Assembly (NCBI GenBank): GCA_025060415.1
Contig: JANXBT010000001.1
Location: forward strand, 130,313 to 194,312
DNA length: 64,000 bases
Source of the DNA: Candidatus Bipolaricaulota bacterium
GTDB taxonomy: Bacteria > Bipolaricaulota > Bipolaricaulia > Bipolaricaulales > Bipolaricaulaceae
Direction: 5' to 3'
Shown here piece by piece: positions 1 through 64,000 of this stretch (position 1 is its first letter; every line of letters begins with the position of its first letter). The translations under genes were made by a program, and so were the position numbers. The notes below the pieces were generated by a model that saw only the letters and a list, made by a program, of their open reading frames with translations, was not told where the DNA came from and did not search any database.

Positions 1-456
1 CGCCCCCACTTTTTCCACCCGCTCCGCGGTGAGCACGCCCAAAACATAGCTGCCCGGCTGGGGAAACTCCACCAGCACCATATGCCCCTGGGGGGAGGCC
101 TCGGGGCGGAGGAGGAGGTGGGCCAATTGGCGGCTGGCCCAGTAGAGCTTGCGCACCAAGGGGATGCGGAGGAACGCGGCCTCCGCGGCCTGCACGAGCT
201 TCCGCCCCAACCAGTGCCGCCCCACCGCCCCCACCACCAGCACCACCCCCAGGCTCACCACCGCCTCCAGCCCCGGGATGTAAAACCCCAGGGAGCGGCG
301 CATGAGCTGGGCGAAGGGCGTGTGCGGCCCGAACACGCTGTAGGCCGCGCGGTACACCAGCCACAGCACGTAGCCCGTGAGGGTGAGGGGGAGGAGCACC
401 ACCAACCCGGTCAGCAAGCAGTCCTTGAGGCCCCGCAATGCGCGCACCGGCACCAC
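1..456 (-). CDS. DUF502 family membrane protein, 3' end cut by window edge
   Basis: This reading frame stays open from GTG at 456 to base 1 (152 codons), so the C-terminus lies outside the window. The product begins with a hydrophobic helix containing LLTGLVVLLPLTLTGYVLW, then IPGLEAVVSLGVVLVVGAVG as a second helix, then a GRKL stretch, IPLVRKLYWASRQ and VLVEFPQPGSYVLGVLT. This is the order of conserved blocks in DUF502 proteins, which are two-helix inner-membrane proteins of unknown function. The start is uncertain among GTG codons at 456, 453 and 447. I chose 456 because a -10 box ends 10 nt upstream. It is divergent from acs. Confidence 0.8.
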   Translation of the reverse strand, partial: MVPVRALRGLKDCLLTGLVVLLPLTLTGYVLWLVYRAAYSVFGPHTPFAQLMRRSLGFYIPGLEAVVSLGVVLVVGAVGRHWLGRKLVQAAEAAFLRIPLVRKLYWASRQLAHLLLRPEASPQGHMVLVEFPQPGSYVLGVLTAERVEKVGA

Positions 457-466
457 CCCGCCCGAA

Positions 467-495
467 TTTGTACGCCCGAACGCAGCCGCTGCCAA
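467..495 (-). promoter_or_regulatory. Promoter of the DUF502 gene
   Basis: On the minus strand TTGGCA (495-490) is followed after 17 nt by TACAAA (472-467). The GTG start codon is only 10 nt beyond the -10 box, which leaves room for a very short leader at most. Confidence 0.6.
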
Positions 496-502
496 ATCCC
501 CG

Positions 503-530
503 TTGAAGGCCGCGGACGCCCGAGTATGAT
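503..530 (+). promoter_or_regulatory. Promoter of the acs operon
   Basis: TTGAAG (503-508) and TATGAT (525-530) are 16 nt apart and lie about 40 nt before the acs start. This promoter is back-to-back with that of the DUF502 gene. The resulting leader carries GAGGAGGT at 558-565, 6 nt before the GTG start of acs. Confidence 0.55.
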
Positions 531-571
531 GAAGGTCGGTTTGTGCAGGCTCTCGGCGAGGAGGTGGCAAG

Positions 572-2518
572 GTGAGATGGGTGCAGCCTGACCCCAAGAA
601 GGAGAACTGGTACTGGCCGACCGAGGCCATGAAGGCCCGCGCCTGGGTGTCCGACCCCAAGATCTACGAGGAGGCGGCGGCGGACCCGGTGGCCTTCTGG
701 GCCAAACGCGCCGAGGAGATCGTGTGGTTCCAGAAGTGGTCGGAAACCTACGTGGACGAGCCCTACGCCCACAAGTGGTTCGTGGGCGGCAAGCTCAACC
801 TCTCCTACAACTCCCTGGACCGGCACGTGGAGGCCGGCAAGGGGAACAAGGTGGCCTTGATCTGGGAGCCGGAGCCCCCGCACGAGCCCAACCGCATCCT
901 CACCTACAAGGACCTTTTGGCCGAGGTGTCCCGCCTGGCCAACGCCCTGAAGCGCCTGGGCATCCGGAAGGGCGACCGCATCGGGATCTACCTCCCCATG
1001 ATCCCCGAGGCCGTGATCGCCATGCAGGCCTGCGTGCGCATCGGCGCCGTGCACACCGTGGTGTTCTCCGCCTTCTCCGCGGAGTCCCTGCGCGATCGCC
1101 TCCTGGACTCCGGGGCGCGGCTCCTCATCACCGCCGACGGCTACTACCGCCGGGGGAAGCTCATCGACCTCAAGCCGCAGGCGGACCAGGCCCTCACGGG
1201 CACCAAGGTGGAGAGGGTCATCGTGGTGCGCCGCACCGGCCATGCCGTGCCCATGGACCCCAAGCGCGACATCTGGTACCACGAGCTCGTTCAGGGCGAG
1301 AAGGACTTCTGCCCGGCCGAGCCCCTCGACAGCGAGGACCTGGCCTTCATCCTCTACACCTCCGGCACCACGGGGAAGCCCAAGGGGGTGATGCACACCA
1401 CGGGCGGCTACGCCGTGCAGGTCTACACCACGGCCAAATGGGACTTCAACCTCCATGAGGACGACGTGCACTTCTGCACGGCCGATGTGGGCTGGATCAC
1501 CGGCCACTCCTACGTGAACTACGGCCCCCTCATGAACGGGGTGGCCACCGTGGTGTACGAGGGCTCCCCGGACTACCCGGACTTCGGCCGCATGTGGCAG
1601 ATCGTGGAGAAGCACAAGGTCACGGTGTACTACACCGCGCCCACGGCCATCCGCATGCACGTGAAGTGGGGGGACGAGTGGCCCAAGAAGTACGACCTCA
1701 CCACGCTGCGGGTTTTGGGCACGGTGGGCGAGCCCATCAACGAGGAGGCCTGGCTTTGGTACTTCAAGCTGATCGGCGGGGAGCGCTGCCCCATCATCGA
1801 CACCTGGTGGCAGACGGAGACGGGCGCCACCTGCGTGCAGGCCCTGCCGGGGATCGGCCCCTTCATCCCCACCGTGGCGGGCCGGCCCTTCCCGGGGATC
1901 CGCGCCAAGATCGTGGACGCCGGCGGCGCCCCGGTGAAGCCCGGCGAGGGCGGGTACCTCGTGCTTGAGCCGCCCTTCCCGCCGGCCCTCACCCGCGGGC
2001 TTTACGGCGACCCGGAGAAGTTCCGGGCCACCTACTTCGGGGAGTTCGGGCCCCGCCTCTACTTCACCAAGGACGGCGCCCGCATGGACGAGATGGGCAA
2101 CATCCGCATCACCGGCCGCGTGGACGACGTGATGAACGTGGCCGGCCACCGCTTGGCCACGGCCGAGGTGGAGGACGCCCTGTCCCAGCACCCCCTGGTG
2201 TCCGAGGTGGCCGTGGTCTCCCGGCCCGACGAGATCAAGGGCGAGGTGCCCGTGGCCTTTGTGCTCCTCAAGGCCGGGGCGCAGCCCTCCGAGGACCTGA
2301 AAAAGGAGCTCATCAAGACCGTGGACAAGTACATCGGGCCCACGGCGCGGCCCGCGGAGATCTACTTCGTGGAGGACGTGCCCAAGACCCGCTCGGGGAA
2401 GATCATGCGCCGCATCCTCAAGGCCCTGGTGCGGGGCGAGCCGGTGGGCGACATCACCACCCTGCGCAACCCCGAGTGCGTGGAGGACCTCAAGCGCGTG
2501 GTGGGCTACAAGGGCTAG
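572..2518 (+). CDS. acs: Acetyl-CoA synthetase (AMP-forming)
   Basis: This cytosolic enzyme activates acetate to acetyl-AMP and then acetyl-CoA. The product is 648 residues, the usual Acs length. It shows the AMP-binding motif YTSGTTGKPKGVMHTT near residues 260-275, the block DTWWQTETGA, and the C-terminal catalytic motif PKTRSGKIMRR. The lysine of SGK is residue 610, equivalent to the acetylation-controlled lysine 609 of Salmonella Acs. The GTG start has an SD (GAGGAGGT) 6 nt upstream. Two OFA-type transporters follow, the first after 7 nt, so uptake of a small carboxylate is probably coupled to activation. A Pat-type acetyltransferase lies 5 kb away and may regulate it. Acetate is the likeliest substrate; propionate cannot be excluded from sequence alone. 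Confidence 0.95.
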   Translation: MRWVQPDPKKENWYWPTEAMKARAWVSDPKIYEEAAADPVAFWAKRAEEIVWFQKWSETYVDEPYAHKWFVGGKLNLSYNSLDRHVEAGKGNKVALIWEPEPPHEPNRILTYKDLLAEVSRLANALKRLGIRKGDRIGIYLPMIPEAVIAMQACVRIGAVHTVVFSAFSAESLRDRLLDSGARLLITADGYYRRGKLIDLKPQADQALTGTKVERVIVVRRTGHAVPMDPKRDIWYHELVQGEKDFCPAEPLDSEDLAFILYTSGTTGKPKGVMHTTGGYAVQVYTTAKWDFNLHEDDVHFCTADVGWITGHSYVNYGPLMNGVATVVYEGSPDYPDFGRMWQIVEKHKVTVYYTAPTAIRMHVKWGDEWPKKYDLTTLRVLGTVGEPINEEAWLWYFKLIGGERCPIIDTWWQTETGATCVQALPGIGPFIPTVAGRPFPGIRAKIVDAGGAPVKPGEGGYLVLEPPFPPALTRGLYGDPEKFRATYFGEFGPRLYFTKDGARMDEMGNIRITGRVDDVMNVAGHRLATAEVEDALSQHPLVSEVAVVSRPDEIKGEVPVAFVLLKAGAQPSEDLKKELIKTVDKYIGPTARPAEIYFVEDVPKTRSGKIMRRILKALVRGEPVGDITTLRNPECVEDLKRVVGYKG

Positions 2519-2525
2519 GGCTCCC

Positions 2526-3776
2526 ATGGCGCTCCTCGGGGTGCGGGAGGGGGGGCGGCGCTTCCCCCGCGGGCTGATCCTCGGGGCGGGGTTCGTGCTC
2601 GCCCTCATGGGGGGCGTGTCCTACGCCTGGGGCTCCTTTGTCATCCCCCTCACCACGCAGTTCGGTTGGAGCACGGCGGAGGCCACGCTCCCCTTCACCG
2701 TGTTCATGGTGGTGTTCGCCCTGGGGATGGTGCCCGCGGGGCGCCTGCAGGACCGCTACGGCCCCCGCCGGGTGGCCCTGGCCGGCGCCCTCGTCTTCCT
2801 TTTGGCCTACGGCCTGGCCTCCCTGGTGGGCCGCCTCCCCCACCCCCTTTGGCTGGTGGCCACCTACGGCGTGCTGGGCGGAGCGGGTTGTGCCCTCACC
2901 TACGCCTGCGTGGCCCCCCCGGCCCGCAAGTGGTTCCCGGATCGGCCCGGGTTCGCCATCTCCCTGGCGCTGGCCGGGTTCGGCCTCGCCGCCGTCCTCT
3001 TCTCCCCCCTCAAGGCCAGCGTCCTCCTCCCCGCCTGGGGGGTGGAGGGCACGCTCCTCCTTTTGGGGCTCCTGGTGGCCGGGCTGAGCGCCCTGGCGGC
3101 GCTGGTGCTGCGGAACCCGCCTCCGGGGTGGGCGCCGCCGGGGCGGCCGGGCGGGAGCACGGCCCGGCGCTCCCCCCTCAGCCCCCGCGGCGACGTCCCC
3201 CCACGGGAGGTCGTGCGCACCCCCCTCTTCTACGAGATCTGGGGCTCGTTCGCCCTGGTGATGGTGGGCGGGCTCATGGCCATCGGGCTGCTCAAGCCCT
3301 ACGGCCAGGTGGCCCTGGGGCTGCCCGCGGGGCAGGCCGCCTGGGCCATGTCCCTGTTCGCCCTGGCCAACGGGCTGGGCCGCCCCCTCGCTGGCTACCT
3401 CGGCGACCGGTTCGGACCGCTTTGGGTGATGAGCGTCACGTTCGCCCTGCAAACCCTCGTCTTCCTCACCTTCCCTCTAGTGGCGGTCACGGTCCCCACC
3501 TACTACGGGGCCTCCGCCCTGCTGGGCTGGGGGTACGCCGTGACGCTGGCCCTGTTCCCGGCGGTCACGGCCTGGTGCTTCGGCCCCAAGAACCTGGGGA
3601 CGAACTACGGGCTGGTGTTCACGGCGTTTGGGATGGGGGCGGTGGGCTCGGTGCTGGGCTCGTGGCTGTTTGACCGTACGGGCAGCTACACGCCCGCCTT
3701 TCTCCTGGCCGGGAGCGCGGCGGGGCTGAGCTTCCTGCTCACCCTCCACCTGAAGCGCAAGCACGGCCTTCCCTGA
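2526..3776 (+). CDS. MFS transporter, oxalate/formate antiporter (OFA) family, copy 1
   Basis: The 416-residue product has about 12 predicted membrane helices. It carries the OFA-type N-terminal pattern GGVSYAWGSFVIPL, an MFS signature GRLQDRYGPRR between helices 2 and 3, and the late motif FGPKNLGTNYGLVFTAFG, which is typical of OFA proteins. It starts 7 nt after acs and therefore shares its transcript. OFA proteins exchange oxalate, formate or other monocarboxylates. Because acs is the upstream partner, acetate, pyruvate or formate are all plausible cargoes. The substrate cannot be fixed from sequence. Confidence 0.85.
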   Translation: MALLGVREGGRRFPRGLILGAGFVLALMGGVSYAWGSFVIPLTTQFGWSTAEATLPFTVFMVVFALGMVPAGRLQDRYGPRRVALAGALVFLLAYGLASLVGRLPHPLWLVATYGVLGGAGCALTYACVAPPARKWFPDRPGFAISLALAGFGLAAVLFSPLKASVLLPAWGVEGTLLLLGLLVAGLSALAALVLRNPPPGWAPPGRPGGSTARRSPLSPRGDVPPREVVRTPLFYEIWGSFALVMVGGLMAIGLLKPYGQVALGLPAGQAAWAMSLFALANGLGRPLAGYLGDRFGPLWVMSVTFALQTLVFLTFPLVAVTVPTYYGASALLGWGYAVTLALFPAVTAWCFGPKNLGTNYGLVFTAFGMGAVGSVLGSWLFDRTGSYTPAFLLAGSAAGLSFLLTLHLKRKHGLP

Positions 3777-3815
3777 GGACCTTTTTCCCGTTCCCCCTTT
3801 TGGGAGGTGCAAGCG

Positions 3816-5063
3816 ATGGGCGTTGCGGCTGTGAAGGGACGGGTGGTGGGGGCCCTGCGGGGCCGCGGGCACCTCTTGGTCGTGGGCTTCCTCATCAACG
3901 TGTGCGGGGGCGCCATCTACGCCTACAGCGTGTTCCGCAAGCCCCTGGAGGCCCTGTGGGGGCTCAGCGCCACCCAAAGCGGGCTTCCGTTTCTGGTGTT
4001 CCTGACGATGTTCGCCCTGGGGATGGCCCTGGGCGGCAAGCCCCTGGAGAGCTGGGGGCCGCGGCGCACGGCCCTCCTGGGCGGGGTCCTCGTGGGCGGG
4101 GGCTGGCTCCTCGCCGGGTTCTCCCCCCACCTCGGGGCCCTCACCCTGTTCTACGGGGTGGTGGCGGGGCTGGGCGTGGGGTTGGTCTACGGCTGCCCCC
4201 TGGCGGTGGTGAGCCGCTGGTTCCCCGACCGCCGGGGCCTGGCGCTGGGGCTCACGGTGATGGGCTTCGGGGCCTCGCCCCTCCTTACCGCCCCCCTCCT
4301 GGGCTTCCTCATCGCCCGGTTCGGCCCGCTCCGCACCTTCTCCCTCCTCGGCGCGGCCTTCCTCGGGCTTTTGGTGCTCCTGGCCCTGCCCCTGCGCTAC
4401 CCGCCCCGGGAGGGCGGGGAGGGCTCGGCCGCCCGAAAACGCCCGGAGAGGGGGGCGGAGCTCGGTCCACGGGAGCTCCTGCGCACCCCCGGCTTTTACG
4501 TGCTTTGGGCCGCGTTCGCCCTCGGGTGCCTGGCGGGGCTCATGGCCATCGGGATCGCTGCGCCCTTTGGGCAAGAGGTGGCCCGCCTCTCCGCGGGGCT
4601 CTCGGCCCTCGCCGTCTCCGTGTTCGCCGTGTTCAACGGGGTGGGACGCCCGCTTTTCGGTTGGCTTACGGACCGTATCTCCCCCCGCAACGCCGGCGCC
4701 CTCTCCTTCGCCCTCGTCCTCCTCGCCGCCCTCCTCCTCTACTTCCTCGGGAGCCACCCCGCCGTCTACTTCCTGGGCTTTTGCCTCCTCTGGCTGAACC
4801 TGGGCGGGTGGCTGGCCATCGCGCCCACGGCCACGGCCGCCCTCTTCGGCATGAAGCACTACGGGAAGAACTACGGGATCGTCTTCACCGCTTACGGGGC
4901 CGGCGCCGTCCTGGGGAACGTCCTCTCCGGCCTTCTCCGGGACCTCACGGGCTCCTACCGCGCGGTCTTCCCCTGGGTGATGGGGCTCGCCCTGGTGGGG
5001 GCGGGGCTCGCCCTGTGGGGGCTCACGCCCCCGCGGGAGCCCGTCCCGGCGCGGAGGGGCTGA
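3816..5063 (+). CDS. MFS transporter, oxalate/formate antiporter (OFA) family, copy 2
   Basis: This 415-residue paralogue of the preceding transporter has 12 predicted helices, NVCGGAIYAYSVFRKPL at its N-terminus and KHYGKNYGIVFTAYGAGA near its C-terminus. I chose the ATG at 3816 over an in-frame GTG at 3807 because GGGAGGT (3802-3808) sits 7 nt before the ATG and the GTG lies inside this SD. It is the third gene of the acs operon and ends 7 nt from the convergent folD stop. Cargo is unknown, but two diverged copies behind acs suggest related small carboxylates or an import/export pair. Confidence 0.85.
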   Translation: MGVAAVKGRVVGALRGRGHLLVVGFLINVCGGAIYAYSVFRKPLEALWGLSATQSGLPFLVFLTMFALGMALGGKPLESWGPRRTALLGGVLVGGGWLLAGFSPHLGALTLFYGVVAGLGVGLVYGCPLAVVSRWFPDRRGLALGLTVMGFGASPLLTAPLLGFLIARFGPLRTFSLLGAAFLGLLVLLALPLRYPPREGGEGSAARKRPERGAELGPRELLRTPGFYVLWAAFALGCLAGLMAIGIAAPFGQEVARLSAGLSALAVSVFAVFNGVGRPLFGWLTDRISPRNAGALSFALVLLAALLLYFLGSHPAVYFLGFCLLWLNLGGWLAIAPTATAALFGMKHYGKNYGIVFTAYGAGAVLGNVLSGLLRDLTGSYRAVFPWVMGLALVGAGLALWGLTPPREPVPARRG

Positions 5064-5070
5064 GGGAGGC

Positions 5071-5967
5071 CTAGTCCCGCCCCGAAAGCCCCAGCTGGTG
5101 CTCGCAGGCCAGGACCGTGTTCCAAAGGAGCATGGCCACGGTGACGGGCCCCACGCCGCCGGGCACGGGGGTGATGGCCTCCACCCGCTCCACGAGGGCC
5201 GGGAAGTCGGTATCCCCCACGAGGCGGAAGCCCGTTTTCGCCGCGGGGTCGGGGACGCGGTTGATCCCCACATCGATCACCACCGCGCCCTCCCGCACCA
5301 TGTCCGCGGTGATGGCGCCCGGCGCGCCCATCGCCGCCACCAGGATGTCCGCCTGACGGGTGAAGCGCGCCAGGTCCGGCGTGCCGGTGTGGCACACGGT
5401 CACCGTGGCGTTCAGCCCCTCCTTTTTCTGGAGGAGGAGGGCGGCTAGCGGCTTGCCCACCGTGGGGCTGCGGCCGCAGATGACCACGTGCTTCCCCTCC
5501 GGGAGGTAGCCGTTCTGCCGGAGGATCTCCCAGACGGCGTGGGGCGTGCAGGGGATGAGGTAGGGCTCGCCCAAAAGGAGCCGGCCCATGTTCTGGGGGT
5601 GGAAGCCGTCCACGTCCTTTTGAGGGGCGATGGCCGCGAACGCCCGGAGCGGGGCGAGGTGGGGGGGTAGGGGCAGCTGCACGAGGATCCCGTGGACCTC
5701 CGGGTCCCGGTTGAGCTCCTCAAGGAGCCCAAGGAGCCGGGGCTCCGGGGTCTCCGCGGGGAGCGCGAGGACGCGGCTGCGGATCCCCAGGCTCGCGCAG
5801 GCCCGCTGCTTTTGGCGCACGTACACGAGGGAGGCGGGGTCCTCGCCCACGCGGACCATGGCCAGCCCGGGGACCACGCCCCGGCGGGCGAGCCGCTGCA
5901 GGCGCGCGCGGAGCTCCTGGTAGATCCGCTCCGCCACGGGTTGCCCCCACAGGACCTTGGCCGCCAT
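5071..5967 (-). CDS. folD: Bifunctional methylene-THF dehydrogenase / methenyl-THF cyclohydrolase
   Basis: FolD interconverts 5,10-methylene-THF, methenyl-THF and 10-formyl-THF in the cytosol. The 298-residue product has the YVRQKQRACASLGI region with the catalytic lysine, the QLPLPPHL block, DVDGFHPQNMGRL, the NAD(P)-binding GRSPTVGKPLA and the C-terminal TPVPGGVGPVTVAML. All are diagnostic of FolD. The ATG at 5967 lies 2 nt after the fhs stop, so the two genes are cotranscribed and translation is probably coupled. With Fhs this gives the full formate-to-methylene-THF segment of the Wood-Ljungdahl methyl branch or of C1 biosynthesis. Confidence 0.96.
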   Translation of the reverse strand: MAAKVLWGQPVAERIYQELRARLQRLARRGVVPGLAMVRVGEDPASLVYVRQKQRACASLGIRSRVLALPAETPEPRLLGLLEELNRDPEVHGILVQLPLPPHLAPLRAFAAIAPQKDVDGFHPQNMGRLLLGEPYLIPCTPHAVWEILRQNGYLPEGKHVVICGRSPTVGKPLAALLLQKKEGLNATVTVCHTGTPDLARFTRQADILVAAMGAPGAITADMVREGAVVIDVGINRVPDPAAKTGFRLVGDTDFPALVERVEAITPVPGGVGPVTVAMLLWNTVLACEHQLGLSGRD

Positions 5968-5969
5968 CC

Positions 5970-7733
5970 TCACAGGAGGCCCTTCACCTGGCCGGTTTCC
6001 ACGTCGAGGTCGATGCGTCGGAACGCCGGGTCCGAGGCGGTCCCGGGCATGAGGGTGATGTCCCCGGCCACCGGGCAGAGGAAGCGGGCGCCCGTGAACA
6101 CCAGCACGTCGCGCACGGGGAGCGTCCAGCCCCGGGGCACCCCCTTCCGCTCCGGGTCGTGGGAGAGCGAGAGGTGGGTTTTGACCATGACGAGGGAAAA
6201 CGCGTGGAGGTCGTGCGTGCGCGCGAGCTCCTTGAGCTTCTCTTCGGCCTCCGGGCTCCAGGCCACCCCTTCCGCGCCGTAGACCTCGCGGGCGACGCGC
6301 TCCACCCGCTCGGGGATCGGGGCCTCCGCGGGGTAGAGGAAGCGGAACTCCCCGGGCTCGGCGCACGCCTCCACGACGGCGTCCGCGAGCTCCAGGGCGC
6401 CCTCCCCTCCCTTCGCCCAGTGCTCGCCCACGGCGAACCGCGCCCGGGCCTCCTGCTCCACGGCCCGGCGCACGAGCCGGATCTCCGCCTCGCTGTCCGT
6501 GGGGAAGCGGTTGAGGCAGACCACGGGGGTCACCCCGGCCTTCCGCACGATCCCGATGTGGTGGAGGAGGTTGGGCAGCCCCTTTTCCACGAGGTCCAGG
6601 TTCTCCTTTTCGTAGGGCTCGGGGAGGGGGCGGCCGGGCACGACCCGGGGCCCGCCGCCGTGCACTTTGAGGGCCCGCACGGTGCACACGATCACCGCCG
6701 CGTCCGGAACAAGCCCGCTCAGCCGGCACTTCACGTTCCAGAACTTCTCGAACCCGATGTCCGCGCCGAACCCGGCCTCGGTCACGTGGTACTCGAAGAG
6801 CTTGAGGCCCAAGAGGTCCCCCACGATGGAGGACTGGCCCAGGGCGATGTTGGCGAAGGGCCCGGTGTGCACGAGCACCGGTTGGTACTCCACGGTGCAG
6901 CACAGGGTGGGGTGGAGGGCGTGGCGGAGGAGGGCGGCCATGGCCCCCGCCACCTCCAGGTCCTCGCAGGTGATGGGGTTCCCCCGCCGGTCGTAGGCCA
7001 CGGTGATGCGGCCCAGCCGCTCCCGCAGGTCCCGCAGGTCCTTGGCGATGGCCAAAATGGCCATGACCTCGCTGGAGGGCGTGATCTGGAACCCGGACTC
7101 CATGGGGATCCCATTGCCCCTCCCCCCCAGCCCGATGACCACCTGGCGGAGGGCCTGGGCACACAGGTCCAGGGCCCAGCGCAGCTGGACCCGGCGGGGG
7201 TCGATGTCCAGCCGGCGCAACCCCCGCCTCTCCCACTCCTCCGGGGAATAGGTGGCCTCGTGGTGGAGCCGGGCGGTGAGGGCCACCATGGCCAGGTTGT
7301 GGGCGTTGGTCACGGCGTCCATGTCGCCGGTGAGGCCCAGGGAGAGCTCCGTGCGGGGAAGGAGCAGGGCGTTGCCCCCGCCCGCGGCCGTCCCCTTCAC
7401 GTTGAACGTGGGGCCGGCCGAGGGCTGGCGGAGGCACCCCCCCGCGTGCTTCCCGCGCTTGGCCAGCCCCTGGATCAGCCCCAGCGCCGTGGTGGTCTTC
7501 CCCTCCCCCAAGGGGGTGGGGGTGAGGGCGGTGACCACGATGTACCTCCCGTTCGGCCGGTCCTTTAGGCGCTCCAGGATCTTGCGGTGGTCGAGCTTGG
7601 CCACGCGGCCGTAGGGGATGAGCTCGTCCCGGCGCAGGCCCAAACGGGCGGCCCACTCCTCGGGGGTGGGCATCCTCTTTTCCGCTTCCGCCGCGATTTC
7701 CCAGTCCTTAAGCCGGTGGACGTCGAAGGGCAT
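5970..7733 (-). CDS. fhs: Formate-tetrahydrofolate ligase
   Basis: Fhs uses ATP to join formate to THF, giving 10-formyl-THF. The 587-residue product is slightly longer than the usual 555-560. It contains the nucleotide-binding loop [12 protein letters not shown] near residues 70-81, [28 protein letters not shown] and the C-terminal GDITLMPG. An SD, AAGGAGG, is 5 nt before the ATG. It follows the Pat-like gene by 45 nt and precedes folD by 2 nt, forming a three-gene unit. In an acetogen-like metabolism this is the entry of formate into the methyl branch; otherwise it supplies formyl-THF for biosynthesis. Confidence 0.97.
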
Positions 7734-7778
7734 GCTGGCCTCCTTGGGCGCGCGGGCCTGCCGCGGCGGGCCCCCGGA

Positions 7779-10463
7779 TCACTCCAGGAGCTTGGCAGCC
7801 AGGACCACGCTCTCCTCCGACTTATGCTCCAGCCGGAAGCCGCGCCGCTCGAAGATGCGGATCATGCGGAAGTTGTCGGGGGTGGTCTCGGCCGTGACCT
7901 TGCGGATCCCCCAGCTTCGCGCGATCTCCAGGCAGTAGTCGGTGAGGATGCTGCCCAGGCCCTTGTTCTGCCAGGGGTCGGCCACGAACACCGCGTATTC
8001 CGCCCGGGTGCGGTCGGGGTCGGAGATGAGCCGCCCCACCCCGATCATCCGCTTCCGCCCGTTCTCCTCAACGATCCCCACGATGGCCATCTCCCGGTCG
8101 TAATCGATGAAGCAGTAGGGGATGGCCATCTGGTGGGTGGTCTCCTTGAAGATGTAGCGGAAGCGGAAGCGGATGGACTCGCGGGAGGAGATGGCCAGCA
8201 TCTCGTGCCAGAGGGGCTCGTCCTCCGGGCGGATGGGCCGCAGCAGGACCCGGGTGCCGTCGTGCAGGGTCACCCAGCGTTCGTACCCCTCGGGGTAGGG
8301 GCGGATCGCGAGGTGGCTGTAGGGCCGCGGCGGCTGGCGCAGGGCCTCCTCGTCCGCGATCACCCGGGCGTCGATGGCCACCACCTCCTCGGGCGTCACC
8401 AGAAGCGGGTTCACGTCGATTTCCTTGATCTCGGGGAAGTCCGCTACCAAGTAGGAGAAGCGTATGATGACCTCCACGAGCTTTTCCACGTTCAGGCGGG
8501 GCCGGCCCCGGTAGCCCTGCAGAAGCGGCCAGATCCGCAGCGATTCCACAAGGTGGGTGGCCAGCCGCTCGTTGAGGGGCGGCAGGCCCAGGGCTCGGTC
8601 CTGGAGGACCTCCGCGGTCACCCCCCCGGCGCCCACCAGGATCACCGCCCCGAAGGTGGGGTCCTTTTTGGCCCCGAGGATCAGCTCCACGCCCCGCGCC
8701 ACAGGGGCCATGCGCTGCACCGTGACCCCCTCGAGGCGGGCCTCCGGACGGCGCGCCCGCACGTTCTCCAGGATCTGCCGGAACCCCTGCCGCACCCCCT
8801 CCTCCGTGCGCACCTCCACCAGCACCCCGCCCACGTCCGTCTTGTGCAGGATGTCCGGGGAGCTGACCTTGAGAACCACGGGGAACCCCAACCGCTGGGC
8901 CAGGGCCACGGCCTCCTCCTCGGTGCGGGCGAGCTCCGGCAGGGTCACGGGGATGCCGTAGGCGGCCAGGAGCTCCTTGGCGGCGCGCTCGTCCAGGACC
9001 TTCGCCTGGGCCAGGCGGGGCAGGAAGGCCTGGCGGATCTGGGCCCGGTCCACGGCGAACTCCACGGGGATCTCCCGCGGGGTCTGGTAGAGGAGGTCCA
9101 GGTTGCGGCCGTAGTCCACAAGGTGCATGAAGGCTTGCACGGCCTGGTCGGGGGTGCGGTAGGTGGGGATGCCGGCCTGGTTCAGGATTTTGAGGCCCTC
9201 CTCCACGGCGGCCCCGCCCATCCAGGCGGCGAGGATGGGTTTGCGGCCGCGCCGGGCCACCTCGGCCACGGCCTGGGCCGTGCCGGTGGGATCGGTCATG
9301 GCCTGGGGGGTGAGGATCACCAGCGCCGCGTCCACGCCGGGGTCCTGGAGCACGATCTCCAGGGCCTTGGCGTAGCGTTCCGGCGGGGCATCCCCCAGCA
9401 CGTCCACGGGGTTCCCGTGCGACCAGAAGGGGGGGAGGACCTGGTTGAGCCTCTCCAGGGTTTGGGGGGCCAGTTCGGCCAGCTGGCCGCGGCGGGCCAG
9501 GAGGGCGTCCGTGGCCATCACGCCGGGGCCGCCGGCGTTGGTCACGATGGCCAAGCGGGCCCCCAGGGGCGGCCGCACCCGGGCCAAAAGCTCCGCGGTG
9601 TCGAAGATGTCGCTGATCTCGTAGACCCGGACGGCGCCGGCGCGGCGGAAGGCCGCGTCGTACACGGCGTCCTCCCCGGCCATGGCCCCCGTGTGGGAGC
9701 TCGCCGCGCGGGCGGATTCCGCAAACCGCCCGGCCTTGTACACCACGATCGGCTTGGTGCGGGCGAAGGCCCGCGCCGCGGACATGAATTGCCGGGCCTC
9801 CGTGATGGATTCCACATAGAGGATGATGGAGCGCGTGCGTTCCTCCTGGCCGAAGTAGTCGATGAGGTCGCCGAAGTTCACGTCCACCATGTTCCCGATG
9901 GAGACGAAGTGGGAGAAGCCGATGCCCTCCGCGATGGCCCAGTCCAGAACGGAGGTGCAGAGGGCGCCCGACTGGGAGATGAAGGCCACGTGGCCGTCCG
10001 GCGGCATGGCCGCGGCGAAGCTCGCGTTCAAGCGCAGGGAGGGCACGATGACGCCCAAGCAGTTCGGGCCGAGGATGCGCAGGCCCGGGAACTTCTTGGC
10101 CTCCTCCTTGAGGCGCTCCTCCAGCCGCCGCCCCTCCTCCCCCGTCTCCTTGAACCCGGCGGAGAGGATGATGACCCCAAGGATGCCGGCCTCGCCGCAC
10201 TGGCGCACGAGGTCCGGGACGGTGGGCGCAGGGGTGCAGATGATGGCCAGGTCGGGCGTGCGCGGGAGGCTCTTCACGTCGGGGTAAGCATGGATCCCTT
10301 GGACGGCCTCGTACCGGGGGTTCACGGGGTAGACCACCCCGGGGAAGCCCGAGCCCACCAGGTTCTTGAGCACGGTGTAGCCCACGCTCCCCGGGTTGTT
10401 GCTGGCCCCAACCACCGCGATCCGCTGGGGTTTGAAGATCTTGTCCAAGTTAAGGATGCTCAC
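7779..10463 (-). CDS. NDP-forming acyl-CoA synthetase fused to GNAT acetyltransferase (Pat-like)
   Basis: The 894-residue product has four parts: an N-terminal CoA-binding Rossmann domain (VVGASNNPGSVGY, residues ~15-30), a succinyl-CoA-ligase-like domain with SHTGAMAGEDAVYD (His257), an ATP-grasp domain (LKVSSPDILHKTDVGGV, ~residue 530) and a GNAT domain from about residue 720 with the acetyl-CoA loop DPWQNKGLGS. This is the architecture of the protein lysine acetyltransferase Pat/YfiQ, which inactivates Acs. The phosphohistidine position of ADP-forming acetyl-CoA synthetases (His257 in Pyrococcus) is retained, so acyl-CoA synthetase activity is also possible. GTG start with AAGGAGG 5 nt upstream. 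Cotranscribed with fhs and folD, and only 31 nt from divergent rpiA. Confidence 0.9.
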   Translation of the reverse strand: MSILNLDKIFKPQRIAVVGASNNPGSVGYTVLKNLVGSGFPGVVYPVNPRYEAVQGIHAYPDVKSLPRTPDLAIICTPAPTVPDLVRQCGEAGILGVIILSAGFKETGEEGRRLEERLKEEAKKFPGLRILGPNCLGVIVPSLRLNASFAAAMPPDGHVAFISQSGALCTSVLDWAIAEGIGFSHFVSIGNMVDVNFGDLIDYFGQEERTRSIILYVESITEARQFMSAARAFARTKPIVVYKAGRFAESARAASSHTGAMAGEDAVYDAAFRRAGAVRVYEISDIFDTAELLARVRPPLGARLAIVTNAGGPGVMATDALLARRGQLAELAPQTLERLNQVLPPFWSHGNPVDVLGDAPPERYAKALEIVLQDPGVDAALVILTPQAMTDPTGTAQAVAEVARRGRKPILAAWMGGAAVEEGLKILNQAGIPTYRTPDQAVQAFMHLVDYGRNLDLLYQTPREIPVEFAVDRAQIRQAFLPRLAQAKVLDERAAKELLAAYGIPVTLPELARTEEEAVALAQRLGFPVVLKVSSPDILHKTDVGGVLVEVRTEEGVRQGFRQILENVRARRPEARLEGVTVQRMAPVARGVELILGAKKDPTFGAVILVGAGGVTAEVLQDRALGLPPLNERLATHLVESLRIWPLLQGYRGRPRLNVEKLVEVIIRFSYLVADFPEIKEIDVNPLLVTPEEVVAIDARVIADEEALRQPPRPYSHLAIRPYPEGYERWVTLHDGTRVLLRPIRPEDEPLWHEMLAISSRESIRFRFRYIFKETTHQMAIPYCFIDYDREMAIVGIVEENGRKRMIGVGRLISDPDRTRAEYAVFVADPWQNKGLGSILTDYCLEIARSWGIRKVTAETTPDNFRMIRIFERRGFRLEHKSEESVVLAAKLLE

Positions 10464-10494
10464 GGTGCCCTCCTTAGGAGTTTAGGGCAAAGGC

Positions 10495-11196
10495 ATGGGC
10501 CACGAAAGGGCGGAGCTGGAGCGGTGGAAGCGGGAGGCGGCGGAGGCCGCGGTGGAGGCGGTGCGGCCGGGCATGGTGGTGGGGCTGGGCCACGGCTCCA
10601 CCGCCCGCTACGCCCTCCTCCGGCTCGCGGAGCTCTGGCGCGCCGGGAAGCTCCCGGGTCTGCGGGTGATCCCCTGCTCCCGCAGGGTCGAGGAGGAGGC
10701 CCGGGCCCTGGGCCTTCCCCTCGCCACGCTGGAGGAGCACCCCGAGGTGGACCTCACCATCGACGGGGCCGACGAGCTCGATCCCAAGCTGAACGCGATC
10801 AAGGGCGGGGGCGGGGCCCTCCTGCGGGAGAAGATCGTGGCCCAGGCCACCCGCCGGGAGGTCATCGTGGCCGACCACACCAAGCTCTCCCCCGTCTTGG
10901 GCACGCGCTTTCCCGTGCCGGTGGAGGTCCTCCCCTTCGGCTGGAAGGGGCAGGCCCGGTTCCTGGAGGGGCTGGGGGCCCGGGTGGCGCTGCGCCTGGG
11001 GGCCGACGGGGCCCCCTTCCTCACCGACCAGGGCAACTACATCCTGGATTGCTGGTTTGGGCCCATCCCGGACCCCTGGGGGCTGGCCCGGCGGCTGGAG
11101 GCCCGGGCCGGGATCCTCGGGCACGGCCTGTTCTTGGGGCTGGTGCACGAGGCGTTCGTGGCCGGCCCCGAGGGCCTGCGGCACCTCGCGCCCTAG
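10495..11196 (+). CDS. rpiA: Ribose-5-phosphate isomerase A
   Basis: RpiA interconverts ribulose-5-phosphate and ribose-5-phosphate in the pentose phosphate pathway. The 233-residue product contains GLGHGSTARYAL (normally GLGTGST), the catalytic block DLTIDGADELDP and the KGGGGALLREKIVA motif. A stop codon lies 12 nt upstream in frame, so ATG 10495 is the first available start. No good SD is seen at normal spacing; AGGAG (10476-10480) is 14 nt away. The gene is divergent from the Pat-like gene across 31 nt, and prfA follows 33 nt downstream. A transaldolase gene near 22.8 kb serves the same pathway. Confidence 0.95.
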   Translation: MGHERAELERWKREAAEAAVEAVRPGMVVGLGHGSTARYALLRLAELWRAGKLPGLRVIPCSRRVEEEARALGLPLATLEEHPEVDLTIDGADELDPKLNAIKGGGGALLREKIVAQATRREVIVADHTKLSPVLGTRFPVPVEVLPFGWKGQARFLEGLGARVALRLGADGAPFLTDQGNYILDCWFGPIPDPWGLARRLEARAGILGHGLFLGLVHEAFVAGPEGLRHLAP

Positions 11197-11229
11197 CCCG
11201 CCCCCTCCCCTTCCGGTAGGCTTCCGGCG

Positions 11230-12300
11230 ATGGAAAAGCTCTTGGCCAAGGTGGCGGAATTGGCGCGGGAGCTTGGGGAACTGGAGAGGATCCTGGGGGA
11301 TCCCGCCGCGCCGACGCGACCCGACTTCTCCGAGCTTTCCCGCCGCTACAACCGCCTGCGCCTCATCGTGGAAAAGGGCGCGGAGCTGCGCAAGGTGCTC
11401 CAAAACATCGCGGAGGAGGAGCAGCTCCTGCGGGAGACCCAGGAGGAGGAGCTGGAGCGCGCGTTGCGCCAGGAGCTTGAGCGGGACCGGGAGCGGGCGG
11501 AGCGGCTGGGGCAGGAGCTGCGGCGGCTGCTGGTGCCGCCCCATCCGGACGACCACAAGAACGCCATTGTGGAGATCCGGGCCGGCGCCGGGGGCGAGGA
11601 GGCCGCCCTCTTCGCCGCCGACCTCTTCCGCATGTACACAAAGTACGCGGAGAAGAAGGGCTTCCGCGTGCGCGTCCTGGACTCCCACCCCACGGACCTT
11701 GGGGGCTTCAAGCAGATCGTGTTCGCCGTGGAGGGGCCCGGCGCCTATGGGCTTTTCCGCTACGAGTCCGGGGTGCACCGGGTGCAGCGGGTCCCCGTGA
11801 CCGAGGCCTCCGGCCGCATCCACACCTCCACGGCCACCGTGGCCGTCCTCCCCGAGGCGGAGGAGGTGGAGGTGGAGATCCGCCCCGAGGACCTCAAGAT
11901 CGAGACCTTCCGCTCCTCGGGCCCGGGCGGCCAGCACATGCAGAAGAACGAGACGGCCGTGCGCATCACCCACCTCCCCACCGGGATCGTGGTGACCTGC
12001 CAAGAGGAGCGCTCCCAGCACCGCAACAAGGAGCTGGCCCTGCGGGTGTTGCGGGCCAAGCTGCGGGAGCTGGAGGAGCAGCGGAAGGAGGCGGAGCTGC
12101 AGGAGAGGCGGCGGCGGCAGATCGGCACGGGCGAGCGCTCGGAAAAGATCCGAACCTACAACTTCCCCCAGAACCGGGTCACGGACCACCGCATCGACCT
12201 CACCGTGTACCGCCTGGAGGACGTGCTCGAGGGGGATTTGGACCTGATCGTGGAGCCGCTTTTGGCGGAGGAGGCGGCCAGGGTCCTGGCGGAGGGCTGA
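11230..12300 (+). CDS. prfA: Peptide chain release factor 1
   Basis: RF1 recognises UAA and UAG and triggers peptidyl-tRNA hydrolysis. The 356-residue product has the catalytic GGQ in [14 protein letters not shown], and [17 protein letters not shown] contains PVT, the RF1-type codon-recognition tripeptide (RF2 has SPF). The length is normal. The stop codon overlaps the ATG of the rrf2-like gene as TGATG, so the two are translationally coupled. A TAGGCT hexamer ends 7 nt before the ATG and could be a -10 box, but I see no matching -35. Confidence 0.97.
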
Positions 12301-12734
12301 TGGCGGAGCTGATCCGGTTTTCGGAGGCAGCGGCCCTGGCCTTCCATGCTCTGGCGCGGCTGGCCCAGGCGGAGGGGCGGCTTTCGGCCGCGGAAATCGC
12401 CGCCCAGCTGGGGGCCTCCGAGGCGCACGTGGCCAAGGTCCTGCAGGTCCTGGTACGGGCGGGGCTGGTCACGGCCAAGCGCGGTCCCCACGGCGGGTAC
12501 GCCCTGGCCCGCCCCCCGGAGGAGATCCGGCTTTTGGAGGTCTATGAGGCCGTGGAGGGCGAGCTTCGCCGGGACGGCTGCGTGTTTTCCCACCCGGTGT
12601 GTGCCGGGCAGGGCTGCCTTTTTGGCGACCTTGTGGAGGGGATCCGGGCGCGCCTGCGCGCGGAGCTTTTCGGTCGGACCCTGGCCGAGGCGGTGGGCCG
12701 ACCTCCCCGGGGTGACGGATGTCCCTTTAGGTAG
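12300..12734 (+). CDS. Rrf2 family regulator with candidate Fe-S cysteines
   Basis: The 144-residue protein has an N-terminal winged helix (IAAQLGASEAHVAKVLQVLVRAGLV, a typical Rrf2 recognition region shown here in outline, followed by GPHGGYALARP) and three cysteines at residues 94, 101 and 106. The spacing resembles the cluster ligands of IscR and NsrR, so it may sense iron-sulfur status, nitric oxide or redox state. It overlaps the prfA stop by one base. An inverted repeat lies just downstream in front of the large surface protein gene. It may instead act on the suf genes near 53.8 kb. The family is clear; the effector and targets are not. Confidence 0.88.
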   Translation: MAELIRFSEAAALAFHALARLAQAEGRLSAAEIAAQLGASEAHVAKVLQVLVRAGLVTAKRGPHGGYALARPPEEIRLLEVYEAVEGELRRDGCVFSHPVCAGQGCLFGDLVEGIRARLRAELFGRTLAEAVGRPPRGDGCPFR

Positions 12735-12737
12735 GGC

Positions 12738-12766
12738 TTGTTTCGGTATTCCCATACCGGAATATA
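12738..12766 (+). promoter_or_regulatory. Candidate promoter with overlapping palindromes
   Basis: TTGTTT (12738-12743) is followed after 16-17 nt by GAATAT/AATATA (12760-12766). The spacer holds two overlapping inverted repeats: CGGTAT-TCCC-ATACCG (12744-12759) and TATTCC-N6-GGAATA (12747-12764). A dyad covering spacer and -10 region is a normal operator position. The upstream Rrf2 protein is one candidate binder, by inference only. Confidence 0.45.
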
Positions 12767-12848
12767 GCCCCGGCGCTCCCCCTCGTTGCGGGCCGGCACG
12801 GTCCCCTGCGCTGCGCCCCAAGGAAGGACGAACGCCAAGGAGAGAATC

Positions 12849-15743
12849 ATGGCGCAGCACCTAATGCGTGGCTTTTCTCGGTGGAGCAAGGCTTTAGCCT
12901 TGCTCGCAGTCCTCTTCGCAGGGATTGCAATCCTTGCTAGAGCCCAAGGCGTCCCCTGCGTGCCCCCGTCCCCGGACCTCGTGGCCTGGTGGCCTTTCGA
13001 TGAGGGCGCAGGGGCCACAAGCCTTGCAGATCTTGTGGGCGGCCATCTTGGCACCCCGGTTCCGGGGCCGGTGGGCTCAGGCGGTCCGGGCGCGGCCGCG
13101 GCCGTGGTCGGCGGCGGCCTCTACTTCCCCACGGCCGCCACCTACGTGCAGGTACCCCATAGCCCCGCCCTCAACTTCGGCACCGGGGACTTCACCATCG
13201 AGGGCTGGGTCAAGCCGGTGGAGGCGGCCCCAGGCTCCATCCAGCCCATCGTGGATAAAACCGAGCCCGTCCAAGGAGGGAGCGGGTTCAAGGGCTACCG
13301 CTTGTACTTCCAACTCGGCCGACTGTACTTCCTCCTCAGCGACGGCACCACCTTGACCGGGGTGTTCGGGGCCCCCGTGTTCGGGGGGCCGTACGGCAAG
13401 TGGCTCCTCGTCGTGGCGTTCCGCCAGGGTTCCATGGTGGGGATCCACGTCTTCGAAGCCGGGGTGGGCTACACCACCAACTGGATCGGCGTGCCCGCCC
13501 CCCTCGTGGACGTGGACAACTCCGCGGACCTTCTCCTGGGCGGCATCCGCGGGTTCGGCTGGGGCGCGGGTGCGGCGGTAGGGGAAATCACCCTTGATGA
13601 GCTGGAGATCAGCAACGTGGCGTTGGCCGGAAGCGGCCCCTCCGCCTACATCTACGATCTTTTCCAGGCGGGCTCGGCCGGGAAGTGCCGGCCCGCGCCC
13701 AAGCCCACCGCCGACCTCGGCGACGCTCCCGACAGCACGAACCACCTAGGCCAGGCCATGCTGGCCTACCCCGCTGTGCCCGCGCGGTTCCCCACGGTGT
13801 TCGATCCCGCCACCGGCGCGCCACCCGGCCCCAAGCACCTTGCGCCCAAAAAGCTGGCCTGGCTGGGCGCGGACGTGAGCCTGGAGGGCGAGGCCGACGG
13901 GCTGCCCGATGCGGACGGCTTGGCCAACCTTGATCCCGCCTCCAACGCGGCCAACCGGGACGGCCACGACGACGGGGTCACCCTCCCCATCGCCATCCCC
14001 TTGTGCGGCCAGACCCAGTTCAAGTACACCGTCACCAGCACTGTGGCCACCACCCTGTACGTGAACGTGTGGATCGACTTCAACCGCGACGGCGACTGGG
14101 ACGACCCTCTGCAGAAGTGCCCCTGGGGGCCGGCCACCACGGGCTCGTTCACGGAGTGGGCCGTACAAAACGCGCCGGTCTCCGTGGTGCCCGGGGGGAA
14201 CACCTTCACCACGCCGCCGTTTGGGGCCGCGAACCCCACCCGCGGTGCGGAGATGTGGATGCGCATCACCCTCACCGATGCTCCCATCGCCCCCGCCCAG
14301 GGCGCGGACGGAAGCGGCCCCGCTACGGGCTACCCCCATGGGGAGACCGAGGATTACCTCCTTCGGCTCGCCTACACGGAGATCTGCGGGACCAAGTTCC
14401 ACGACCTCAACGCCAACGGCGTTCAGGATGCGGGCGAGCCCGGGCTTTCCGGATGGGTGATCGAGGGGAAGGATCCCCAAGGCAACTTCGTGGGCTACGC
14501 TGTCACCGACGACCAAGGTCGTTATTGCCTGCTCGTGCCCACCCCCGGGACGTACACCGTGTCCGAGCAGGCCCAATCTGGTTGGCTGCCCACGACCCCT
14601 GCCGCGTTGACGGTGACCGTCCCTCCTGCGGGGCAAGTGAACTTCGGCAACCGCCGGGAGCCGGCCCGTGCGGAACTCTGCGTCTTCAAGTTCGAGGACC
14701 TCGACGGCGACGGAACCCGCGACCCCAACGAGCCCTTCCTCGCCGGATGGTCGTTCGCCGTGAGCCCCGCGCCCCTGGCGCCGGCCACCAGCCCCGTGAC
14801 CACGGGCCCCCAGGGCGGCGTGTGCTTTGCCGTGGCCGCTCCCGGCACCTACACGATCACCGAGCAGGTCCAGCCCGGCTGGACCCCCACCACCCCCGCT
14901 TCCCAAACCGTCGCCGTGCAGCCCGGGCAATTGGCCAACGTCTTCTTCGGGAACCGACGGGCCGAGCCCGTAGGGGCCTGTGACCTTTTGGTCCGCAAGG
15001 TCCCGAGCTCCCCCACCGTGGCCAGCGGCCAGCAGGTGACCTATACCGTTACGGTCACCAACGTGGGCCAAGCCCCGTGCCCGGGTCCGACCACTCTCAC
15101 CGAGGCCGTGCCCGCCGGCCTGTCCCTGGTTTCCGCAAGCGGCTCTGGTTGGCTGTGCTTGGGCAACGTCTGCACCTACCTTTTGCCCATTCCCGCGGGC
15201 GGAAGCGTTTCCGTCACCTACACGTTCGCCGTCACCGCTCCCGCGGGGAGCACCGTGGAGAACTGCGTGACCCTCGTTAACGCCAGCGACCCCAACCCCG
15301 CCAACAACCGGGCCTGCGCGGCGATCCAGGTGACGGGCCGCCCCGTGGGGCCGGCCCTGCCCGTGGGCCAGGTGGACCTTGCGCTCACCAAGCTCCTCGA
15401 GGGGCAGTTGAGGACGAACCAAGAGGCGATCTACATCCTGCGGGTGACCAACGTCGGCACGGCCACGGCTTCCGGGCCGATCCAGGTGGTGGACACCTTG
15501 CCTCCCTCTCTGAGCTTCGTCGCGGCTGCGGGTGCGGGCTGGACGTGTTCGGTCCTCGGGCAGACCGTGACCTGCACGCATCCCGGCCCCTTGCCTCCCG
15601 GAGGCACGCTCGCCCTCACCCTGCGGGTGAAGGTCTTGGCCTCCCCCGGCACGGGGGTGACCAACTGCGCGACGGTGGCTGCGGCCGGGGACGCGAACCC
15701 CGCCAACAACCGCGACTGCCGAAGCGGTGTGGTCCAAAGGTGA
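12849..15743 (+). CDS. Large secreted mosaic protein (LamG-like, GEVED-like, SdrD-B, DUF11 domains)
   Basis: The 964-residue product starts with a signal peptide (hydrophobic ALALLAVLFAGIAILARA, residues ~16-33). A LamG/concanavalin-like domain follows (AWWPFDEGAG ... FTIEGWVKP, ~45-260). Next is a DLGDAPDS ... GETEDYLL segment typical of GEVED domains (~295-510). Two SdrD-B/CnaB-like repeats begin EICGTKFHDLNANGVQDAGE and ELCVFKFEDLDGDGTRDPNE, and two DUF11 repeats each end near NPANNR. No LPXTG signal, PEP-CTERM tail or C-terminal helix is present. Start ATG 12849 is supported by AAGGAGAG (12837-12844). It is probably released or bound to the cell surface; adhesion or an S-layer-associated role is inference. 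An intrinsic terminator follows immediately. Confidence 0.8.
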   Translation: MAQHLMRGFSRWSKALALLAVLFAGIAILARAQGVPCVPPSPDLVAWWPFDEGAGATSLADLVGGHLGTPVPGPVGSGGPGAAAAVVGGGLYFPTAATYVQVPHSPALNFGTGDFTIEGWVKPVEAAPGSIQPIVDKTEPVQGGSGFKGYRLYFQLGRLYFLLSDGTTLTGVFGAPVFGGPYGKWLLVVAFRQGSMVGIHVFEAGVGYTTNWIGVPAPLVDVDNSADLLLGGIRGFGWGAGAAVGEITLDELEISNVALAGSGPSAYIYDLFQAGSAGKCRPAPKPTADLGDAPDSTNHLGQAMLAYPAVPARFPTVFDPATGAPPGPKHLAPKKLAWLGADVSLEGEADGLPDADGLANLDPASNAANRDGHDDGVTLPIAIPLCGQTQFKYTVTSTVATTLYVNVWIDFNRDGDWDDPLQKCPWGPATTGSFTEWAVQNAPVSVVPGGNTFTTPPFGAANPTRGAEMWMRITLTDAPIAPAQGADGSGPATGYPHGETEDYLLRLAYTEICGTKFHDLNANGVQDAGEPGLSGWVIEGKDPQGNFVGYAVTDDQGRYCLLVPTPGTYTVSEQAQSGWLPTTPAALTVTVPPAGQVNFGNRREPARAELCVFKFEDLDGDGTRDPNEPFLAGWSFAVSPAPLAPATSPVTTGPQGGVCFAVAAPGTYTITEQVQPGWTPTTPASQTVAVQPGQLANVFFGNRRAEPVGACDLLVRKVPSSPTVASGQQVTYTVTVTNVGQAPCPGPTTLTEAVPAGLSLVSASGSGWLCLGNVCTYLLPIPAGGSVSVTYTFAVTAPAGSTVENCVTLVNASDPNPANNRACAAIQVTGRPVGPALPVGQVDLALTKLLEGQLRTNQEAIYILRVTNVGTATASGPIQVVDTLPPSLSFVAAAGAGWTCSVLGQTVTCTHPGPLPPGGTLALTLRVKVLASPGTGVTNCATVAAAGDANPANNRDCRSGVVQR

Positions 15744-15752
15744 AAACGGGCG

Positions 15753-15789
15753 GAGGCCCCTCCTCTTCCCTGGGAGGGGCCTCTTTTTT
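15753..15789 (+). terminator. Intrinsic terminator after the surface protein gene
   Basis: An 11-bp stem GAGGCCCCTCC (15753-15763) pairs with GGAGGGGCCTC (15773-15783) and is followed by six T residues (15784-15789). It lies 10 nt after the stop codon. It is one of only two clear intrinsic terminators in the window. Confidence 0.9.
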
Positions 15790-15800
15790 GCCCAGGGCCG

Positions 15801-16261
15801 CTAGGGGCGGAAGCGCTTCATGGCCTCGCGGGCCCGGCGCTCCTCTTCCTCCTCGATGAGCTTGCGGCGCTTGTCGGCCTTGGTGAGGCCCTTGGCCAGG
15901 GCCAGCTCCACCTTGGCGAAGCCCCGCTCGTTGAAATAAAGGGAAAGGGGGACCAGGGTGTAGCCCGCCCGCCCCACCTTCCCCACCAGCCGGCTGATCT
16001 CCCGCTTCCGGAGGAGGAGCTTGCGGGGGCGGTCGGGGTCGTGGCCGAAGGGCCCGGCCTGCTCGTAGGGGGCGATGTGCATTCCGTAGAGCCAGACCTC
16101 ACCGCCCTCCACTTTGGCGTAGGCCTCCTCGAGGGACACCCGGCCCGCCCGCAGGGCCTTCACTTCCGAGCCCTGGAGCACCAGCCCGGCCTCGTAGGTT
16201 TCCTCGATCGCGTAATCCCGGCGGGCCCGGCGGTTCCGCGCCACCACCTTCCGCTCCCCCA

Positions 16262-16262
<1 letters not shown>
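15801..16262 (-). CDS. smpB: SsrA-binding protein SmpB
   Basis: SmpB binds tmRNA and directs it to stalled ribosomes for trans-translation. The 153-residue product has the conserved N-terminus [25 protein letters not shown] (quoted in part: [13 protein letters not shown]), then [19 protein letters not shown], and a basic C-terminal tail. The ATG at 16262 overlaps the glmS stop as TGATG, so smpB is translated behind glmS. An in-frame GTG one codon earlier is also possible. No tmRNA gene is seen in this window. Confidence 0.96.
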
Positions 16263-18073
<1,811 letters not shown>

Positions 18074-18081
18074 GGCGGGGC

Positions 18082-18087
18082 ATTATA
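18082..18087 (-). promoter_or_regulatory. glmS -10 box
   Basis: TATAAT on the minus strand (18087-18082) lies 8 nt before the glmS ATG. No convincing -35 is seen. The string TATAATGCCC is repeated in inverted orientation at the divergent promoter (18132-18141). Confidence 0.65.
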
Positions 18088-18131
18088 GCCCCGCGGTGAT
18101 GCGGGCCATGTTCGCCGGTGTCCGTGGGGCG

Positions 18132-18137
18132 TATAAT
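18132..18137 (+). promoter_or_regulatory. -10 box of the bifunctional nuclease gene
   Basis: TATAAT at 18132-18137 is followed by a short leader with a strong SD (AAGGAGGGGG) before ATG 18157. A -35 is weak. This promoter is back-to-back with that of glmS. Confidence 0.6.
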
Positions 18138-18156
18138 GCCCGGCGAAGGAGGGGGC

Positions 18157-18681
18157 ATGCGCGAGGCGGAAGTACGGGCGTTGCTGGTGGATCCCGCTAC
18201 CCGCAGTCCCGTGCTCCTCCTCAAGGACCGGAACTCCACCAAGGCGATGCCCATCTGGATCGCCGAGCCGGAGGCCATGTCCATCGCCCTGGAGCTCCAG
18301 GGCCAGCGCTTCCCCCGCCCCCTTCCCCACGACCTCATGAAGGAGCTCCTGGCCGCGCTCGGCGCCTCGCTCGAGCAGGTGGTCATCACCCAGATCAAGG
18401 ACGGGGTGTTCTACGCCAAGCTCGTGATCCGTGACGCCCAAGGGGCGGTCAAGGAGCTCGACTCCCGGCCCTCCGATGCCATCGCGTTGGCCCTGCGCAC
18501 GCGCTCGCCCATCTTCATCGCCGAGGAGGTCTTCGAGCAAGCGGCCATCGAATCCCCCTTCGCCGAGGAGGAACAGTTCGAGAAGTTCGTGGAGCAGGAG
18601 TTCTCCCTCGCGGAGATCAGGCGCCGGGTGCAGGGAGAGCTGGGATCCGGATCCAGCGGGTCGGAAACGGATCAAGGCTGA
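18157..18681 (+). CDS. Bifunctional nuclease family protein (DUF151)
   Basis: The 174-residue product matches the bifunctional nuclease/DUF151 family: VLLLKDRNSTKAMPIWIAEPEA near the N-terminus (quoted in part: MPIWIAEPEA), RPLPHDLMKELL, and LDSRPSDAIALALR in the middle, followed by an acidic UVR-like tail rich in EEEQFEKFVEQEF. Plant and bacterial members have been reported with DNase and RNase activity, but the bacterial role is not settled. ATG 18157 was chosen over an upstream in-frame start because of the SD AAGGAGGGGG. Its 3' end overlaps the convergent LolA-like gene by 65 nt. Confidence 0.87.
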   Translation: MREAEVRALLVDPATRSPVLLLKDRNSTKAMPIWIAEPEAMSIALELQGQRFPRPLPHDLMKELLAALGASLEQVVITQIKDGVFYAKLVIRDAQGAVKELDSRPSDAIALALRTRSPIFIAEEVFEQAAIESPFAEEEQFEKFVEQEFSLAEIRRRVQGELGSGSSGSETDQG

Positions 18682-19279
18682 GGAGCTCGCGCAGCTCCAG
18701 CCCCCGGTTGACCCCCCGCACGGCGGCCCGAACCTCCACGGACCCGCCCTCGGCCGCCCTCAGAAGGACGCGGGTGGGGAGACGGAGCTCGCCCTCCAGG
18801 TGCACCTCGACCTCGGCGAAGGGGCCCTGGGCGGGCCGCAGCACGAACGCCGCGTCCTGGATCCAACGCACCTCCGCCGGCCCCCCGGGGGCGAGGGGCC
18901 AGAGGGCCTGGAGCTCCTGGGGGGCGATGCGGCGTTCCAGCCCCAGGGCCAACGCCGGCCGGAAGTGCACCAAAAGCCAACCCCCCTCCACCGGGCGGAG
19001 GGTGTAGACCTCGCCCGCGAGCTCCGGGGGCTCCTCGATTTCCAAGCGCACGGCCGCGCCGGAAAGGTACAGGAGGCGCGCGGCCAGCCGCGGCTCCCCC
19101 GGCCGCAGGATCACGAGGTGGGCCTCGAGGTCGCGCACCTGCTCCCAGGTGCGCACCACCTCCGCAAGCCGCTGCCGGGCCCAGAGGGGGGATTCCGGGT
19201 GGAGGTAGGGCCAGAGGGCGACGAGCAGGGCGGCCGCCAGGCCAACCCCGAGGACGAGGAGGAGCAAACCCCAGTTCAC
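18617..19279 (-). CDS. Membrane-anchored LolA-like protein, function unknown
   Basis: The 220-residue product has one N-terminal membrane helix (WGLLLLVLGVGLAAALLVALW) and an exported domain rich in beta-strand patterns (DLEAHLVILRPGEPRLAARLLY, VRLEIEEP, WLLVHFRPALALGLERR, FAEVEVHLEGE; each a separate segment). The arrangement recalls LolA/LolB/RseB-like lipoprotein-binding folds, but no catalytic motif is visible and the match is weak. I chose GTG 19279 because TATCAT ends 7 nt upstream; an upstream start at 19324 would put charged residues before the helix. It is convergent with, and overlaps by 65 nt, the nuclease gene. Confidence 0.55.
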   Translation of the reverse strand: MNWGLLLLVLGVGLAAALLVALWPYLHPESPLWARQRLAEVVRTWEQVRDLEAHLVILRPGEPRLAARLLYLSGAAVRLEIEEPPELAGEVYTLRPVEGGWLLVHFRPALALGLERRIAPQELQALWPLAPGGPAEVRWIQDAAFVLRPAQGPFAEVEVHLEGELRLPTRVLLRAAEGGSVEVRAAVRGVNRGLELRELLSLDPFPTRWIRIPALPAPGA

Positions 19280-19286
19280 AAACGCG

Positions 19287-19292
19287 ATGATA
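19287..19292 (-). promoter_or_regulatory. -10 box of the LolA-like gene
   Basis: TATCAT (19292-19287) ends 7 nt before the GTG at 19279. No SD lies between, so a leaderless transcript is likely. The -35 is not clear. Confidence 0.45.
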
Positions 19293-19309
19293 TCCGGGGA
19301 CGCGTGCGG

Positions 19310-19338
19310 TTGCCGAGGACGCAAAAACCGCGTAGAAT
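19310..19338 (+). promoter_or_regulatory. pgk promoter
   Basis: TTGCCG (19310-19315) and TAGAAT (19333-19338) are separated by exactly 17 nt. Transcription would begin near 19345, at or just before TTG 19345, GTG 19348 and ATG 19357. Confidence 0.65.
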
Positions 19339-19356
19339 ACGGACTTGGTGATCCCC

Positions 19357-20538
19357 ATGAAATTGCGCACCGTGAGGGAGATTGATCCGCAGGGGAAGAA
19401 GGTTTTGTTTCGCGCGGATTTGAACGTGCCCCTGGCCGACGGAAAGGTCGCGGACGATTCCCGCATTCGCGCGGTCCTCCCCACCCTGAGGTGGCTTTTG
19501 GAGCGGGGGGCGCGGGTGGCGGTGTGCTCCCACCTGGGCCGGCCCGAGGGGAAGGTGGTGGAGGGGCTGCGCCTGAAGCCCGTAGCCGAGCGGCTGGAGA
19601 AGCTCCTGGGGAAGCCCGTTCCGGCCCTGACCGAATGCGTCGGCCCCACGGTGCGCAAGGCGGTGGAGGCCCTCAAGCCCGGGGAGCTCCTCATGCTGGA
19701 GAACGTGCGCTTCCATCCCGAGGAGGAGGCCAACGACCCCAAGTTCGCCCAGGCCCTGGCCGAGCCCTTCGATATCTTTGTGAACGACGCCTTCGCCACG
19801 GCCCACCGCGCCCACGCCTCCACCGTGGGGGTGGCCCGCTACCTTCCGGCCTACGCCGGCTTCCTCATGGAGCGGGAGGTGGAGGTCCTCTCGGGGCTGC
19901 TCACCCACCCCCGCCGGCCGTTCTACGTGCTCGTGGGGGGGAAGAAGGCCAGCGACAAGCTGGGGGTCCTCAAGGGCCTCCTGCCCCGGGTGGACGGGTT
20001 CCTCATCGGGGGCGGGGTGGCCTTCACCTTCCTCGCCGCCCAGGGGCTCAAGGTGGGGAAGTCCGTGCTGGAGGAAAAGCTCATCCCCACCATCAAGGAG
20101 CTGAGCGAGGAGATCAAGCGGCAGGGCAAGGAGCTGCACCTCCCCGTGGACGTGGTGGTGGCGCCCGAGCTCCGGGAGGGCGTGGAGATCAAGGTCATCT
20201 CGGTGCAGGCCATCCCCGAGGGCTGGATGGGGTTGGACATCGGGCCGGCCACGATCGGCCGGTTCGCCGAGGTGATCCAGCGGGCGGGCACGGTGGTGTG
20301 GACCGGCCCCATGGGCGCCTTCGAGGTGCCGCCCTTTGGGAAGGGCACGGAGGCCATGGCCCGGGCCCTCATCAGCTCCAAGGCCTTCACGGTGGTGGGC
20401 GGCGGGGAGACCGGGGAGGCCGTGGAGAAGCTGGGCCTCACGGAGAAGTTCGGGTACGTGTCCACGGGCGGGGGGGCCACCCTGAGCTTCCTCCAGGGCG
20501 AGCCCATGCCGGCCCTGGAGGTCCTGCGCGCCGACTGA
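19357..20538 (+). CDS. pgk: Phosphoglycerate kinase
   Basis: Pgk transfers phosphate between 1,3-bisphosphoglycerate and ADP in glycolysis or gluconeogenesis. The 393-residue product has the N-terminal FRADLNVPL, the substrate motif VCSHLGRPEGK, ENVRFHPEEEAND, NDAFATAHRAHAS and the C-terminal nucleotide motif VVGGGETGEAVEK with GYVSTGGGA. ATG 19357 gives the standard N-terminus; GTG 19348 or TTG 19345 in the same frame would suit a leaderless start. A tRNA gene follows after 26 nt. tpiA lies 22 kb away, so glycolytic genes are not clustered. Confidence 0.96.
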   Translation: MKLRTVREIDPQGKKVLFRADLNVPLADGKVADDSRIRAVLPTLRWLLERGARVAVCSHLGRPEGKVVEGLRLKPVAERLEKLLGKPVPALTECVGPTVRKAVEALKPGELLMLENVRFHPEEEANDPKFAQALAEPFDIFVNDAFATAHRAHASTVGVARYLPAYAGFLMEREVEVLSGLLTHPRRPFYVLVGGKKASDKLGVLKGLLPRVDGFLIGGGVAFTFLAAQGLKVGKSVLEEKLIPTIKELSEEIKRQGKELHLPVDVVVAPELREGVEIKVISVQAIPEGWMGLDIGPATIGRFAEVIQRAGTVVWTGPMGAFEVPPFGKGTEAMARALISSKAFTVVGGGETGEAVEKLGLTEKFGYVSTGGGATLSFLQGEPMPALEVLRAD

Positions 20539-20547
20539 CCCCCGGGG

Positions 20548-20553
20548 TATAAT
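20548..20553 (+). promoter_or_regulatory. -10 box of the tRNA-Gly gene
   Basis: TATAAT at 20548-20553 lies 11 nt upstream of the mature tRNA 5' end and 9 nt after the pgk stop. Any -35 would lie within the end of pgk and is poor. Confidence 0.6.
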
Positions 20554-20564
20554 ATTTACCGGAC

Positions 20565-20640
20565 GCGGGCATAGCTCAGTTGGTAGAGCGTCGGCGTCCC
20601 AAGCCGAAGGCCGCGGGTTCGATTCCCGTTGCCCGCTCCA
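20565..20640 (+). tRNA. tRNA-Gly (anticodon CCC)
   Basis: The 76-nt cloverleaf has acceptor stem GCGGGCA/TGCCCGC, D-arm GCTC...GAGC, anticodon stem TCGGC/GCCGA around loop GTCCCAA, T-arm CGGGTTCGATTCCCG and an encoded 3' CCA. The anticodon CCC reads GGG glycine codons, which are common in this G+C-rich DNA. The uracil-DNA glycosylase gene starts only 16 nt after the CCA and may be cotranscribed. Confidence 0.97.
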
Positions 20641-20655
20641 GCCGGGAGGTCCTTC

Positions 20656-21258
20656 TTGTCCCCCTTCTCGCCCACCCTCGCTGCCCTCGAGCAACGCGTG
20701 CAAGCCTGCCGCCGCTGCGCCCTCGCCCAAGGCCGCACCCACGTGGTGTTCGGCGAAGGGAAGGCCCCCACCGACCTCATGCTCATCGGCGAGGCCCCGG
20801 GCGAGGTGGAGGACGAAACGGGCCGCCCCTTCGTGGGCCCCGCCGGCCAGCTCCTCACCCAAATCCTCCACAGCGTGGGCCTCTCCCGCGACGAGGTCTA
20901 CATCACCAACGTGGTGAAGTGCCGGCCCCCGGGGAATCGCGTGCCCACCCGGGAGGAGATGAGCGCCTGCTGGGAGTGGCTTTCCGCCCAGATCGGGCTT
21001 GTGCGGCCCAGGATCATCGTGACCCTGGGCAACACCCCCACCCACTGGCTCCTGGGACGGCCGGAGGGGATCAACGAGCTGCGGGGCCGCTTCTACCCCT
21101 GGAAGGGCGGGATCGAGGTCTTCCCCATGTTCCACCCCAGCTACCTCCTGCGGAACCCCAGCCGGGCCAAGGGGAGTCCAAAATACCTGACGTGGCTGGA
21201 CATCCAGGCGGTGAAGGAGAGGCTCTTGTCCCTCCGCTCCCCGACCCCGCCGAGCTGA
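20656..21258 (+). CDS. Uracil-DNA glycosylase, family 4 (Fe-S type)
   Basis: This enzyme removes uracil from DNA, a repair need increased at high temperature. The 200-residue product has the family-4 blocks ACRRCALAQGRT, IGEAPGEVEDETGRPFVGPA, the asparagine-containing VVKCRPPGNR and the HPS motif in MFHPSYLLR. Cysteines near the N-terminus (CRRC) and in VVKC and ACWEW fit the four 4Fe-4S ligands. I chose TTG 20656 because GGGAGGT (20644-20650) is 5 nt upstream; longer in-frame starts would lie inside the tRNA. Such enzymes are typical of thermophiles and other deep lineages. Confidence 0.93.
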   Translation: MSPFSPTLAALEQRVQACRRCALAQGRTHVVFGEGKAPTDLMLIGEAPGEVEDETGRPFVGPAGQLLTQILHSVGLSRDEVYITNVVKCRPPGNRVPTREEMSACWEWLSAQIGLVRPRIIVTLGNTPTHWLLGRPEGINELRGRFYPWKGGIEVFPMFHPSYLLRNPSRAKGSPKYLTWLDIQAVKERLLSLRSPTPPS

Positions 21259-21719
21259 CGGCCGCGGAGCGGCGGGAGCTGGTGCAGCGGGCCCTGGCCC
21301 GCGCGGAGGAGCTGCGCCGGGCCCAGCGCCACAAGGAGGCCATCGACCTCCTTTTGGACCTCCTGCGCTACGGGGAGGAGAAGGCCACGATCTATTTCCG
21401 CCTGGGCAACGTGTACTTCGAGGCCGGGGACCTGGCGCGGGCGGAGTACGCGTACCGGCGGGCCATCCAAGAAGACCCCCGCCACGCCTCCGCTCACCAC
21501 AACCTGGGCGTGGTATACCGCAAACAGGGGAGGATCGCGGAGTCCGTGCGGATGCTGAAGAAGGCGCGGCGCCTGGAGCTCCGCTACCCCAAGCCCGTGG
21601 CGCTCACCCCGGAGCAGCGGCGGGCCCTGTGGCGCCTGGCCTGGCCCATGATGCTCGTGCCCTTCCTCCTCGTGGCCCTCCTCTTTTTCCTCGCCTGGCT
21701 GATCGGGAGGCTCACCTAG
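21192..21719 (+). CDS. TPR-repeat protein with C-terminal membrane anchor
   Basis: The product has two to three TPR units (EAIDLLLDLLRYGEEKATIYFRLGNVYFEAG, cited here by position ~residues 45-75, and AEYAYRRAIQEDPRHASAHHNLG) and ends in a hydrophobic helix (MMLVPFLLVALLFFLAWLIG). TPRs mediate protein contacts; the tail would anchor it with its TPRs in the cytosol. The start is uncertain: GTG 21192 overlaps the glycosylase gene by 67 nt, CTG 21255 overlaps its stop as CTGA, and another GTG lies near 21282. Its last 8 nt overlap the convergent MoeB-like gene. No specific function can be given. Confidence 0.75.
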   Translation: MAGHPGGEGEALVPPLPDPAELTAAERRELVQRALARAEELRRAQRHKEAIDLLLDLLRYGEEKATIYFRLGNVYFEAGDLARAEYAYRRAIQEDPRHASAHHNLGVVYRKQGRIAESVRMLKKARRLELRYPKPVALTPEQRRALWRLAWPMMLVPFLLVALLFFLAWLIGRLT

Positions 21720-22713
21720 CGAGGTACTGGTCGTAGAGGGCTTGGGCGCGGTTGGGGTCGCGGAGGCCCTTGACGAGGGCCCGGCCGTCGGGGAACACGG
21801 TGAGGTGGACCCCTTCCACCTCAAGGAAGAGGAGGCCGTGGCGGAGCTCGGCCCGGCCGAGGGGCGCCAGGCGCGCGGCCAGGGCCCCTAGGTCCAGGGA
21901 GGTCTTCGCCCGGGGCAGGATCTGCACCACGTCCCCGCACAGGGTGGCCGTGCGGGAGGCCTCGCGCAGGAAGGGGAAGTCGCGGCTCACGCAGGTGGGG
22001 CAGGCGGGGTTGCGCTTCACCTCCACGGTTTGGATGCGGAGGCCCCAGAGGTCCAGGTAGAGGAGCGTTCCGGCGGGGGCGGCGGGGCCCTCCAGGAGGA
22101 GGCGGAGGGCGGCGGCCGCCTGCAGGGCGGCCAGGGCCTTGGGCACCGGCCCCAGGATCCCGGCCTCCGCGCAGGTGGGGATGGCCCCGGGCGCCGGCGG
22201 GTTGGGGAACAGGCAGCGCAGGCACGGCCCGCGGCCCGGCCAAACGGGCAGCAGCAGGCCGTACGTGGCCAAGACCGCCGTGTAGATCCAGGGCCGCTCG
22301 TACTTCACGCAGGCCTCGTTCACCACGTAGCGGGACTCGAGGTTGTCCAGGCCGTCCACGACGAGGTCGACTTGGGGCACCAGTTCCTCGGCCAGGGGGC
22401 CGTCCAGGTGCGCCACGTGGACCTCGATTTGGGCCTGGGGATCGAGGGTGCGGAGCTTTTCCGCGGCGGCCGCGGCCTTGGGCCGCCCCACGTCGCCGGG
22501 AGCAAAGAGCGCCACGCGGTGGAGGTTGTGCACCTCCACCACGTCCCGGTCCACCAGGACCAGGCGGCGGACCCCTGCGCGCAGGAGGGCCTCGGCGGTG
22601 TGGGTCCCCAAGGCGCCGCAGCCGGCCACGAGCACCCGCTTCTCCCCCAGCCGCTTCTGCCCCTCCGTGCCCACCTGGGGAAGGAGGACTTGGCGCGCGA
22701 ACCGCTCGTCCAT
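21712..22713 (-). CDS. E1-like adenylyltransferase (MoeB/ThiF/HesA family)
   Basis: The 333-residue enzyme would adenylate the C-terminal glycine of a ubiquitin-like sulfur carrier such as MoaD or ThiS. It has the arginine-containing N-terminus ERFARQVLLPQVG, the nucleotide loop VAGCGALGTHTAE, DRDVVEVHNLHR, DGLDNLESRYVVNEAC and the zinc-binding pairs CLRC and CPTC. About 75 extra C-terminal residues form a small alpha/beta extension rather than a rhodanese domain. A leaderless promoter precedes it (TTGGCG-17-CAAAAT-8-ATG). Since molybdenum and tungsten enzymes and MocA are nearby, MoeB function is plausible, but thiamine or tRNA thiolation cannot be excluded. Confidence 0.88.
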   Translation of the reverse strand: MDERFARQVLLPQVGTEGQKRLGEKRVLVAGCGALGTHTAEALLRAGVRRLVLVDRDVVEVHNLHRVALFAPGDVGRPKAAAAAEKLRTLDPQAQIEVHVAHLDGPLAEELVPQVDLVVDGLDNLESRYVVNEACVKYERPWIYTAVLATYGLLLPVWPGRGPCLRCLFPNPPAPGAIPTCAEAGILGPVPKALAALQAAAALRLLLEGPAAPAGTLLYLDLWGLRIQTVEVKRNPACPTCVSRDFPFLREASRTATLCGDVVQILPRAKTSLDLGALAARLAPLGRAELRHGLLFLEVEGVHLTVFPDGRALVKGLRDPNRAQALYDQYLAR

Positions 22714-22721
22714 GGCCCGGG

Positions 22722-22750
22722 ATTTTGGGGCCGGAGGGAGGCTTCGCCAA
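22722..22750 (-). promoter_or_regulatory. Promoter of the MoeB-like gene
   Basis: TTGGCG (22750-22745) is 17 nt from CAAAAT (22727-22722), which ends 8 nt before the ATG at 22713. No SD is present. Confidence 0.55.
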
Positions 22751-22788
22751 CCGCCGCCGGATAGACTTGCCCCGCCGAAGGAGGGGCG

Positions 22789-23427
22789 ATGCAGATCTAC
22801 CTGGACACGGCGAAGGTGGAGGAGATCCGGGAGTTCGCGTGGCTCATCGACGGGGTCACCACGAACCCGACCCTGGTGGCCCAGGCCGGCCGGCCCTTCC
22901 GCGAGGTGCTGCGGGAGATCTGCGCCCTTGTGCGGGGCCCGGTCTCCGCCGAGGTGATCTCCCTGGACGCGGAGGGCATGGTGCGGGAGGCCCAGGAGCT
23001 CGCCCGCATCGCCGACAACATCGTGATCAAGATCCCCTTGACCCCGGAGGGGCTGAAGGCCGTCCAGCGCCTCAAGGCCCTGGGGATCAAGACGAACGTG
23101 ACCCTGGTGTTCTCCGCGCCCCAGGCCCTGTTGGCCGCCAAGTGCGGGGCCGACTACGTATCGCCCTTCGTGGGCCGCATCGACGACCACGGCGGGGACG
23201 GGATGGGCGTGGTGGCCGAAATCCTCCAGATCTTCCGGAACTACAGCTTCCCCACCCAGGTCATCGTGGCCAGCGTGCGTCACCCCGGCCACGTGGTGGC
23301 CGCGGCCACCCTGGGCGCGCCCATCGTCACCATGCCCTACGCCGTGCTCCAACGCCTCTTCCACCACCCCCTCACCGAGCAGGGGATCGCCCGCTTCCTC
23401 AAGGACTGGGAGAAGGTCCCCCGCTAG
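22789..23427 (+). CDS. tal: Transaldolase (short FSA/TalC-type)
   Basis: The 212-residue product is of the short transaldolase class. It shows [25 protein letters not shown], the Schiff-base lysine region [44 protein letters not shown] (cited in part: [10 protein letters not shown]) and ASVRHPGHV. It transfers a dihydroxyacetone unit in the pentose phosphate pathway, or could act as fructose-6-phosphate aldolase; sequence alone does not separate these. SD AAGGAGGGG precedes ATG 22789. The stop codon shares its CTAG core with the stop of the convergent spherulin gene. Confidence 0.93.
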
Positions 23428-24239
23428 GGCACGTAGTAGAGGGGCTTGCGGAAGAGCTGCACCCAGCCCTCCCAGTAGGCGGGGAGGCGGTCCCACTCGT
23501 TAGGGGGCACGTCATCGGTGCAGTGCACGAAGGCCGCAAAGGGGACGCGGCGGAGCACCTCCTCCGCGGCGCTCAAGGACGGCACGCCCTTGAGGAGCAC
23601 GGCGAAGCGCTCCCTCGGGTAGCGGCGCACGTAGTCCGGGAAGGTGTGGGCCAGGAAGTTCTCGTAGTAGTCCTCGTAAATGACGACCACGTCGCCCACC
23701 CCCGCCTGCAGGTACTCTTCGGCGATCGTGGTGCCTGGGTTCAGCACCACCCACCGGAAGCCCTTCGCCTTTGCGTAGGCGTAGAGCTCCTGGTAGTACG
23801 CGAGCCAGGCCGCGGAGGAGTTGACGCCGTCGTAGAAGATCCCTTGCACGCCGTATGCCGTGAAGTGTTCGGCATAGAGGTCCACCTCGGCCTTGACGTT
23901 GGGGAGGGGCTTGGCGCCGTAGGCGGTCCAAACGTAGCCGAGCATCGTCACCCCGGCGTTTTTCAGGTCCGTGAGGCCCTTCTGATAATCGGCGTTGGGC
24001 GGGCCGCCGGGGCCGCTGGCCGGGTTGATGATGGCCCAGATCTCCGCCTGGGCCGCGGCCCGGGCCACCCGCGGCCACTCGTACGCAGGCTCCCCTAGCC
24101 ACCACATGGGGTAGATGTAGAGGGGCAGGAGGATCTTCCGCCCCACGGGCGAGATGGCGGGGACGGGTTGGACCCAGAAGCACCCCACCAGCCCTAAGAC
24201 CACCCCCAAGACGACCGCTGCCCCAAGCGCGCGCTTCAT
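23424..24239 (-). CDS. Spherulin-4 family lipoprotein
   Basis: The 271-residue product has a lipoprotein signal ending in LVGC (lipobox near residues 17-20) and a TIM-barrel-like domain: [48 protein letters not shown] and [11 protein letters not shown]. This matches the spherulation-specific family 4, related to glycoside hydrolases acting on galactosamine-containing polymers. The asparagine/proline segment INPASGPG and the acidic FYDGV are the likely sugar-site elements. It has its own promoter, TTCACG-17-TAAAAT, 9 nt before the ATG. Location is the outer face of the membrane; a cell-surface polysaccharide is the likely substrate by inference. Confidence 0.8.
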
Positions 24240-24248
24240 GGCCGGGTC

Positions 24249-24277
24249 ATTTTAGGGCGATTAGACCCAGCCGTGAA
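24249..24277 (-). promoter_or_regulatory. Promoter of the spherulin-4 lipoprotein gene
   Basis: TTCACG (24277-24272) is 17 nt from TAAAAT (24254-24249), which ends 9 nt before ATG 24239. There is no SD. Part of the promoter lies within the end of tsaD. Confidence 0.5.
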
Positions 24278-25262
24278 GCGGGAGGTTGGCGTCCGGGGCC
24301 AGGGAGAAGGGGTCGGAGCGCCCCAGGGCGGTGTAGCGGTGGTGGGCGCAGGCGGCCACGGTGGCGGCGTTGTCCGTGCACAGCTCCGGCGGGGGGAAGA
24401 ACACCTCCATTCCCCGGGCGGCGGCGCGCGGGGGGAAGACTTCGCGCAGGCGGCGGTTGGCCGCGACCCCCCCGGCCACCGCGATCCGCTTGAGCTGGAA
24501 GCGCCGGGCGGCGCGCAGGGCCTTCTCCACCAGCACCTCCACCACGGCCTCCAGGAAAGAGGCGCAGAGGTCGGGCAGGGGCGCGCCCGGGTGCTCCCGG
24601 AGCCAGTAGACCGCGGCGGTCTTGAGGCCGGCGAAGCTCATGTCTAGGCCGCTTTCCAGCATGGGCCGGGGGAAGGGGATGCGGGAGGGGTCGCCTTGGC
24701 GGGCCAAGGCGTCGATGTGGGGGCCGGCGGGGTAGGGCAGGCCCAACAGCCGGCCGAACTTGTCCAAGGCCTCGCCGGCCGCGTCGTCCCGCGTCCCGCC
24801 CACCACCCGGTACTCGCCCCACCGGGGCACGACGGCAAGGAGGGTGTGCCCCCCGGAGACGATAAGGCCCAAGAAGGGCGGGTCCACCGGGTCCGGGGCG
24901 AGCCGCAGGGCGAAGAGGTGGGCGGCGAGGTGGTTCACCCCCACCAGGGGGAGGCCGCGGGCCAGGGCCACCCCCGCCGCGTAGGCCACGCCCACCAGGA
25001 GGGGGCCGATCAGCCCCGGGCCGTAGGTCACGCCCACCAGCCCGAGGTCCTCCCACCCCACCTGGGCCCGCGCCAGGGCCTCCTGGGCGAGGACGGGAAG
25101 CTTGCGGAGGTGGTCGCGGCTGGCGGCCTCGGGCACCACCCCTCCGTAGCGCGCGTGCAGATCGGCCTGAGAGTAGACGAGGTTGACCAGGATCCTCTGG
25201 CCGTCCTCCAGGAGGGCTACCGCCGTCTCGTCGCAGGAGGTCTCAATCCCCAAGACGAGCAT
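24261..25262 (-). CDS. tsaD: tRNA N6-threonylcarbamoyladenosine synthase subunit TsaD
   Basis: TsaD transfers the threonylcarbamoyl group to A37 of ANN-decoding tRNAs. The 333-residue product has GIETSCDETAVA at the N-terminus, the metal-binding GVNHLAAH, LIVSGGHT and the C-terminal AVAGGVAANRRLR and CTDNAATVA. Its ATG overlaps the hpt stop as TAATG, so the two genes are coupled. Partners TsaB, TsaC and TsaE are not in this window. The function is universal and unrelated to its neighbour's. Confidence 0.97.
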   Translation of the reverse strand: MLVLGIETSCDETAVALLEDGQRILVNLVYSQADLHARYGGVVPEAASRDHLRKLPVLAQEALARAQVGWEDLGLVGVTYGPGLIGPLLVGVAYAAGVALARGLPLVGVNHLAAHLFALRLAPDPVDPPFLGLIVSGGHTLLAVVPRWGEYRVVGGTRDDAAGEALDKFGRLLGLPYPAGPHIDALARQGDPSRIPFPRPMLESGLDMSFAGLKTAAVYWLREHPGAPLPDLCASFLEAVVEVLVEKALRAARRFQLKRIAVAGGVAANRRLREVFPPRAAARGMEVFFPPPELCTDNAATVAACAHHRYTALGRSDPFSLAPDANLPLHGWV

Positions 25263-25828
25263 TAGGCCTCGCGGATGTATTCGGGCTTGAGGACGCCGAT
25301 GAAGGGGAGGTTCCGGTAGAGCTCGGCGTAGTCTAGACCATACCCCACCACGAACACGTTCTCGGGCACGACGAAGCCCACGTAGTCCACGGGGACCTCC
25401 ACCTCGCGGCGGTAGGGTTTGTCAAGGAGGGTGCAGACCCGCAGGGAGGCGGGCTCGCGGGCCCACAGGCTCCGGAGGATGTGGCGGAGGGTGTGGCCGG
25501 TGTCCACGATGTCCTCGACGATGAGGACGTCCCTGCGGCCGATGGCGCAGTCCAGGTCCTTGAGGACACGCACCTCGCCGGGGCTGGTGCCGTTGCGGTA
25601 GCTGGACACGGCCATGAAGTCGTAGTGGATGGGGATTTCCATGGCGCGGATGAGGTCGGCCATGAAGGGGAGGGCGCCCTTAAGGAGGCCCACCACGAGG
25701 AGGGGGCGGCCGAAGGGGTCCCGCTTGCCGCCGTTGCGGTAGTCCCGGGAGATCTGGGCGCCCAGCTCCCGCACCCGCCTTTGGATCTCTTCCGCGGAAA
25801 AGAGAACCCGCTCGATGTGCTCGCGCAT
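25262..25828 (-). CDS. hpt: Hypoxanthine phosphoribosyltransferase
   Basis: Hpt salvages hypoxanthine or guanine with PRPP to give IMP or GMP. The 188-residue product has VGLLKGALPFMADLIRAM, the PRPP-binding loop VLIVEDIVDTGHTL and a C-terminal YGLDYAELYRNLPFIGVLK segment. ATG 25828 was chosen because GAGGGAAAG is upstream and because the domain begins with HIERVLFS. It lies 59 nt after the FAD subunit gene of the purine island and on the same strand. Salvage of purine bases imported by the BMP transporter therefore fits, and it may be expressed from the same transcript. Confidence 0.94.
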   Translation of the reverse strand: MREHIERVLFSAEEIQRRVRELGAQISRDYRNGGKRDPFGRPLLVVGLLKGALPFMADLIRAMEIPIHYDFMAVSSYRNGTSPGEVRVLKDLDCAIGRRDVLIVEDIVDTGHTLRHILRSLWAREPASLRVCTLLDKPYRREVEVPVDYVGFVVPENVFVVGYGLDYAELYRNLPFIGVLKPEYIREA

Positions 25829-25887
25829 TGGCTTTCCCTCGCCTGCGAAAAAGGGAAAAAGAGGATACCCGAGGGGCGGGGAGGGCG

Positions 25888-26739
25888 CTAGGCCGGGCGG
25901 GCCAGGGCCTGGGCCAGGGCGAGGAGCAGCCGGCCGGCCACCTTCCGTCGGTACTCCGCGGAGGCCCGCAGGTCCGAAATGGGCTGGGTGGCCGCGCAAA
26001 GGAGGGGCACCAGGTCCGCCCAGGCCTCGGGCCGGACCGGCCGGCCCACGAGGGCCTGCTCCACCTCCCGGGGCCGGAGGACGGTGGGCGCGACGGAGCC
26101 CAGGGCCAGCCGGGCCTGGGCCACCCGCCCGCCCTCCACCCACACCAGGGCGCCCAGGGAGGCCACGGCGATCACCAGGGCCTGCCGCCGCCCCACCTTG
26201 CGGAAAAAGCTCAGGGGCTGGCCCTCCAGGTACGGAAGGAACAGGGCGCGCACGAGCTCCCCCGGCCGGAGCGCCGTCTGCCGCGGCCCCTGGATGAACT
26301 CCGCCACCGGGAGCTCCCGCTCCCCGGCGGCGCTCACCAGGCGCACCCGCGCCTCCAAAAGGTAGAGGGCCACCAGGCCATCGCCCGCGGGCGAAGCGGT
26401 GACGAGGTTGCCCCCAAGGGTGCCCATGGCCCGAATGGCCGGGGAGCCGATGGTCGCTAGGACCTGGCGCAGGATGGGGAACCGCGCCGTGGCCGGATGG
26501 GCGAGGAGCTCGGCGTGGGTGAGGGCCGCGCCCACCTCCAACCCCTCCGCTGTCTCCCGGAGGACGCGCAACTCCGGCAGTTCGCCCACGTACACGAGGA
26601 AGGGAGGGTTTTCGGTGCCCTTGCGGATGGCCACGAGCAAATCCGTGCCCCCGGCCAGGGGCTTCCCGCCCTCCGCCAGGTAACGCAGGGCTTCCCCCAA
26701 GTCCGCGGGCTTCACCGCGGGGATGGGCCGCCGGCGCAT
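25888..26739 (-). CDS. FAD-binding medium subunit of a molybdenum hydroxylase (YgfM/XdhB/CoxM type)
   Basis: The 283-residue protein carries FAD in hydroxylases of the xanthine dehydrogenase family. It shows AGGTDLLVAIRKG near residues 29-41, AALTHAELLAHP, the second FAD motif IRAMGTLGGNLVTASPAGD (shown in part: GTLGGNL) and the CO_deh_flav_C region FRKVGRRQALVIAVAS. Its start at 26739 overlaps mocA by 28 nt. The minus-strand operon includes a 2Fe-2S subunit but no large molybdopterin subunit, so its partner must be encoded elsewhere. The large subunit at 39.9-42.2 kb, or one outside the window, are candidates. E. coli YgfM occurs in the same context. Confidence 0.9.
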   Translation of the reverse strand: MRRRPIPAVKPADLGEALRYLAEGGKPLAGGTDLLVAIRKGTENPPFLVYVGELPELRVLRETAEGLEVGAALTHAELLAHPATARFPILRQVLATIGSPAIRAMGTLGGNLVTASPAGDGLVALYLLEARVRLVSAAGERELPVAEFIQGPRQTALRPGELVRALFLPYLEGQPLSFFRKVGRRQALVIAVASLGALVWVEGGRVAQARLALGSVAPTVLRPREVEQALVGRPVRPEAWADLVPLLCAATQPISDLRASAEYRRKVAGRLLLALAQALARPA

Positions 26740-27359
26740 GCCCCCTCCTTCGCCTCCTCGGGACAGTCCACGTCCCACACCACGCCCGGGTGGTCCCAGG
26801 GGAGGAGTTCGCACGCGGAAAGGAGGTTCCGTGCGCCCACGTCGCCCCGCAGCTCCAGGAGCGCCGGCCGCAGGGCGGCCGGGAGGTACACGGGGAAGCC
26901 CCGCTGCCCCCGGAACGCGGGGGCCACGGGATGGGCCCCGGCCCGGGCCAACACGGCCCGCGCCGCCTCCAGGGGCACGTAGGGCATGTCCCCCAAGAAC
27001 ACGAGCATCCCCCCGGGGACGGCCCGCGCCGCGCACCGCAGCGAGGCCCCCATCCCCTCCGGCCAGTCGGGGTTATAGAGCACGCGCCAGGCCCCGCCCG
27101 CCCGGCGGGCCCGCAGCTCCCCGCCCCGGAAGAAGGCCGGGGGGACCTCCTGCCCGGGGAAGAGGGCGGCGAGGAGGGCCGGGGCCTGGGCGCCCAGGAC
27201 CAGCACGCGCTCCCCCAAGGGGAGGCCCTCCACGAGCTCCAGCACCCAGGCCAGCATGGACTTTCCCTGGATGGGGAGGAGCAGCTTGGGGGTGGGGAGG
27301 CCCATGCGTCGGCCGGGGCCGGCGGCGAGCACCACCCCCGCTACCTCAGGCGCGGGCAT
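26712..27359 (-). CDS. Molybdenum cofactor cytidylyltransferase MocA-like NTP transferase
   Basis: MocA forms the cytosine-dinucleotide form of molybdenum cofactor used by xanthine-dehydrogenase-type enzymes. The 215-residue product has the nucleotidyltransferase N-terminus VVLAAGPGRRMGLPTPKLLL, the segment PDWPEGMGASLRCA, and LVFLGDMPYVPLEAA, which aligns with the GDMP motif of MocA and MobA. Its overlap with both the 2Fe-2S subunit (14 nt) and FAD subunit (28 nt) genes argues for MocA rather than MobA. E. coli YgfJ/MocA occupies the same type of cluster. Pterin and nucleotide specificity (CTP versus GTP) was not tested residue by residue. Confidence 0.87.
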   Translation of the reverse strand: MPAPEVAGVVLAAGPGRRMGLPTPKLLLPIQGKSMLAWVLELVEGLPLGERVLVLGAQAPALLAALFPGQEVPPAFFRGGELRARRAGGAWRVLYNPDWPEGMGASLRCAARAVPGGMLVFLGDMPYVPLEAARAVLARAGAHPVAPAFRGQRGFPVYLPAALRPALLELRGDVGARNLLSACELLPWDHPGVVWDVDCPEEAKEGACAGGPSPR

Positions 27360-27819
27360 CCCGCATCCTTTCCGCGGCCAACAGGACCGCGTCCACGATC
27401 TGCTCGTACCCTGTGCAGCGGCAGAGGTTTCCGGAAAGCCAGGCCCGCACCTCCTCCCGGCTGGGACGGGGGTTCACCAGAAGGAGGGCGTAGGCGGCCA
27501 TGAGGAAGCCGGGCGTGCAGAACCCGCACTGCACCCCCCCGGTCTCCACCAGCGCCTCCTGCAAGGGGTGGAGCTTCCCCCCTTGGGCCAGGCCCTCCAC
27601 GGTGAGGACCTCCTTCCCCTCCACCTGGAGGGCGAGCGTCAGGCAGGCCAAGCGGGGTTTGCCGTCCACGAGGACGGTGCAGGCGCCGCATTCCCCCTCG
27701 CCGCAGCCCTCCTTTGTGCCGATGAGGCCCAGGTCCTCCCGGAGGAGGTCCAGGAGGCGGCGGCCCGGGGGGACCCCCACCTCCACCGCGCGCCCGTTCA
27801 GGCGAAACCTCAGCCGCAC
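27346..27819 (-). CDS. 2Fe-2S small subunit of a molybdenum hydroxylase (first set)
   Basis: This 157-residue electron-transfer subunit has the ferredoxin-type motif CGEGECGACTVLVDGK with a fourth ligand in RLACLTLA, and the hydroxylase-specific second cluster motif QCGFCTPG ... NLCRCTGY. It resembles XdhC/CoxS. The GTG start at 27819 overlaps the stop of the threonine-synthase-like gene by 10 nt, and its own end overlaps mocA by 14 nt. No large subunit accompanies it on this strand. The protein encoded at 39432-39905 is a paralogue. Confidence 0.93.
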   Translation of the reverse strand: MRLRFRLNGRAVEVGVPPGRRLLDLLREDLGLIGTKEGCGEGECGACTVLVDGKPRLACLTLALQVEGKEVLTVEGLAQGGKLHPLQEALVETGGVQCGFCTPGFLMAAYALLLVNPRPSREEVRAWLSGNLCRCTGYEQIVDAVLLAAERMRDARA

Positions 27820-29045
27820 CGCTCCACCCCCTCCCGCACGGCCCGCAGGTCCGGGGGGATGAGCGGCGGCTCGGGCAGCCCCCGCGTCACCCCCTGGGGG
27901 TCCTTGAGCCCCGAGCCGGTGAGGACGAGGACCACCCGGTCCCGGGGGCCCAGCTGGCCCTCCCGGACCAACCGTTGGAGGGCCGCATAGGGGGCGGCGC
28001 CGGAGGGCTCGGCGAACACCCCCGCCCGCCGCGCGAGCTCCTGCGCCGCGGCCAAAAGCTCGGGGTCGCGCACGGTCACGTACCCCCCGCCGGTCTCCGC
28101 CACGTACCTCACGGCCTTCACCACGTCCGCGGGCTTGCCCACGCAGATGGAGTCGGCGAGGGTTTGGGCGGGCTCCTCGGCGGGCAGGATGGGCTCGCCC
28201 CGCCGGTAGCGGGCGAAGGCGTGGGCCACGGCCGCAGCGCCCTCCGCCTGCACCCCAAACACCCGGGGCACGCGGGCCGCCCACCCCCCCTCCCGCAGCT
28301 CCAGGAACCCCTTGCACACCCCGGCGATCACCGCGCCGTCGCCCACGGCCACCACCACCGCCTCCGGCACGTCCCCCAGCTCCTCCCAGATCTCAAAGGC
28401 CACGGTCTTGTTGCCCTCCACCACCATGGGGTTGAGGCCGTCGGAGCGGTTGTACCAGCCGAACTCCTGGGAGGCGGCCAGGGCCAGGGCGAAGGCCTGG
28501 TCGTAGGTGCCGTCCACGCGGAAGACGCGGGCCCCGAAGGCCACGAGCTGGGCGACCTTGGGGGCGGGGGCGTGCTTGGGCACGAAGATGTAGCAGGGGA
28601 GGCCGCCGGCGGCGCAAAAGCCCGCAAGGGAGCTCGCGGCGTTCCCCGTGGACGCGCAAGAGAGGGCCGTGCGGCCCAGCCGCCGGGCCACGGCCACCGC
28701 CACCGCGGTCCCCCGGTCCTTGCAGGAGCCCGTGGGCTGCAGGGTGTCGTCCTTGAGCCAAAGGCCGCGCAGGCCGAAGGCCTCCGCGAGTTCCGGGCAG
28801 GGGTAGAGGGGGGTGCCGCCGGCCCGCAGCCGCACGGCGTGCTCCGCGCCCACGGGCAGAAGCGCCGCATACCTCCAGAGGCCCACCCCCTCCGGGTCGG
28901 GGAAATCGAGCCCCCCGCGGCCGAGCGCGTAGCGCACCTCCAGGTTTCCCGCGGGGAAGCCGCAGCGGGGGCAGAAGTAGTCCACGGACCAGGGCGGGAA
29001 CTCCCGCCCGCAGGTCACGCACCGAAAGCTCTTAGGCTCCGCCAC
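27810..29045 (-). CDS. Threonine synthase-like PLP enzyme
   Basis: The 411-residue product has an N-terminal zinc ribbon (CVTCGREFPPW...CPRCGFP) and a type-II PLP fold: LWLKDDTLQPTGSCKDRG with the Schiff-base lysine, ASTGNAASSLAGF (phosphate/PLP contact), VAVGDGAVIAGVCKG and ALTGSGLKD-like VLTGSGLKD. This is the layout of threonine synthase, which converts O-phosphohomoserine to threonine. It overlaps ygfK upstream and the 2Fe-2S gene downstream, deep within a purine-type operon. It may be the cell's ThrC, since hom lies at 49 kb, or a lyase for a catabolic amino acid such as diaminopropionate. GTG start is set by the 14-nt overlap with ygfK. Confidence 0.8.
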   Translation of the reverse strand: MAEPKSFRCVTCGREFPPWSVDYFCPRCGFPAGNLEVRYALGRGGLDFPDPEGVGLWRYAALLPVGAEHAVRLRAGGTPLYPCPELAEAFGLRGLWLKDDTLQPTGSCKDRGTAVAVAVARRLGRTALSCASTGNAASSLAGFCAAGGLPCYIFVPKHAPAPKVAQLVAFGARVFRVDGTYDQAFALALAASQEFGWYNRSDGLNPMVVEGNKTVAFEIWEELGDVPEAVVVAVGDGAVIAGVCKGFLELREGGWAARVPRVFGVQAEGAAAVAHAFARYRRGEPILPAEEPAQTLADSICVGKPADVVKAVRYVAETGGGYVTVRDPELLAAAQELARRAGVFAEPSGAAPYAALQRLVREGQLGPRDRVVLVLTGSGLKDPQGVTRGLPEPPLIPPDLRAVREGVERCG

Positions 29046-32000
29046 GGCACACCTCCCACAGGTGGGGGAGGCTCCGGCGCAGGCCCTCCAAAAGGAGGGC
29101 CATTTCCCACACCCCGCGAAGGGAGCGCGGGCCTTCAAAGCCCCGCTTGAGCGCGAGCTCCCGCACGGAAAGCTCCCGGTCGAGTCTAACGCGGAGGAAC
29201 TCGTCTTCAAACGCGAACCCGTCGCCCTCGAAGGCCATGCGCGCCACGGCGCCGCCCTCGCGGCGCAGAAGCACGCCGTCGGCGAGGCGGAAGGCGTTCG
29301 TGGTCTCCGCGCGCCAGGTGTCCTCGCGGAAGTAGAGGCGGGGCTTCTGCTGGTAGGGCTGGCCCTCGTGCACGCAGAAGGTCGCGCAGTTCCCGCAATC
29401 GTTGCAGAGGTCATCGAGGTGCAGGATCTGGCGGGCTTGGCCCACGCGGAGCTCCTCCTCGGCCACGACGGCCAGGGTTCCGTTCTGGACGGCCACCACG
29501 GGGATGCGCCAGGCCCCCGTGCGCACAAGGTAGGGGACGTTGGCGCGGTTGGGGCAGACCTCCACGCACTTGTCGCACAGGGTGCGGCACTGCAGGCAGC
29601 GTTCGGCCTCCTTTTGGGCGGCGGCGGGGGAGAGGGGGAGCTCCACGGGCCGGAAGTTCCGGCGCGCCCGCACCGGAAGGGCCTGGGGGCCGAAGGGCAT
29701 GGCCTTCCAAGCCTTGCGGGTCTTGAGCTGGGCCTCGGGGACCGCGGGAGCGGCCAGGGGGATCTCCGGGAGGGGGAGGCCGAGCTTGCGGGCGATGGCG
29801 AGGGCGGCCCGGCGGCCGTCGCTTATGGCCTCGATGACCGTGGCCGGCCCCCGCACCGCATCCCCGCCGGCGTACACCCGATACAGGTTGGTCTCGCCCG
29901 TCTCGGGGTCCACGGCGATCCGGCCGTCGGGGTGCAGGACCAGGCCCGTCCCGTCGAGGAAGCGCACCTCCGGCCGCTGGCCGACGGCCACGATCACGGC
30001 CTCACAGGGGAGGCGGAACTCCGTGCCGGGGATGGGTTCGGGCTGGGGGCGGCCATCGGGACCCGGCGCGCCCAAGCGGTTGCGCACGCACCGCAGCCCC
30101 ACAACCTTGCCGGCCCGGCGGACGATGCGCACCGGGCTGGTGAGCTCCAAAAGCTCGTTCCCTTCCCGCAGGAGCTCCTCCACCTCCTCGGGGTGGGCGG
30201 GCATTTCCGCGCGCGTGCGCCGGTACACCAGGGTCACGGGGCGGCCCGTGAGGCGCCAGGCCGTCCGGGCCGCGTCCACGGCGGTGTTCCCTCCCCCCAC
30301 GACCACGGCCTTGCGGCCCAGGTTCGGCCGCTCCCCCCGCGCCACGAGCCGGAACAGCTCCAGGGCGCCGTACACGCCCGGCCCCGCCTCACCCGGGATC
30401 CCCAGGCGGGCCTCCTCCGGAAACCCCGGGGCCAGGAAGACCGCGTCGAACCCCTGGCCCAAGAGGTCCGCGGCCGCGCGCACGGGGCGGCGGTAGAGGA
30501 ACCGCACGCCCAGGCGTTCCAGGCGCCGCACGTCCGCCCGGAGCGCCGCCTTGGGGAGGCGGAAGGCGGGGGCGAGGGCGATCATCCCGCCCGGCTCGGG
30601 CCCGGCCTCGAACACCGTGACCTCCGCCCCGGCCAGGGCCAGGTAGAAGGCGCAGGCGAGGCCGGCGGGTCCGGCGCCCACCACGGCCACCCGGCGGCCG
30701 CTGGGCGGCGCGGGCCGGAGCTCCACCTCCGCGGCCTCCGCGGCGTGGCGCTTCAGGGCCCGGATGGCCACGGGCTTTTCGTAGTTCCAGCGGGTGCAGC
30801 GCTTCTCGCAGAAGGCCGGGCAGACGTAGCCCGTGACCGCCGGGAGGGGGTTCCGGGCCAGCACGGTGCGCAGGGCGCCCTGGGGGTCGCCGGCGGCGAG
30901 GGCGCCCACGTACTCGGGCACGTCCTGGTTCACGGGGCAGGCGGCCACGCACGGCGCCGCGATGCAATCGAAGAAGGCAAGGCCGTCGGGGATCTTGGGC
31001 AGGGCCCCGAGGAAGAAGCTCTTTTGGTAGCGGGGGTGGCCCAGGCTCTCCTCCGCGGCCCGGCGGAGGTTCTCCGCGCGGTTCCGCGCGAACTCCTCCA
31101 GGCTTTTGGCCTTCGCGCGGGCCATGGCCTGCCGGAGCTCCGCCAGCCACTGCCCCAGGCGGGCGTAGCCCCCGGGCTTGAGGAGGTCGGTGCAGGCCGT
31201 GACCGGGAGGGCGCCGCAGGCCAGGAGGGTGGGCAGGTTCAGGGCGTCCGCCCCGCCCGAATAGGACACGTGCAGCTCGCCGTCCAGGTCCTGGAAGAGG
31301 CGCCAAAAGAGGTTCAGGGTGAGGGGGTAGAGGGCCCGGCCGGACATGTAGATCTCCGGCCCGGGCAGCACCCCGCGGTGGTTGGCCATGGCCAGCGTGT
31401 TGGTGAGCTTCACCCCGAACGTGAGCCCCAGGGCCTTGGCCCGGGCCTGCAGCCGCCGGAGGAGAGGCAGGGCCTGCTCATAGGAAAGGTCGTGGGCGAA
31501 GACCTCCTCCGGGATCCGGATCTCCCGGAAGCCCAGGCGGTCGTGGAGGATGCGTAGGACGCGGTCGCGGCCCAGGAGGGTGGGGTTGAGCTTCACGAAG
31601 GTATGGAAGCCCTGCTCGAGGAGGAAGGTGGCGATGGCCTCGATCTCCTGGGGCGGGCAGCCGTGCATGGTGGAGAGGGTCACGCTGCGGGAAACCTGCG
31701 GGGGGATCTCCACGTCCGCGTACTCCGGGAACTCCCGGCGCAGCACCTCGCGGACCTCCTCAAGGGCCTCCCCGGCCTGGCGGAGCTGGGCTAGGAACCC
31801 CTGGATCTTGGGGCTGCGGATTCCCTCGAGGTTGTAGCCCACGCTCATGTTGAAGACGGTGCCCAGGGGGGCGTGTTCCCAGCCCAAGGCCCGGCGCAGC
31901 ACGTGGAGGAGGGCCCAGGCGTGGAGGTACTCCCGGGCGGCCTGCTCCACCCGCAGTTCCTGGGACCACTCCACGTTGTAGCCCTCGTCGGCCGCGTCGA

Positions 32001-32295
32001 TGCAGGGCCGGGGGATCGTGAGGTCATCGAGCACCTGCACGGTCTTGAGCTCGATGAACCTTCCCCCGCAGAGCCAGGCGGCCACGATGTTCTGGCTCAT
32101 TTGGGTGTGGGGGCCGGCCGAGGGGCCGATGGGCGTGGCCAAGTACTCCCCGAAGATCTCCGCGGCGAAGGGCTCGCGCTGGGGCACGTAGAAGAGCTCC
32201 CGCGGGATGCCGAAGACGCTCCCCGCGTGCTTGAGCTCCAAGAGGGCCCAGCGCAGCAGCTCCCGGAAGGTGAGGGGCCGCAGTTCCGTGGGCAT
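29032..32295 (-). CDS. ygfK: YgfK-like multidomain Fe-S flavoprotein
   Basis: The 1087-residue protein has a dihydroorotate/dihydropyrimidine-dehydrogenase-like barrel (residues ~1-420), a GltD-type Fe-S helical domain (CIAAPCVAACP near 441, then YVCPAFCEKRC), a FAD motif VAVVGAGPAGLACA (~530), a NAD(P)H motif VVVGGGNTAVDAARTAW (~660), and a C-terminal dicluster ferredoxin domain (CLQCRTLCDKCVEVCP, ~900, and CNDCGNCATFCVHEG, ~965). This is the E. coli YgfK arrangement, of about 1030 residues. The family is called putative selenate reductase in databases, but genomic contexts and recent work link it to purine breakdown. It probably moves electrons from NADH or ferredoxin to a heterocycle. SsnA is 10 nt upstream. 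Confidence 0.93.
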   Translation of the reverse strand: MPTELRPLTFRELLRWALLELKHAGSVFGIPRELFYVPQREPFAAEIFGEYLATPIGPSAGPHTQMSQNIVAAWLCGGRFIELKTVQVLDDLTIPRPCIDAADEGYNVEWSQELRVEQAAREYLHAWALLHVLRRALGWEHAPLGTVFNMSVGYNLEGIRSPKIQGFLAQLRQAGEALEEVREVLRREFPEYADVEIPPQVSRSVTLSTMHGCPPQEIEAIATFLLEQGFHTFVKLNPTLLGRDRVLRILHDRLGFREIRIPEEVFAHDLSYEQALPLLRRLQARAKALGLTFGVKLTNTLAMANHRGVLPGPEIYMSGRALYPLTLNLFWRLFQDLDGELHVSYSGGADALNLPTLLACGALPVTACTDLLKPGGYARLGQWLAELRQAMARAKAKSLEEFARNRAENLRRAAEESLGHPRYQKSFFLGALPKIPDGLAFFDCIAAPCVAACPVNQDVPEYVGALAAGDPQGALRTVLARNPLPAVTGYVCPAFCEKRCTRWNYEKPVAIRALKRHAAEAAEVELRPAPPSGRRVAVVGAGPAGLACAFYLALAGAEVTVFEAGPEPGGMIALAPAFRLPKAALRADVRRLERLGVRFLYRRPVRAAADLLGQGFDAVFLAPGFPEEARLGIPGEAGPGVYGALELFRLVARGERPNLGRKAVVVGGGNTAVDAARTAWRLTGRPVTLVYRRTRAEMPAHPEEVEELLREGNELLELTSPVRIVRRAGKVVGLRCVRNRLGAPGPDGRPQPEPIPGTEFRLPCEAVIVAVGQRPEVRFLDGTGLVLHPDGRIAVDPETGETNLYRVYAGGDAVRGPATVIEAISDGRRAALAIARKLGLPLPEIPLAAPAVPEAQLKTRKAWKAMPFGPQALPVRARRNFRPVELPLSPAAAQKEAERCLQCRTLCDKCVEVCPNRANVPYLVRTGAWRIPVVAVQNGTLAVVAEEELRVGQARQILHLDDLCNDCGNCATFCVHEGQPYQQKPRLYFREDTWRAETTNAFRLADGVLLRREGGAVARMAFEGDGFAFEDEFLRVRLDRELSVRELALKRGFEGPRSLRGVWEMALLLEGLRRSLPHLWEVCRGGA

Positions 32296-32305
32296 GCCCC
32301 ACCCC

Positions 32306-33628
32306 CTAGATCCTGGCCCAGAGCTCCTGGGCCTTTTGGCGGGCGCGGGCCAGCACGGCCTGGGCGTCCACGTCCTCGACGCGGCCCTCCCAGAGGCGGA
32401 TGCGGCCGGCCACGATCACGCAGAAGGGGCGCAGGCCCTCGCCGATGTTGGCGAAAAGAAGATGGGCGAGGAGGTTCCCCCCGGAAAGGGGGGTGGGGGG
32501 CTCGTACTCCCAAAGGACGAGGTCCGCCGCGTACCCCTCCTGGAGCCTGCCGAACGGGATCCCGAAGGCCCGCTCGGCGAGGGCGTAGTTTTGGGCCAGG
32601 ATCTTCTTGGCGGAGTCGTCGCCCAGGGCCAAGGGGTTCCCCTCCGCGTGGTGGGCCAGGAGCCGGGCCGCCAGGAGCTCCCCCAGCATGTCGCAGCCGA
32701 AGCCGTCCGTGCCCAGGGCCACGGGGATCCCCCGGGCCAGCATCTTTTCCACCTGGGCCGCGCCCACCGCGTTGTTCATGTTCGAGCGGGGGTTGTGGGC
32801 CACCGTGGGCTTCCGCTCCGCCAAAAGCTCCAGCTCCGCCTGGGAAAGCTGGATCCCATGGGCAAAGATCGTCTTCTCCTGGACGATGCCGAACCGGTCC
32901 AGGCGCTCGGCCGTGCGCTCCCCGTACTTTTGCAGGGCGTCCAGGGGGTCCTCCTTCCCCTCGGCGAGGTGCCCGTGGTAGCCGAGGCCCAAGGGTTCCG
33001 CGGCTTCCCGGCACTTGGCCAGGGTCTCCTCGGAGAGGGTGAAGGAGGCGTGGAGCCCGAAGTGCGCGGCGAACTGGCCCGGGACCCGCTCCTCCTTGGC
33101 GAAGCGCACGTTCTCCTCGATCCCCAGGTCCCGCTCCTTTGGGCCGCCCCGGTCCGTGACCTCGTAGCAGAGGTCGGCGCGCAGCCCCAGCTCCGCCAGG
33201 GCCCGCTTGATTTGGGAGAGGGAGCCGAGGATGGCCGTGGGCGAGGCGTGGTGGTCAAAGAGGGCGGAGACGCCGCGGCGGAGATGGGCCATCCCGCCCA
33301 CCAGGGCCGAAAGGTACACGGCCTCCAGGTCCAAGGCGCGGTCGAGCTTCCACCACAGCTGCTCCAGGATTTGGCCGAAGCTCTTTGGGGCGAAGCGGGG
33401 GAGGGGGATTCCGCGGGCGAGGGAGGAGTAGAGGTGGGTGTGGGCGTTGACCAGGGCGGGGGTGAGGAGCCTTCCGGCGGCGTCGATGCGGCGGGCGCCG
33501 CGGACCTCCGGCGCAGGGCCCTCGCCCACCTTGCCGATCCGCCCCCCCTCCACGAGGACGTAGCCGTTCGCCCAAAACGTCCCGAAGAAGTCCGCCAAAC
33601 ACGCGCGTTCAATGAGGATGACGTCCAA
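32306..33628 (-). CDS. ssnA: SsnA-like amidohydrolase (aminohydrolase)
   Basis: The 440-residue product belongs to the cytosolic metallo-amidohydrolases that deaminate or hydrolyse nitrogen heterocycles. It shows the metal ligands NAHTH, FGLHASF, GYHGHLAEG, FAHGIQL and the aspartate motif GTDGFGCD, and is the length of E. coli SsnA (442). A TTG start at 33628 is supported by GGAGGT 5 nt upstream. It heads the ssnA-ygfK unit but lies just below a strong terminator-like hairpin that ends the BMP transporter transcript, so expression may depend on readthrough or an internal promoter. Confidence 0.9.
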   Translation of the reverse strand: MDVILIERACLADFFGTFWANGYVLVEGGRIGKVGEGPAPEVRGARRIDAAGRLLTPALVNAHTHLYSSLARGIPLPRFAPKSFGQILEQLWWKLDRALDLEAVYLSALVGGMAHLRRGVSALFDHHASPTAILGSLSQIKRALAELGLRADLCYEVTDRGGPKERDLGIEENVRFAKEERVPGQFAAHFGLHASFTLSEETLAKCREAAEPLGLGYHGHLAEGKEDPLDALQKYGERTAERLDRFGIVQEKTIFAHGIQLSQAELELLAERKPTVAHNPRSNMNNAVGAAQVEKMLARGIPVALGTDGFGCDMLGELLAARLLAHHAEGNPLALGDDSAKKILAQNYALAERAFGIPFGRLQEGYAADLVLWEYEPPTPLSGGNLLAHLLFANIGEGLRPFCVIVAGRIRLWEGRVEDVDAQAVLARARQKAQELWARI

Positions 33629-33639
33629 CGCGCACCTCC

Positions 33640-33671
33640 AAAGAAAAGGGGGCCTGCGGGCGCAGGCCCCC
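33640..33671 (-). terminator. Intrinsic terminator or attenuator between the BMP gene and ssnA
   Basis: On the minus strand a 10-bp stem GGGGGCCTGC/GCAGGCCCCC with a 4-nt loop is followed by TTTTCTTT. It lies 17 nt after the BMP stop and 11 nt before the ssnA start, so it must separate or modulate the two transcripts. Confidence 0.85.
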
Positions 33672-33688
33672 TCCCGTTCCCCTTGGGT

Positions 33689-34834
33689 TCACGGCTCGCC
33701 CGGCCAGGGGCCCACGATCCCCGCCGCCGCCCACTCCATGGTGATGAGGGCGTCGTAGCTCATCCACATCCCCGCGGGCACCACCAGGCGGCCCTTGCGG
33801 TCGTAAATCGGCCCCTGGAACGGGTCGAAGGTGATGCCCGGATCGGCCATCTGGTTCAGACGGATGAACACCAGATCGTACACGGAAATCCGGCCGAACA
33901 CGGGGTGGTTGATCACGTAGTTCTTGAGGAAGGCCTCGTACTTGGGGTTGATGACCATGCCGGGCTTGGCGCCCACCTCCACCGCGCCCTGGGCCAAGAG
34001 CCACCAGTAGTCCACGTGGGCCAGGTTCTTCGTGGTGTAGATGCCCTTATGGACCTTCACGAGGAAGTCCTCGTAGATCTTCTCCCAGTGCACGAGCTGG
34101 CCGGAGACCACGTGATCGGGGGCGAAGTCGTACATGGGGGAGTAGTGGCCGAAGGAGGGCAAGCCCTTCTCCGCGGCCACCTGGACCACGGTGGGCGAGT
34201 CCTCGGTGAAGGCGAACACGTCGCAGCCCTCGGCGATGAGGGCCTCCGTGGCCTCCTTGGCGGCCGCGGGGTTGTACCACTCGTAGATCCAGCGCACGTG
34301 CACCTCGGCCCTGGGGTTCACCTCCCGGGCGCCGATGGCGAAAGCGCTGATGTGGCGCTTCACCTCCGGGATGGGGAAGGCCGCGACGTACCCGATCTTG
34401 CCGGTCTTGGTGAGGGCCCCGGCCATGAGGCCGTTGAGGTAGTAGACCTGGTAGAAGTCGGCCATGTAGGTGGCCATGTTCGCCCAGCGCTTGAACCCCG
34501 AGCAGTGGGCGAAGATCACGTTGGGGTAGCGCTGGGCCGCGGCCAGCGTCCCGTCCATGAACCCAAAGCTCGTGGTGAAAATGACGTTGCAGCCCTGACG
34601 AATGAGGAGGTCGATGTAGGTCTCCACCTCGCCTTCGGGAACGGACTCCACGTAGACCGTCTCCAGCCAATCGTATTTCTCATCCACGATGCGGCGGCCC
34701 ACGTCGTGGGCGTGGGTCCAGCCGTAGTCGCCGATGGGCCCCACGTAGATGAACCCGGCCTTGATCCTCGTGGCCCCCAGGGCCACGGCCCCCAAAGCCA
34801 CCACCGCCAATACCACCGCCCAAATCCGCTTCAT
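33689..34834 (-). CDS. BMP family ABC transporter substrate-binding protein
   Basis: The 381-residue product has a Sec signal peptide (VVLAVVALGAVALGA) and a BMP/PnrA-type periplasmic fold: IKAGFIYVGPIGDYGWTHAHD at the start, the second lobe with IGYVAAFPIPEVKRHISAF (each in part) and GCDVFAFTEDSPTVVQ. It lacks a lipobox cysteine, so it is free or otherwise held, unlike many BMP lipoproteins. The SD CAAGGAGGT precedes ATG 34834. The family binds nucleosides or, in some members, other purine-like ligands. It is the last gene of the transporter operon and is followed by an intrinsic terminator. Confidence 0.92.
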   Translation of the reverse strand: MKRIWAVVLAVVALGAVALGATRIKAGFIYVGPIGDYGWTHAHDVGRRIVDEKYDWLETVYVESVPEGEVETYIDLLIRQGCNVIFTTSFGFMDGTLAAAQRYPNVIFAHCSGFKRWANMATYMADFYQVYYLNGLMAGALTKTGKIGYVAAFPIPEVKRHISAFAIGAREVNPRAEVHVRWIYEWYNPAAAKEATEALIAEGCDVFAFTEDSPTVVQVAAEKGLPSFGHYSPMYDFAPDHVVSGQLVHWEKIYEDFLVKVHKGIYTTKNLAHVDYWWLLAQGAVEVGAKPGMVINPKYEAFLKNYVINHPVFGRISVYDLVFIRLNQMADPGITFDPFQGPIYDRKGRLVVPAGMWMSYDALITMEWAAAGIVGPWPGEP

Positions 34835-34923
34835 CCTGCACCTCCTTGGGGTCCAAAAAGGGGAAGCCTGTGCCTCCGCTCCCGCGCCCAAAAGGCCTGC
34901 CGATCTCCCGTTCTCACCCCCTT

Positions 34924-35853
34924 TCAGCGCTCCCCCCGTACGTAGGGGAGGCCCAGGGCGCCCGGCGCACGCCGGCGCCAGCGGGCGCCCCCAAAGCCGC
35001 TGGCGGCCAACACCACCACGGCGAAAAGGTAGGGCATGAGCTTGAGGAGCTCCGGGGCGAGGTAGGCCTGGAGCCGGTACGAGAGGTGGTAGAGGGCGCC
35101 GAAGAAGAACGCGCCCCAGATGGCCTGCAGGGGGTCCCAGGCGGCGAAGATGGTGAGGGCGATGACGATCCATCCCATCCCCGCGCTCATCCCCTCCGTC
35201 CAGGCCGGCCGGTAGGCCACGGACAGGTACCCCCCGCCCACCCCCGCGAGGAGCCCTCCGAACCCCACGCAGAGGTAGCGCACCAGGGACACGCGGATCC
35301 CCAGGGCGTCCGCGGTGGCCGGGCTCTCCCCCACCGAGCGGATGACCACCCCCCAGCGGGTGCGGAAGAGGAGCAGCCAAAGGAGGACCGCCAAGAGGAC
35401 CCCCGCGTAGGTGAGGACGGTTTGATCTTGGAAGAGCATGGGGCCCAGCACGGGGATTCGGGCGAGCCCGGGGAGGGTGAGGGTGGGGAGGGTGGCCGCC
35501 AAGGGTTTTCCCTCCCAGCCCCGGCCCAGGAGGCCCGCCAGGCCCAACCCGAACATGGAGAGGGCCAGGCCCGACACGTACTGGTTGGCCCGCAGGGTCA
35601 CGGTGAGGAAGGCGTGGAACAGGGCAGCCCCGCCGCCCACGAGGGCTGCGCAGAGCAAGCCCAGCCCGGGCTGCCCCGTGCTCTGGGCCACGGCAAAGGC
35701 CGTGAAAGCCCCCAGGATCATCATCCCCTCCACGCCCAGGTTGACCACGCCCGCCCGCTCCGCGCAGATCTCCCCCAGCGTCCCCCAAAGGAGGGGGACC
35801 CCGAAGGCCAGGGCCCGGCTCACCGTGCTGACGAGCCAGTTGACCCAGTCCAC
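34924..35853 (-). CDS. Nucleoside-type ABC transporter permease (second subunit)
   Basis: The 309-residue permease has about eight predicted helices and the branched-chain/ribose-like signature ERAGVVNLGVEGMMILGAF, with VRSVGESPATADALGI-like VIRSVGESPATADALGI in the cytosolic loop, as in NupQ/YufQ. GTG 35853 follows AAAGGAGGAGG and overlaps the end of the first permease gene by 34 nt. No ATG start is available nearby in frame. An 89-nt gap separates it from the binding-protein gene, in which I see no clear promoter. Confidence 0.88.
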   Translation of the reverse strand: MDWVNWLVSTVSRALAFGVPLLWGTLGEICAERAGVVNLGVEGMMILGAFTAFAVAQSTGQPGLGLLCAALVGGGAALFHAFLTVTLRANQYVSGLALSMFGLGLAGLLGRGWEGKPLAATLPTLTLPGLARIPVLGPMLFQDQTVLTYAGVLLAVLLWLLLFRTRWGVVIRSVGESPATADALGIRVSLVRYLCVGFGGLLAGVGGGYLSVAYRPAWTEGMSAGMGWIVIALTIFAAWDPLQAIWGAFFFGALYHLSYRLQAYLAPELLKLMPYLFAVVVLAASGFGGARWRRRAPGALGLPYVRGER

Positions 35854-36935
35854 GCCTCCTCCTTTCGGGCCAGGCGCACCCGCCAGAACATGAGGAGGTC
35901 GAAGCTGATGAGGCAAAAGAGGACGAGGCCGTTGAAGACGCCGGTGATCTGGAAGGGCAGGCCGAGCGCGGTCTTCATGTAATCCCCGGCGGCGAAGATG
36001 AGGCCGAAAAGGAGGGCCGTGAGCACGGCGGTGAGGGGGCTGCCCCGGGCCAGCCAGGCCACGATGATCGCGGTGTACCCGTAGCCCATGGAGATGTGGC
36101 CGGGGCTGCGCAGCCGCCAGTGGATCCCGGCCACCTCGCCCACGCCCGCCAGGCCCGCCAGCCCCCCGGAAAGGAGCATCACCAGGGCGAACACGGCGGT
36201 GAAGTTGATGCCCGCGTAGCGCGCGGCCTCCGGGCTCTGCCCCACCACCCGCACCTCGTAGCCCAGCCGGGTGCGGGCCAACAGCCCGGTCACGACCAGG
36301 GCTGCAGCGATCCCCAACACCAGGGTGAGCCAGTGCACGCGCGTCCCCGGCAGGTAGGAAAGCCGCGCGGAGAGGGGGAAGGCGTCGGTGTAGGCGAAGC
36401 CGCGCATGGTCGGCCCCTTCCAGGGGCCGTGCACCAGCCACTCCACGATGTAGGCCATGACGTAGTTGAGCATGAGGGTGGAGATCACGTCGTTCACGGC
36501 GAGCTTGACCCGCAGGAGGGCGGGGATCACCGCCCAAACCCCGCCCGCCAGGAACCCCAGGAGGAACATGAGGGGGAGGCGCCAGCCCTCGGGGACGGGG
36601 AGGAACAGGGCCACGCCGGTGGCGGCCACGGCCCCCGCCAAGAGCTGCCCCTCGGCCCCGATGTTCCAGAACCGGGCCCGGAAGGCGAGGGTCAGCCCCA
36701 CCCCGCACAGGATGAGGGGGATGGCCCGGCGCAGCACCTCCGAAAAGCTCGGCCACGTGCCGAACAGGCCCCGGCCGATCTGGGCGTAGGCCTGCCAGGG
36801 GTTGCGCCCATACCCGTAGAACACGGCGGAGGCCAGCAGGAGGGCGAAGAGCACGGCGGCCAGGGAGACGCCGAGGACGGCCAGCCGGGAGGGCACCAAG
36901 CGCGGCTCGAACACCAAAGGCCCCAAGCGCCTCAT
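35820..36935 (-). CDS. Nucleoside-type ABC transporter permease (first subunit)
   Basis: The 371-residue permease has multiple predicted helices and the family motif FRARFWNIGAEGQLLAGA together with VRVVGQSPEAARYAGI in the cytosolic loop that contacts the ATPase. This matches NupP/YufP. Its ATG overlaps the ATPase stop as ATGA, which fixes the start and implies coupled translation. With the next gene it would form the heterodimeric membrane channel. Confidence 0.9.
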   Translation of the reverse strand: MRRLGPLVFEPRLVPSRLAVLGVSLAAVLFALLLASAVFYGYGRNPWQAYAQIGRGLFGTWPSFSEVLRRAIPLILCGVGLTLAFRARFWNIGAEGQLLAGAVAATGVALFLPVPEGWRLPLMFLLGFLAGGVWAVIPALLRVKLAVNDVISTLMLNYVMAYIVEWLVHGPWKGPTMRGFAYTDAFPLSARLSYLPGTRVHWLTLVLGIAAALVVTGLLARTRLGYEVRVVGQSPEAARYAGINFTAVFALVMLLSGGLAGLAGVGEVAGIHWRLRSPGHISMGYGYTAIIVAWLARGSPLTAVLTALLFGLIFAAGDYMKTALGLPFQITGVFNGLVLFCLISFDLLMFWRVRLARKEEAWTGSTGSSAR

Positions 36936-38497
36936 ATCCCCTCGCTTCGCACCGCCAAACGGCGCTCGCCCGCCATCATGAGCCCGATCTCCTCCAGGCT
37001 TGCCTCCCCGGCGGGCACGATCCCCATGATCTCCCCACGGAACATCACGGCGATGCGGTCCGCCAGCTCCAGGATCTCCTCGAGGTCCTCGGACACGAGG
37101 AGCACGGCCGCGCCCTCCTCCCGCTGGCGCAGGAGAAGCTGGCGGATCTGCTCCGTGGCGCCCACGTCCAGGCCGTAGGTGGGGTGGGCGGCGATGACCA
37201 CCGCGGGCTTCCCCGAAAGCTCCCGGGCCAGGATGAGCCGCTGGATGTTCCCTCCCGAGAGGAGTTTCGCGGGCGTGCGGAGGCTCGGGGTCATGATGGC
37301 GTAGTCCTCCACGGCCTTTTGGGCGAAGGCGCGCACGGCCTTGGGGCGGAGGAGGCCCCTCCAGCAGAAGGGCGGCCGGTGGTGCCTTTTGAGCACGAGG
37401 TTTTCCTCCACGGAGAGGGCGGGGACGATGCCCATGCGGATCCGCTCCTCCGGCACGTGGGCGCAGCCCAGGTCCGAGAGGAGGCGGGGCGAGCGGTTGG
37501 TCACGTCCCGGCCGAGGAGGACGATGCGCCCCCGCTCGGCCCGCCGCAGCCCCGTGAGGACCTCCACCAGCTCGCGCTGCCCGTTCCCTGCCACCCCCGC
37601 GATCCCCAGGATCTCCCCGCGGCACACCCGGAAGGTCACGCCCCGGAGGGCCCAGAGGCCCCGGTCGTTGCGGGCGTGGAGGTCCTCCACGAGAAGGGCC
37701 TCCTCGCCGGGGCGGCAGGTGCCCTTGCGGAGGCGGAACACCACCTCCCGGCCCACCATCATGCGGGCCAGCTCGGCCTTGTTCGTCTCGGCGGCCAAGA
37801 CCGTGCCCACCACCCGCCCGCGGCGCATCACCGTGATGCGGTCCGCCACCGAAAGGACCTCGTCGAGTTTATGGGAGATGAAGATGATCCCGTGCCCTTC
37901 CGCCTTCATGCGGGCGAGGACCTTGAAGAGCTCCTGGGCTTCTTGAGGGGTGAGGACGCTGGTGGGCTCGTCCAGGATGAGGACCTCCGCCCCGCGGATG
38001 AGGGCCTTGAGGATCTCCACGCGCTGCTGCTCCCCGGCGGAGAGCTCCCAGACCCGGCGGTCGGGGTCCACGGGGAGGCCGTAGCGTTGAGAGAGCTCCC
38101 GGAGCTTGCGGCCGATGGCCCGGGCCGGGGCCCAAAACGGCGTGCCCGCCAGCCCCAGGGCCACGTTCTCCGCCACCGTGTGGGGCAGGACGAGCTTGAA
38201 GTGCTGGTGGACCATGCCGATGCCCAGCTGGATGGCCTCCCGCGGGGAGCGGATGTCCACGCGCCTTCCTTTCACCCAGATCTCGCCGGAATCCGGCCGG
38301 TAGAGGCCGTAGAGGATGTTCATGAGGGTGGTTTTGCCCGCGCCGTTTTCGCCAAGGAGGGCGTGGATTTCGCCGGCGTGGAGCGCGAAGGTCACGCGGT
38401 CGTTGGCCACAACCCCAGGGAAGCGCTTGGTGATGTCTTTGAGGAGCACGAGCGGGGGGTGGGCGTCCGGGGTTGGGGCGTGGACCGGGCCCACCAT
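36932..38497 (-). CDS. Nucleoside-type ABC transporter ATPase (two ABC domains)
   Basis: The 521-residue protein holds two ABC modules. The first has Walker A GENGAGKTT, signature LSAGEQQRVEILKAL and Walker B VLILDEPTSVL. The second has the degenerate loop GVAGNGQRELVE, signature LSGGNIQRLILAREL and an altered Walker B region, AHPTYGLDVGA. This is the YufO/RbsA-like arrangement. It heads the transporter operon. TTGACC-18-TATACT lies 8 nt before its ATG without an SD, so the mRNA is probably leaderless. The promoter faces away from the xdh genes across an 86-nt region that holds palindromes. Confidence 0.93.
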   Translation of the reverse strand: MVGPVHAPTPDAHPPLVLLKDITKRFPGVVANDRVTFALHAGEIHALLGENGAGKTTLMNILYGLYRPDSGEIWVKGRRVDIRSPREAIQLGIGMVHQHFKLVLPHTVAENVALGLAGTPFWAPARAIGRKLRELSQRYGLPVDPDRRVWELSAGEQQRVEILKALIRGAEVLILDEPTSVLTPQEAQELFKVLARMKAEGHGIIFISHKLDEVLSVADRITVMRRGRVVGTVLAAETNKAELARMMVGREVVFRLRKGTCRPGEEALLVEDLHARNDRGLWALRGVTFRVCRGEILGIAGVAGNGQRELVEVLTGLRRAERGRIVLLGRDVTNRSPRLLSDLGCAHVPEERIRMGIVPALSVEENLVLKRHHRPPFCWRGLLRPKAVRAFAQKAVEDYAIMTPSLRTPAKLLSGGNIQRLILARELSGKPAVVIAAHPTYGLDVGATEQIRQLLLRQREEGAAVLLVSEDLEEILELADRIAVMFRGEIMGIVPAGEASLEEIGLMMAGERRLAVRSEGI

Positions 38498-38505
38498 GGT
38501 AGCCC

Positions 38506-38535
38506 AGTATAGCCCCGGGGCGGGTTGACGGTCAA
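38506..38535 (-). promoter_or_regulatory. Promoter of the BMP transporter operon
   Basis: TTGACC (38535-38530) and TATACT (38511-38506) are 18 nt apart, and the -10 box ends 8 nt before the ATG. This is among the best-scoring promoters in the window. Confidence 0.7.
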
Positions 38536-38546
38536 GTTGTCTTACA
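38525..38546. promoter_or_regulatory. Candidate operator between the two purine-island promoters
   Basis: TTGAC-G-GTCAA (38525-38535) covers the -35 box of the minus-strand promoter, and TGT-CTT-ACA (38538-38546) covers the -35 box of the plus-strand promoter. Inverted repeats at both -35 boxes are suitable sites for a shared regulator, for example of the GntR or LacI type. No regulator gene is present nearby. Confidence 0.4.
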
Positions 38547-38566
38547 GGCCGGGGGGCGGCTATACT
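38537..38566 (+). promoter_or_regulatory. Promoter of the xdh operon
   Basis: TTGTCT (38537-38542) and TATACT (38561-38566) are 18 nt apart. The short leader holds AAGGAGG (38573-38579) before the GTG start at 38584. Confidence 0.6.
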
Positions 38567-38583
38567 CCCGCCAAGGAGGCGCG

Positions 38584-39453
38584 GTGCGGCTGCGGGGCGT
38601 GCGGCGCTACCACTGGGCCCGGGATGTGGACGAGGCCCTCTCCCTCCTCGCCGCCTACCAGGGCAAGGGCGCGCTCCTCGCCGGCGGGGTGGACCTCGCC
38701 CGCTCCCCCCGCACGGACCTCGAGGGCCTCATCGACATCACCGGGATCGGCCTCACCTACCTCCGCGCGGAGGCCGCCGGCCTGCGCCTGGGCGCCACCA
38801 CCACCTTAGCGGAGGTCCTCGGCCACCCCCAGGCGGAGGGGTACGCCGGGGGGATCCTCCGGGAGACCCTGCGCCAGGTGGCCTACCCGGCCCTGCGCCA
38901 CATGGCCACCCTGGGCGGCGCGGTCGTCTCCGCCCACCCCTGGGCGGACATCCCCACCCTGCTCGTGGCCCTGGGCGCGGAGGTGCGCTACCGAAGCGCC
39001 GAGGGCGAGAAGCGCGCGCCCCTGGAGGACCTGTACGGCACGGACTTCCGCCGGGTCTTCCGGGAGAGCGTCCTTTTGGAGGTGGTCCTTCCGGCGTGGG
39101 CGGGCGCCTTCGCCTTCGAGAAGATCGGGCGCAACGCCGGGGACATCGCCCTCCTCAACGTGTGCGCCGGGCTGGGGCTAGTGGAGGGGAGGATCGCCTG
39201 GGCGCGGGTCGCCGTGGGAGGCCGGCCCGAGCGGGGCGAGCGGCTCCCCTGGCTGGAGGGGATGCTCGTGGGCGAGCGGCCCAGCCCGGCCCTGTGGGAG
39301 CGGGCGGCGGAGGAGGTGCGCGCCCGCCTGGAGGTGGGGAGCGATCGGCGGGCCTCGGCGGAGTGGCGGCGGGAGGTGGCCGGGGTCCTGGTGCGCCGGG
39401 CCCTCCTGCGCGCCGCGGGAAAGGCGGCCCTGTGCGCGTCTACTTCGAGCTGA
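38584..39453 (+). CDS. Xanthine dehydrogenase-type FAD subunit (second set)
   Basis: The 289-residue FAD protein has LLAGGVDLARS near residues 33-43, RLGATTTLAEVLGHP, the flavin motif LRHMATLGGAVVSAHPWAD (in part MATLGGAV) and the C-terminal FEKIGRNAGDIALLNV. It is the medium subunit of the XdhABC-type hydroxylase. The GTG start is preceded by AAGGAGG. The gene overlaps the 2Fe-2S gene by 22 nt. It is only moderately similar by eye to the medium subunit at 25888-26739, with different flavin-loop residues (VSAHPWAD versus VTASPAGD). Confidence 0.9.
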   Translation: MRLRGVRRYHWARDVDEALSLLAAYQGKGALLAGGVDLARSPRTDLEGLIDITGIGLTYLRAEAAGLRLGATTTLAEVLGHPQAEGYAGGILRETLRQVAYPALRHMATLGGAVVSAHPWADIPTLLVALGAEVRYRSAEGEKRAPLEDLYGTDFRRVFRESVLLEVVLPAWAGAFAFEKIGRNAGDIALLNVCAGLGLVEGRIAWARVAVGGRPERGERLPWLEGMLVGERPSPALWERAAEEVRARLEVGSDRRASAEWRREVAGVLVRRALLRAAGKAALCASTSS

Positions 39454-39905
39454 ACGGGAAACCCCAGTACGTGGAGGTCAAACCCGGGGAGTCCCTCCTT
39501 GCCCTCCTGCGCCGGTTGGGCATGAAATCGGTGAAGGAGGGCTGCGGCATGGGCGAATGCGGCACGTGCACGGTGCTCCTCGAGGGGAAGCCCGTGCGCT
39601 CCTGCCTCACCTTCGCCCCCAAGGTCCAGGGGAAGCGGGTCACCACCGTGGAGGGCTTGGGCAGCGTGAACGACCCCCACCCCTTGCAGCGGGCGTTCGT
39701 GGAGGCGGGGGCAGTGCAGTGCGGCTTTTGCACGCCCGGCATGATCCTCACCGCCTACGCCCTCCTGGAGGAGAACCCGGACCCCACGCCGCAGGAGGTG
39801 CGGGAGTACTTGGTGGGGAACCTCTGCCGCTGCACGGGCTACAAAAAGATCGTGGACGCCGTGCTCTTGGCGGCGCAATGGAAGAGGGAGGGGCAATGGC
39901 GGTGA
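39432..39905 (+). CDS. Xanthine dehydrogenase-type 2Fe-2S subunit (second set)
   Basis: The 157-residue subunit has the first cluster motif CGMGECGTCTVLLEGK plus RSCLTFA and the second cluster motif QCGFCTPG ... NLCRCTGY. The GTG at 39432 overlaps the end of the FAD subunit gene, and its own stop overlaps the large-subunit ATG by 10 nt, so the three subunits are tightly coupled. It passes electrons from the molybdenum site to FAD. Confidence 0.94.
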   Translation: MRVYFELNGKPQYVEVKPGESLLALLRRLGMKSVKEGCGMGECGTCTVLLEGKPVRSCLTFAPKVQGKRVTTVEGLGSVNDPHPLQRAFVEAGAVQCGFCTPGMILTAYALLEENPDPTPQEVREYLVGNLCRCTGYKKIVDAVLLAAQWKREGQWR

Positions 39906-42223
39906 TCCTCGGCCGCGCGCGGGCGGTGGTGGGCCAAAACGTGCCCAAGGTGGACGGCATCCCCCTGGCCACGGGGCAGCCCAAGTTCACCCTGGACCTG
40001 GATTTCCCCGGCGCCCTGGTGGGCAAGATCCTGTACTCGCCGCACGCCCACGCGGAGATCCTGGCCATCGACACGAGCGAGGCGGAGAGGGTCCCGGGGG
40101 TCGCCTGCATCCTCCATTATGGGAACGTCCCGCGGGTGCCCTACACCACGGCCGGCCAGGGCTGGCCCGAGCCCTCGCCCTACGACACCGTGCTCTTCGA
40201 CCGGAAGGTGCGGTACGTGGGGGACCGGGTGGCCGCGGTGGCCGCGGAGACCGAGGAGGCCGCGCTCGAGGCCCTCCAAAAGATCCGGGTGGAGTACCGG
40301 ATCCTCCCCGCGGTGTTCACGATCGACGAGGCCCTGGCGCCCGGGGCGCCCATCATCCACGACGAGCCCGACGCCCAGGGGATCTACGACCCCCAGCGCA
40401 ACATCGCCGCGGCGGTGGATATCCCCATCGGGGACCTTGCGCGCGGGTTTGCCGAATCCGACGTGATCGTGGAGGAGACCTGCGAGATCCCCTACTCCCA
40501 GCACTGCGCCCTCGAGCCCCACTGCGTCCTGGCCTATTTCGATGAGGACGGGCGGCTCGTGCTCCGCACCTCCACCCAGGTGCCTTTTCACGTGCGGCGG
40601 ATCGTGTCCCGGGTGTTGGGGATCCCCCTTTCCCGCATCCGGGTGGTGAAGCCCCGCATCGGCGGGGGGTTCGGTTCCAAGCAAGAGGTCATCCTGGAGC
40701 CCGTGGCGGCGGCCCTGGCCCTGCGCACGGGCCGCCCCGTGCGGATGGCCCTGACCCGGGAGGAGGTCCTCGTCTCCACCCGCACCCGCCACCCCTACCG
40801 CGTGCGCGTGAAGCTCGGGGCCAAACGGGACGGCACCCTCCACGCCCTGGAGATGGAGGCCCTGGGGAACACCGGGGCCTACGGGGCCCACGCCGGCACC
40901 GTGCTCTACAACGTGGGCTCCAAATCCCTCCCCCTTTACAACAAGGCCCGCCACCTCCGCTTCCACGGGAAGGCGGTGTACACAAACCTCCCCGTGGCCG
41001 GGGCCTACCGCGGCTACGGGGCCACCCAGGCCTTCTTCGCCCTCGAGGTGGCCATGGACGAGCTCGCCGAGAAGCTGGGGATGGACCCCCTGGAGCTCCG
41101 CCTCAAGAACCACATCCGGGAGGGCGAGAGCTCGCCCATCTTTGAGAAGCTGGGGGAGGGGCGGGAGGGGAAGGCCCAGATCATCCGGTCCTGCAAGCTG
41201 GCGGAGGCCCTGCGCATCGGCGCGGAGCGCATCGGCTGGTACGAGAAGCGGCGGAACCCCCGGCGCGAGGGCCCCTGGGCCTACGGGGTGGGCCTGGCCT
41301 GCGCCATGCAGGGCTCGGGCATCACTGGGATCGACATGGCCGCGGCCACCCTCCTCATGAACGAGGACGGCTCCTTCCGCCTCCTGGTGGGGGCCACGGA
41401 CCTCGGCACGGGCTCGGACACCGTGCTGGCCCAGATCGCCGCGGAGGCCCTGGGGGTCCCCGTGGAGAAGGTCCTCGTCTACTCCTCGGACACGGACTTC
41501 ACGCCCTTCGACACCGGGGCCTACGCCTCCAGCACCACTTACGTCTCGGGGAACGCGGTCCTGCGCGCCGCGGAGGAGGTGAAGCGCCAGATCCTGGAGG
41601 TGGCCGCCGAGATGCTCGAGGAGCCCGTGGAGGGGCTCGTTCTGGAGCGGGAGCGCGTGGTGAGCCGGCGCACGGGGCGGTCCGTGTCCCTTGCCGAGGT
41701 GGGGCACCGGGCCACGTACGTGGCCAACCAGCGGCAGATCGGGGCCACCGCCTCCTTCGCCTGTCCAGAGTCGCCCCCGCCCTTCGCCGCCTTCTTCTGC
41801 GAGGTGGCCGTGGACACGGAGACGGGCGTGGTGCGGGTGGAGCGGTTCGTGGTCGTGGCCGATTGCGGCCAGCCCATCCACCCCAAGCTCGCCGAGGGGC
41901 AGCTGGAGGGCGCGGTGGTCCAAGGGATCGGCCACGCCCTCTATGAGGAGCTGCTCTTTTCCGAGCGGGGGAGCTGCGTGAACCGCAGTTTCTTCGATTA
42001 CCGCATCCCCACGGCTTTGGACGTGCCGGAGATCGAGGCTATCCTGGTGCCCTCGGAGGAGCCCACGGGGCCGTTCGGCGCCAAGTCCATCGCGGAGGTG
42101 GGGATCAACGGGCCTCTCCCCGCGATCTCCAACGCCATCTACCACGCGGTGGGGGTGCGGCTGACGCGCGCGCCCTTCACGCCGGAGCGCGTGCTCGCCG
42201 CCCTCAAGGCGAAGGGGCGCTAG
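39896..42223 (+). CDS. Xanthine dehydrogenase-type molybdopterin large subunit
   Basis: The 775-residue catalytic subunit binds molybdenum cofactor and hydroxylates a heterocycle with water as oxygen source. It shows VGDRVAAVAAETEEAA, RIGGGFGSKQE, the substrate-site GAYRGYGATQAFF with its arginine, GVGLACAMQGSGI, and the C-terminal PFGAKSIAEVGINGP containing the catalytic glutamate. No in-frame selenocysteine signal is seen. It is the only large subunit in the window, yet two sets of small and medium subunits exist. Xanthine, hypoxanthine or a related purine is likely from the SsnA, YgfK, Hpt and BMP context. Its 3' end overlaps tpiA by 20 nt. Confidence 0.93.
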   Translation: MAVILGRARAVVGQNVPKVDGIPLATGQPKFTLDLDFPGALVGKILYSPHAHAEILAIDTSEAERVPGVACILHYGNVPRVPYTTAGQGWPEPSPYDTVLFDRKVRYVGDRVAAVAAETEEAALEALQKIRVEYRILPAVFTIDEALAPGAPIIHDEPDAQGIYDPQRNIAAAVDIPIGDLARGFAESDVIVEETCEIPYSQHCALEPHCVLAYFDEDGRLVLRTSTQVPFHVRRIVSRVLGIPLSRIRVVKPRIGGGFGSKQEVILEPVAAALALRTGRPVRMALTREEVLVSTRTRHPYRVRVKLGAKRDGTLHALEMEALGNTGAYGAHAGTVLYNVGSKSLPLYNKARHLRFHGKAVYTNLPVAGAYRGYGATQAFFALEVAMDELAEKLGMDPLELRLKNHIREGESSPIFEKLGEGREGKAQIIRSCKLAEALRIGAERIGWYEKRRNPRREGPWAYGVGLACAMQGSGITGIDMAAATLLMNEDGSFRLLVGATDLGTGSDTVLAQIAAEALGVPVEKVLVYSSDTDFTPFDTGAYASSTTYVSGNAVLRAAEEVKRQILEVAAEMLEEPVEGLVLERERVVSRRTGRSVSLAEVGHRATYVANQRQIGATASFACPESPPPFAAFFCEVAVDTETGVVRVERFVVVADCGQPIHPKLAEGQLEGAVVQGIGHALYEELLFSERGSCVNRSFFDYRIPTALDVPEIEAILVPSEEPTGPFGAKSIAEVGINGPLPAISNAIYHAVGVRLTRAPFTPERVLAALKAKGR

Positions 42224-42959
42224 CGGAGAGGGCGATCCTCCAGAAGCTTTCGGGGTCCAGGGAGGCCCCGCCCACCAGCGCCCCCTGGATCTCCGGAAGC
42301 CCCAGGAACTCCCGGGCGTTCTCGGGCTTCACCGAGCCCCCGTATTGGATGCGCACCTCCTCCCCTAGGGGCCCGTAGCGCGCCAAAAGCCACGCCCGGA
42401 TGCGGCGCGCCATGGCCTGCGCGTCCTGGGGGTGGGCGGGGACGCCCGTGCCGATGGCCCAAACGGGCTCGTAGGCGATGACCAAGGGGCCGGAAAGCCC
42501 ATCGCCCAGGGCCGCCGAAAGCTGGCGCTCCACCACCTCCCACGCCCGTCCCGCCCGCCGCTCCTCCAGGGTCTCGCCCACGCACAGGATGGGGACAAGG
42601 CCGTAGGCCCACGCGGCCCGCACCTTTTCGGCCACGAAGGCGTCGGCCTCCCCGAAGAGGCGGCGGCGCTCGGAGTGGCCGCAGATCACGTACTTCACCC
42701 CGAGGTCCGCCAGCTGGTACATGGAGACCTCGCCGGTGAAGGCGCCCTCCCGTTGGGGGTGGCCGTTTTGGGCGCCCAGGGCGATGGGGGTGCCGGCCAG
42801 GAGCTCGGCCGCCCGGGCCAGGGCCGTGAACGGCGGGCACACCGCAAGCTCCACCGGCGGCTCCGCCCCCACCAGCGCCAAAAGGCGCCGCAGGTACTCC
42901 TCCGTCTCCCGCAGGGTCTTGTGCATCTTCCAGTTCGCGGCCACCAGGGGCTTGGGCAT
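42204..42959 (-). CDS. tpiA: Triosephosphate isomerase
   Basis: TpiA interconverts dihydroxyacetone phosphate and glyceraldehyde-3-phosphate. The 251-residue product has VAANWKMHK (catalytic lysine), VICGHSERR (catalytic histidine), [13 protein letters not shown] (catalytic glutamate) and the phosphate loop [17 protein letters not shown] 42959 was chosen because AAAGGAGG precedes it. Its tail overlaps the convergent large xdh subunit gene by 20 nt. Its promoter interlocks with that of the divergent slipin gene. Confidence 0.96.
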
Positions 42960-42970
42960 GCGGGCCTCCT

Positions 42971-42999
42971 TTGGCAAGGGGATGGTAGGCGTCTATCAT
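42971..42999 (+). promoter_or_regulatory. Slipin promoter, interlocked with tpiA promoter
   Basis: TTGGCA (42971-42976) and TATCAT (42994-42999) are 17 nt apart and lead into the slipin gene at 43021. Confidence 0.7.
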
Positions 43000-43010
43000 G
43001 GGCCTGCCAA
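42982..43010 (-). promoter_or_regulatory. tpiA promoter, interlocked with slipin promoter
   Basis: TTGGCA (43010-43005) and TACCAT (42987-42982) are 17 nt apart on the minus strand. They occupy the same DNA as the slipin promoter, so one polymerase would block the other. Confidence 0.65.
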
Positions 43011-43020
43011 GGAGGTGCCA

Positions 43021-43776
43021 ATGGTGGGCGTATTTTGGGCGGCGATCCTGGCGGCGCTGGTGCTCCTGTTTTTGGCCAGCGCCATCCGCGTCGTGCGGGA
43101 GTACGAGCGTGGGGTGATCTTCCGCTTGGGGCGCCTGGTAGGCGCGAAGGGGCCCGGCCTCTTCTTCATCATCCCCTTCGTGGACAAGATGGTGAAGGTG
43201 GACCTGCGCACCGTGACCCTGGACGTGCCCCCGCAAGAGGTCATCACCAAGGACAACGTGCCCGTGCACGTCAACGCCGTGGTGTACTTCCGGGTGGTGG
43301 ACCCCACCGCCGCGGTGGTGGAGGTCCTGGACTACGTGGAGGCCACGCGCCAGATCTCCATGACCACCCTGCGCTCCATCGTGGGAAAATCCGAGCTGGA
43401 CGAGCTTCTTTCGGAGCGGGAGCGCCTGAACCGTGAGCTCCAGCGGATCATCGACGAGCACACCGACCCCTGGGGGATCAAGGTCATCACCGTGGAGATC
43501 AAGGACGTGAAGATCCCGGCGGAGATGCAGCGGGCCATCGCCCGGCAGGCCGAGGCCGAGCGGGAGCGGCGCAGCAAGATCATCCACGCCGAAGGGGAGC
43601 TGCAGGCCGCGGAGAAGCTGCGGGAGGCCGCGGCCATCATGCAGCAGTCGCCGAGCGCCCTACAGCTGCGCTACCTCCAGACCCTCACGGAGATCTCCGC
43701 GGAGAAGACCAACACCATCGTGTTCCCCCTCCCCTTGGAGCTTCTGGACGCACTGCGGCGGCGGGACGAGCGGTGA
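43021..43776 (+). CDS. Slipin (stomatin/SPFH/PHB family)
   Basis: The 251-residue product has an N-terminal membrane helix ([18 protein letters not shown]) followed by the SPFH domain: [41 protein letters not shown] (in part) and [18 protein letters not shown], then a charged coiled coil ([18 protein letters not shown]). Slipins oligomerise on membranes and often associate with NfeD proteases; no nfeD is adjacent here. ATG 43021 is preceded by AAGGAGG. The MBL gene downstream overlaps its stop as GTGA. Confidence 0.92.
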
Positions 43777-44510
43777 GGCTGTGCGTTTTGGGGAGCGGCT
43801 CCGCAGGGAACGCCCTCCTTGTGGAGGGCCCGGAGGGGCCGGTGCTTGTGGACTGTGGCCTCCTTTGGTCGGAGCTCGTCGCGCGGGCCAAGCGGGCCGG
43901 CCTCTCCCTCACCGGGCTCCGCTACGTCCTCCTGACCCATGAGCACGCCGACCACGCGCGGGGTTTAGCGTCGCTGCGCCGCCGCGGGGTGAAGGTGGTG
44001 GCCAGCGCCGGCACCCTGCGCGCCCTGGGGGTGCGGGGCCTGGTGGCGGAGCCCGGCCTCGAGGTCGCCGGGATCCGCCTCTTCCCCATCCCCCTCCCCC
44101 ACGACGCCCGCGAGCCCCTGGGCTTCCGCCTGGAGTGCGCGGGCCTACGGATCGGGGTGGTCACGGACCTGGGCCGGGTGACCCCGCCGGTGCTGGAGTC
44201 CCTCAAGGGCTGCGCACTCCTGGTGTTCGAGTCCAACCATGATCTCGCGATGCTCCTCACCGGCCCCTATCCCTGGCCGTTGAAGATGCGGATCCTGGGG
44301 CCCCTGGGGCATCTGGCCAACGACGAGGCCGCCCAGGCCCTGCGGGCCTTAAGGGATTGGGCCCAGACCGTGTTCCTGGCCCACCTTTCCCAGGAGAACA
44401 ACCGGCCGGAGCTCGCCCTGGAGACGGTGGCCCAGGCCCTGAACGGCTGGAAGGGCCACCTCCTCTTGACCTATCCCGATCGGCCCAGCGCCGTGTTCGC
44501 CTCCGGGTAG
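43773..44510 (+). CDS. MBL-fold metallo-hydrolase (WalJ/YycJ-like)
   Basis: The 245-residue product has the metal-binding motif [15 protein letters not shown], starts [17 protein letters not shown] and ends with LLTYPDRPS. Conserved later residues include VTDLGRVTP and FESNHD, as in YycJ/WalJ proteins, which are dinuclear-metal phosphodiesterase-like 5'-3' exonuclease candidates of the beta-lactamase fold. GTG 43773 overlaps the slipin stop codon, so the two are cotranscribed. Its last 40 nt overlap the convergent ftsI gene. Confidence 0.88.
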
Positions 44511-46138
44511 GCCAGGCCCCAAGCGGCCAGGCCCCGCACGATCCGCCCCACCGAGGGCACCGCCGTGGTCCCGCTCCAAAACTCCTCCGTCTTGCTCGTC
44601 TGGTAGATCACCACGAGCGTGTACTGCGGGGCGTCCCAGGGGAAGAAGGCGCCCATGGCGGTGGTGACGTGGCCGGGCACGTACCCCTGGCCGGGGAGGG
44701 CGATCTGGGCCGTCCCGGACTTCCCGCCCACCTTGAACCCCGGGACCTGGGCCGGCGAGCCCGTGCCCGCATTCACCGCGTGGCCCAAGAACTCCCGGAT
44801 CTTCCGGCAGGAAGAGGGCTGGGCGATGGGGCCCCGCGCCTCCGGGGGCCCGGGGAGGAGATGGGGCCGGATCCAAACCCCGTCGTTGCTGAGGGCGGCG
44901 TAGGCCGCGGCGAGCTGGATGGCCGTGACCCCCACGCTCTGCCCGAAGGAGCTCACGGCCAGGTCCACCTCCGTCCACTTCTCCGGCGGCCGCAACAGCC
45001 CCTCCTCCTCGCCGGGGAGCTCGATCCCCGTGCGCCGGCCGAAGCCCATGCGGGTCAGGTACTCGTGGAACCGGGCGGCGCCCACCCGCTGCACCACCTG
45101 CACCAGCACGGTGTTCACCGACTGGGCCAGGGCGTCCCGCAGGTTCATGGGGGGGTAGCTTTGGTTGCGCGCGTTGCGTATGGCCACGCCGGCCACGCGC
45201 CGGGGCGAGGAGGCCTCGAAGAGCTCCGCCTCCGTGACGAGGCCCAGGTCCCAGGCGGCGAGGGCGGCCATGGTCTTGAACGTGGACCCCGGCTCGAACA
45301 CGTCCGTGACCGCCCAGGGTTTGAGCAGGGCGAGGTCGGGGTTTTCCGGGTCGTAGCGGGGGGACTGGGCCAGGGCCAGGACCTCGCCCGTGCGGGGCTG
45401 GAGCACCACCGCGCAGCCCCGGTCCGCGGGCGTGGCGCGCAGGGTCTCGTCCAGCTCCCTTTCGCAAAGCCACTGGATCCGGTGGTCCAGGGTGAGCGTC
45501 ACGTCCCTTCCGGGCTCCCCCGGCTCCTCCTCCACGATCGCCTGGGGGGTCCCGTCCGCGGCGCGCAGGATGCGCCACACCTTGGGCTTCCCCCGCAGCA
45601 CCCCGTCGAGGACGAGCTCGAGCCCGGAGATCCCGTTCCCGTCCACGTCCACAAGGCCCAGGACCTCGAGGGCCGAGTTCCCCTGGGGATAGGCCCGCTT
45701 CCAGGTGGGGAAGAAGAGGAGGCCCCGGATGCCCTGGGCCTGGGCCAGGGCCTCGAAGCGCCGGGCCTTGTCCCAGTCCACGTTGCGCGCGAGCCAGGTG
45801 AAGTAGCCCGGCCGGTACACCTTGGCCCGGGCCTCCTCGCGGGGGAGCCCCAGCTCGCGCACCAAAAGCTCCACCAGGAGCTCGGGCTTGGTGACGTGGT
45901 AGTTGTCGAGGGCGATGGAGTAGGCGGGGACGTCGTAGGCCAGGGGCGTGCCGTGGCGGTCCAGGAGGGCGCCCCGGCGGGAGGGGAGCTCGACGCGGTC
46001 CTCCTGGATCCCCTGGGCCAGGGCCGCCCATTCCCGGTGCTGCAGGACCTGGAGCTGGAAGAGGCGGGCCAGCACGGCCAGGCCCGCCGCGGCCAGCACC
46101 AAAAACGCCCAAAACGCCCGCCTAACCACCGCCTCCAT
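44471..46138 (-). CDS. ftsI: Penicillin-binding protein 2/FtsI-like peptidoglycan transpeptidase
   Basis: The 555-residue class-B PBP has an N-terminal membrane helix (AFWAFLVLAAAGLAVLARL), a PBP dimerisation domain (RRGALLDRHGTPLAYDVPAY) and a transpeptidase domain with the SxxK motif in EPGSTFKTMAAL, SVN in LAQSVNTVLV and the KSG motif in GGKSGTAQIAL. It makes septal cross-links. ATG 46138 overlaps ftsL by 17 nt; an in-frame TTG two codons earlier is possible. It sits behind rsmH and ftsL, as in a dcw cluster, but the expected mur genes do not follow: the gene ends in a convergent overlap. Confidence 0.93.
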   Translation of the reverse strand: MEAVVRRAFWAFLVLAAAGLAVLARLFQLQVLQHREWAALAQGIQEDRVELPSRRGALLDRHGTPLAYDVPAYSIALDNYHVTKPELLVELLVRELGLPREEARAKVYRPGYFTWLARNVDWDKARRFEALAQAQGIRGLLFFPTWKRAYPQGNSALEVLGLVDVDGNGISGLELVLDGVLRGKPKVWRILRAADGTPQAIVEEEPGEPGRDVTLTLDHRIQWLCERELDETLRATPADRGCAVVLQPRTGEVLALAQSPRYDPENPDLALLKPWAVTDVFEPGSTFKTMAALAAWDLGLVTEAELFEASSPRRVAGVAIRNARNQSYPPMNLRDALAQSVNTVLVQVVQRVGAARFHEYLTRMGFGRRTGIELPGEEEGLLRPPEKWTEVDLAVSSFGQSVGVTAIQLAAAYAALSNDGVWIRPHLLPGPPEARGPIAQPSSCRKIREFLGHAVNAGTGSPAQVPGFKVGGKSGTAQIALPGQGYVPGHVTTAMGAFFPWDAPQYTLVVIYQTSKTEEFWSGTTAVPSVGRIVRGLAAWGLAYPEANTALGRSG

Positions 46139-46424
46139 CCCCAAGTTCCAGGTAGTGGATGCGGGAGAGGTCGAAGGGGCCCATGCCCAGGGCCCGGGCC
46201 CGCTCGCTCAGCGCCTCCAGGGAGCAGGCCTCGCGCAGGCGGTGCTCCCAAAACAGCTTCTCTGCGCGGAGCTCCTGGAGGGCCAGGGTGAGGCGGGCCT
46301 CCTCGGCCCGCAGGCGGGCGAGGGCGAAGCCCTGCCAGAGGTAGAGGAAGCTCAACCCGGCGATGGCCAGGCCCAGGGCCAGGAGCCCGGCGGCCGCCGC
46401 CCAGGAACCCTGCCGCCCCCACAT
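46122..46424 (-). CDS. FtsL-like cell division protein
   Basis: The 100-residue protein has one membrane helix (AAAAGLLALGLAIAGLSFLYLW) followed by a leucine-rich coiled coil (ARLRAEEARLTLALQELRAEKL, in outline). Size, topology and position between rsmH and ftsI identify it as FtsL-like, since the FtsL sequence itself is poorly conserved. It would link FtsB and FtsQ to FtsI at the septum. It starts 13 nt after rsmH and overlaps ftsI by 17 nt. Confidence 0.8.
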   Translation of the reverse strand: MWGRQGSWAAAAGLLALGLAIAGLSFLYLWQGFALARLRAEEARLTLALQELRAEKLFWEHRLREACSLEALSERARALGMGPFDLSRIHYLELGDGGGG

Positions 46425-46437
46425 CCCGGGCCCAAGC

Positions 46438-49150
<2,713 letters not shown>

Positions 49151-49154
<4 letters not shown>

Positions 49155-50173
49155 CGCAGCCCCCGGTGGATGGCCAAGAGGTCCGCGAGGACGGCGTGGC
49201 CGGTGACCTCCGGGCCCGCGCCTGGCCCCACCAGCGTCACCGCGCCCAAGGGGTCCAGCTCCAGGGTGAGGGCGTTGAGGGCCCCGCCCACCTGGGCCAG
49301 GGGGTCGGAGAGGGGGAGGCGTTCAGGGCCGACCTGGGCCACCACCCCGTCCGCGCTGCGGCGGGCCTCGGCCACGAGCTTCCAGCGGAACCCCTCGCGC
49401 GGGGCCCGCCGCACCTCGGCCGGGTCCAGCCCGGTGATCCCCCGGCAGGGCACCTCGCTTGGGCGGAGGTCCCCCTCCAGGACCAGGTTGGCCAGGATTA
49501 CGATCTTGGCCAGGGCGTCGTGGCCCTCCACGTCGGCGGTGGGGTCCGCCTCCGCATAGCCCCGCCTCTGCGCCTCGGCCAAGGCCTCGGCGTAGGTCCT
49601 CCCCGCCTCCATCGCGGTGAGGAGGAAGTTGGTGGTGCCGTTGAGGATGCCCCGCACGCGCCGGATGGGCGCCGCGAGGCCGAAATCCACGAGGGAAAAG
49701 AGGGGGGTCCCGGCCATCACCGTTCCCTCGAAGCGGAACTGAACCCCGTGCTCCCGGGCCAGGGCCAAAAGCTCCTTGCCGAACAGGGCCACCGGGCCCT
49801 TGTTGGTGGTGACCACGTGCTTTCCGGAGGCGAGGGCGAAGCGGATGTGTCCGGCCGCGGGCTCGCCCGTGCGCAGGTCCGTGGGGGTGAGCTCCACCAC
49901 CACGTCCGCCTCGGACTCCCGGATCACCGCGAAGGCGTCCAGGCCGGGGCCCCTTTCCCCGAGCTCCCCAAGATCCCGGTTCTCCTCCCAAGCCGCGGCC
50001 AGGCGCGCCAGGTCCAGGCCCGCGGGCGCCAACACCGTCCCCCGCCGGAGGTCGTGCACGGCCACGATCCGCGGGGCGAACCCAAAGCGCTGGGCCAGCC
50101 ACCCCCCGTGCCGGTGGAGCACGCGCACGAAGCCGTACCCCACGCGCCCGTACCCGATGAGGCAAAGCCGCAT
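49151..50173 (-). CDS. hom: Homoserine dehydrogenase
   Basis: Hom reduces aspartate semialdehyde to homoserine for threonine and methionine. The 340-residue monofunctional enzyme has the NAD(P)-binding IGYGRVGYGFVRVL, VVTTNKGPVALFG with the catalytic lysine, FEGTVMAGTPLFSL and ADPTADVEGHDALAKI. It lacks a C-terminal ACT domain, which suggests no threonine feedback through that route. TATACT ends 10 nt before the ATG without an SD. It heads the hom-AOR-rsmH-ftsL-ftsI transcript. thrB is absent; a threonine-synthase-like gene is at 27.8 kb. Confidence 0.95.
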
Positions 50174-50183
50174 GACGCGGCAC

Positions 50184-50189
50184 AGTATA
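50184..50189 (-). promoter_or_regulatory. -10 box of the hom operon
   Basis: TATACT (50189-50184) ends 10 nt before the hom ATG. No SD or clear -35 is visible. Confidence 0.55.
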
Positions 50190-50256
50190 GCTTTCCCCCG
50201 GGCCCCGGAGGGGAACCCCAGGCCTTCCGCGGGATGAAGCTTGTCCCCGAGAGGTT

Positions 50257-50285
50257 TTGCGCGGGCGCCTTGGGGGGCTTATCCT
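50257..50285 (+). promoter_or_regulatory. Candidate nad operon promoter
   Basis: TTGCGC (50257-50262) and TATCCT (50280-50285) are 17 nt apart, giving a leader of about 30 nt. A second hexamer, TAACCT (50307-50312), ends 10 nt before the ATG and would instead fit a leaderless start. Confidence 0.4.
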
Positions 50286-50322
50286 GCCCGGTGTCCGAGC
50301 CTGGCGTAACCTTGGCGCGCCC

Positions 50323-51162
50323 ATGTTCGGGGACCTTCCCAAGGTCTTGGAGGCCGCGGCCCCTTTGATCGAGCTTGCGCTGCGGGAGGACCTGGGCCCC
50401 GGGGACCTCACCAGCGAGGCCTTGATCCCCGCGGAGGCCGAGGGCCGGGCGGTCCTTTTGGCCAAGGCCGCGGGCATCGTGTGCGGGCTCCCCATCTGCG
50501 CCGAGGTGTTCCGCCGCGTGGACCCCCGGCTGCGGTTCCTGGCCCAAGCCCAGGACGGGGAGCCGGTGGCACCGGGGGACGAGGTGGCCGAGGTGGCGGG
50601 GCCGCTGCGGGGCATCCTGGCAGCGGAGCGCACGGCCCTGAACTTCCTCTCCCGCCTCTCCGGCATCGCCACCCTCACCTTTCAATTCGTGAAGGCCGTG
50701 GCCAACTACCCGGTGGTGGTGTTGGACACGCGGAAGACCACCCCGGGCTGGCGGGTTTTGGAGAAGTACGCGGTCCGCTGCGGCGGGGGTCGGAACCACC
50801 GCTTCGGGCTCTACGACCGGGTGCTCATCAAGGACAACCATCTGGCCTACGTGGGCTCCGTGGGGGAGGCGGTGCGGCGCGCGCGGGGGGTGGGCCCTGT
50901 GGCGGTGGAGGTGCGGGACCTGGAGGAGCTGCGCGCGGCCCTGGACGCGGGCGCAGCCTGGATCCTTTTGGACAACATGGACCTCCCCACCCTGCGCCGG
51001 GCGGTGGCCTTGGCCAAGGGGAAGGCTTTTTTGGAGGCCTCGGGCGGGATCACCTTGGCGCGGGCGGCGGAGGTGGCGGCCACCGGCGTGGACGCCATCT
51101 CCGTGGGGGCCCTCACCCACTCCGCCCCGGCCCTCGACTTCTCCCTGGAGGTGCAGGCCTAG
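50323..51162 (+). CDS. nadC: Quinolinate phosphoribosyltransferase (carboxylating)
   Basis: NadC joins quinolinate and PRPP to give nicotinate mononucleotide. The 279-residue product has ALREDLGPGDLTSEAL, ERTALNFLSRLSGIAT, DTRKTTPGWRVLEKYAV, GGGRNHRFGLYD and LIKDNHL, all family signatures, plus SGGITLARAAEVAATGVD (in part). Starts inside the longer upstream frame were rejected because the domain begins right after ATG 50323. It opens a nadC-nadA-nadB operon; nadA starts 5 nt downstream. Confidence 0.96.
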   Translation: MFGDLPKVLEAAAPLIELALREDLGPGDLTSEALIPAEAEGRAVLLAKAAGIVCGLPICAEVFRRVDPRLRFLAQAQDGEPVAPGDEVAEVAGPLRGILAAERTALNFLSRLSGIATLTFQFVKAVANYPVVVLDTRKTTPGWRVLEKYAVRCGGGRNHRFGLYDRVLIKDNHLAYVGSVGEAVRRARGVGPVAVEVRDLEELRAALDAGAAWILLDNMDLPTLRRAVALAKGKAFLEASGGITLARAAEVAATGVDAISVGALTHSAPALDFSLEVQA

Positions 51163-51167
51163 CCCCC

Positions 51168-52196
51168 ATGGAGGAGCTGCGGAGGGCGCGCGCGGCGCTC
51201 GGTTCCGACGTCCTCGTCCTCGCCCACCACTACCAGCGGGACGAGGTGGTGGCCTGGGCGGACCACGTGGGCGACTCCCTGGAACTTTCGGTCCAGGCCG
51301 CCCGTTCTGCCGCCCGCTGGATCGTGTTCTGCGGGGTGGGCTTCATGGCGGAGACCGCGGCCCTCCTGGCCCGGCCTGGGCAGAAGGTGTTCCTCCCCCG
51401 CCCGGAGGCGGGCTGCCCCCTCGCCGAGCAGGTGGACCCCGCCTCCTTGCGCGCGGCCTGGCAGACCCTGGGAAGGGTCCTGGACATGGACGAGGTCCTC
51501 CCCGTGGCCTACATCAACACCCATGCGGAGGTGAAGGCGTTCGTGGGGGAACGGGGCGGGATCTGCTGCACCTCCTCCAGCGCGGAGAGGATCCTGCGCT
51601 GGGCCTTCGCCCGCCGCCCCCGCGTGCTCTTCCTCCCCGACCACAACCTCGGGCTGAACACGGCCCGCCTCCTGGGCCTCCCCCAGGAGGAGATCGCCAT
51701 CTGGGACCCCCGCTGTCCTCCGGCGGACCTCTCCCCCTTCGCCCGGGCCCAGCTTATCCTCTGGCGGGGCGCGTGCCCGGTGCACATGCGGTTCCTGCCC
51801 GAGGACGTGGCGCGCATCCGGCGGGAGCACCCGGGGGTGCGGGTGCTCGTGCATCCCGAGTGCCGGCCGGAGGTGGTGGCCCAGGCCGACGAGGTGGGTT
51901 CCACGGCGCGCATCGTGCGCCGCCTCCAGGAGGCGCCGGCCGGGAGCGCCTGGGCCATCGGCACCGAGCAGCGCCTGGTGGCCCGCCTCGCCCGGGCCCA
52001 CCCCGACAAAACCGTGCTCCCCCTCGCGGACTACCCGCCCTTCTGCCCCACGATGTCCCTGACCCGGGCCCGGGATTTGGCCCGCCTCCTCGTCGCGCTG
52101 GCCCAGGGCCAGGAACCTGAAGGGGTACGGCTTCCGGAAGAGGTGGCGGAGCCGGCGCGCGCGGCCCTCCAACGCATGCTCGCCGTGGCGGCATGA
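51168..52196 (+). CDS. nadA: Quinolinate synthase
   Basis: NadA condenses iminoaspartate with dihydroxyacetone phosphate to quinolinate using an oxygen-sensitive 4Fe-4S cluster. The 342-residue product has LAHHYQRDEVVAWADHVGDSLEL (in part AHHYQRDE), VFCGVGFMAETA, GGICCTSSSA, HPECRPEVV and FCPTM; cysteines in the FCGV, CCTSS and FCPTM blocks are the likely cluster ligands. The stop overlaps nadB as ATGA. It starts 5 nt after nadC. Confidence 0.95.
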   Translation: MEELRRARAALGSDVLVLAHHYQRDEVVAWADHVGDSLELSVQAARSAARWIVFCGVGFMAETAALLARPGQKVFLPRPEAGCPLAEQVDPASLRAAWQTLGRVLDMDEVLPVAYINTHAEVKAFVGERGGICCTSSSAERILRWAFARRPRVLFLPDHNLGLNTARLLGLPQEEIAIWDPRCPPADLSPFARAQLILWRGACPVHMRFLPEDVARIRREHPGVRVLVHPECRPEVVAQADEVGSTARIVRRLQEAPAGSAWAIGTEQRLVARLARAHPDKTVLPLADYPPFCPTMSLTRARDLARLLVALAQGQEPEGVRLPEEVAEPARAALQRMLAVAA

Positions 52197-53731
52197 GGGC
52201 GGTGGAGGCGGACGTCCTCATCCTCGGGGCGGGGATCGCCGGCCTGGCCACGGCCCTGCGCCTGGCGCGGGATCGCACCCGCCAGATCGTGATCCTCACC
52301 CGCGAGGCCGACCCCAAAGAGAGCAACACCTACTATGCGCAGGGCGGCATCGCCACTTTGGGGGTGGAGGACTCCCCTGAGCTCTTTGCTGCGGACATCC
52401 TGCGGGCCGGGGCTGGGCTTTCCGACCCCCAAGCGGTGCGCGTTTTGGTGGAGGAGGGGCCCGCCTTGGTCCAGAGGGTCCTGGTGGAGGAGGCGGGCGT
52501 GGCCTTCGATCGGACCGCGGACGGCGCCTTCCACCTGGTGCGGGAGGGCGGGCACTCCCGGGCGCGGGTGCTCCGCGTGGGGGATCGCACCGGGGCCGCC
52601 ATCGTCCAGGCCCTGCACGACCTCCTCCGGTCCTTCCCCAACGTGCAGGTGGTTTCGGCCGCCACGGCCGTGGAGCTCATCACCTCGCCGGGCCCACCCC
52701 CCCTCTGCCACGGCGCCTACGTGCTGGAGCAGCGCACAGGGGAGGTGCGCCCGTACCTGGCTGGGGTGACGGTCCTGGCCACGGGCGGGCTGGGCCGCCT
52801 CTTTCAGCACACCACCAACCCGCCCGGGGCGCGGGGGGACGGCCTGGCCCTGGCCCACCGCGCCGGGGCCAAGGTCCTCCACTGCGAGTACGTCCAGTTC
52901 CACCCCACGACCCTCGCCCTCCCCCAGGGGGAGAACTTCTTGATCTCCGAGGCCGTGCGGGGGGAGGGCGGCCGCCTCCTCACCCCCGACGGCCGCTTCT
53001 TCATGGAGGCCTATGCGCCCGGCTGGGGGGACCTGGCCCCGCGGGACGTGGTGAGCCGCGCCATCTTCCAGGAGATGCGGACCCACGGGTACCCCTACGT
53101 ACTGCTGGACGTGGCGAAAGTGCCGCATTTCCCCACCCGCTTTCCCACGATCTTCCGGCGCCTGAGGGAGCTGGGGCTTTCGGTCCCGGAGGAGCCCATC
53201 CCCGTGGTCCCCGCGGCCCACTACTTCTGCGGCGGGGTGTGGACGGACGTGTGGGGCCGCACCACCCTGGAGCGGCTCTTCGCCGTGGGCGAGGTGGCCT
53301 GCACGGGGGTCCACGGCGCCAACCGCCTGGCCAGCACCGCCCTCCTGGAGGGCCTGGTGTTCGGGGACCGGGCCGGCCAGAAGATCGCGGAGCTGCGGGT
53401 GGCCCCCCTCCCCCCGCGGGCGGTGCCGCCCTGGGAGGCCCCCTCCGGCCCCGACCCCGATCCCGCCCGGATCCAACGCCTCTGGCAAACCCTCCGGACC
53501 ACGATGTGGGAGGAGGTGGGGATCGTCCGGGATGCCCAGGGCCTGGCGCGGGCCCTCCGCATCCTACGGGAGCTCGAGGCGGAGGTGGAGGAGCTATGCC
53601 GCCGGGCCCGGCTCACGGACGCCCTCGCGGGGCTGCGGGCCGGGGTGCGGGCGGCGCTCCTCGTGGCCGAGGCCGCTTGGCGCAATCCGGAGAGCCGCGG
53701 GGTCCACTTCCGGCGCGACGGGAGGCCCTGA
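52193..53731 (+). CDS. nadB: L-aspartate oxidase
   Basis: NadB oxidises L-aspartate to iminoaspartate. The 512-residue flavoprotein has the FAD motif VLILGAGIAGLATAL at residues 9-23, SNTYYAQGGIA, TGGLGRLFQHTTNP, VQFHPTTLAL, HYFCGGVWTD and the FAD-end motif VACTGVHGANRLASTALLEGLVFG (cited in part). The length is normal. In anaerobes fumarate can replace oxygen as acceptor. Its ATG overlaps the nadA stop, which fits coupling of the two enzymes that share an unstable intermediate. Confidence 0.95.
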   Translation: MRAVEADVLILGAGIAGLATALRLARDRTRQIVILTREADPKESNTYYAQGGIATLGVEDSPELFAADILRAGAGLSDPQAVRVLVEEGPALVQRVLVEEAGVAFDRTADGAFHLVREGGHSRARVLRVGDRTGAAIVQALHDLLRSFPNVQVVSAATAVELITSPGPPPLCHGAYVLEQRTGEVRPYLAGVTVLATGGLGRLFQHTTNPPGARGDGLALAHRAGAKVLHCEYVQFHPTTLALPQGENFLISEAVRGEGGRLLTPDGRFFMEAYAPGWGDLAPRDVVSRAIFQEMRTHGYPYVLLDVAKVPHFPTRFPTIFRRLRELGLSVPEEPIPVVPAAHYFCGGVWTDVWGRTTLERLFAVGEVACTGVHGANRLASTALLEGLVFGDRAGQKIAELRVAPLPPRAVPPWEAPSGPDPDPARIQRLWQTLRTTMWEEVGIVRDAQGLARALRILRELEAEVEELCRRARLTDALAGLRAGVRAALLVAEAAWRNPESRGVHFRRDGRP

Positions 53732-53764
53732 GGGTCCTGGCCGCAGGCGGCCCGGGCTCAGCGG

Positions 53765-53813
53765 TTGTGATCCTGTCCGTCTTGGGTACATTGGGGGAAG
53801 GGCCGCGCGGCCC
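53765..53813 (+). promoter_or_regulatory. suf promoter with a palindrome at the start site
   Basis: TTGTGA (53765-53770) and TACATT (53787-53792) are 16 nt apart. The perfect 14-bp palindrome GGGCCGCGCGGCCC (53800-53813) lies at the predicted transcription start. It could be an operator or a short 5' hairpin. The sufC ATG follows at 53844 with GGAGGAGG upstream. Confidence 0.5.
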
Positions 53814-53843
53814 CGCCCGAGGGCGGAGGAGGCCGCGCCCCTT

Positions 53844-54602
53844 ATGGCGGAACTCTTGCGCATCGAGGGCCTGGTGGTGGAGCGGGAGGGAAGGGCCATC
53901 CTGCGCGGGGTGGACCTAGCCGTGGCGGAGGGCGAGATCCACGCCATCCTGGGCGCCAACGGCACGGGGAAGTCCACCTTGGCCCACGCCCTCATGGGCC
54001 TTTCCGGGTACCGGCCGGCCCGGGGCCGCATCCTTTTTGCTGGGCAGGACATCACCGAAAAGAGCGTGACCGAGCGGGCGCGCCTGGGGATCACCTTGGC
54101 CTGGCAGCAGCCCGCGAGCTTCGAGGGCCTGACCGTGCGGGAGTACCTGGAGATCGCCCGGCGGGGCGGCCGGGAGGGCCCGGCGGTGGAGGAGTGCCTG
54201 GCCCGGGTGGGGCTGCCCCCCCGAAACTACCTCGGCCGCACCCTCAACGACCGCCTCTCCGGCGGGGAGCGGAAGCGCGTGGAGTTGGCCGCGGTCTTGG
54301 CCATGAACCCGCGGCTGGCCATCCTGGACGAGCCGGACTCCGGGATCGACGTGCTTTCCCTTGACGACATCATGGAGGTCATCCGGGGCATGAACCGCCG
54401 CGGCACCACCGTCCTCCTCATCACCCACCGGGAGGAGTTCGCTCGGGCCGCCCACCGCGCCTCCCACCTCTGCGGCGGCCGCATCCTCAAGACCGGGGAC
54501 TGCGCGGAGGTGGTGCGTTTCTACAAGGACTTCTGCAAGGAGTGCGCGTCCCTCCCCGCGCCGGAGCTGGAGGAGGTGGGGCAGGATGAGGGACGGCGTT
54601 GA
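53844..54602 (+). CDS. sufC: Fe-S assembly ATPase SufC
   Basis: SufC is the ABC-type ATPase of SUF iron-sulfur cluster assembly. The 252-residue product has Walker A GANGTGKST, the Q-loop region WQQPASFEGLTV, signature LSGGERKRVELAAVL and Walker B LAILDEPDSGIDV. The EPDSGID segment is typical of SufC. It precedes the sufB/D-like gene, which overlaps its end by 17 nt. No sufS, sufU or sufE is found in the window, so the sulfur donor must come from elsewhere or the system works differently. SufC here also resembles SmsC of the minimal SUF-like system. Confidence 0.94.
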   Translation: MAELLRIEGLVVEREGRAILRGVDLAVAEGEIHAILGANGTGKSTLAHALMGLSGYRPARGRILFAGQDITEKSVTERARLGITLAWQQPASFEGLTVREYLEIARRGGREGPAVEECLARVGLPPRNYLGRTLNDRLSGGERKRVELAAVLAMNPRLAILDEPDSGIDVLSLDDIMEVIRGMNRRGTTVLLITHREEFARAAHRASHLCGGRILKTGDCAEVVRFYKDFCKECASLPAPELEEVGQDEGRR

Positions 54603-55551
54603 GCGCGACCCTTCCCGGGAGTTCGCGGCCTTGGCGGAGGCCGTGGAGCGGACCGGCGGCAGCGCCGCGGCCCTGCGCAACCCCCGCATCGCCAGCCTCG
54701 TGGTCCACCAAAACCGCGTGCTGGGCCTCAACGCCCTCCCCGGGCTCACGATGGACGCGGAGCCCTTGCCCGACGGGATCCGGGCCCACGTGGAGGTCGC
54801 GCCCGGGACGGTGCTCCCCGATCCCGTGCACCTCTGCTTTGGCGTCCTGCCGAAGGAGGGGGTGCAGCGCATCCTCGCCACGTTTCGCATCGGGGAGGGC
54901 GCCAGCGCGCAATTTTGGGCCCACTGCGCCTTCCCCAACGCCGAGAGGGTCCAGCACCTCATGGAGGCCTCGATCGAGGTGGGCGGCGGGGCGCGGATGG
55001 CGTACACCGAGGTGCACTACCACGGCCCCTACGGCGGCACGGAGGTTTTGCCCAAGGCCGTGATCCGGGTGCACAAGGGCGGCCAGTACGTCTCGGAGTT
55101 CAAGCTCGTCCAAGGGCGCGTCGGCCTCTTGTCCCTGGATTACGTGGTCCACCTCGGGGAGGGGGCGGTGGCCGAGCTCGTGGCCAAGGTGCACGGGAAG
55201 GGGGAGGACCGCATCTTCCTGCGCGAGGCCCTCCATTTGGAAGGCCCCTACGCCCGGGGCCTGGTGAAGAGCCGCATCGTTCTGCAGGACCGGGCCCAGG
55301 CGGAGTTCACCGGGGAGGCCGTGGGGATCGGCCCCTATTCCCGTGGGCACATCGATTGCACGGAGATCCTGTGGGGGGCGGAGGCCCGGGCCTCCGCCGT
55401 CCCCAAGCTCCTTGTGGTGGACGAGCGGGCCAAGCTCACCCACGAGGCGGCCATCGGCAGCATCGACCGCAAGGAATTGGAGACCCTTATGGCCCGCGGG
55501 CTCACCGAGGAGGAGGCCGTGGCTACGGTGGTGCGGGGCCTGTTGCGCTGA
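54586..55551 (+). CDS. Short SufB/SufD-family scaffold (SmsB-like)
   Basis: The 321-residue product has the SufBD core: a beta-helix region (FRIGEGASAQFWAHCAFPN, VRLHKGG-like VIRVHKGGQYVSEFKLVQG, given in part) and the C-terminal block THEAAIGSIDRKELETLMARGLTEEEA (in part THEAAIGSI). It is much shorter than SufB (about 470) or SufD (about 420) because the N-terminal region is reduced. Only one SufBD gene is present, so a homodimer would replace SufB-SufD, as in the SUF-like minimal system (SmsCB). It overlaps sufC by 17 nt. Confidence 0.87.
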   Translation: MRDGVERDPSREFAALAEAVERTGGSAAALRNPRIASLVVHQNRVLGLNALPGLTMDAEPLPDGIRAHVEVAPGTVLPDPVHLCFGVLPKEGVQRILATFRIGEGASAQFWAHCAFPNAERVQHLMEASIEVGGGARMAYTEVHYHGPYGGTEVLPKAVIRVHKGGQYVSEFKLVQGRVGLLSLDYVVHLGEGAVAELVAKVHGKGEDRIFLREALHLEGPYARGLVKSRIVLQDRAQAEFTGEAVGIGPYSRGHIDCTEILWGAEARASAVPKLLVVDERAKLTHEAAIGSIDRKELETLMARGLTEEEAVATVVRGLLR

Positions 55552-55603
55552 GGGGAACCCCAGGAGACCGGTGCGTGTAAATCGAGGGGAAAAGGAGGAG
55601 GGG

Positions 55604-56668
55604 ATGCGAACAGTCCTGGTGAGCTTGTTGGTTTTGGGGGCGGCCCTCGCCGGGCTTGCGGCCCCAAGGCTCCAGGTGGATCGCGAGCTTTTCGACTTCG
55701 GCGTGGCCGCGGACGGCGAGGTGGTGGAGTTCCTCGTGACCCTCACCAACGTGGGCACGCAGCGGCTCTCGATCCAGCGCGTGCAGTACAACTGCGCCTG
55801 CACCAGCTACGAGCTCCCTAAGCGCGAGCTCAACCCGGGCGAATCCGTGCAGATGAGGATCCGCTTCAACACCCGGGGCTACAGCGCCTACCCCCAGCCG
55901 GTCGCGCAGACCTTGACCCTCTACACCAACGATCCCGTCCGGCCCCAGGTGACGCTCACCGTGCGGGGCACCGTGCGCACCCTCTCCGGCGTGGAGGCGC
56001 CCGCCGCCTCCCTCTATCAGGGCCTCTACCTCCTTTTGGACGTGCGCGAGCCCGCGGAGTTCGCACGGGTGCGCCTCCTTGGGGCGTTGAACGTGCCGCT
56101 GAGGGAGCTCGAGGCCTGGGCCGAGCGGCTCCCCAAAACCCATGTGATCTACGTCTACGACGAGACCGGGGAGCGGAGCGCGCAAGCCGTGGCGCTGCTC
56201 CAGCGGAAGGGGTTCCTGCTCGTGCGGGCCATCCGCGGGGGCCTTGTGGGCTGGTGGCAGGAGCTGGGCGACCTCTTCCTCGTTTGGGGCGAGGGGGTGA
56301 CGCCCACCCCGCCCCAGGGCCCGGCGTTCCCCGGCGCAGGCTTCACGGAGACCCCCTCCCGCGTGGCCCGGAACTTCACGGTGGTGGTGGACGTGCGCCG
56401 GCCCGAGGAGTTCAAGGCCGGCCGCATCGCCGGTGCCCTCAACGTCCCCTTGTTCACCATGGAGGAGCTCGTGGCCTGGGCGAAGGCCCTGCCCCTCCCG
56501 CGCCCGGGGTACGCCCTGCACCTTTGGATCGTGGACGAGGAGGGGACCCGCGCCTGCTCCATCGCGGCCTACCTGCGCAACCAAGGGTTCGCGGACGCCA
56601 AATGCCTGTTCGGCGGGATGCGCTCCTGGACGAACCAATACGGCGCGGAACTCCTTTGGTCGTTCTGA
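55604..56668 (+). CDS. Secreted DUF1573 protein with two Cys-to-Asp rhodanese-like domains
   Basis: The 354-residue product has a signal peptide (VLVSLLVLGAALAGLAA), a DUF1573 domain (residues ~20-125) with the NCACT motif (Cys64, Cys66), and two rhodanese-like domains. The first is at ~145-225 (LLLDVREPAEF ... YDETGERS), the second at ~265-350 (VVDVRRPEEF ... VDEEGTRA). The catalytic cysteine position is aspartate in both (Asp186 and Asp311), so sulfur transfer by the normal persulfide route is not possible there. SD AAAGGAGGAGG precedes ATG 55604. It follows sufB by 52 nt and leads the thiol-redox genes. Its role may be binding of a sulfur or metal species. Confidence 0.85.
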   Translation: MRTVLVSLLVLGAALAGLAAPRLQVDRELFDFGVAADGEVVEFLVTLTNVGTQRLSIQRVQYNCACTSYELPKRELNPGESVQMRIRFNTRGYSAYPQPVAQTLTLYTNDPVRPQVTLTVRGTVRTLSGVEAPAASLYQGLYLLLDVREPAEFARVRLLGALNVPLRELEAWAERLPKTHVIYVYDETGERSAQAVALLQRKGFLLVRAIRGGLVGWWQELGDLFLVWGEGVTPTPPQGPAFPGAGFTETPSRVARNFTVVVDVRRPEEFKAGRIAGALNVPLFTMEELVAWAKALPLPRPGYALHLWIVDEEGTRACSIAAYLRNQGFADAKCLFGGMRSWTNQYGAELLWSF

Positions 56669-56686
56669 AGCCCTAAGGAGCCGACG

Positions 56687-57145
56687 ATGCGCGCCCTTTG
56701 GGTAGCGGGTTTGCTTTCGGCTTGGGCCCTCCTCGCCCCGGCGGGGCAAGTGGAGCTCGTCTTCTTTGGCTCCGCGACCTGCCCCGACTGCTACCTGATG
56801 AAGGAGTTCCTGGCCGAGCTGGTCCGGGACTACCCGTCCCTCAAGGTCGTGGAGTACGAGGTCACCTTCCATCCGGAGAACTGGCGGCTCATGGTCACCC
56901 TGGCCCGGGCCTACGGGCTCACGAGGGAGGCCGTGCCCATGGTGTTCGTGGGCGAGCTGGGGATCAGCGGGGTGGGCCGGGCGGTGGAACTCCGGATCCG
57001 CGAGGAGGTGGAGCGCTGCCTGGCCCGGGGATGCCCCTCCCCCCTCGCGCGGCTGCCCGAGAAAAGGGCCCGGGTGCTGAGCCCCCTGGAGCTCGCCCTG
57101 ATCCTGGGGGCGGCCGTGGTGCTCCTCCTTTTCCTGCTCCGATGA
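56687..57145 (+). CDS. Exported thioredoxin-fold protein with CPDC motif and C-terminal anchor
   Basis: The 152-residue product has a signal peptide, a thioredoxin-like domain (ELVFFGSATCPDCYLMKEF, CPDC at residues 32-35, with cis-proline region EAVPMVFVGE) and a C-terminal helix (LALILGAAVVLLLFLLR). It is probably anchored with its thiol site outside. SD CTAAGGAG lies 6 nt before ATG 56687. The gene overlaps arsC as ATGA. A thiol reductant or oxidant role outside the membrane fits the adjacent CcdA-type protein, which resembles it in its first domain. Confidence 0.82.
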   Translation: MRALWVAGLLSAWALLAPAGQVELVFFGSATCPDCYLMKEFLAELVRDYPSLKVVEYEVTFHPENWRLMVTLARAYGLTREAVPMVFVGELGISGVGRAVELRIREEVERCLARGCPSPLARLPEKRARVLSPLELALILGAAVVLLLFLLR

Positions 57146-57555
57146 GGAAAACACGGGTTCTGTTCTTGTGCACCCATAACTCCGCGCGCTCCCAGATGGC
57201 CGAGGGGCTCCTGCGGGCCCTCGGTGGGGACCGGTTCGAGGTGGCAAGCGCTGGCCACCGGCCCACCCAGGTGCATCCCCTCGCCGTGCAGGCCATGGCG
57301 GAGATCGGCATCGACATCTCCGGCCAGCGCGCCAAACCCGTGGCGGAGTTCCTGGGCCAGACGTTCGACTACGTGGTGACCCTCTGCGGCGACGATGCGC
57401 CGGGGTCCTGCCCCTTCTTCCCGGGCGGGCGGCGCTACCTCCACAAGCCCTTTCCCGACCCCTTCCGCGGCGGGCTTGAGGAGTTCCGGAGGGTGCGGGA
57501 TGCCCTCCGGTCCTGGCTGGAAGAGACCTTCCTGAGGGAGGCGGGCGATGCGTAG
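57142..57555 (+). CDS. Thioredoxin-coupled arsenate reductase/LMW phosphatase-like ArsC
   Basis: The 137-residue product has the P-loop FLCTHNSARSQMAEGLL with nucleophile Cys10, and later cysteines Cys82 (TLCGDD) and Cys90 (GSCPFF). These match the catalytic triad Cys10/Cys82/Cys89 of S. aureus pI258 ArsC. It would reduce arsenate with thioredoxin, or act as a related phosphatase. No arsR, arsB or acr3 is adjacent; instead thioredoxin-like genes flank it on both sides, and both flanking junctions overlap. Cytosolic location is expected from the absence of a signal peptide. Confidence 0.9.
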   Translation: MRKTRVLFLCTHNSARSQMAEGLLRALGGDRFEVASAGHRPTQVHPLAVQAMAEIGIDISGQRAKPVAEFLGQTFDYVVTLCGDDAPGSCPFFPGGRRYLHKPFPDPFRGGLEEFRRVRDALRSWLEETFLREAGDA

Positions 57556-59011
57556 GATCCTGGTTTTGGGCCTCGGCCTGGCGGTAGGCCTTTGGGGCCT
57601 GGCGGTGGAGGTCTTGTTCTTCTACGACGAGGGCTGCCCCTACTGCAAAGAGGTTTGGGGGTTCCTGAACGAGCTCCAAGCCCGGGGGCTGGCCTTCGCC
57701 CTCAAGACCTACGAGGTCCGGAAGCCTGAGAACTGGCAGCTTCTGTATCGGCTGCTGGCGGTGTACGGGGCGGAGGTGGGGCCCGTGCCCCTGATCTTCG
57801 TGGGCGACGTGGCCATCGTGCACGACACGTTCTATGGCCTCGGGCCTCGGCCCCAGAAGTACGTGGGGCTTGCCCACCAGCTCGCCCTCGAGGAGGTGAT
57901 CCGGCGGGCGGTGGCAGAGGGCGCGCCCTCCCCCCTCTCCCGGCTTCCGCCCACGGCCACCACCGCCGTCCTCTTCCTCCCCCCCGGGGAGACGCCCGAA
58001 GCCCTCTTTTACGCGGCCCTGGGGGCCCAGCTCGTCGCGGAGTTCCCCGCCCTGAGCCTGCAAGTCCTGGACCCCACCACGGCGGAGGGGCGGGACCGGT
58101 TCGAGAAGGTGGCGCGCCTGTACGGCGTGCGGGGGGAGCCCCCGGCCCTCTTCGTGGGCGACCTCGCCCTCCTTGGGGGGAAGCTCTACCCCCTCCGGAA
58201 GGATCCGCTCCCCTATCCCAGCGCGGAGGGCGAGCGGGCCCTGCGGGAGGGAATCGCCAAAGCCCTCGCGGAGCGGGCGCCCTCGCCCCTGGAGCGCCTG
58301 GCCCTGCGGGAGAAGCTCACACTGGGGGCGGTGGTGGCCGGCGCGGCCCTGGACTCCGTGAACCCCTGCGACCTTGCGGTCCTCGTGCTCCTTTTGGGGA
58401 CCTTGCTCGTGGTGGGGAAGCGCACGAAGGTGCTGTGGGCGGGCCTGGCCTTCGCCGCCGGCGTCTTCGTCACCTACTACCTCACGGGCTTCGTCCTCTA
58501 TTCCCTCCTGGGGATCACCGTGGGCGCGCGCTCCTTCCGCGCGCCCTTCATCTACGCCGTCTCCTCCCTGGCCATCCTCGTGGGGCTTTGGGAGATGAAG
58601 GACCTCCTTTGGTACGGGAAGTGGTTCTCCATCGAGGTGCCCGAGAGCTGGAAGCCCTCGGTGAAGCGGATCACGGCTAAGGCCATCTCCATCCCCGGGG
58701 CGTTCGTGGTGGGCCTCATCGATGCCCTGTTCCTTGCGCCCTGCACCTCCGGGCCGTACCTCGTGATCCTAACCCTCCTTTCGCAGACCACGACGCGGCT
58801 GCAGGGGGCGCTGTGGCTCCTCCTTTACAACTTCATCTTCATCCTGCCCATGGTGGCCGTGGCCGTGCTCGTGCACCTTGGGCTGACGACCACGGCCCGG
58901 GCCGAGCGCTGGCGCCAAGCGCGGCTGGGCTGGCTCCACTTCAGCACGGGGCTGGTGATGGTGCTTTTGGGCGTGGGAATGATCGTGGGGACGAGCTTGG
59001 GCTACCTCTGA
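57548..59011 (+). CDS. Two thioredoxin-like domains fused to a CcdA-type membrane domain
   Basis: The 487-residue product has a signal anchor and a first thioredoxin-like domain with CPYC (residues 30-33). A second thioredoxin-like domain at ~125-235 has lost its active-site cysteines (LPPGETPEALFYAAL). A membrane domain of about six helices follows, with cysteines at residue 274 (SVNPCDLAV) and 399 (LAPCTSGPY), as in CcdA/DsbD, which carry electrons across the membrane. GGAGG lies just before ATG 57548, which overlaps arsC by 8 nt. Unlike DsbD, the periplasmic thiol domains are N-terminal and duplicated. It ends in a 10-nt overlap with the ABC gene. Confidence 0.88.
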   Translation: MRRILVLGLGLAVGLWGLAVEVLFFYDEGCPYCKEVWGFLNELQARGLAFALKTYEVRKPENWQLLYRLLAVYGAEVGPVPLIFVGDVAIVHDTFYGLGPRPQKYVGLAHQLALEEVIRRAVAEGAPSPLSRLPPTATTAVLFLPPGETPEALFYAALGAQLVAEFPALSLQVLDPTTAEGRDRFEKVARLYGVRGEPPALFVGDLALLGGKLYPLRKDPLPYPSAEGERALREGIAKALAERAPSPLERLALREKLTLGAVVAGAALDSVNPCDLAVLVLLLGTLLVVGKRTKVLWAGLAFAAGVFVTYYLTGFVLYSLLGITVGARSFRAPFIYAVSSLAILVGLWEMKDLLWYGKWFSIEVPESWKPSVKRITAKAISIPGAFVVGLIDALFLAPCTSGPYLVILTLLSQTTTRLQGALWLLLYNFIFILPMVAVAVLVHLGLTTTARAERWRQARLGWLHFSTGLVMVLLGVGMIVGTSLGYL

Positions 59012-61074
59012 TCCAAGCTCCCCGCGAACTGCAGGTGCCACAGGGCCCAGAAGAGGCCCCTTTTGGCCAGAAGCTCGTCCACGGTCCCCTCCTCCACGAG
59101 TTTCCCCTCGTGGATCACGAGGACCCGGTCGGCGTTGCGGATGGTGGAGAGGCGGTGGGCGATGGCGAGGGTGGTGCGGCCGGCCATGATCCTTTCCAGG
59201 GCCTGCTGCACTAGGGCTTCTGTGTGGGAGTCCACGTTGGCCGTGGCCTCATCGAGGATCACGAGCTTGGGGTCTGCGGCCGCCGCCCGCGCCAAGGAAA
59301 GGAGCTGCCGCTCGCCTACAGAGATCCGCATCCCCCGCTCCTTCACGTCCGTCTCGTAGCCCTCGGGAAGGCGGAGGATGTAGTCGTGCACGCCCACGAG
59401 CTGGGCGGCCCGCTCCGCCTCCTCCTTCCCCAGGCCCCCGTTCCACATGCGGATGTTGTCCCACACGTTCCCCGAAAAGAGGAACACGTCCTGGGGCACA
59501 AGGGCCACGTGGCGGCGGTACGCCGCGAGGTCCAGCTCCTCGAGGGGCACGCCGTCGATGAGGATCTGCCCCTTTTGGGGCCGATAAAAGCCGAGGATGA
59601 GGCTGATGATCGTGGTCTTGCCCGAGCCCGTGGGCCCCACGATGGCGACCTTTTCGCCGGGGCGGATCCGGAAGGAGACGCCCTTCAGGACCCAGTCTCC
59701 CTCGTTGTAGGCGAACCACACGTCGCGGAACTCGATCTCCCCCCGCAGTTCGGGGACGGGTTTCCGGCCGCTGGGCTCCTTGGGGAGGTCGAGGAACATG
59801 AAGATGCGCTCGGCGGCGGCCATGGCGGCCTGGAGCACGTTGTACTCCTCCGAGAACCGCACCAGGGGTTGGAAGAGGATCCGGAGGTAGCTTAAGAAGG
59901 CCACCAGCCCGCCCAGGGTGAGGGCGCCCGCCAGGACCCCCCGGCCGCCGTACCAGATGAGGAAGGCCAGGGCCAGGCTCTGCAGGATGGCCACGGCCGG
60001 CTGGAAGAGGCCGAAGGCCATAATGGTGCGCATCTGGGCCCGGAAGAAGTCGCGGTTGATCTCCTGGAACCGCCGGAGGCTGCGGAGCTCCTGGCGGAAG
60101 AGCTGGATCACGGCGATGCCCGAGAGGCTCTCCGCGAGGTACGCGTTCAGCTGGGCCAGGATCTTCCGGGCCTCCCGGTAGGCCGCCCGGGCCTTGGCCC
60201 GGAACCAGTAGGCCAACAGGGCGATCACCGGGGCGAAGGCCAACAGGAAGAGGGTGAGCCGGGCGTTCAGGCGGAACATGATGGCCAGCACCCCCAGCAT
60301 CATGAGGAAGTCCTGGAGGAGGTTCACCAGGGCCCGGGTGTACATCTCGTGGATGGCGGCGACGTCGTTGGTGGCCCGGGTCACCAGCCGGCCCACCGGC
60401 TCCCGGTCCAACACGCGCATGGGCAGCCGCAAAAGGTGGCCGAAGATCTCCCGGCGCATGTCGAACATGATGCGCTGCCCGGCGTACTGCAGGGCGTAGA
60501 CCTGGCCGTAGGTGAGCCCGAAGCGCACCAGGAGGAAGGCCAGGAACACGAGGGCCAGGAGGCCAAGGAGGCGGTATTGCGGGGCCCGCAGGGCCGCCAC
60601 CTCCGCCCGCGGAAGGGCCTTGAGCCCCTCTTCGGGGAGGGCGTAGCCTGCGGGCGTGCTCTGGAAGAGGTCGGGGTAGCGCCGGGCCACCTCGGCCTCC
60701 GGCGCCTCCGCGGGGAGGAGGAGCCAGCGGCCCCCCAGGGCCCCCCGCTGCTCCAGCTCCGCCCGCACCCCCTCCGGCAGGTCCTTCTCCCGCACGAGGT
60801 AGCGGCCTTCCCCCAAGGGGAGGGCCTGCGGGACCGGAGGGGCCTCGGACCGCACCTCCACCCAGGGGAGGACGAGCACCTCGTCCACCGCGACCTTGGT
60901 GAGGTAGGGGAGGGCGAGCTCGATGACGGCGATCCCGCCGCTCAGGAGGAGGGCAAGAGCAAAGAGCTTCCAGTAGGGCCGGGCGTAGCGCAGAAGCCGC
61001 CGGAGAAGGCGCAGGTCAAAGGCCTTCCCCAGCTGCTCCTCTTCCCAGTGGGCGTGGGAATGGGGGCCGATCAT
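59002..61074 (-). CDS. ABC exporter half-transporter with extracytoplasmic insertion (heterodimer subunit A)
   Basis: The 690-residue protein has six membrane helices and a C-terminal ABC domain: Walker A GPTGSGKTT, signature ISVGERQLLSLARA and Walker B LVILDEATANVD with the catalytic glutamate. Between helix 1 (~residues 38-62) and helix 2 (~168-190) lies an extra soluble segment of about 100 residues, like the extracellular domain of BmrD. The signature is altered from LSGGQ to SVGER. The ATG overlaps the partner gene stop as ATGA. It would export lipids, drugs or peptides as a heterodimer. Confidence 0.9.
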   Translation of the reverse strand: MIGPHSHAHWEEEQLGKAFDLRLLRRLLRYARPYWKLFALALLLSGGIAVIELALPYLTKVAVDEVLVLPWVEVRSEAPPVPQALPLGEGRYLVREKDLPEGVRAELEQRGALGGRWLLLPAEAPEAEVARRYPDLFQSTPAGYALPEEGLKALPRAEVAALRAPQYRLLGLLALVFLAFLLVRFGLTYGQVYALQYAGQRIMFDMRREIFGHLLRLPMRVLDREPVGRLVTRATNDVAAIHEMYTRALVNLLQDFLMMLGVLAIMFRLNARLTLFLLAFAPVIALLAYWFRAKARAAYREARKILAQLNAYLAESLSGIAVIQLFRQELRSLRRFQEINRDFFRAQMRTIMAFGLFQPAVAILQSLALAFLIWYGGRGVLAGALTLGGLVAFLSYLRILFQPLVRFSEEYNVLQAAMAAAERIFMFLDLPKEPSGRKPVPELRGEIEFRDVWFAYNEGDWVLKGVSFRIRPGEKVAIVGPTGSGKTTIISLILGFYRPQKGQILIDGVPLEELDLAAYRRHVALVPQDVFLFSGNVWDNIRMWNGGLGKEEAERAAQLVGVHDYILRLPEGYETDVKERGMRISVGERQLLSLARAAAADPKLVILDEATANVDSHTEALVQQALERIMAGRTTLAIAHRLSTIRNADRVLVIHEGKLVEEGTVDELLAKRGLFWALWHLQFAGSLDQR

Positions 61075-62786
61075 CGCGCCAACACCGCCTGCAGCTCACA
61101 CAAGCGGGCATAGAGCCCGCCCAGACGGAGGAGGCGCTGGTGGTCGCCCTGCTCCACGATCCGCCCCTCCGAAAGGACCACGATCCAATCGGCCTCCCGT
61201 ACCGCGGAGATGCGGTGGGCCACGATGATGGCGGTCTTGCGGCGCAAAACCCCGCGCAGGTGGCCGAGGATCTCCTCCTCCACTTTGGCGTCCACGGAGG
61301 AGAGGGCATCGTCGAGGATGAGGATGGGCGGGTCCAGGAGGAGGGCCCGGGCGATGCCCACCCGCTGCCTTTGCCCGCCGGAGAGGGTGAGGCCGCGCTC
61401 CCCCACCACCGTATCTAGGCCGTTGGGGAAGCTGCGGATCTCCTCAGCGAGGCCCGCCAGCTCCGCCGCCCGCCAGATCTCCTCCTCGCTCGCCTCCGGC
61501 CGGCCGTACGCGATGTTCTCCCGAATCGTGGTGGAAAAGAGGAAGACGTCCTGGGGCACCACGCCGATGAGGCTGCGCAGCTCGGAGAGGGAGAGCTCCC
61601 GCACGTCCACCTCGCCCAGGAACAGCGTGCCCGGCGGGGGGTCATAGATGCGGGGGATGAGGCGCACAAGCGTGGACTTTCCGGAGCCCGTGAGGCCCAC
61701 GACCCCCAGGGTCATCCCCTCCTCGATGCGCAGGGTGATGTCGCGCAGGGCGGGTTTGGCCACGCCGGGGTAGGCGAAGGTGAGGTTGCGGAACTCGATG
61801 GTTTTGGAGGCCGGAAGGGGTTTGGGCTTGGGCGGGCTTTGGATCGCGGGTTCGGTGGCGAAGATCTTCTGGATGCGGGCCATGGAGGCCGCGCCTCGCT
61901 GGAGCACGTTCACCACGTTCCCCAGGGCCATCATGGGCCAGACCATCATGCCGAGGTAGCTCGTGAAGGCCACGAGATCCCCTAGGGCCAGCTCCCCGGC
62001 GAGAACGCCCCGGCCGCCGAACCACAGGATGAGCCCCGTCCCCAAGCCCGCGAGGAACCCCACCGTGGGCTCGAACACCCCTTGGATGCGCACCAAAGCC
62101 ATGTTCGCGTGCACGTTGGCCAGGTTCGTCTCGTGGAAGGCCCGCTCCATCCCCTCCTCGCGGGCGAAGGCGCGCAGGACGCGCACCCCCGCGAGGCCCT
62201 CGCGCACGCGCTCCGTGAGCTGGGAGAAGGCCTCCTGCACGCGCTGGAAGCGGCGGTGCACCACCCGCCCGAACTTCAGGACCACCAGGGCCAAGAACGG
62301 GAAGGGGATAAAGGCGTAGAGGGTGAGGCGGGGGGAGATGCCGACCATGGCGGCCAGCGAGAAGGACACGAGGAACAGAGCGTCGGCGGCCATGAGGACC
62401 CCCTGCCCGCAGGCGAAGCGGATGGCCTCCAGGTCGTTGGTGGCGTGGGCCATGAGCTCGCCGGTGGGATGCTGGATGTAGTAGCTTTGGGGGAGGCGCA
62501 GGAGGTGGGCGTAGAGGCGGTTGCGCAGATCCTGCTCGATCAGGCGCGAGGTGCCAAAAATAAAATAGCGCCAGACAAAGCGGAACGCGAAGACCGTGAC
62601 CGCAATGGCCACGAGGTACAGGGCGTAGAGGGGGAGCCGTGCGCCTCTCCCGGCCACGAGGTCGTTGACGGCGTCGCGGACCACCAGGGGCGCGAGGAGC
62701 TGGAGCCCGTCGACGAGGAAAAGGGCGAGGACACCCAAAAGGAGGCGCCACCGCCTCTTCCAAAGTTCCCGAAGGATTTGGCGCAT
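61071..62786 (-). CDS. ABC exporter half-transporter (heterodimer subunit B)
   Basis: The 571-residue protein has six helices and an ABC domain with Walker A GLTGSGKST, a canonical LSGGQRQRVGIARAL signature and Walker B ILILDDALSSVD, where the catalytic glutamate is aspartate. With the partner's altered signature this predicts one degenerate ATP site, as in TM287/288 and BmrCD. ATG 62786 is preceded at 11 nt by TATAAT without an SD. It heads a two-gene operon that is divergent from the peptide-binding protein gene. Confidence 0.92.
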   Translation of the reverse strand: MRQILRELWKRRWRLLLGVLALFLVDGLQLLAPLVVRDAVNDLVAGRGARLPLYALYLVAIAVTVFAFRFVWRYFIFGTSRLIEQDLRNRLYAHLLRLPQSYYIQHPTGELMAHATNDLEAIRFACGQGVLMAADALFLVSFSLAAMVGISPRLTLYAFIPFPFLALVVLKFGRVVHRRFQRVQEAFSQLTERVREGLAGVRVLRAFAREEGMERAFHETNLANVHANMALVRIQGVFEPTVGFLAGLGTGLILWFGGRGVLAGELALGDLVAFTSYLGMMVWPMMALGNVVNVLQRGAASMARIQKIFATEPAIQSPPKPKPLPASKTIEFRNLTFAYPGVAKPALRDITLRIEEGMTLGVVGLTGSGKSTLVRLIPRIYDPPPGTLFLGEVDVRELSLSELRSLIGVVPQDVFLFSTTIRENIAYGRPEASEEEIWRAAELAGLAEEIRSFPNGLDTVVGERGLTLSGGQRQRVGIARALLLDPPILILDDALSSVDAKVEEEILGHLRGVLRRKTAIIVAHRISAVREADWIVVLSEGRIVEQGDHQRLLRLGGLYARLCELQAVLAR

Positions 62787-62797
62787 TAACGCCCGCA

Positions 62798-62803
62798 ATT
62801 ATA
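62798..62803 (-). promoter_or_regulatory. -10 box of the ABC exporter operon
   Basis: TATAAT (62803-62798) ends 11 nt before ATG 62786, and no SD lies between. TTTTAC 16 nt upstream is a weak -35. Confidence 0.55.
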
Positions 62804-62882
62804 CTGGCCCGCGCTTTGCGTAAAAGGAGAGGATCCAGGTTTTTGCCCTTCTCCCGCCGCGGGGCGGCGCGGGCCCGTCCGG

Positions 62883-62911
62883 TTGCGGGCCGGCCGGCCG
62901 CCCCGTAAAGT
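62883..62911 (+). promoter_or_regulatory. Promoter of the peptide-binding protein gene
   Basis: TTGCGG (62883-62888) and TAAAGT (62906-62911) are 17 nt apart. Transcription would start near 62918, at the first copy of the downstream tandem repeat. Confidence 0.5.
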
Positions 62912-62918
62912 CCCAAGC

Positions 62919-62951
62919 GGAGGTGACACTCCCAAAAGGAGGTGACACTCC
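62919..62951 (+). repeat. Tandem direct repeat containing two SD-like sequences
   Basis: GGAGGTGACACTCC occurs at 62919-62932 and 62938-62951, a 19-bp period. Each copy has GGAG/CTCC ends in inverted orientation and holds GGAGGT. The second copy abuts the GTG start at 62952, which leaves its GGAGGT 8 nt from the start codon. Confidence 0.8.
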
Positions 62952-64000
62952 GTGCGCAAGGTCTTCCTTCTTCTGAGCCTCTTGGCCGTTCTTGGTTGGG
63001 CCGCGGAGCTGCGGGTGGCCATCTCGACCGAACCCCCCTCCCTGGACCCCACCACCAACGCCGCCGCCGTGATCCGCCTCCTCCTTCAGTACAACCTGTA
63101 CGAGACCCTTTTGGAGATCGGCGAGGGCGGCGGGCTTAGGCCCTTGCTCGCCCAGCACTGGGAGATCTCCGAAGACGGCTTGGTGTACACGTTTTACCTT
63201 CGGCCCGGCGTGCGCTTCCACGACGGCACCCCCTGCGATGCGGAGGCCGTGCGCCGCAGCTTCCTGCGCGCTCAGGATCCCGCCCGCGGGCACGTCCATC
63301 GCCCGTTCTTCCTGAACATCGAGCGGATTGAAGTGCCGGATGCCCTCACCGTCCGCTTCTTCTTGCGCAAGCCCGATGCGTCCTTCCTCACCCTGCTGGC
63401 CCTGGGGGACGCCGTGGTCGTGCCCGATCGGGACGATCTCGGGCGTCGCCCCATCGGGACCGGGCCCTTCCGGTTCGTGCGCTGGGATCCGGGGTACCAG
63501 CTGCGGCTGGAGCGGAACCCCTTCTATTGGGATCCGGAAAGGCCCAAGCTGGATGCCCTGGTGTTCCGGTTCATCCCGGATCCGGCCGCGCAGCTTGTGG
63601 CCCTGCGCGCCGGCGACGTGGACGTGGTGGCGGAGGTGACCCCCGAGATCGCCCAGGCCCTGGCGGCGGACCCCGCGTTCGTGGTGCTCTCCGCCCCCCA
63701 GGAGCTCGTGCAGGTCCTGGCCATCAACAAACAACGCGGGCCCTTGGGGGACCTGCGGGTGCGCCAGGCCCTGGCCCACGCCGTCGACCGCCGCCAGCTC
63801 ATCGAGCTGGTGGCCCTGGGCTACGCCTCGCCCGTCGGCAGCCACCTGGCCCCCGGCGCCCTCTACTACGCGGACATGACCTGGGTTTACCCCTACGACC
63901 CGGAGCGGGCGCGGCAGCTCTTGGCTGAGGCGGGCTACCCCAACGGGTTCACGGCCACCCTGACCCTCCCCTCCAACTACGTGTTCCATGTGCGCACGGG
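62952..64000 (+). CDS. Peptide/oligopeptide ABC transporter substrate-binding protein, 3' end cut by window edge
   Basis: From GTG 62952 the frame is open to the window end (349 full codons). The product has a signal peptide (VFLLLSLLAVLGWAAE) and the SBP_bac_5 fold: LRVAISTEPPSLDPTTN, LLEIGEGGGLRPLLAQHWEIS (in part), DGLVYTFYLRPGVRFHDGTP and PIGTGPFRFVRWDPG. It lacks a lipobox cysteine. The family binds peptides, nickel or glycosides for Opp/Dpp-type importers; the cargo is not determinable here. The tandem repeat supplies the SD. Confidence 0.92.
   Translation, partial: MRKVFLLLSLLAVLGWAAELRVAISTEPPSLDPTTNAAAVIRLLLQYNLYETLLEIGEGGGLRPLLAQHWEISEDGLVYTFYLRPGVRFHDGTPCDAEAVRRSFLRAQDPARGHVHRPFFLNIERIEVPDALTVRFFLRKPDASFLTLLALGDAVVVPDRDDLGRRPIGTGPFRFVRWDPGYQLRLERNPFYWDPERPKLDALVFRFIPDPAAQLVALRAGDVDVVAEVTPEIAQALAADPAFVVLSAPQELVQVLAINKQRGPLGDLRVRQALAHAVDRRQLIELVALGYASPVGSHLAPGALYYADMTWVYPYDPERARQLLAEAGYPNGFTATLTLPSNYVFHVRT

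Follow-up and report, generated by a model that had tools for sequence, protein, structure and literature searches.

An open reading frame in the Bipolaricaulota genome G000 (contig C11) encodes a 354-residue protein in which a DUF1573 domain is followed by two rhodanese domains, each with Asp at the position of the catalytic Cys (55604–56668). All coordinates without a locus name refer to the + strand of the window, the 64 000-nucleotide stretch of DNA that was analysed. Sequence comparison within the phylum indicates that this Asp is a trait of a DUF1573–rhodanese family and is maintained by selection, not drift, because Asp186 of the first domain is invariant in homologues that have the loop and control rhodaneses mostly carry Cys. 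Given this conservation and the frequent placement of the gene in arsenic-resistance and thiol-redox operons, the DUF1573–Asp-rhodanese protein seems to be an accessory component kept by selection and not a defunct enzyme. What appeared to be a dead tandem rhodanese is thereby placed in a conserved family whose context can be tested, and the unexplained DUF1573 domain is connected with thiol-redox and arsenic operons. The family also supplies many natural examples of a rhodanese loop that is preserved except for Asp in place of Cys, through which the purpose of inactive rhodaneses could be put to a direct test.

The architecture was assigned from the translation, Pfam and an AlphaFold model built on 73 homologues (pLDDT 95, pTM 0.84). 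The N-terminus reads MRTVLVSLLVLGAALAGLAA. Residues 1–20 (55604–55663) are a probable Sec signal peptide or N-terminal anchor without a lipobox Cys, modelled as a helix over residues 2–16, and with this Sec-type hydrophobic N-terminus the protein is probably secreted. The DUF1573/PapD-ASH-like domain comprises residues 24–124 (55673–55975; Pfam PF07610, E = 9.1e-18, 64.5 bits against the Pfam cut-off of 26.1). It retains the NCACT motif reported in the initial annotation at residues 63–67 (55790–55804), with a CxC pair formed by Cys64 (73 of 73 homologues) and Cys66 (72/73), followed by Thr67 (69/73). The Pfam rhodanese match (PF00581, E = 3.8e-28) is split into two stretches corresponding to domain 1 (residues 140–219; 56021–56260) and domain 2 (residues 258–349; 56375–56650). 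The rhodanese fold is recovered by Pfam, AlphaFold and Foldseek, and no HAD family was matched by the window protein in the Pfam search. Foldseek aligned the model with tandem rhodaneses and with PapD/ASH-like domains, including HYDIN and 2qsv; the family profile likewise matches 2qsv in the DUF1573 part. In domain 2 a disulfide is predicted between Cys318 and Cys334 (codons 56555–56605), since the two covary almost perfectly: both are present in 31 of the homologues, one in 1 and neither in 41 (Fisher p = 8e-20, uncorrected for relatedness). Such a bond would fit an oxidising site outside the cytoplasm.

The initial annotation had read Asp for Cys in both active loops, and the translation, Pfam and the model agree. 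The loops are VYDETGERSA with Asp186 (codon 56159–56161) and IVDEEGTRAC with Asp311 (codon 56534–56536). In the model, strand 181–185 of domain 1 leads through loop 186–189 into helix 190–201; the equivalent elements of domain 2 are strand 305–310, loop 311–314 and helix 315–326. Each Asp is the first residue of its strand–helix loop and thus stands exactly at the Cys position, and neither active loop contains a Cys in the translation or in the AlphaFold model. Active sulfurtransferases have Cys first in the loop (Cx4R/T), a feature absent from the window protein; nor does it have the Cx5R loop of the Cdc25/Acr2 type, as there is no Cys and the loop Arg is not conserved. It corresponds to an inactive rhodanese fused to an unrelated domain (class 4; PMC10135228), here with both units inactive.

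A profile constructed from the three G000 copies found matches in 82 of 100 Bipolaricaulota genomes (E < 1e-10), part of which span the DUF1573 domain or one rhodanese only. Stop codons of all three kinds (TGA, TAG and TAA) occur alike within some matches; they were taken as run-on past the ends of shorter proteins rather than as selenocysteine. Residue conservation was assessed in 73 two-rhodanese homologues with 28–73% identity to the window protein, which are related sequences whose counts are not independent events. Asp186 is present in 70 of the 73 and the other three have loop deletions, so that it occurs in every one of the 70 sequences in which the loop exists; gaps aside, position 186 is one of 13 among 354 columns without variation. 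Asp311 is found in 65 of the 73 (89%), the others having Ser (5), Gly (2) or Cys (1), and all exceptions lie outside the protein's own family, f1. Conservation as strong as that of Asp is seen for the DxR motif and for the GG and Trp of the rhodanese fold; the canonical loop Arg, at position 191, falls among the most variable columns. In loop 1 a second carboxylate is not conserved (Glu187 43%, Thr188 47%). Loop 2 is acid-rich (DEDG), with Glu or Asp at position 312 in 57 of the 73 homologues and Asp or Glu at position 313 in 51.

Several family members depart from this pattern. The paralogues L014 1434–2489, L070 2965–4047 and L073 2731–4032 have a first loop two residues shorter, from which the Asp is gone (VYGGE). 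Shorter members with a single rhodanese also have Asp, with the exceptions of L075 and L095 (Cys), L102 (Gly) and L106 (Ser). The genes L075 955–1719 and L095 6838–7329 encode DUF1573–rhodanese proteins whose loop still has its Cys (YCLxGARS) and are natural controls for the Asp form. Members of f9 (e.g. L084 2986–3681 and L091 2211–2927) have a first loop reading YDQDGSLSD or YDQDGTLSD, like HAD motif I. A second subfamily, named here after the G000 paralogue on contig C33 (L012 1793–2908, L049–L052, L120, L124 and L126), has a CGCT motif and is not linked to ars genes; its loops (e.g. YVCDEAGE and YCVDEGE) place a Cys one or two residues ahead of the Asp.

Other rhodanese domains of the same phylum served as a control: among 40 regions, 27 gave Cys and seven Asp, several of the latter being misaligned. 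Where Asp or Gly replaces Cys in them, it is chiefly in N-terminal units of classical tandems (with Asp in L181, L182 and L186), and the partner unit usually has Cys. G000 itself (91% complete) gave six rhodanese matches, all in DUF1573–rhodanese proteins, and no Cys rhodanese was detected among them. The initial annotation had taken the shared replacement in both units as a sign of selection rather than random decay. The invariance of Asp186 where the loop is present upholds selection, but counting the two units as a double selection is not supported, since the common Asp may stem from duplication of one Asp domain. This source is suggested by a poorly resolved domain tree in which some f9 proteins (e.g. 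L094 and L096) have both Asp units close together. In f1 the two units form separate groups, and the tree is too short to settle the origin of the window units.

Upstream of the window copy are a SufC-like ATPase (53835–54602; ABC_tran), a conserved neighbour in its own genus (L011, L015 and L134), and, immediately adjacent, a short SufB/D-type protein (54586–55551; SUFBD_core, E = 1.5e-20). This pair stands directly upstream of the family gene in L011, L015, L134 and the window (53835–55551), and in L011 and L015 it lies inside an ars operon. ArsC, thioredoxin and CcdA-like genes adjoin the window copy downstream (56687–59011). They encode a small thioredoxin-like protein with a CPDC motif and a C-terminal hydrophobic segment (56687–57145; weak DSBA/glutaredoxin matches below cut-off), a homologue of ArsC-type arsenate reductases with the LMW phosphatase fold (57148–57555; Pfam LMWPc, E = 8.7e-22) and a membrane protein combining thioredoxin-like and CcdA/DsbD_TM parts (57548–59011; Pfam DsbD_TM, E = 1.6e-7, over cut-off); the thioredoxin-like and CcdA-type proteins are recurrent neighbours. 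The ArsC orthologue in L013 matches TIGR02691 with E = 9e-28, below the cut-off of that model. Neither ArsR nor the arsenite efflux pump ACR3 is found beside the window copy; they are present in L112, L113, L135 and others. Within G000, ACR3 occurs only on contig C34 (L011), a 13 kb contig with the order ArsR-ArsP-Thioredoxin_3-SufC-SufBD-DUF1573/rhodanese-ACR3-Trx, and the family protein inside this ars operon is 73% identical to the window protein. The GC content of C34 is 58%, versus 71% for the window. C34 may be contamination binned into G000, its likely source being a related species, and the conclusions are independent of it.

Among relatives the Trx, ArsC and Trx-CcdA set of the window recurs, accompanied by ArsR, ArsP, Thioredoxin_3 and ACR3. 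The typical f1 order is ArsR, ArsP, Thioredoxin_3, (SufC, SufB/D in its own genus), DUF1573–rhodanese, ACR3, Trx, ArsC, Trx-CcdA. In f9 the order is ArsR, ACR3, DUF1573–rhodanese, Trx-CcdA in L086 and DUF1573–rhodanese, ArsR, ACR3, ArsC, Trx-CcdA in L083. As gene order differs between f1 (L112, L113) and f9 (L083, L086, L097), the link is more than inherited order. A thioredoxin-like or Trx-CcdA gene lies within 5 kb of 60 of 106 family gene places, and an ars marker within the same distance of 40; in 35 of the 106, including the G000 paralogue on C33, no ars, Trx or metal marker was found in flanks that are often short. Comparison of coordinates by hand placed 19 of the 50 ACR3 loci in the phylum (matches above the family cut-off) within 5 kb of a family gene, against well under one expected from random placement, as estimated from the gene count and the size of the genome. 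DUF1573–rhodanese genes adjoin a heavy-metal P-type ATPase in L080, L087, L072 and L129–L131, and mercuric-reductase-like genes in L080 and L087. The link of the DUF1573–Asp-rhodanese protein to thiol redox and arsenic handling is concrete yet unproven.

We give an even chance to the reading that the protein is an exported accessory of an extracytoplasmic thiol-redox/arsenic system, in which a redox-active or metalloid-binding CxC is combined with rhodanese modules that have no catalytic activity and serve for docking. The retained Asp with loss of the loop Arg and the recurrent thioredoxin and ars neighbours speak for this reading; the third of family places without a marker and the lack of ACR3 or ArsR next to the window copy speak against it. 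The transfer of reducing power to the outside is a known task of CcdA/DsbD-type proteins. The DUF1573–rhodanese protein would be exported by the Sec route and would belong to a thiol-redox system outside the cytoplasm, one for which ars operons are a frequent setting. Its chemically active site would be the CxC pair of DUF1573, a dithiol that is redox-active or binds As(III) or a metal and is held in the reduced state by the adjoining thioredoxin-like and Trx-CcdA (DsbD-type) membrane proteins. Such a site is made likely by the near-invariance of CxC together with the occurrence of selenocysteine at the first Cys of the motif (UGC) in some DUF1573 proteins (PMC9312934; PMC13188914). With Asp replacing Cys in both loops the rhodanese domains cannot carry a persulfide. 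Their part may instead be to dock thioredoxin-like partners or some other protein; rhodanese domains that lack catalytic activity are seen as modules for protein interaction (PMC10135228). From the known fold we infer that the carboxylate of Asp probably occupies the cradle, made of backbone amides and the N-terminus of the helix, in which a Cys persulfide or an anion is normally held. The pocket would then be permanently filled, the loop rigid and the next helix capped. A more far-reaching reading, which we hold tentatively and consider doubtful, is that Asp-loop rhodaneses with a selected specific role, together with a reducible DUF1573 dithiol, make up an undescribed, exported, phylum-wide branch of extracytoplasmic arsenic/heavy-metal detoxification. 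The specific role might be recognition of CcdA-linked thioredoxins or a metal/metalloid site.

Were the conserved Asp purely structural, the rhodanese pair would be a passive spacer for DUF1573 and the ars link incidental. The frequency of Asp in inactive rhodanese domains generally (PMC6272796; also the N-terminal domains of L181, L182 and L186) and the loop-deleted paralogues in L014, L070 and L073 are in keeping with this, but the adjacency of 19 of 50 ACR3 loci and the conservation of DxR, GG and Trp at the level of Asp make it rather unlikely. Cation binding by the Asp loops (Ca2+, Mn2+ or a heavy metal), as in an exported metal-sensing or metal-binding protein, had been raised in the initial annotation. 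We consider it unlikely as an account of the family: the invariant Asp lies in loop 1, which has no second conserved carboxylate, although the acid-rich loop 2, the DxDG loops of f9 and the loci that have heavy-metal P-type ATPase and MerA-like genes as neighbours speak for it, and for loop 2 such binding is possible. Rhodanese loops present backbone amides and favour anions, which is a further point against a cation. The companion suggestion of sulfur-oxyanion binding is disfavoured, because the loop Arg (191) is lost and the charge of Asp would repel an anion.

A catalytic role for the Asp was considered and set aside as very improbable. On this account it would be a new nucleophile or general base of HAD type, and the proteins would be Asp-based phosphatases or arsenate-processing enzymes. 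The resemblance of f9 loops such as YDQDGTLSD (DxDGTL) to HAD motif I prompts the idea, and the rhodanese superfamily does include Cys-based phosphatases and arsenate reductases (PMC10135228). However, no HAD family was matched in Pfam, the Thr after Gly is not conserved, the window loops read DETG and DEEG, and the remaining HAD motifs would need to arise anew. Random decay of a former tandem sulfurtransferase would account for the absence of Cys from both units, but it is exceedingly improbable in view of an Asp186 retained in 70 of 70 loops at 28–73% identity, intact reading frames and phylum-wide presence. The conservation of Asp186 refutes decay for domain 1; domain 2 varies in f9.

In a scan of genome contigs the full architecture was found only in Bipolaricaulota, the absence elsewhere being weak evidence as two short patterns were used. 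A tblastn search of plasmids gave four matches, which were confined to rhodanese parts and each fell short of 80% coverage of the query, and no match was obtained in phages or viral contigs. The initial annotation had regarded the architecture as undescribed. The combination of DUF1573 with two Asp rhodanese units was indeed not found in the searchable literature, where searches for DUF1573 plus rhodanese led to selenoproteome reviews only, but the replacement itself is known: inactive rhodanese domains with Asp or Gly for Cys have been described (PMC6272796), and PA2603 (1YT8) has Asp loops.

PA2603, a four-domain rhodanese of Pseudomonas aeruginosa, is the best PDB sequence match of the window protein (E = 9e-38). 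Asp loops occur in its first and third rhodanese domains (VYDDGEG and LVDDDGVRA), but each of these precedes a Cys domain (NCAGRTRS and TCGSS), and it has no DUF1573 match. The two-domain TST/MPST enzymes, such as bovine rhodanese (1ORB), are likewise tandems with an inactive N-terminal unit in which Cys is often Asp or Gly (PMC6272796; PMC10135228). They differ in having the catalytic Cys in the C-terminal unit and no DUF1573, and the pair superposes poorly on the window model (r.m.s.d. of about 20 Å for both units in Foldseek). The OS_HP2 (seleno)protein family (NF041425) shares PF07610 and the CxCT motif, whereas the window protein scores 58.6 bits against its cut-off of 100 and is fused to rhodaneses. 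TsoB, a rhodanese/DsbD fusion-like selenoprotein (NF045694), similarly connects rhodanese with DsbD-like functions, and there is a TsoR of the ArsR type; TsoB contains Sec and has no named DUF1573, and NF045694 matched two of the 73 family members weakly. Known ars operons with CcdA/Trx resemble the relatives, which combine ArsC, Trx, CcdA-like and Thioredoxin_3 genes with ACR3, ArsP and ArsR; the difference is the added DUF1573–Asp-rhodanese gene and, in its own genus, the SufC–SufB/D genes. Compared with PA2603 and the classical tandems, the difference is that both units have Asp, in a chain without any catalytic rhodanese. The protein is built from known kinds of domain, and the ars/CcdA/Trx operon is of a known type to which the DUF1573–rhodanese part has been added.
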